Below are positions 1 to 7,132 of a stretch of DNA of 7,132 nucleotides, in pieces; within the stretch, counting starts at the first letter, position 1; every line of letters starts with the position of its first letter. The position numbers and the translations under genes are program-made. The notes under the pieces were generated by a model that saw nothing but the letters and a program-made list of their open reading frames with translations, was not told the DNA's origin and searched no databases. Origin of the DNA: Desulfofustis sp. (GTDB taxonomy: Bacteria; Desulfobacterota; Desulfobulbia; Desulfobulbales; Desulfocapsaceae). The stretch lies in NCBI GenBank assembly GCA_030604345.1, contig JAUVWB010000074.1, positions 1 to 7,132 of the forward strand. Reading direction: 5' to 3'.

Positions 1-23
1 ATGCAGACCGTCCAGATGGCCCT

Positions 24-476
24 TTATTCGCCCAAGCCCCGGGCCACCCTCTTGACAGAGCTGATCGGTTGCAGGTTGATATCGATGCCGTTACCCACCT
101 GAGGCCCGACGACGATCTTGTACATGTTCAGGTTCGGTACGGTCTGAATGACGCCGCGGGGGGTGATGACCGCGTATGAGGTGCCGTTGTTGCCGCCATT
201 GGCGGCCGAATGATGCGCCTCCAGGGCGATGGCCATCAGGTCCATGGTCGGTCCACCCTGGCCGATCCGGGTCGGCATCGGAAAGAGGTCGTCCCGATTC
301 TGGAAACGATCGTTGACCAGGGTCCCGTCGATGTGCAACCGGTTCAGCGTCTTGGCGATGGCGGCCCGGGCATGATTGAGGATCTCCCGGTAATCGCCGA
401 GCCCCTGCTCGCGGGCGGCGGTGAGGGCGGCAATCTCGGTGGCCCTGACGATCTCCATGCCGTAGTTGGTATCCAT
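24..476 (-). CDS. GlpX-like (class II FBPase N-terminal half) protein without catalytic residues
   Basis: The 150-residue product aligns with the first ~150 residues of E. coli GlpX (about 336 aa), recalled from memory. Shared landmarks are the N-terminal EIVRATEIAAL (8-18; GlpX EFSRVTESAAL), LNRLHIDGTLV (44-54; GlpX LNQVNIDGTIV) and NMYKIVVGP...GIDINL (117-135; GlpX DMYMEKLIVGP...GTIDLNL). The residues that bind metal and substrate in GlpX are missing: the Asp of the NTADGAA helix is replaced near N34-H35, GEGEIDE becomes VNDRFQN, and the DPIEGT loop becomes LEAHHSAANGG. The second half of GlpX, with its GGAPEG glutamate, is absent because TAA at 24-26 ends the frame. FBPase activity is therefore unlikely. 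A structural, regulatory or different ligand-binding role, or decay, are all possible. The gene starts 4 bp after the stop of the class III FBPase gene and has no clear Shine-Dalgarno site, suggesting translational coupling. Start M7 is an alternative. The GlpX relationship is well supported; the function is unknown. Confidence 0.75.
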   Translation of the reverse strand: MDTNYGMEIVRATEIAALTAAREQGLGDYREILNHARAAIAKTLNRLHIDGTLVNDRFQNRDDLFPMPTRIGQGGPTMDLMAIALEAHHSAANGGNNGTSYAVITPRGVIQTVPNLNMYKIVVGPQVGNGIDINLQPISSVKRVARGLGE

Positions 477-480
477 ATCA

Positions 481-2427
481 TCAATCCGTTGCGAGCGGGT
501 GCAGAAAATCGTTACCGTTGGTGGCGGCCAGCTCTTTGATGTGGCTGAGCAGGGCGTTTCGTTCCTCCTTGAGTTTTTTGCCTTCCGCGGTGTGTTTGAG
601 CTTCATCGGTTGGATGAATTCGTCGATCAATTCGATGTCGATGGGTGCCGATTCGAACTTGCGCTCAGCCTCCTTGATCTCTTCCGGAGTCGGTAGAATG
701 ATGCCGTACAGCTGATACGGCGTATGCACCAGGGAGTGACCGCGATTATAATAGGCGGCTGCGAATCCGCCGTCCACATTGATGGCGACGCCGTCATCGC
801 TGGCCATGTGCTTGCCTTTCAGGTAGTTGACCGGGGTGTGGCCGTAGACGACGCGCTTGACTCCGAATTCACTCAACAGCTTCTTTTTGAAAACAGCAGA
901 GCTCAGGTTCTGTTGCCAGTAGAGGGTCTTTTCGGTGTGTGTTTCCTTGTCCAGCAGGAAATAACGCTCGAAGGTCTTCATGGCATGTTTGCCGAAAAAC
1001 GGAGAGCGGGGCCCGCACCAGAGATAGAAAAACAGCGCCTGGTCCTTGGGGGCCTGGGGGTTCCCCTCCAGATAATTGCGGCCGACCCGACTGATGGTCG
1101 CCTGGATGAAATCAAGCAGATCACGGCCTTTGCGGCCGAGAAACTCCTCGAAGTCCCCATCGCTGGTGGAGGGGACCAGGGCATGGATGTTGAGGATATT
1201 GTTGTAGGTGGAGTAGGTCTTACCCACGGTAAACAGATAGCCGAGCAGACGCTTCAATTTCCGGTTGGTGCGGAACTGTTCGGTCAGATCGTCGATGACT
1301 TCCTGTTCTTCGTCGGTAAGCCGATGCGGGGCGTCGAGATCAAGCGTCGGGAAAAAGGTGTCATTCAGGCCCTGGGTGTCGCCGCGCTTGAGCAGGTCGG
1401 CCAGCTTATCGAGCCAGAGTCTCGAAGACATGTCGTATTCGGGGAAATCCCTGATGGTCTGTTCTTCCAGTTTGAATTGAATGATGGCCAGCGCCTTTTC
1501 CATGGCCCGACCTTTTTCGGTGCGTGCCTTGAACTTGCCGGTGACCCTGTCGGCCGGGTAGGTCCGCTCGGCAAAGGCGGCCAGTCGAGAGGCGTCGAAA
1601 TGCATCCGTTCCATGAATTCGAAATGATCGTACCGGCAGGTGATGCGGATTGCCTCGGCGATCAGTGAACGGTTGCCCGAAGCCGCGCCCATCCAGAGAA
1701 TATCATGGTTGCCCAGGACGTAGTCGACGATGCGCCGATATGGAGCGGACGACAGAAAGCGGATGATCTTGTCCGGCTGGGGCCCCCGGTCGAAGACATC
1801 CCCCAACACCTGGATGCGATCGAGCAGGACGTTGCGGATGGCAAAACAGAGATGATGGATGAGCCTGATCGAGATAACCTCCTCCTCGAAGATCGGGTCG
1901 GGCACCGGCAGACCGGCCAGCAGTCGGCCGATGGTCTCCTGGAATTCCGGCATGGTGATATCTTCCACCCGGTACCGGACGTTGGTCATCTTGTATTTGA
2001 GGATCTCGACCAGGCAGAGGATGACATCCTGCTTGTCCATGGCGCTCTCGGGATCCTCGATATAGTATTGTTTGCGGATGATTCGGGCCAGATATTGTAT
2101 TTTGTCGGGAGTGAAGGTGTTGGGCAGTGCCTCCCGGCACGTCTGGTAGAGGACGCCGAAACGACCGCGCAGGATCGACTTGAAACGGTCACCCTCCCCG
2201 TGTAGATCGCTGATCCACAAGGTGGTGGGAATGTTGGAGTTGAGCTCGGCATCCAGTTGCAGGAGCCGCTGGATCAACTCATCCAGATTGCGAGCTTTAA
2301 TCAATTCGTGATACGGCGAACCCTCCGGTCCGACCGGCTGCTTGAGCGTCGATCCCATGGCTGTCCGTGCGTGCTGATTCCGAGTCCTCATGTACCCCGA
2401 ACGGGATGATTGATAAAATTCTAGCAT
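481..2427 (-). CDS. fbp: Fructose-1,6-bisphosphatase class III
   Basis: Cytosolic gluconeogenic enzyme that hydrolyses fructose 1,6-bisphosphate to fructose 6-phosphate and phosphate. The 648-residue length matches class III FBPases (Bacillus subtilis Fbp type, about 640-670 aa). All calcineurin-like metallophosphatase motifs are present: SDLHGE (73-78), [11 protein letters not shown] (209-219), [10 protein letters not shown] (239-248), a conserved His in NIHALVP (413-419), YGHTPV (528-533) and VDGGF (551-555). Other family signatures are IQFKLE (316-321) and [14 protein letters not shown] (477-490). Nothing looks broken. The first ~35 residues are not conserved, so the start is uncertain. 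ATG 2427 is the longest; M13 (2391) and M24 (2358) are alternatives, and a promoter-like sequence overlapping the first codons favours a later one. The GlpX-like gene follows after 4 bp, probably in the same transcript. The class is typical of Firmicutes but also occurs in other anaerobes. Confidence 0.95.
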
Positions 2428-2446
2428 GGGACCCTGCTACAAGCAA
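2418..2446 (-). promoter_or_regulatory. Candidate sigma70-type promoter for fbp
   Basis: On the minus strand TTGCTT (2446-2441) and TAGAAT (2423-2418) are separated by exactly 17 bp, and the -10 box is preceded by TG plus one base (extended -10). TAGAAT matches the consensus at 5 of 6 positions and TTGCTT at 3 of 6. Transcription would start near 2411, inside the longest fbp frame. If used, it makes ATG 2391 or 2358 the real start. This is a pattern match only. Confidence 0.4.
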
Positions 2447-2548
2447 CCTTCTTCGTTTTGTCTACTCTTTTTCACCTGAACAACGCTTGCGTCGGTGTGG
2501 CGAGTGTGGCACGGTGAGCTGCTGCAAGGTTTTCCAGGGAACGCTCGG

Positions 2549-2577
2549 AACAATCGGTCACCACGTGATGGATTGTT
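2549..2577. promoter_or_regulatory. 29-bp imperfect palindrome, possible operator upstream of pldB
   Basis: Arms of 13 bases (2549-2561 and 2565-2577) flank a 3-base centre. AACAATC pairs with GATTGTT and TCAC with GTGA; only the two bases between these blocks deviate (one G-T, one G-G). No T-run follows on either strand, so it is not an intrinsic terminator. It lies 67 bp before the pldB start in the gap between divergent genes, a plausible place for a dimeric regulator. I do not recognise the motif as a known operator. Confidence 0.4.
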
Positions 2578-2644
2578 GCCCCAGCGACGGCGCGCATCTC
2601 ACACGTCAGCGGTTCCGGCGGGAATATGCGAGTAGAGAGGAGAA

Positions 2645-3586
2645 ATGAACGATCCCGAATACCGGACATGGAGCCAATGGTTTGCGGCTCGCTATTGGGT
2701 CGGCTACCTGCCGAGTTCGGCCGGGGGGCGGATTCGTTGCGCCAGGCCGATTGATCTCGAACAGGCAACGAAGGTGCTGATCTGCGTAACGGGACGGACT
2801 GAGTTTCTTGAAAAATATCTGGAGACCGCGTATGACCTGCAGAACTCCGGCTATTCGTTGGTAATCTACGACCAGAGCGGTCAAGGCGGATCAGACCGAT
2901 TGCTGGCCGACCGGGAAAAGGGGCATATCGACGATTTTTCCCTCTATGTCCGGGACCTGCGCACGGTTATCGACATCGTTGCCGGTTCGGGGAAGAAACG
3001 GCAGCTGGTGTTGCTGGGTCATTCCTTGGGGGGGGCCATTGCTTCACTTGCCTTGGCCGAGGACCCGCACCTCGCCGACGGACTGGTTTTGACGGCACCG
3101 ATGCTGCACATCAATACCGGTCCCTGGTTGCCGCCCCTGCTGGTGGAGATGGTAGTCCGTATGATCTGCCGGCTGGGAGGAGGTGAACGCTATGCCTGGG
3201 GAACGGGGCCTTTTGCCGCCGACCTATCGTTTCGTGACAACCCGCTGACCGGTGATGCACGGCGCTATGCCCGTATGCAACGGTTGATGGCTGCCGATAA
3301 TCGTCGCCTGGCCTTGGGCGGGCCAACTTTTGGCTGGCTTCGGGCCGCGTATGAGGCCATGCGGCGGACCCGCCGGGCTGCCGCCGCTATCACCTGTCCG
3401 GTTCTGTTATTGATGGGGCTGGCCGATCGCGTGGTGGGCTTGCCGGAGGTGGAAGCTTTCCACCGCGACTTGCCTGATGGCCGACTGGTTCGCTATGCCG
3501 GGGGCAGACATGAATTGCTGCTGGAGCAGGACCCTGTGCGAAACCGTGTTCTGGAGGATCTTGTTCTATTTCTGGGGTCCCTCTGA
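2645..3586 (+). CDS. pldB: PldB-like lysophospholipase / monoacylglycerol lipase family alpha/beta hydrolase
   Basis: Predicted serine hydrolase acting on lysophospholipids or monoacylglycerols, probably cytoplasmic or peripherally attached to the inner membrane, since no signal peptide or membrane helix is visible. The 313 residues follow E. coli PldB (lysophospholipase L2), recalled from memory: RTEFLEKYLETAYDL (51-65), DQSGQGGSDRLLADREKGH (76-94), the nucleophile elbow GHSLGG (Ser127), LTAPM (149-153), YAWGTGPF (183-190), GGPTFGWLR (225-233), the acid in GLADRVV (Asp261) and the catalytic His in GGRHELLLEQD (His289). The triad is complete. ATG 2645 is preceded closely by AGAGGAG (2636-2642). 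The gene is divergent from fbp and followed by the leader region of ilvBN; it appears to be a single-gene unit. Family assignment is firm; the exact lipid substrate is not, because this family includes monoglyceride lipases. Confidence 0.87.
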   Translation: MNDPEYRTWSQWFAARYWVGYLPSSAGGRIRCARPIDLEQATKVLICVTGRTEFLEKYLETAYDLQNSGYSLVIYDQSGQGGSDRLLADREKGHIDDFSLYVRDLRTVIDIVAGSGKKRQLVLLGHSLGGAIASLALAEDPHLADGLVLTAPMLHINTGPWLPPLLVEMVVRMICRLGGGERYAWGTGPFAADLSFRDNPLTGDARRYARMQRLMAADNRRLALGGPTFGWLRAAYEAMRRTRRAAAAITCPVLLLMGLADRVVGLPEVEAFHRDLPDGRLVRYAGGRHELLLEQDPVRNRVLEDLVLFLGSL

Positions 3587-3614
3587 GCCCTCCCACGGTG
3601 TCTTCCCGCAGTAT

Positions 3615-3632
3615 CCGCGGTTATGGCCGCGG
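3615..3632 (+). other. GC-rich hairpin after pldB
   Basis: CCGCGG at 3615-3620 and 3627-3632 can form a 6-bp stem with a 6-base loop, 28 bp after the pldB stop. No T-tract follows, so it is at best a weak or factor-assisted terminator. It lies upstream of the ilvBN promoter candidate, where transcription of pldB would be expected to end. Confidence 0.25.
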
Positions 3633-3672
3633 CCTGGCTGCCCGTGTGGCGGGATGGCTGGAAAAATGAAGC

Positions 3673-3701
3673 TTGACAGCGCTCCTTCCTTCTGTTACTT
3701 G
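3673..3701 (+). promoter_or_regulatory. Candidate promoter of the ilv leader-ilvBN operon
   Basis: A perfect -35 hexamer TTGACA (3673-3678) is followed after 17 bp by TACTTG (3696-3701), a poor -10 box preceded by TG plus one base (3693-3695), which could compensate as an extended -10. Predicted initiation near 3708 would leave a 5' leader of about 38 bases before the leader-peptide ATG at 3746, a sensible geometry for an attenuated operon. The -35 is convincing, the -10 is not. Confidence 0.45.
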
Positions 3702-3745
3702 CTTTTTTCAGAGAGTCATACCATTCCCTGAACGGACGTTAACGC

Positions 3746-3874
3746 ATGTCCCACGCAATCACCGCAACTGCACCGCACCTGACCGTTACGACCGGCACTC
3801 TGAACGCCGGTCTCCTCGGACTGGTTGGTGTGCTCGTGCTTGTGGTGATTGTGTCGGTGTGCCCGGCGCCGTAA
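3746..3874 (+). CDS. ivbL: ilvBN operon leader peptide (IvbL-like)
   Basis: A 42-codon frame from ATG 3746 to TAA 3872-3874, in a different frame from ilvB. The peptide has 8 Val, 7 Leu and 2 Ile. Residues 23-38 contain 13 branched-chain residues out of 16, ending VLVLVVIVSVCPAP. E. coli IvbL, recalled from memory, has the same plan: an LNA-x-LL segment (here TLNAGLL, 18-24), then a Val-rich run, then a short xAP C-terminus. The frame ends directly before a terminator whose 5' arm can pair with the last three leader codons. Its inferred role is to sense charged Val/Leu tRNA: stalling on the Val/Leu run would permit read-through into ilvBN, while completion would cause termination. The ribosome site is weak (GGA at 3734-3736, 9 bases before the ATG). 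Gene callers usually miss it because of its length. Confidence 0.82.
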   Translation: MSHAITATAPHLTVTTGTLNAGLLGLVGVLVLVVIVSVCPAP

Positions 3875-3913
3875 GGGATAGCGATCATCAGTATCGACCC
3901 CCGTCGGCGCCGG
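3863..3913 (+). promoter_or_regulatory. Transcription attenuator: antiterminator pairing
   Basis: CCGGCGCCG (3863-3871, the last three sense codons of the leader peptide) is perfectly complementary over 9 bases to CGGCGCCGG (3905-3913), which is part of the 5' arm, loop and first 3'-arm base of the terminator. The two structures exclude each other. A ribosome at the leader stop codon (3872) would cover the first segment and favour the terminator; one stalled on earlier Val/Leu codons would leave it free. CGCCGG at 3805-3810 can pair over 6 bases with 3863-3868 and may be the protector segment. Folding was done by eye. Confidence 0.7.
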
Positions 3914-3929
3914 CCGGCGGGGGTTTTTT
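3898..3929 (+). terminator. Intrinsic terminator of the ilvBN attenuator
   Basis: The left arm 3898-3908 (CCCCCGTCGGC) and right arm 3913-3923 (GCCGGCGGGGG) form an 11-bp stem with one G-U pair and a GCCG loop, followed immediately by six T (3924-3929). It sits 24 bp after the leader-peptide stop and 52 bp before ilvB, so it must be conditional rather than an operon end. The hairpin is directly visible; its attenuator role follows from the leader peptide and the competing pairing. Confidence 0.88.
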
Positions 3930-3969
3930 GTTGCTCCCGCCCCGTCTCCGACACAGAACTCATCGAGAC

Positions 3970-3978
3970 AGGAGGAGG
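3970..3978 (+). promoter_or_regulatory. Ribosome binding site that fixes the ilvB start
   Basis: AGGAGGAGG at 3970-3978 lies 3-6 bases before ATG 3982. The ilvB reading frame stays open upstream for another ~300 bases, through the promoter, leader and terminator. This strong site and the first aligned residues of the family (MGHLTGAQ, compare RFTGAE in E. coli IlvB) place the true start at 3982. Confidence 0.85.
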
Positions 3979-3981
3979 AAC

Positions 3982-5673
3982 ATGGGACATCTCACCGGCG
4001 CGCAGCTTACCATCAGACTGCTGGCCAAGCAGGGCATCACCACCATAACCGGGATACCGGGCGGCTCGATTCTGCCGCTCTACGACGCGTTGTACCGAGA
4101 AAATACGATCAAGCACGTGTTGGCCCGGCACGAGCAGGGGGCCGGTTTCATCGCCCAGGGCATGGCCCGTTCCAGCGGCCGGCCGGCGGTCTGCTTCGCC
4201 ACTTCGGGGCCGGGAGCCACCAATATCGTCACCGCCATGGCCGATGCCTATCTCGATTCCATCCCGGTGATCTTCATCACCGGTCAGGTGCCGTTGTCGA
4301 TGATCGGCACCGACGCCTTTCAGGAGGTAGACGTCTACGGCTTGAGCATCCCCATCACCAAACACAACTATCTGGTGCGCTCGGCCGCAGAACTGCTCGA
4401 GGTGATCCCCGAGGCGTTTCAATTGGCGGTGACCGGTCGACCGGGACCGATCCTCATCGATATCCCCAAAGACGTGCAGAACGAGTTGATCCGTTGCGAC
4501 GATCCGCTGCCCGGCCCTCTGGCGCCGCCGGCACAACCGCCGTTTGCCCAGGCGCAGTTGGACCGGGCGGTGGCCATGATCGAAGGGGCCAGACAGCCGG
4601 TGCTCTACCTCGGGGGCGGCGTCATCCATGCCGGTGCCGGAGAACTGGCCCGCGCCTTTGCCGAAAAAGCGGGGTTGCCGACCACCATGACCTTGCTCGG
4701 CCTTGGGGTCATTCCCCCGGAACACCCCCTCTATCTGGGCATGCTCGGGATGCATGCGGCCCGGGCCACCAACCTGGCGATCAACGAATGCGATCTGCTG
4801 ATCGGCGTCGGCGTCCGTTTCGACGATCGGGCCACCGGCAAGATCGCCGAGTTCTGCCCCCAGGCCAAGATCATCCACATCGATATCGATCCGTGCGAGA
4901 TCAGCAAGTTGAAACCGTCCAACCTCGCTTTTGTCGGCGATGTCAAGACCTCGCTGCAGGCGTTACTGCCGTTGATCACCCCCAACCCTCGCCGGCAGTG
5001 GCTGCGCAAAGTGACCATGCTGCGCTCCCGGTATCCGCTCTTTTGTTCGGAACAGCTCGATTTCAATCGACCCTACGGCATCATCCTGCGGATTGCCGAG
5101 ATCATCGGTGACGAAGCCATCGTCACCACCGACGTGGGCAAGCACCAGATGTGGACGGCGCAAATCTATCCGTTCAGCCGTCCCCGCCAGCTGCTCACTT
5201 CCGGTGGGTTGGGAACCATGGGATTCGGCCTGCCGGCGGCCATCGGTGCGGCATTGGAGCATCCGGACCGGCCGGTGGTCTGTTTCACCGGTGACGGCAG
5301 CATCCTGATGAACATCCAGGAGTTGGCCACGGTGGTGGAACAGCGGGCCAACGTGAAAATCATTCTGCTCAACAATCGCTCACTGGGCCTGGTCCGTCAG
5401 CAACAGCGGCTCTTTTACGGCGGCAATCTGATGGCCTCGGTGTTCGAGCACAACGTCGATTACCCGACCATTGCCCGCGGCTTCGGCCTCGAGTCATACG
5501 CTGTGGAGGACCCGGCGGAGCTGGACTCGGTCCTGCTGACCGCACTGCATCAGCCCGGACCCTGTCTGATCAATATCCCGATCGGCATGGACGAGGACGT
5601 TTACCCGATGGTCCCTCCGGGGGCCGCCAACTCAACGATGATAGGAGACCCCCATGTACCTGAATGCGCCTGA
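3982..5673 (+). CDS. ilvB: Acetolactate synthase large (catalytic) subunit
   Basis: ThDP-, FAD- and Mg-dependent enzyme that condenses two pyruvates to 2-acetolactate (valine/leucine branch) or pyruvate with 2-oxobutyrate (isoleucine branch); cytosolic, working with IlvN. The 563 residues match E. coli IlvB (about 562). Seen in order: GIPGGSILPLYDAL (24-37), catalytic Glu51 in ARHEQGAGFIAQGMAR (48-63), SGPGATN (75-81), GTDAFQEVD (109-117), PITKHNYLVR (124-133), the central FAD-domain motif YLGGGVI (209-215), GVRFDDRATG (277-286), TTDVGKHQMWTAQ (382-394), TSGGLGTMGFGLPAAIGAAL (406-425), and the ThDP/Mg motif GDGS (437-440) to NN (464-465). The C-terminus YPMVPPGAANSTMIG resembles IlvB rather than IlvI. 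It lies downstream of the IvbL-like attenuator and overlaps ilvN by 20 bp. Nothing is broken. Confidence 0.96.
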   Translation: MGHLTGAQLTIRLLAKQGITTITGIPGGSILPLYDALYRENTIKHVLARHEQGAGFIAQGMARSSGRPAVCFATSGPGATNIVTAMADAYLDSIPVIFITGQVPLSMIGTDAFQEVDVYGLSIPITKHNYLVRSAAELLEVIPEAFQLAVTGRPGPILIDIPKDVQNELIRCDDPLPGPLAPPAQPPFAQAQLDRAVAMIEGARQPVLYLGGGVIHAGAGELARAFAEKAGLPTTMTLLGLGVIPPEHPLYLGMLGMHAARATNLAINECDLLIGVGVRFDDRATGKIAEFCPQAKIIHIDIDPCEISKLKPSNLAFVGDVKTSLQALLPLITPNPRRQWLRKVTMLRSRYPLFCSEQLDFNRPYGIILRIAEIIGDEAIVTTDVGKHQMWTAQIYPFSRPRQLLTSGGLGTMGFGLPAAIGAALEHPDRPVVCFTGDGSILMNIQELATVVEQRANVKIILLNNRSLGLVRQQQRLFYGGNLMASVFEHNVDYPTIARGFGLESYAVEDPAELDSVLLTALHQPGPCLINIPIGMDEDVYPMVPPGAANSTMIGDPHVPECA

Positions 5674-5971
5674 CACGGAGCCGGCGGCAACGGCAACGGT
5701 AACCGTCCTGGAACTACTGGTGAAGAATCATCCGGGGGTGATGACCCATGTCTGCAGCCTGTTTTCTCGACGGGCCTACAACCTAGAAGGCATAGCCGTC
5801 CTGCCGGTGGGTGATGGCGCCATGAGCCGAATCTGGCTCAAGGTGGTGGAGGAGACCCGCCTGGAGCAGATCGTCAAACAGGTGGAGAAGTTGCACGACG
5901 TCAAGCGTGTCACCCGGCATGGCAACAGTCATCCGGTCTTCACCGGCATGGCCGAGCACTTTCAACCCTGA
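5654..5971 (+). CDS. ilvN: Acetolactate synthase small (regulatory) subunit, IlvN type
   Basis: ACT-domain subunit that activates IlvB and usually confers valine feedback inhibition. At 105 residues it is of the short IlvN class (E. coli 96 aa), not the ~160-residue IlvH class. The ACT core NHPGVMTHVCSLFSRRAYNLEGI, given here in two pieces, comprises NHPGVMTHVCSLF (25-37) and SRRAYNLEGI (38-47), with the conserved Gly28 and Asn43 region where valine binds in ACT dimers. It is followed by RIWLKV (59-64) and RLEQIVKQVEKLHDV (69-83), closely parallel to E. coli IlvN (SHIWLLV, RLEQMISQIDKLEDV; from memory). The start at 5654 lies inside the end of ilvB, with AGGAGA (5643-5648) just upstream, so expression is coupled to ilvB. 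Residues 1-15 are a nonconserved tail. Valine sensitivity is inferred from the family. Confidence 0.95.
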   Translation: MYLNAPDTEPAATATVTVLELLVKNHPGVMTHVCSLFSRRAYNLEGIAVLPVGDGAMSRIWLKVVEETRLEQIVKQVEKLHDVKRVTRHGNSHPVFTGMAEHFQP

Positions 5972-5980
5972 ACCAGCATC

Positions 5981-6019
5981 GCCCGAGGTGGAACCTTCAG
6001 TTTCGGCTCCGCTTCGGGC
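5981..6019. repeat. Inverted repeat at the ilvN / TRAP permease convergent junction
   Basis: Arms 5981-5995 and 6005-6019 can pair over 15 positions with one mismatch and two G-U pairs on the plus-strand transcript, with a 9-base loop. The repeat begins 10 bases after the ilvN stop and runs into the last codons of the opposing permease gene (stop at 5997-5999). No T-run follows on either strand, so it is not a standard intrinsic terminator, but it may stabilise or end the ilvBN transcript. Confidence 0.4.
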
Positions 6020-7132
6020 GCACGTTGTAGATGACAGTCACCATCAGCGCGGTGGCGGCCCCTATCTGGATCAAGACCGTCGAGGGCATGATCAGGAAAA
6101 ACGCCATAACCAATAGCAGGAAACGGGCGGGCATACCGATGTGATTCTCCATGTGGCCTTGCAGCGCGCAGGTGAAGGCGTACATGCCGAGCAGGGCGAA
6201 GAAGCTGACGCTCAGGATGGCCGGCCAGCTGCCGCCAAGGATCGGCGTGTAGGCGAAGAGCAGGGGCACGAGATAGAGTCCCTTGGCAATTTTCCAGGAT
6301 TGCAGGCCGGTGGACATGGGCGGCGTACCGGCGATGGCGGCACCGGTAAAGGCGGCCAGGCAGACCGGCGGGGTGACGTTGGAGTCTTGGCTCAGCCAGA
6401 AGATGATCATATGCGCCGAGAGGGTGGCGAACATGCTCGTCTGCGGCGACAGCGCCATCTCCCGGACAGTGCCCAGCAGATCGTGGGGAACGGCGGCGAG
6501 GATATGGCGGGCCTGGTCGAGGTCCAGCTGCTGGTTGAGAAGATGCAGTTGGTCTGGAATGGCGATCATCAGTACTGCTTTGGCCTCTTCGGACAAGGCA
6601 CCGGCAGCAATGATCTCGACGATCTTCGCATCGGCGATGAGGTTGTACAAGGCCGGAGCGGAGAGCGTGCCGAGTACGATATAGGCGGCGGTGACCGGCA
6701 GACCCATGCCGAGTACCAGCGAGGCCAGCGCGATCAGCGTGATGGCGATGATCAGGCTGTCACCAGACCAGTTGGTGATCATCAACGAAAAGGTGTTGCC
6801 GATGCCGGTGGTAGCGATGACATTGACCACCAGACCGACGCTGCAGAGCAGGACGGCGGTCATCACCATATTACGCGCGCCGAGTGCCAGGGCTTCGGCG
6901 ATGGCGCGAAATCCCATGCGGTTCGGGGTCAGCCATGACGAAATGATCACTGCGACGATGCTGATGCCGGCTGCATAGGTCGGCGTATAACCATAGATCA
7001 GCAAGCCGATCAGCACCGAGATCGGCAGTAGAAACGGCAGACCGCCGGTCTTGATCACCTCCAGCACTTTCAGGTCCTCGTCGTCAGCGGCCTTGAGGCC
7101 GATCCGTTTGGCCTCTACCCGCACGAAAAAGC
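5997..7132 (-). CDS. TRAP transporter fused permease (DctQM-type), C-terminal part
   Basis: The reading frame stays open to the right window edge, so only the last ~378 codons are seen. GTG 7122-7124 is an internal Val, since the upstream codons (FFV) continue the protein. Inner-membrane permease of a TRAP carrier, driving Na+- or H+-coupled uptake of a small organic anion delivered by a periplasmic binding protein; fused permeases usually pair with TAXI-type binding proteins. Counted from GTG 7124: hydrophobic segments near 28-46, 50-66, 86-107, 123-160, 232-247, 251-266, 283-299, 302-320 and 333-366. Family motifs are VLGMGLPVTAAYIVLGTLSAPAL (137-159, as VLGMGLPVTAAYIV and LGTLSAPAL), SQDSNVTPPVCLAAF (245-259) and AGTPPMSTGLQSWKIAKGL (265-283). 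About 65 mostly polar residues (162-230) separate the first two motifs. The substrate cannot be told, and no binding-protein gene is visible here. Confidence 0.88.
   Translation of the reverse strand, partial: FFVRVEAKRIGLKAADDEDLKVLEVIKTGGLPFLLPISVLIGLLIYGYTPTYAAGISIVAVIISSWLTPNRMGFRAIAEALALGARNMVMTAVLLCSVGLVVNVIATTGIGNTFSLMITNWSGDSLIIAITLIALASLVLGMGLPVTAAYIVLGTLSAPALYNLIADAKIVEIIAAGALSEEAKAVLMIAIPDQLHLLNQQLDLDQARHILAAVPHDLLGTVREMALSPQTSMFATLSAHMIIFWLSQDSNVTPPVCLAAFTGAAIAGTPPMSTGLQSWKIAKGLYLVPLLFAYTPILGGSWPAILSVSFFALLGMYAFTCALQGHMENHIGMPARFLLLVMAFFLIMPSTVLIQIGAATALMVTVIYNVRPKRSRN

What the first reader, a model, noticed from the sequence alone, without database searches (positions are those of the whole stretch)
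3746..3929. Complete IvbL-type attenuator before ilvBN
Seen directly: a 42-codon leader with 13 of 16 consecutive Val/Leu/Ile residues (23-38), a terminator with an 11-bp stem and T6 only 24 bp after its stop, and a 9-base perfect competing pairing between the leader's last codons (3863-3871) and the terminator (3905-3913). Known: E. coli ilvBN is controlled by the ivbL leader in this way. If the host is a deltaproteobacterium, as the neighbours suggest, this extends the mechanism outside its classical gammaproteobacterial setting. The peptide also shares the LNA-x-LL segment and the AP ending with IvbL, suggesting descent rather than convergence.
Basis: partly seen in the sequence, partly recalled or inferred. 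Interest (0 to 1): 0.72.

Follow-up and report, generated by a model that had tools for sequence, protein, structure and literature searches.

The report
Valine-sensing RNA switch before ilvBN
A relative of the sulfur-cycle bacterium Desulfofustis most likely controls a valine-making enzyme with the same kind of ribosome-stalling RNA switch known from E. coli, and the switch stands before nearly all of the related genes examined in distant bacteria.

Summary
In detail: a 42-codon ORF with 13/16 Val/Leu/Ile, a -29 kcal/mol terminator and a 9-nt perfect pairing between them, before an E. coli-type ilvBN. The host is a close relative of Desulfofustis limnaeus.
Comparison shows it is real. One automatic criterion finds leader plus terminator before 124 of 128 type-I ilvB genes (one hit, L076, is a T-box; one, L078, is doubtful), 0 of 16 second acetolactate synthases and 8 of 1960 control windows. 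Hits lie in Desulfobulbia, Beta- and Gammaproteobacteria, Verrucomicrobiota and one Latescibacterota assembly.
The terminator covaries clearly. Five core antiterminator pairs are kept in 41 of 41 Desulfobulbia, with some compensatory changes.
Best explanation: ribosome-mediated transcription attenuation of ilvBN by charged Val/Leu-tRNA.
Descent is supported instead by the RNA and the IlvB tree, where Enterobacterales are a nested branch and Desulfobulbia a separate one.
New member of a known kind. No expression data exist here.

The parts
3673..3701 (+). predicted promoter: TTGACA, 17 nt, TACTTG preceded by TG
   Evidence: inferred. Best -35-like box (at least 5/6 of TTGACA) lies 62-90 nt before the leader start in 33 of 41 Desulfobulbia; exact TTGACA within 110 nt in 11 of 41 Desulfobulbia and 7 of 10 Verrucomicrobiota but only 3 of 68 other loci, against 1.8% in shuffles. 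The -10 is weak and the generic promoter scan found nothing
3746..3874 (+). leader peptide ORF, 42 codons
   Evidence: against L081 residues 29-42 are unchanged (1 synonymous change), residues 1-28 hold 6 replacements and 4 synonymous changes
3812..3859 (+). regulatory Val/Leu/Ile codons 23-38 (13 of 16)
   Evidence: Val-rich run in a similar place before the stop in relatives, with varying synonymous Val codons
3863..3877 (+). antiterminator 5' strand: last three codons (3863-3871), unpaired stop codon, GGG (3875-3877)
3896..3929 (+). intrinsic terminator (stem 3896-3925, T-run 3924-3929); 3900-3902 and 3905-3913 are the antiterminator 3' strand
3970..3979 (+). Shine-Dalgarno-like AGGAGGAGGA of ilvB
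   Evidence: read directly
3982..5673 (+). ilvB, acetolactate synthase large subunit, E. coli IlvB type (NF006016, 880.9 bits, cut-off 870)
   Evidence: that NF006016/PRK08155 is the E. coli IlvB type is recalled
5654..5971 (+). ilvN, small subunit, E. coli IlvN type (NF006036, 129.5 bits, cut-off 128), overlapping the end of ilvB
   Evidence: that NF006036/PRK08178 is the E. coli IlvN type is recalled

Best explanation
A ribosome-mediated transcription attenuator of the ivbL kind. RNA polymerase starts near 3708 and a ribosome follows on the leader. If charged Val-tRNA (and Leu-tRNA) is plentiful, the ribosome reaches the stop codon and covers 3863-3871; the terminator at 3896-3929 forms and transcription stops after about 220 nt. 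If these tRNAs are short, the ribosome stalls in the Val/Leu codons, leaving 3863-3877 free to pair with 3900-3913 before the 3' arm of the terminator is made; the terminator cannot form and ilvBN is transcribed. Shown here: the parts, their energies, their conservation and covariation. Inferred: start site, stalling, regulation in the cell. What happens without any translation is not settled by the folding. The element was most likely inherited together with the type-I ilvBN genes.
For: Leader plus terminator before 124 of 128 type-I ilvB genes (L076 among them is a T-box; L078 doubtful), 0 of 16 second AHAS genes, 8 of 1960 control windows. Terminator: 99.1% of cells paired in 41 rows, 5 pairs changed on both sides, 0 of 500 shuffles as high. 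Antiterminator: 86.7% of cells paired against 41.3-58.5% when slid, 17 cells changed on both sides (0 of 500 shuffles), five core pairs kept in 41 of 41. Compensatory cases: GGTGCC/GGCACC (L086), AGTGCC/GGCACT (L092), GCACCG/CGGTGC (L129), GTGCCG/CGGCAC (L004). Folding: with 3848 onwards free, antiterminator -24.8 before the 3' arm exists; with the leader end covered, only -5.6 before it and terminator -29.1 after it. IlvB tree: 42 Desulfobulbia rows one clade (SH-aLRT 99), Enterobacterales grouped with betaproteobacteria (99).
Against: No transcript or reporter data. At equilibrium the terminator beats the antiterminator (-41.9 against -36.2 for 3848-3930), so the switch must be kinetic. For a transcript without ribosome the prediction is mixed: the leader end is paired with 3733-3740 up to 3908, with the terminator arm at 3912-3920, and with 3733-3740 again in the full RNA where the terminator forms. 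No strong Shine-Dalgarno sequence before the leader ATG. Two antiterminator measures do not exceed shuffles (pairs with both sides changed 245/500, further pair types 260/500); RNAalifold finds only the terminator. Shuffled-leader test: p<=0.05 in only 64 of 119 loci, and it fails for Escherichia L067 too; own pairing is no better than the mean swap in 22 of 119, and L045 pairs poorly. The promoter box is not shared by most beta/gamma loci. No Rfam family reaches its gathering score.
Confidence: 0.92

Rival explanations
1. The leader acts mainly at translation level or as a peptide, and the hairpin is an ordinary terminator or processing site.
For: The leader ends 107 nt before ilvB, so other effects on expression are possible.
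Against: Outside the Val run and the last codons the peptide varies strongly among relatives, Val codons vary synonymously, and the constraint lies in Val identity plus RNA pairing. ilvB has its own strong ribosome-binding sequence.
Confidence: 0.04
2. Same mechanism, but convergent: ilvBN leaders arose independently in Desulfobulbia and Enterobacterales.
For: Leader peptides differ outside the Val run and the last codons; several Verrucomicrobiota use other antiterminator sequences; Corynebacterium has its own ilvB leader (PMC10272879, passages seen).
Against: Desulfobulbia, betaproteobacteria and Enterobacterales share a terminator core around CGGCGC, in most the same antiterminator register at the last codons, and closely related IlvB; presence in 124 of 128 (one a T-box, one doubtful) is most simply one origin.
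Confidence: 0.12
3. Chance ORF next to a terminator of the upstream alpha/beta hydrolase gene.
For: The hydrolase gene ends at 3586 on the same strand.
Against: 0 of 1000 shuffles; conserved before type-I ilvB and not before the second AHAS; 309 nt separate the hydrolase stop from the hairpin.
Confidence: 0.01

Closest known systems
ivbL-ilvBN attenuator of Escherichia coli and relatives
   Same: Val-rich leader, last codons pairing with the 5' arm and loop of a GC-rich terminator, stop codon at the bulge, same type of IlvB and IlvN. The peptide of L067/L073 is IvbL by recall; its length of 32 agrees with PMC6123439 (passage).
   Different: Window leader has 42 rather than 32 residues, more Leu and Ile, lacks the Arg inside the Val run, and has a longer antiterminator (9 + 3 pairs against 7 + 3 in L067)
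ilvBNC leader (ilvB-II uORF) of Corynebacterium
   Same: BCAA-rich upstream ORF, terminator and antiterminator before ilvB (PMC10272879, PMC11109978: passages seen)
   Different: Other operon (ilvBNC) and other phylum; no sequence comparison was made here
T-box leader
   Same: Stands before the same type of ilvB in Clostridium prolinivorans L076
   Different: Binds uncharged tRNA directly, no leader peptide (recalled)

Membership tests
ribosome-mediated transcription attenuator of the ivbL-ilvBN kind | short leader ORF rich in codons of the operon's product amino acids | tested here: met
   13 of 16 Val/Leu/Ile; 0 of 1000 shuffles
ribosome-mediated transcription attenuator of the ivbL-ilvBN kind | intrinsic terminator between leader and first gene | tested here: met
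ribosome-mediated transcription attenuator of the ivbL-ilvBN kind | alternative antiterminator using a strand that a ribosome at the stop codon would cover | tested here: met
   two of five covariation measures do not exceed shuffles
ribosome-mediated transcription attenuator of the ivbL-ilvBN kind | precedes E. coli-type ilvB and ilvN | tested here: met
   NF006016 and NF006036 above cut-off
ribosome-mediated transcription attenuator of the ivbL-ilvBN kind | promoter upstream of the leader | tested here: inconclusive
   TTGAC[AG]-like box shared in Desulfobulbia and Verrucomicrobiota but weak -10; generic scan negative
ribosome-mediated transcription attenuator of the ivbL-ilvBN kind | terminator wins when the leader is not translated | tested here: inconclusive
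   full-length fold favours the terminator, intermediate lengths favour the antiterminator
ribosome-mediated transcription attenuator of the ivbL-ilvBN kind | read-through rises when Val/Leu-tRNA charging falls | not testable with these tools
   needs RNA or reporter data
homology with E. coli ivbL through the peptide (LNA-x-LL) | LNA-x-LL segment conserved in relatives | tested here: not met
   3 of 127 leaders: the window and two Escherichia loci
T-box or riboswitch (Rfam) | match to a known covariance model | tested here: not met
   no match at gathering score in the window; four matches far below their gathering scores, best E 0.25

The most novel reading that the evidence does not exclude
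The E. coli ivbL attenuator is a late twig of an old, phylum-crossing regulatory cassette: leader, terminator and ilvBN have been inherited and probably transferred together among Pseudomonadota, Desulfobacterota, Verrucomicrobiota and perhaps Latescibacterota. The last leader codons are dual-purpose, fixed by antiterminator pairing more than by the peptide, and co-evolve with the terminator loop; in Clostridium the sensor was exchanged for a T-box.
Probability: 0.6. Interest if true: 0.5.

Novelty: new member of a known kind. Interest (0 to 1): 0.42.

Why it matters
It gives ilvBN attenuation a far wider range than its textbook case and a comparative set (over 120 loci) in which the antiterminator can be seen changing together with leader codons. 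The family lacks an Rfam model and could be given one. It predicts valine/leucine control of a second acetolactate synthase in sulfur-cycle bacteria and some Verrucomicrobiota.

Tried and rejected
Rfam at gathering and relaxed thresholds: nothing usable. Pfam and NCBIfam on the leader peptide: none. The first terminator finder missed most Enterobacterales, whose stems hold a bulge; the RNAfold-based finder and the combined one replaced it. One search read loci fetched on the minus strand unreversed; corrected. In one search the threshold misses L090 (6 rather than 7 of 16) and L062 (start choice), both visible. One control region (L132) was placed 10 nt too far upstream, which also spoiled it as a tree outgroup; 4 of 8 prepared outgroups were used. 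The second-AHAS control looks at 420 nt before each gene only; a leader further up in an operon would be missed. Shuffled-leader pairing has little power on GC-rich loops: it fails for Escherichia loci too. Its 119 loci leave out 9 of 128 (L031, L035, L036, L040, L062, L071, L076, L078, L099), for which the finder gave no terminator or a wrong or doubtful leader-terminator pair. 'Type I' means here an IlvB at least 54% identical to the window's (second copies: 40-48%); NF006016 was run on the window only. Literature: the listings shown by searches (10-20 papers each, the longest of 423) named no paper on ilvBN leaders in Desulfobulbia or Verrucomicrobiota, but Vitreschak 2004 and Lopatovskaya 2010, the surveys most likely to, were seen only as references, so priority is not claimed. 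PMC8632094 (passages) has an 'ilvB motif' of Leptospira, a riboswitch candidate; it was not compared. Considered and rejected: the leader as a functional peptide, and a chance ORF.

Full report
What is in the sequence. Downstream lie ilvB and ilvN, both above the cut-offs of NCBIfam equivalogs NF006016 and NF006036, the E. coli IlvB and IlvN types by recall.

Host. No genome is held for the window. Its IlvN is 94% identical to a protein named for Desulfofustis limnaeus, longest contig 4,232,141 bases; genome G122 has a contig of the same length, a 98% identical IlvB and 93.6% DNA identity over 6477 aligned bases. That G122 is D. limnaeus is inferred from this equality. The class name Desulfobulbia is recalled; the tools give Desulfobulbaceae and Desulfocapsaceae, Thermodesulfobacteriota, for named members.

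Distribution. In the class of L001, 41 of 257 genomes have a match at E <= 1e-180; in the phylum of the Opitutia locus L075, 10 of 288; in the phylum of the Latescibacterota locus L037, 1 of 64, which is L037's own genome. One automatic test for a V/L/I-rich ORF followed by a strong terminator is met by 40 of 42 Desulfobulbia (window included), 28 of 28 loci filed as Enterobacterales, 10 of 10 Verrucomicrobiota and 46 of 48 others: 124 of 128. Controls: 0 of 16 upstream regions of the second, 40-48% identical AHAS in the same genomes, and 8 of 1960 windows elsewhere in the loci. Of the four misses, L099 has 56 nt of upstream sequence, L090 and L062 show leader and hairpin on inspection, and L071 shows neither. 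Among the hits, Clostridium L076 is false: its upstream region is a T-box. The spirochaete L078 is doubtful.

Antiterminator. In 41 Desulfobulbia rows (window included, L099 left out) the terminator pairs in 99.1% of cells with 5 doubly changed pairs. The antiterminator pairs in 86.7% of cells against 41.3-58.5% for slid versions; 17 cells are changed on both sides, above all 500 shuffles, but the number of such pairs (3) and of pair types is not above shuffles. Five core pairs (columns 10-14 with 64-68) are kept in all 41 rows; the next pair outward is GC in 16, AU in 13, CG in 1 and broken in 11; the pair next to the stop codon is broken in 21. The helix skips the stop codon and usually continues with a CGGG or GGG that follows it. 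Other clades keep the logic with other letters, for example L129 (GCACCG with CGGTGC), L075 and L037 (CGGCAGCGGG with CCCGCTGTCG). Own pairing beats the mean of swapped partners in 97 of 119 loci.

Why the AP ending. The leader ends GCG-CCG because these bases pair with CGGCGC of the terminator. Of 41 Desulfobulbia leaders 31 end in AP (some plus one residue) and 10 in VP; of the VP rows, 8 keep the pair as U-G and 2 (L086, L092) as U-A through a change in the terminator. LNA-x-LL occurs in 3 of 127 leaders. Between the window and L081, residues 29-42 are unchanged while the first 28 hold six replacements. Thus the RNA and the Val run are under constraint and the N-terminal peptide sequence is not, or much less.

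Mechanism. With 3848 onwards free, folding gives -24.8 kcal/mol for the antiterminator before the terminator's 3' arm exists; with the leader end covered, only -5.6 before that arm and -29.1 for the terminator after it. The Val codons at 3824-3847 lie far enough upstream for a stalled ribosome to leave 3863 onwards free (footprint size recalled). For a transcript without ribosome the folds disagree: leader end paired with 3733-3740 up to 3908, with the terminator arm at 3912-3920, with 3733-3740 again at full length, where the terminator forms. So super-attenuation without translation is not predicted with confidence. A -35-like box lies 62-90 nt before the leader in 33 of 41 Desulfobulbia; in the window TTGACA at 3673 would start RNA near 3708 (inferred). 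Most beta/gamma loci lack an exact TTGACA there (3 of 68 have it).

Evolution. In a quick IlvB tree of 89 rows (85 of 128 loci, 4 outgroups) the Desulfobulbia form one clade (SH-aLRT 99), while Enterobacterales group with Zoogloeaceae and kin (99); Verrucomicrobiota fall in more than one place and part of the backbone is unresolved. The tree gives no sign that Desulfobulbia got the system from Enterobacterales. Seven of seven Desulfobulbia genomes checked also hold a second AHAS, without such a leader. One old cassette inherited and transferred with its genes is the simplest reading; direction and number of transfers are not resolved, and L076 and L078 may join by long branches.

Literature. 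[quoted passage not shown] Passages of PMC2965389 place leader peptides in Proteobacteria, Actinobacteria and, newly, Firmicutes. The Corynebacterium ilvB uORF is described in PMC10272879 and PMC11109978 (passages). The element is therefore a new member of a known kind.

Noticed in passing
window 24-476 (minus): A glpX-like ORF stops after 150 residues, about half the family length, and DNA identity with D. limnaeus breaks off near window base 40, beyond which the frame stays open in D. limnaeus; probably a rearrangement or assembly edge.
   Followed up: partly
window 481-2427 (minus): A gene of the 'Firmicute' fructose-1,6-bisphosphatase family (PF06874) stands directly beside the glpX-like gene.
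   Followed up: no
L076 3177-3440: Clostridium prolinivorans has a T-box before the same type of ilvB: a sensor exchange.
   Followed up: partly
L078, within about 400 nt upstream of ilvB: Spirochaete locus with two successive hairpins with T-runs and a short Val-rich GTG ORF; may be a tandem or decayed attenuator.
   Followed up: no
L060: Record labelled Chryseobacterium carries an enterobacterial ilvB with an IvbL-like leader, placed beside Escherichia in the tree; probably a mislabelled or contaminated assembly. It is counted among the 28 Enterobacterales loci.
   Followed up: no
Desulfobulbia leaders (41): CTA makes up 13% of leader Leu codons against 1% in ilvB, as if slow codons were favoured.
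   Followed up: no
window 3842-3859: Many relatives have an Arg codon inside or just after the Val run (VVVVVR, VVVVRVVVVV); the window, L081 and L082 lack it. Its role is unknown.
   Followed up: no
window 5997-7130 (minus): A gene resembling fused TRAP transporter permeases (TIGR02123, below its cut-off, runs off the window) converges on ilvBN.
   Followed up: no
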